From Treponema sp. (lineage in GTDB: Bacteria > Spirochaetota > Spirochaetia > Treponematales > Breznakiellaceae), in assembly GCA_031255615.1 (NCBI GenBank), contig JAIRSD010000104.1, positions 1-7,544 of the forward strand: a DNA stretch of 7,544 nt, given 5' to 3'. The notes under the pieces were generated by a model. It searched no databases, was not told the DNA's origin, and saw only the letters and a list, made by a program, of their open reading frames with translations. Shown piece after piece: positions 1-7,544 of the stretch; positions within the stretch are counted from its first letter, which is position 1, and the number at the start of each line of letters is the position of its first letter. The position numbers and the translations under genes are program-made.

Positions 1-310
1 GGGATAACTGGGGAGTAGTATATGGACTGTGGGGTAGGGGTTCCATTTTACGTATAGGGTAGTAGTAATAATGTAGAGTAGGGTAATTAGAGAGATTGTA
101 TGCATGCTACGGGGTAATAGTTGTACTGGGGAGTATAAAGGTGTGGAAAATTATATAATAGTGGTACTAAGGGGGGGATAACTACTGAAAAATGTACAGA
201 GTAATGTTGGATGGGGGTCTTGTTTTATGTGGAAGGTTCCAGTAATACTGGGAGTTGGGGGTGATTAGTAAAGTTATATGATACTACGGGGTAGTAGTAG
301 TATTGGGTAG
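1..310. repeat. Cytosine-poor, G-rich tandem repeat tract
   Basis: By hand count, bases 1-300 hold about 103 G and only about 19 C on the plus strand, an extreme strand skew unlike the rest of the window. The tract is two diverged copies of one unit. Copy 1 starts at 1 and copy 2 at 175, both with GGGATAACT. The anchor CTACGGGG recurs at 107 and 284, followed by similar GTAGTA/GTATT-rich sequence up to about 145 and 320. Near the anchor about four bases in five match and most differences are transitions; further away the match is weaker. The copies differ by a 3-nt gap early on. Stops are frequent in all frames. On the minus strand the two copies stay in register, with similar Tyr- and Pro-rich residues, but both contain stops. 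No gene is supported here. The array may continue left of the window. Confidence 0.75.
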
Positions 311-522
311 TATAGAAGGGGGACGGGGGCGGCTGTCCCAGGGGGGGGCCGGGTTTCCGGAAAAATTGGGGGCGGGAAAAATTCTAGCCAACATATAGCG
401 AATTTTGGGCCTTTTTCGCCCTGTTTCGTATGAAATTCGCGGATTTTCCGGGTTTTGCGCCACCCGGCTGGATGGTTTGCGCCCTTGCTTTTTATCTTGT
501 CTTCAAAAAATGCGGTGAAGAA
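311..522. other. Intergenic spacer, G-run rich, no gene
   Basis: This stretch separates the C-poor tract from the stop of the methylase. It begins with G runs of 5, 5 and 8 bases between 315 and 345, with borderline G-quadruplex potential on the plus strand, then returns to ordinary composition. CGCGGATT followed by CCGGG near 438-452 weakly resembles the start of the repeat at 1567-1581. A reading frame opens at 430 on the plus strand, but it runs antisense through the methylase and is not credible. I see no convincing terminator for the methylase. Confidence 0.5.
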
Positions 523-1395
523 TCAGCAAGAGGCGCCGCTGTCTTTCCAGTTTTTTACCAGGACCTCTTGAACGCTGCCCCGGCCGGAGGAATCGGCGTT
601 GATCGCCCTTTTTGCCCGCAGGGGGATAATCTCAAAGCGATTGCCGGCATACAGTTCCCGGATATACGCCGTGTCGGCATTGCTCAACAAACATTTTGCT
701 CCGCGCCTTGTCATGTCCACCATAACATCGCGAAGGCGTTCCTGTTCTTCCCTTCCAAAGCCGCCGGGCTGGTATCCGGTGAAATTGGTTTTATCCTGGC
801 TATGGTAGGGCGGATCAAAATATATAAGAGAATGTTTGCCGGCATCCGGCAGGGCCTGTTCAAAATCAATGTTCAATATTTTAACTTCATTCGTATTCAA
901 ATAACGGCTAATGCGGCGCAAGACGGATTCCTCGCATATCGCCGGATTCTTGTACCTGCCATAGGGAACGTTAAAAAGACCCCGCGAATTTACGCGGTAC
1001 AAGCCGTTAAAACAGGTCTTGTTAAGAAAAATCAAACGGGCGGCCTTTTCCGCGTGCGTCAATTTATTGAACGCCGCCGAATCCCGATCCAAATTTCTTG
1101 TTTCGTAATAATACTCTTTATCGTTCATATCTTTATGGTTTTTCAACAGGACAATAAGCTCCTCCACATTTTCTTTTATAACGGCATACGTCAACATTAA
1201 CTGCGTATTCACATCATTGATCACCGCCCGCCGGGGCCGCAAATCAAACAGAACGGCGCCGGCCCCGACGAAGGGTTCGTAATAAGTATAATTATCCATG
1301 TCCCCGGGAATATGCTTTTTTATCTCGGACAACAACTGCCTCTTGCCCCCGGCCCATTTTAAAAAAGGCTTAACAAGAGCATGACCTTCCGCCAT
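523..1395 (-). CDS. dam: DNA adenine methylase, Dam/DpnM (D12 class) family
   Basis: The 290-residue product transfers a methyl group from S-adenosylmethionine to the N6 of adenine in duplex DNA. The alpha-class order is visible: motif X FLKWAGGKRQLL (residues 11-22), the SAM-binding motif YEPFVGAGAVLFDL (39-52), a target-recognition stretch with FNVPYGRYKNP (141-151), the catalytic DPPY (194-197), and a late CLLSNADTAYIRELY segment (235-249). The VPYGRYKNP segment resembles that of Dam/DpnM enzymes that modify GATC, so GATC is the likely target by inference. Length is normal for the family. The ATG is fixed by an in-frame TAA four codons upstream (1407-1405); the Shine-Dalgarno is weak (GGA). 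No restriction endonuclease lies beside it here, so it may be an orphan regulatory or replication-linked methylase, or its partner lies outside. It looks less GC-rich than murJ, suggesting acquisition. Confidence 0.93.
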   Translation of the reverse strand: MAEGHALVKPFLKWAGGKRQLLSEIKKHIPGDMDNYTYYEPFVGAGAVLFDLRPRRAVINDVNTQLMLTYAVIKENVEELIVLLKNHKDMNDKEYYYETRNLDRDSAAFNKLTHAEKAARLIFLNKTCFNGLYRVNSRGLFNVPYGRYKNPAICEESVLRRISRYLNTNEVKILNIDFEQALPDAGKHSLIYFDPPYHSQDKTNFTGYQPGGFGREEQERLRDVMVDMTRRGAKCLLSNADTAYIRELYAGNRFEIIPLRAKRAINADSSGRGSVQEVLVKNWKDSGASC

Positions 1396-1541
1396 AAATC
1401 CAGCTTATATTGATCGGGAAACATAGTAAAGCCCCGCGGCTTCCTCCGGAAACGATCCGCCCAAGGGCCGCCGCGGCGGGCGCGTGTGTATAAGCCTGAA
1501 CCGGGGCCGCCAAAAAGATTGGGCCTGGCCGCCAATCCGCC

Positions 1542-1651
1542 GGTTGTTGAACAAGCCTTACAAAACACGCGGATTCCCCGGGAAAATCTCCGTTTTCGCC
1601 GTTTTATGCGGTTGTTACGGGCGGAAACCGGGGTTTTCCGGGCGCCCTATG
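1542..1651 (+). repeat. Direct repeat, copy A
   Basis: Copy A runs from GGTTGTTGAACAAGCC to CTATG and aligns with copy B (1700-1810) at an offset of about 158 bp. Shared landmarks in order are GGTT.TTG.ACAA, GCGGATTCCCCG, a CCGTTTT.CG.CGTTTT segment and GCGGTTGTT. Most differences are transitions. After GCGGTTGTT there is an imperfect hairpin with outer arms GGGCG/CGCCC and inner arms GGAAAC/GTTTTCC (about 1619-1647). Copy A is followed by no gene of its own; a 48-bp linker joins it to copy B. Confidence 0.75.
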
Positions 1652-1670
1652 AATAAACGCGGCATCAATG

Positions 1671-1676
1671 TATAAT
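1671..1676 (+). promoter_or_regulatory. Candidate -10 box (TATAAT)
   Basis: A perfect TATAAT lies upstream of the omptin gene. The sequence 17 bases before it (TATGAA) is a poor -35 box, so the assignment rests on the -10 alone. Transcription would start near 1683, at the foot of the hairpin at 1682-1711, giving a structured leader of about 146 nt. Confidence 0.4.
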
Positions 1677-1681
1677 GGGCC

Positions 1682-1711
1682 TGTTCAACAACCCGGTTGG
1701 GTTATTGGACA
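1682..1711 (+). other. 13-bp hairpin in omptin leader
   Basis: Arms 1682-1694 and 1699-1711 pair over 13 positions around a GGTT loop, with one A/C mismatch and one G-U pair. It straddles the end of the inverted repeat and the start of copy B. Copy A lacks the left arm, so this hairpin is specific to the gene-proximal copy. No T-run follows, so it is not a classical terminator. Confidence 0.6.
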
Positions 1712-1810
1712 AATCTTGCGAAAAATGCGGATTCCCCGAAGAAATCCCCGTTTTTCGTCGTTTTTAAGCGGTTGTTCTTCAAAAACCGAAGTTTTTGAAG
1801 AACTCTAATG
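1700..1810 (+). repeat. Direct repeat, copy B, in the omptin leader
   Basis: Copy B matches copy A across its first ~75 bp, including an identical GCGGATTCCCCG and GCGGTTGTT. At the position of A's hairpin it holds a different, perfect 12-bp hairpin (1775-1802). It ends with CTAATG directly before the omptin ribosome-binding site, so if the TATAAT at 1671 is used the whole copy lies in the 5' untranslated region of that gene. Confidence 0.75.
1775..1802 (+). other. Perfect 12-bp hairpin before omptin RBS
   Basis: TTCTTCAAAAAC (1775-1786) and GTTTTTGAAGAA (1791-1802) form a perfect 12-bp stem with a CGAA loop. It ends 14 nt before the AAGGAG ribosome-binding site (1817-1822), close enough to affect initiation or mRNA stability. 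No T-run follows on either strand. Confidence 0.7.
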
Positions 1811-1828
1811 TAAGCCAAGGAGAATTTT

Positions 1829-2797
1829 GTGAAGAAGATTTTTTTGTCGCTGTTTGCGGTTATCGCCTTGAGTTATTCGGCCTCCGCGCAATCAACGGAC
1901 AGACACGCCCTGTCCCTGGGGGCTTCGCTTGGATTTTTGAAGGGCGAAGGAGAAAAAATTGTATACCGGGGGACGGGTTCCAATGATAAATTAAGCCAAC
2001 TGCTCTGGAAAATGGACCCCCTTTTTTACGCCGGAATTGACGCGCATTATGAATGGCAAAGACCGGAAAAGAGGCGGAGCGTTTTTGCCGACACCCTGAT
2101 CAAATTCGGCTTTCCCTCCGAGGCCGGCATAATGGAAGACAGGGACTGGATCGCCCTTAATTACCCCGGTTTTTTAACCCATTACTCGGTCCACGACAAT
2201 AAAACCGAAGACGCCGTGATCTTTGACATGGATGCCGGTATGTCGTTTCATTTATTCAAAACGTTTTTACTCAAGACATATATTTCGTATAACTTTATGC
2301 GTTTTTCATGGAGAGCGAACGGCGGTTCCATCCTGCATCCGTCATGGGATTCCAACAACGACGGAAAACCGGACGGCGATCACAGTTATCTGATGCCGAT
2401 TGATGTTATAACATACGAACAAAGCTGGCATACGCTGTCGCCGGGGATAGCGTTTTACGGGGAATTTAACCGGTATTTTGATATTGATATTTCTCTTGAA
2501 TTGAGCCCCTTTGTCTGGTCTTCCGGCAGGGACAATCATATTCTGCGAAATTTGGTAATCACCGAAGACCTTGGGGGCGGTTTTTTTGTTGAACCCCGTT
2601 TTGTTTTTTCATTTAAGCCGAACGATATTTTGACCGTATCGCTTTCCGCCGCATATAAAAAGATAAGCGGCGCCCGGGGGAACAGTACATATAATGAAAA
2701 CGGCCAGGTGCAAACGGATATTCCAAAGCAAATCGGGGGCGCCGGATATGCCGCCTTTGACACGGGTATTGTCGCGAAATTCAATATCATAAAATGA
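1829..2797 (+). CDS. Omptin-family outer-membrane aspartyl protease
   Basis: The 322-residue product is a secreted beta-barrel protease of the OmpT/Pla family. The start is GTG, with AAGGAG (1817-1822) six bases upstream. Residues 1-20 form a signal peptide ending SASA before QSTD. The first catalytic pair is seen in IMEDRDWIALNYPG (Asp104, Asp106), matching the Asp83/Asp85 region of OmpT. The second is in WSSGRDNHI (Asp235, His237), matching Asp210/His212. FSWRANGGS (159-167) aligns with the OmpT strand before the third loop. That loop carries an extra acidic DSNNDGKPDGD (174-184), which resembles calcium-binding repeats. Omptins are about 290-300 mature residues, so the length fits. All four active-site residues are present, so activity is expected on the cell surface; the substrate is unknown. 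It is monocistronic by context, with a structured leader. Confidence 0.87.
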   Translation: MKKIFLSLFAVIALSYSASAQSTDRHALSLGASLGFLKGEGEKIVYRGTGSNDKLSQLLWKMDPLFYAGIDAHYEWQRPEKRRSVFADTLIKFGFPSEAGIMEDRDWIALNYPGFLTHYSVHDNKTEDAVIFDMDAGMSFHLFKTFLLKTYISYNFMRFSWRANGGSILHPSWDSNNDGKPDGDHSYLMPIDVITYEQSWHTLSPGIAFYGEFNRYFDIDISLELSPFVWSSGRDNHILRNLVITEDLGGGFFVEPRFVFSFKPNDILTVSLSAAYKKISGARGNSTYNENGQVQTDIPKQIGGAGYAAFDTGIVAKFNIIK

Positions 2798-2813
2798 AGG
2801 CGTGCGGCGCGGC

Positions 2814-2842
2814 TTGCGTTCAGGGCCCGGATGTTATATGAT
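2814..2842 (+). promoter_or_regulatory. Candidate promoter TTGCGT-17-TATGAT
   Basis: TTGCGT (2814-2819) and TATGAT (2837-2842) are 17 bases apart. The -10 matches the sigma-70 consensus at five of six positions and the -35 at three. A transcript would start near 2849 and run through the hairpin train towards the URO-D gene, or it could be a separate small RNA of the repeat. Confidence 0.35.
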
Positions 2843-2871
2843 GCAAACAATGGGGTTTTTATAGAAGTTTA

Positions 2872-2959
2872 GGGCGCATCCCCGCCTGCGGCGGGGACCG
2901 GGCTATCCGCTCCAACAAAAACCCTGCGGGTTTTTATTCCGCTTCTATCCCTTGCGCGG
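2872..2959 (+). repeat. Palindrome-mosaic repeat, copy 1
   Basis: Three fixed blocks are separated by two perfect hairpins. Block 1 is GGGCGCAT (2872-2879). Hairpin 1 is CCCCGCC-TGC-GGCGGGG (2880-2896). Block 2 is 2897-2915, containing GGGCTATCCGCTCC. Hairpin 2 is AAAAACCC-TGC-GGGTTTTT (2917-2935). Block 3 is 2937-2959, containing CCGCTTCTATCCCTTGCG. Blocks 1, 2 and 3 (8, 19 and 23 bp) recur without a mismatch, inverted, at 4283-4290, 4241-4259 and 4192-4214. Both hairpins there have unrelated sequences. Confidence 0.9.
2917..2939 (+). terminator. Candidate intrinsic terminator inside repeat copy 1
   Basis: The stem AAAAACCC/GGGTTTTT with a TGC loop is followed by ATT, giving a T-rich 3' arm. 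It could end the omptin transcript about 120 bases after its stop codon, and by symmetry it could act on both strands. Only three G-C pairs anchor it, so strength is uncertain. If it is active, the promoter at 2814 would not feed the URO-D gene. Confidence 0.4.
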
Positions 2960-3050
2960 GCGCAAAACGGCGTCCCTGCCGTTTTGCGCCTTCGGAGTAT
3001 GCGCCTGCGGCGCATACTCCAACACGGAAACAGCCGGCATCCGTGCCGGC
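2959..3050 (+). repeat. Three consecutive perfect hairpins
   Basis: Directly after the mosaic repeat come a 13-bp stem GGCGCAAAACGGC/GCCGTTTTGCGCC with loop GTCCCT (2959-2990), a 12-bp stem GGAGTATGCGCC/GGCGCATACTCC with loop TGC (2994-3020), and a 7-bp stem GCCGGCA/TGCCGGC with loop TCCG (3033-3050). None is followed by a T-run. They are absent from the inverted copy at 4192-4290. Confidence 0.85.
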
Positions 3051-3079
3051 GGCGGGAAGGGCGGACAAGGCGCAGCTCT

Positions 3080-3107
3080 TTGATATATCGGAATATCCGG
3101 GTAATCT
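3080..3107 (+). promoter_or_regulatory. Candidate promoter TTGATA-16-TAATCT
   Basis: TTGATA (3080-3085) matches the -35 consensus at five of six positions. TAATCT (3102-3107), 16 bases on, is a modest -10. Transcription would begin about 30 bases before the URO-D start, downstream of all hairpins, giving a short simple leader. This is the best-placed promoter for that gene. Confidence 0.35.
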
Positions 3108-3130
3108 GAGATTGTTCCAAAAAATATTGC

Positions 3131-3136
3131 AGGAGG
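3131..3136 (+). promoter_or_regulatory. Shine-Dalgarno AGGAGG deciding the URO-D start
   Basis: AGGAGG sits eight bases before the ATG at 3145. It selects this start over an in-frame ATG at 3043, which lies in hairpin DNA and lacks a ribosome-binding site. Confidence 0.9.
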
Positions 3137-3144
3137 AATACAGT

Positions 3145-4182
3145 ATGACCAGGCATGAAAGAATCGCGGCGGCCCTTAAGGGGGAAGATGTAGACCGGAT
3201 ACCCATAAATGTATGGATGCACCATTCGGCGGAGGATCAGGATCCCCGGACCCTGGCGGAAACCCAGGTGGACTACGCGGAGGAATTCGACTTTGATTTT
3301 ATCAAGCTCATGCCCTTTGGACTTTACAGCGTGCAGGACTACGGGGCCAAGATCAACATCTACGCCCAGACCGGCAGGCCCCCGGTGGTTGCGGATCCGG
3401 GCATACACGAGGTCGCCGACTGGGGCCGCATTGAGCCCCTTCCCGCGTATTACGGAAGCTACGGGAAACAGGTCCAGCTTGCCCGCTACGCGGCCGCCTA
3501 CGGGAAAAAGAAGTTCCCGATTATCCAGACCATCTTCAGCCCCCTGACGACGGCCCGCAAGCTGGCGGGGGACCGGATTCTGGGGGACTTAAAGGAAAAC
3601 CCCGCGCTCTTTAAACAGGCCCTTGAAGCGATTACCGAAACCACCATCAATTTTGTCAAGGCGAATATCGACGCGGGGGTTGACGGTTTCTTTTTCGCGA
3701 CCCAGTGCGCCGTTTATGATTTTTGCCCGGAGGAGGTTTACCGGGAATTCGGCGAGTTCTACGACCTTAAAGTCATAGGGGCCTATAAGGACAAGACCTT
3801 TTTCAACGTGGTCCACCCCCATGGGACGGGTTGTATGTTTGAGCTTATCGCCAATTACCCCGTGCCCTGCATTAACTGGCATGACCGGTGGGCGGGGCCG
3901 GAAATGGGGAAGGCCCGGACGTTAACCGGCAAGTGCCTCATGGGCGGCCTCCGGGAAGTGCCCTTCTTCGATAAGGAGGGGAAGCAAACCGCCGAAAGCA
4001 TCCTGAAAACCGGTACGCCGGAGGAGCTTTTAACCCATGTGGCCGAGGCGGTTGAGGCCGCGTCCTGGCGCAAACTTATTATCGGCCCCGGCTGCGTCGC
4101 CGATCAGCATCTGCCCCGGGAGCAGCTCAGGGCGATTCGGCGCACGGTGGACGCCCTGCCGCCCAAGGGAGCAAAGGCTTAA
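3145..4182 (+). CDS. URO-D superfamily protein (HemE/MtaA-like fold)
   Basis: The 345-residue product belongs to the uroporphyrinogen decarboxylase superfamily, which includes HemE and the zinc-dependent corrinoid:coenzyme M methyltransferases (MtaA/MtbA). Visible family marks are RHERIAAALKGEDVDRIPI at the N-terminus, a D(F)DFIKLMP strand near 50-57, AGVDGFFFATQ (177-187), HPHGTG (224-229) and IIGPGC (312-317) before the terminal helices. His224, His226 and Cys317 sit where MtaA-type enzymes place His-x-Cys and Cys zinc ligands, so a metal-dependent methyltransferase-like role is possible but inferred. It is unlikely to be true HemE, as no haem gene is near. No corrinoid protein or MtaB partner lies in the window. 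The gene stands alone between inverted copies of the mosaic repeat. The start is set by AGGAGG; an upstream in-frame ATG would add 34 unlikely residues. Confidence 0.85.
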   Translation: MTRHERIAAALKGEDVDRIPINVWMHHSAEDQDPRTLAETQVDYAEEFDFDFIKLMPFGLYSVQDYGAKINIYAQTGRPPVVADPGIHEVADWGRIEPLPAYYGSYGKQVQLARYAAAYGKKKFPIIQTIFSPLTTARKLAGDRILGDLKENPALFKQALEAITETTINFVKANIDAGVDGFFFATQCAVYDFCPEEVYREFGEFYDLKVIGAYKDKTFFNVVHPHGTGCMFELIANYPVPCINWHDRWAGPEMGKARTLTGKCLMGGLREVPFFDKEGKQTAESILKTGTPEELLTHVAEAVEAASWRKLIIGPGCVADQHLPREQLRAIRRTVDALPPKGAKA

Positions 4183-4191
4183 CACAGCCAG

Positions 4192-4290
4192 CCGCGCAAG
4201 GGATAGAAGCGGAATTCCGCGCCCCCGCGGGGGCGCGGAATTGGAGCGGATAGCCCGGTTTTTTGCGGCTGCGCCGCAAAAAATGCGCCC
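4192..4290 (-). repeat. Palindrome-mosaic repeat, copy 2 (inverted)
   Basis: Read on the minus strand this has the same three fixed blocks as copy 1, at 4290-4283, 4259-4241 and 4214-4192, with no mismatches. The hairpin between blocks 1 and 2 is TTTTTTGCGGC/GCCGCAAAAAA with a TGC loop in plus-strand reading (4259-4283). Between blocks 2 and 3 is a perfect 30-bp palindrome (4213-4242), CCGCGCCCCC on one side. Neither resembles the hairpins of copy 1. Spacing between blocks also differs (23 against 17 nt, 26 against 21 nt), so a shared reading frame is not kept. It begins 10 bp after the URO-D stop. Confidence 0.9.
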
Positions 4291-4320
4291 AAAAAAAACT
4301 TGACACCAGGCCGAATCAAG
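4291..4320 (-). terminator. Candidate intrinsic terminator of murJ
   Basis: On the minus strand CTTGA (4320-4316) pairs with TCAAG (4303-4299), followed directly by eight T (4298-4291). The 5-bp stem is short, with a 12-nt loop that may add one G-U and one C-G pair. It lies 53 bases after the murJ stop, as expected for the end of this convergent operon. Confidence 0.5.
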
Positions 4321-4372
4321 GCCGCATTATCCGGAAAAAATTTCTTGTTTCCCGTACACCGGCGCCGGCCGG

Positions 4373-6007
4373 CTAGGCTCTTTTTCGGCGGAGGATCCTG
4401 AGGACTGCCCAAAGCCGCCGGTCCCTGGTGATTAGGAGGAGGCCCAGGCCCAGGGCGGCGTAGAGGATGCCGGAGAGGGCCAGGGGGAGGCCGTGGCGGA
4501 CGAGGCGGCCTCCGGCGGCGAAGGGGGCGGCAATTCGGGGTTGGAGGGCGAGGATGGGGAGGCTGGCGAGGGCGGAAAGGAGGGTGAGTTTGGCGGCGCA
4601 GCCCAGGGCGGAACGGAGGGCCCGGCCCAGGTCGATGCGGGGGTTTTTGCGGAGGAAGATGAGGAGCAGAGCGGTGTTTACCGCGCTGGCGAGGGTCAGG
4701 GCCAGGGCGATGCCGGCTCCGCGCATGGGGCGGACGAGGAGGGCGGCGAGGAGGATGTTCGCCCCGAAGGAGAAGATCCCGGCCAGGGTGGGGGATTTGG
4801 AGTCGCTTTGGGCGTAGAAGGCGGGGGCCAGGATCCGGTTCAGGGCGATAAAAAAGAGGCCCGGCATGTGGAAGCGCAGGGCCTGGAGGGTAAGGCGGAC
4901 GGATTCTTCGTCGAAGCTCCGGTTTTGGAAGAGGAGGCGGACCAGGTGCTCCCCTTCGGCCAGGGAGTAGAAGGTGATGGGGATGGTGATGAGGGCGATG
5001 ATGTCCATGGCCCCGGAAAGGCGCTCGCTGTAAATATCCCAGCGGCGGGTTTTGGCGTACTCCGCCAGGTCAGGGAGCAGCACGGTGCCGATGGACACGG
5101 CGAAGACTCCCAGGATGAGTTCCTGGAGGCGGAGGGAGTATTGGAGGCTGGAGACGACTCCTTCTCCGGCGTTTCCCGCCAGGGCGGTGGAAACCAGATC
5201 GTTGAGCTGGTAGGCGGCCATGCCCACGATGGTGGGGCCGATGAGGGCAAGGACTTTCCGGGTGCCGGGGTTGGTGAAGGCGCGTTTGAGGCCCACAAAG
5301 AAGAACCGCCGCCCCGTTTTAAGGACAAAGGGAAGCTGGATCGCCGCTTCCAGGAAGCCTCCGGCAAAGACTCCTGCGGCCATGGCGCGGGCGGGGTTCG
5401 CGGTGAAGGGGGAAAGGCCGTAGGCGGCCAGGATAACCGCCAGGTTGAGGATGATCGGGGCCAGGGCGGAGGGGGTAAAGACCTTGAGGCTGTTGAGAAT
5501 TCCCTGGAACAGGGCCGCCACGGAGATAAAGCCCAGGAAGGGGAACATGATCCGGGTAAGGAGCACCGTTTCCTCCTCCGCCTCCAGGCCGAAAACCGGG
5601 ATTATGAGGGGGCTGAGGAGTATTCCCGCCATTACCGCCAGGCTTACGAGGAACGTAAGAAGGCTGAACACGCAGGAAAGGAATTCCCTGGTGGCGGCGG
5701 CGGCCCGGGGGGCGTCCGGGCCGGAATCTTCCAGGAGGTATTCCTTGAAGGTGGGGATAAAGGCCACGGCGATGGAGCCTTCCGCAAAAAGGCGGCGGAA
5801 CAGGTTGGGGATCATGAAGGCCACGGAGAAGGCGTCCGAAAGGGCGCTGGTCCCCAGGAGGCTGGCCTTGGCCATTTCCCGGGCCAGGCCCAGGACCCGC
5901 GAGACGAGGGTGAGGAGGGACAGGATCGATCCGTGGCGGACCAGGGCTCTGCCCTGGCGGAGGGTTTCGCTTGTTTCGGCGGCCCCGTCCTTTTCCGTGG
6001 CGCTCAA
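4373..6007 (-). CDS. murJ: MurJ lipid II flippase
   Basis: The 544-residue polytopic membrane protein flips lipid-linked peptidoglycan precursor across the inner membrane (MOP exporter superfamily, MviN/MurJ). The signature SRVLGLARE (36-44) holds the equivalents of E. coli Arg18 and Arg24 (Arg37, Arg43). DAF at 58-60 matches Asp39. FMIPNLFRRLFAEGSIAVAF (64-83) holds the Arg52 equivalent (Arg72). YSLRLQELILGVFAVSIGTVLLP (from 290) holds the Arg270 equivalent (Arg293). About fourteen hydrophobic segments are visible, as in the family, and a basic tail ends the protein. The start is TTG; the codon overlaps the upstream gdpd stop as TTGA (6007-6004), and no good Shine-Dalgarno is seen, so translation probably depends on coupling. 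A 6-bp hairpin (CCCAGG/CCTGGG, about 6017-6032) lies just before the start. Confidence 0.95.
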   Translation of the reverse strand: MSATEKDGAAETSETLRQGRALVRHGSILSLLTLVSRVLGLAREMAKASLLGTSALSDAFSVAFMIPNLFRRLFAEGSIAVAFIPTFKEYLLEDSGPDAPRAAAATREFLSCVFSLLTFLVSLAVMAGILLSPLIIPVFGLEAEEETVLLTRIMFPFLGFISVAALFQGILNSLKVFTPSALAPIILNLAVILAAYGLSPFTANPARAMAAGVFAGGFLEAAIQLPFVLKTGRRFFFVGLKRAFTNPGTRKVLALIGPTIVGMAAYQLNDLVSTALAGNAGEGVVSSLQYSLRLQELILGVFAVSIGTVLLPDLAEYAKTRRWDIYSERLSGAMDIIALITIPITFYSLAEGEHLVRLLFQNRSFDEESVRLTLQALRFHMPGLFFIALNRILAPAFYAQSDSKSPTLAGIFSFGANILLAALLVRPMRGAGIALALTLASAVNTALLLIFLRKNPRIDLGRALRSALGCAAKLTLLSALASLPILALQPRIAAPFAAGGRLVRHGLPLALSGILYAALGLGLLLITRDRRLWAVLRILRRKRA

Positions 6008-6831
6008 GCGACGGCGCCCAGGAGGTCCTGGGGCCGGTTGGATATGACTCCCGCGGAACCGGCCTTGATGAGATTCCGGGCCAGGCCGGGGTCGTCCACG
6101 GTCCAGGGCACCAGGGGCCGCCCTTCCAGAATCTGAAAACGGAAGCGGGAAAGGGGGGTCGTCTGGCGGTACACGGGCTTTAGGTAATCGCAGCGGGCGA
6201 GGATCCTGCCGAAGCCGTAGCGGAGCAGCGGCGGGATCTCCTTATCGGCGCTCCAGATGACGGCGGTGGGGACCGCGGGGCAGAGTTTCTTAAAGGCCAG
6301 GATGCTCAGGGGATTGAACGAAGAAACCGTCACCGATGAAAGGACCCAGTCCCCAAAGCGTTTCAGCATGGCCGCCGTCAGGGCGGGGAGGGGATCGTCA
6401 GAGGTTTTCCGGGTCTTGAGTTCTATGTCGATGTACATGCGGGGGCAGAATTCCTCCAGCACTTGTTCCAAAAGGGGGGGCCGCTCCCCCCGGAAGGCCC
6501 CCGGCGCCGCGGAGGAGGCGTCCTGGACGCCGCTCTGGCGGCCAAAGGCGGCCCCCACGTCGATTTCCCGGATTTCAGCGTAATCCATTTCCTCGATGGG
6601 CCGCCCTCCGCCGTTTTGACCTGCCGGGACGGTGCGCAGAAAGTTGTCGTCGTGGGCCACCACCAGTTCCCCGGTGCGGCAGACATGGATATCCAGTTCA
6701 ATGCCCGGCGCCCCGATGTCGCGGGCTTTCCGGAAGGCGGCCATGGTATTCTCCGGGGCCAGGGAGGAACAGCCCCGGTGGGCAAATACCAGGGGCCGCG
6801 GCCGGTCCGGCAGCAGGGGAAGGCGGCTCAC
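6004..6831 (-). CDS. Glycerophosphodiester phosphodiesterase (GDPD, cytosolic type)
   Basis: The 275-residue enzyme hydrolyses glycerophosphodiesters to glycerol-3-phosphate and an alcohol, in a TIM-barrel fold. Motifs follow the family order: AHRGCSSLAPENT (17-29) with the catalytic His18 and Glu27, GIELDIHV (43-50) with metal ligands Glu45 and Asp47, VVAHDD (57-62) with His60, IDIELKT (134-140) with Glu137, VSSFN (169-173), PWTVDD (242-247) and the closing GVISNRPQDL (261-270). There is no signal peptide, so it resembles UgpQ more than secreted GlpQ. Residues 98-115 are an insert rich in Ala, Ser and Gly before the usual LLEQVLEE helix. The start is GTG, with no good Shine-Dalgarno; it overlaps the stop of a 13-codon leader as GTGA and its own stop overlaps murJ, so it sits mid-operon. 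Confidence 0.93.
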   Translation of the reverse strand: MSRLPLLPDRPRPLVFAHRGCSSLAPENTMAAFRKARDIGAPGIELDIHVCRTGELVVAHDDNFLRTVPAGQNGGGRPIEEMDYAEIREIDVGAAFGRQSGVQDASSAAPGAFRGERPPLLEQVLEEFCPRMYIDIELKTRKTSDDPLPALTAAMLKRFGDWVLSSVTVSSFNPLSILAFKKLCPAVPTAVIWSADKEIPPLLRYGFGRILARCDYLKPVYRQTTPLSRFRFQILEGRPLVPWTVDDPGLARNLIKAGSAGVISNRPQDLLGAVA

Positions 6832-6869
6832 CGGAAAACCCCGGCGGCTTTTTCGAAGACGATGGGCAT
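6828..6869 (-). CDS. 13-codon leader ORF coupled to gdpd
   Basis: On the minus strand an ATG at 6869-6867 encodes MPIVFEKAAGVFR and stops at TGA 6830-6828. AAAGGAG (6884-6878) lies eight bases upstream, the best ribosome-binding site of the cluster. The TGA overlaps the GTG start of gdpd in GTGA, the standard arrangement for reinitiation. The peptide has no known motif. Either it is a leader that loads ribosomes onto gdpd and murJ, or a single-base change has split off the original N-terminus of gdpd. The GDPD motif starts only about 16 residues into the GTG-initiated protein, so the enzyme is complete without it. Confidence 0.55.
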   Translation of the reverse strand: MPIVFEKAAGVFR

Positions 6870-6877
6870 AAACAACA

Positions 6878-6884
6878 CTCCTTT
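6878..6884 (-). promoter_or_regulatory. Shine-Dalgarno AAAGGAG of the leader ORF
   Basis: This is the only strong ribosome-binding site upstream of the gdpd-murJ cluster. It points to the ATG at 6869 and not to the GTG at 6831, so the cluster's translation appears to enter through the leader ORF. Confidence 0.7.
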
Positions 6885-6993
6885 ATGGGGCCGCCCTTCG
6901 GGGGGCCGCCGGATTCCGCTTCCAGGCGGCTGCCGGTCCCGGCTGCGGGGGGCCGCGAATTTCACGGATGTTCGCTCCTACCTTGCTTACACT

Positions 6994-7198
6994 ACACCAC
7001 CGGATGAACCTCCCGCAAGCGGCGGGGTATCTTGCAGGCGTTGCCAATTCTCCAACCGCCGCAAGGGGCGGGGGATGAGGCCCCGCTGCGAATAAAAAAA
7101 CAGGCGGGAACAGGGGGGGCCGCGAAGGCGCACCGGGGAGAACTGCGGCTTGCCGGGACACGAAGGAAGGGCCGCTCCCTGCTCCGCCCTTTCTGCGC
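6994..7198 (+). repeat. Degenerate direct repeat, unit 1
   Basis: In order it carries ACACCACCGGAT (6994-7005), CGGGAACA (7105-7112), AAGGCGCACC (7125-7134), a 33-bp block ACACGAAGGAAGG..CCGCTCCCTGC (7158-7190), and CCGCCCTTTCTGCGC (7184-7198). The same five segments recur in the same order in unit 2. Unit 1 has about 85 extra bases between the first two segments and 17 between the third and fourth. Confidence 0.75.
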
Positions 7199-7230
7199 CT
7201 TCTCCACCGGCGCGGTGCATTTCTTGCATC

Positions 7231-7344
7231 ACACCACCGGATAAGGGAAATAACCGGGAACAAGAATTTTAACCACCAAGGCGCACCAAGGAACACGAAG
7301 GAAGGACCGCTCCCTGCCCCGCCCTGCCGCCGCCCTTTCTGCGC
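7231..7344 (+). repeat. Degenerate direct repeat, unit 2
   Basis: The matching segments are at 7231-7242, 7255-7262, 7278-7287, 7293-7325 (31 of 33 bases identical to unit 1) and 7330-7344 (15 of 15). ACCACCAAGGCGCACCAAGG and CACGAAGG are a motif style I know as a dispersed repeat in intergenic DNA of several bacteria, though I cannot confirm its family here. Unit 2 contains a small GCC-repeat expansion at 7322-7334. Confidence 0.75.
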
Positions 7345-7489
7345 GGTTCTCGTTTTTGCGCACCGTTCCGGCTGTTGGCGACGGGTTGGCGGCCCGGATA
7401 AGGAAATGTGCGGCATTTCCAGGGCCGGCGAACTGTACCGGAGCAAGGGCGTGGGAATGGAGCGCAGCGGAATGGCGAAGCGTAAACAG

Positions 7490-7544
7490 GCCTGTTGAGG
7501 CTGTCGGAAAAGTCCGTCATTGGACAAACAGACACCATATATGG
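7490..7544 (+). repeat. Edge repeat related to 1679-1713
   Basis: GCCTGTT (7490-7496) and ATTGGACAAA (7519-7528) recur at 1679-1685 and 1704-1713, with 22 and 18 bases between them. The interior differs: here TGTCGGA-AAAG-TCCGTCA forms a 7-position stem with one mismatch, inside weak TGTT/GGACA arms. GAGGCTGTCGGAAAAGT also has the look of an insertion-sequence end, but no transposase is in the window. Confidence 0.4.

Follow-up and report, generated by a model that had tools for sequence, protein, structure and literature searches.

Inverted Flavo-1-type repeats with exchanged hairpins on both sides of a URO-D family gene in Treponema

The window analysed here, a complete contig of 7,544 bases from Treponema sp., carries genes for an adenine methyltransferase, an omptin family protein, a URO-D family protein, MurJ and a glycerophosphodiester phosphodiesterase; the closest named relatives of its MurJ are Treponema/Spirochaetaceae proteins, many of them MAG-derived. 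The URO-D family gene is bracketed by two inverted copies of a short repeat, which share blocks without a mismatch and hold palindromes of unrelated sequence between these blocks. What kind of element keeps its blocks and its pairing but not the sequence of its stems, and does the gene in between play any part? A functional tie between the element pair and the URO-D gene was looked for and none was found. We judge that the gene lies there incidentally and that the copies do not form a functional unit with it; the best explanation is that they are two among many intergenic copies.

A preliminary description of the locus had reported inverted copies with shared blocks of 8, 19 and 23 bp and perfect palindromes in both gaps. 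The arrangement was confirmed, as were the two shorter blocks; the longest measures 24 nt. An inverted-repeat search pairs positions 2936-2959 with 4192-4215 and 2897-2915 with 4241-4259, both at 100%, and the 8-nt block GGGCGCAT/ATGCGCCC was read directly at 2872-2879/4283-4290. Because a 24-nt inverted match is perfect within 7.5 kb, the copies are truly repeated and not a product of chance. The features are listed below, with scores from R1, a covariance model of the three-way element built on 21 training sequences, and from the Rfam model of Flavo-1 (RF01705).

3127..4182, plus strand: URO-D family gene between the copies, with the start at 3127 taken from the gene caller; the longer frame 3043-4182 matches PF01208 (E 4.5e-25)
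2872..2959, minus strand: copy 1, three-way-junction Flavo-1-type element (R1 93.2 bits, as an R1 training sequence; Rfam Flavo-1 25.3 bits, E 0.06, at 2892-2966)
4192..4290, plus strand: copy 2, three-way-junction Flavo-1-type element (R1 84.7 bits, as an R1 training sequence; Rfam Flavo-1 40.3 bits, E 4.4e-6, at 4186-4264)
2936..2959, minus strand: conserved block 1, CCGCGCAAGGGATAGAAGCGGAAT on the element strand, 24 nt identical to copy 2
2897..2915, minus strand: conserved block 2, TTGGAGCGGATAGCCCGGT on the element strand, 19 nt identical to copy 2
2917..2935, minus strand: variable hairpin A of copy 1, AAAAACCC-TGC-GGGTTTTT, an 8-bp perfect palindrome (read directly)
2880..2896, minus strand: variable hairpin B of copy 1, CCCCGCC-TGC-GGCGGGG, a perfect 7-bp palindrome (read directly)
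4213..4242, plus strand: variable hairpin A of copy 2, 15-nt arms without a gap, 100%
4259..4283, plus strand: variable hairpin B of copy 2, 11-nt arms (read directly)

The palindromes are indeed unrelated between the copies in both gaps, with the qualification that hairpin A of copy 1 is perfect over 8 bp only and its stem is then extended via a T-G pair. On the element strand the layout is 5'-GCGCA-A-GGGATAGAAGCGGA-[hairpin A]-GGAGCGGATAGCCC-GG-[hairpin B]-TGCGC-CC-3', a three-way junction made of an outer stem, core helices and hairpins A and B. Single-strand folding of this strand gives z-scores of -3.95 for copy 2 and -2.23 for copy 1. R1, which includes both copies in its training set, places their boundaries exactly where they had first been drawn, yet the feature is larger than that, palindromes at about 2959-3050 belonging to copy 1 (see below).

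Across 21 elements, 91% of cells pair and 17 of the 27 pairs change on both sides, with a covariation of 0.384 (shuffles 0.124; slid structures at most 0.180). The alignments of 35 hits from more divergent Spirochaetota (two of them weak) and of 103 hits were fitted to the model and are hence biased in its favour: in the former, both sides change in 25 of 27 pairs, the core included, one core pair being seen as U-A, A-U and C-G (covariation 0.568 vs 0.144 in shuffles), and in the latter 21 of 27 pairs do so (0.406 vs 0.104). Covariation, for which a test on the intervals had been proposed, is seen relative to shuffles in all helices: pairing of the outer stem, the core and the two hairpins is conserved and the arm sequences are free.

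Both window copies match the Flavo-1 model over its full length (1-76), with conserved letters kept and core pairs covarying, and neither reaches its gathering cut-off of 42 bits. Sister elements exceed this cut-off in nine of ten genomes, and we therefore call the window copies a diverged variant rather than strict members. In this three-way-junction variant the Flavo-1 hairpin forms one arm: the core hairpin, conserved letters and internal loops are the same and Bacteroidia copies pass the cut-off, whereas the window copies score below it and possess an extra second hairpin and an outer stem. R1 matches seven of the nine Bacteroidia loci L311-L319, missing L311 and L314 as well as a Flavobacterium copy (L125), so that two forms, hairpin-only and junction, coexist. 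The Flavo-1 family goes back to a 2010 prediction of a structured RNA in Bacteroidetes (Weinberg et al. 2010, PMC2864571) and is still counted with the abundant sRNA families from homology searches (PMC9029176); the accessible portions of the literature naming Flavo-1 or RF01705 (PMC9723704, PMC2864571, PMC9029176) give no function for it.

The element is abundant. Scanning GTDB contigs for the exact pattern of both blocks returned at least 120 stretches, and among the matches listed 118 belong by title to spirochaete MAGs and 2 to Flavobacteriia; judging from isolate names, these spirochaete MAGs are presumably of termite gut origin. RF01705 matched in all ten genomes reached via pattern loci and in none of 14 control genomes. 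Its per-genome counts are lower bounds, with at most 150 candidates scored per genome: at least 150, 140, 131, 86, 80, 74, 15 and 15 in eight spirochaete MAGs, at least 68 in Flavobacterium sp. MC2016-06 and at least 6 in a Flavobacteriales MAG. The window copies are thus not the only two, six related spirochaete MAGs having 74 to 150 scored matches each (again lower bounds), and, as the preliminary description had expected, copies are numerous, with blocks that stay fixed and palindromes that differ (126 distinct elements). With 14 candidates scored per genome, R1 matched 40 of 296 Spirochaetota genomes; in genome G001 it gave 146 matches (genomes, contigs and loci are cited below by G, C and L numbers). 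RF01705 matched 24 of 60 Bacteroidia genomes, above the cut-off in 14. Related elements occur by pattern search in seven IMG/VR viral contigs, and no close copy of the composite was found on plasmids or phages at E 1e-3. An IMG/VR contig (82.5 kb; L004 1718-3006), GC-rich in look and not spirochaetal, has an integrase-like frame and two inverted elements that overlap open frames.

Several elements of G001 run on, at their 5' side, into more palindromes with fixed linkers (joints TGTTTCC and TGGAG..CTCCGA; loops ATGGAT/AGGGAY). Eight of these composites align with copy 1 of the window, in which one of their hairpins is missing and whose array extends to 3050 through three further palindromes.

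2959..2990, minus strand: further palindrome of the copy 1 composite, GGCGCAAAACGGC-AGGGAC-GCCGTTTTGCGCC, aligned with the eight G001 composites
2994..3020, minus strand: further palindrome, GGAGTATGCGCC-GCA-GGCGCATACTCC, from the alignment with G001 composites
3033..3050, minus strand: further palindrome, GCCGGC-ACGGAT-GCCGGC, followed by the linker TGTTTCC (3032-3026), from the same alignment

Of 40 pairs of adjacent elements, 33 are inverted, a count biased by contig ends; the figure is 13 of 14 after hand removal of pairs with an element less than 1 kb from a contig end. A mosaic of several palindromes in alternating orientation, the arrangement that defines BIMEs, is therefore present and the suggested likeness to REP/BIME in layout holds, the alternation being partly an assembly effect because G001 contigs tend to end 5' of elements. 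Contigs C301, C72, C66, C195 and others of G001 (L291-L307) often end no more than about 1 kb 5' of an element, within palindrome arrays, and such arrays therefore seem to disrupt assembly. The idea that the segment repeated 5' of G001 elements is a transposase was rejected, palindrome arrays lying there instead.

Hairpins turn over. Parsing of 125 elements gave 96 different strings for hairpin A and 107 for hairpin B, some of the latter clipped in parsing. Within single genomes the picture is more uniform: single-linkage clustering yielded a dominant hairpin A class in each of five MAGs (14/17, 32/45, 10/13, 9/12 and 6/9 sampled copies) and a dominant hairpin B class in four of them (14/17, 29/45, 10/13 and 6/9; 4/12 in G004), so that most sampled copies of a genome do share a hairpin A class; in part this is the outcome that the preliminary description had named as counting against it, the same hairpin sequences in most copies. 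For two A and two B classes, all four combinations were present in two of five genomes.

Comparison of related loci reveals how the change proceeds. At an orthologous element of G277 and G195 (88.8% identity over 760 nt), hairpin B has a longer stem and a T-A pair replaced, in compensatory fashion, by C-G. At a second site, the two genomes share the outer stem, hairpin B and the 3' flank (98.2% over 555 nt) but differ in the core, hairpin A and the 5' flank; at a third, the element in the syntenic gap has the opposite orientation. Around a VapBC cassette of G301, both flanking elements carry a different hairpin A, a 36-nt perfect palindrome, with core and hairpin B kept. From these comparisons, compensation and whole-module replacement both occur. 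The preliminary description, which had named replacement of entire palindrome modules as one of two possibilities, was therefore largely right, replacement not being the sole mode. G195 and G277 also contain a second, different multi-hairpin core module with the same outer stem and hairpin B design (G195:C2 about 100,200-100,340, i.e. L389 about 205-345; L372 about 420-520), possibly a sister element type.

Copies also mark places where genomes differ in gene content and order. All seven direct pairs less than 2.5 kb apart that we saw bracket small genes: VapBC in G156, G121 and G301, MNT/HEPN in G195, a RelE-family gene in G001 (L012), GNAT in G270 and, in G294, two genes with no Pfam hit above the cut-off. 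These amount to five cassette types, because the VapBC unit counts three times; in G156 and G121 its toxin gene looks shortened. One VapBC cassette recurs at different loci of three Treponema genomes (L222 8746-9574; L224 9007-9948; L219 9886-11064), 97.8-98.9% identical over 629-681 nt and with direct elements on both sides. Its outside neighbours are again toxin-antitoxin genes in two of the three loci. The two flanks of the MNT/HEPN unit of G195 recur in G277 (97% and 96% identity) with just one element between them, so that the gain or loss is of one cassette and one element copy, which G195 has and G277 lacks. The difference could also result from homologous recombination between direct repeats or, as the contig of G277 begins about 250 nt away from the element, from the collapse of a repeat during assembly. 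For the VapBC unit of G156, 59 genomes of the genus were searched for an empty locus; 13 gave some match and none was empty. A clean occupied/empty pair for a solitary element was likewise not found, either among these genomes or at the G277/G195 sites.

Inverted pairs, by comparison, surround ordinary genes: URO-D in the window, and elsewhere ketopantoate reductase, LysR, GGDEF, aminotransferases, Fur/rubrerythrin and FabG-like/ketoacyl synthase. Among the neighbours of low-copy elements, of which 25 of 104 families were listed, housekeeping genes are common, and cassettes are therefore a minority. PIN occurs in 3 of 68 such neighbours and in none of the 25 of 93 families listed for 70 control genes (70 of 161 available); general toxin-antitoxin enrichment beside low-copy elements was rejected.

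Does the conserved fold act as RNA or as DNA? Small RNAs or UTR elements, as implied by the Rfam type of Flavo-1 (Gene; sRNA), would fit the strong covariation and the sense excess between tandem genes (30 sense, 13 antisense). Yet orientation is mixed: among 99 elements with both neighbours called, 38 lie in divergent and 18 in convergent gaps, all gaps longer than 100 nt in spirochaete loci numbering 60 divergent, 106 tandem and 32 convergent. Copies number near or above 100 with different arms in almost every one, and in the F. psychrophilum transcriptome Flavo-1 lies sense or antisense to transcribed regions alike, with many copies outside them (PMC9723704). G-U pairs are also scarce: their share of pairs is 2.0% in hairpin A (70 hairpins) and 2.6% in hairpin B (80), compared with 11.2% in 14 tRNAs and 11.5% in 43 terminator-like hairpins; when whole elements are folded as RNA it is 5.5% for the element strand and 3.1% for the opposite one. 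As 161 of 162 spirochaete copies are clear of called genes (one overlaps a gene by more than 40 nt), low G-U, gene avoidance and mixed orientation together are signs of a DNA-level function. The evidence on the window element thus favours pairing at the DNA level over the sRNA gene of the Rfam label, with some room for RNA, and we regard a structured RNA as improbable. An immobile structural repeat, serving as a terminator or as a binding site of gyrase or a nucleoid protein and dispersed by nothing more than infrequent recombination, would suit the intergenic placement and copy 2, which starts 10 nt past a stop codon in a gap between convergent genes. For termination alone, however, there is no need of a conserved core or of an outer stem that covaries, and the divergent placement of 38 of the 99 copies and the cassette and synteny differences at elements speak against immobility, which we consider unlikely.

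If the repeat moves, which enzyme moves it? A REP-type element mobilised by a RAYT (Y1 tyrosine transposase) would be a hairpin repeat of high copy number in mosaic arrays with inverted neighbours, as is the case here, and REP/BIME and REPtrons share with it the high-copy intergenic palindromes, composite arrays and mostly inverted neighbours (PMC2817692, PMC6006769). Differences from REP/BIME are the absence of GT[AG]G (GTAG/GTGG) at the hairpin foot of both window copies on direct reading, the lack of a RAYT association and arms that are not conserved between copies; according to PMC6006769, subclass 2.6 and class 3 repeats are also without GT[AG]G. PF01797 (Y1 transposase) was found in 5 of 10 and 5 of 14 element-bearing genomes, and few Y1 loci have elements nearby (2 of 22 by a loose pattern, 1 of 17 by Rfam). 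A RAYT-like Flavobacterium protein, presumably subclass 2.6-like by its motifs, has relatives in 28 of 60 Bacteroidia, both with and without Flavo-1 (13/24 vs 15/36), and Flavo-1 was absent by Rfam from 20 RAYT-like loci of Bacteroidia. The searches for PF01797 in 24 element-bearing genomes and for the RAYT-like protein in 60 Bacteroidia thus gave no convincing adjacency or co-occurrence and no RAYT or Y1 gene flanked by the repeat, so the TnpA-REP or IS200/IS605 partner that had been proposed is not supported; because MAGs are incomplete, the absence of Y1 genes is weak evidence, and we hold mobility by RAYT to be quite improbable. Integron attC sites also combine a conserved single-strand fold and free arms with direct pairs around small cassettes, here toxin-antitoxin and GNAT genes, and integron integrases scored over the cut-off in 6 of 14 element-bearing genomes. 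The element differs from attC in its core, in having no R boxes, in not lying by an integrase and in occurring also as inverted pairs and solitary copies. The ends of attC sites carry GTTRRRY/RYYYAAC, absent from the window copies on direct reading; the repeats beside the three integrases examined have another sequence, and R1 had a single match, located 37 kb away from the integrase, in integrase loci totalling 205,741 bases. An attC identity was accordingly rejected and is almost certainly wrong. We take the repeats beside those three integrases to be attC-like; arrays of attC-like repeats lie next to integron integrases of Treponema genomes at L257 8430-15944 and L259 2237-11250, and the element model misses them. 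MITEs are likewise short, non-coding and dispersed with short inverted ends (here the outer stem), but the element keeps a three-way fold; the sites compared gave no clean occupied/empty pair at which a target duplication would show, and no cognate transposase was found. In all, the searches for Y1, RAYT-like proteins and integron integrases, in MAGs that are incomplete, found no recombinase or other partner enzyme.

The element is thus probably a dispersed, high-copy, intergenic DNA repeat of REP/BIME-like, recombining character, whose hairpins turn over and whose copies are junctions of cassette and synteny differences. Against it weigh the missing enzyme, the lack of a clean empty site, the other possible causes of the G195/G277 cassette difference, the sense excess, the 5.5% of G-U pairs on the element strand and the fact that neighbours of low-copy elements are in general not of cassette type. 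This reading includes a protein, encoded by the host or by a mobile element, that would recognise the folded single strand by its core and junction and not by its arms. As is thought for REP/BIME, we infer that the repeat would disperse and swap modules by recombination and/or single-strand transposition. More speculatively, and with rather low probability, Flavo-1-type elements might, rather than RNAs, be folded single-strand DNA recombination sites of an undescribed, integron-independent cassette system common to Spirochaetota and Bacteroidota, in which a recombinase would read the junction core, tolerate any arms, shuttle units consisting of one small gene and one element between direct copies, and swap hairpin modules from copy to copy.

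A family predicted as RNA since 2010 is here pointed to as a DNA element, which makes a 16-year-old question testable and cautions against counting Flavo-1-like families as sRNAs. The element is also a clear natural case of whole stems swapped under selection for fold.

The window contains other repeats. Its left end (1-310) is G-rich and repetitive (GGGTAGTAGTA...), without a convincing gene, and its gene-poor right end has a 50-nt direct repeat (7155-7204 and 7290-7339, 82%). Upstream of the omptin gene, a 55-nt direct repeat (1542-1596 and 1700-1754, 78%) and a hairpin at 1785-1801, CTTCAAAAACCGAAGTTTTTGAAG, possibly represent another repeat family.
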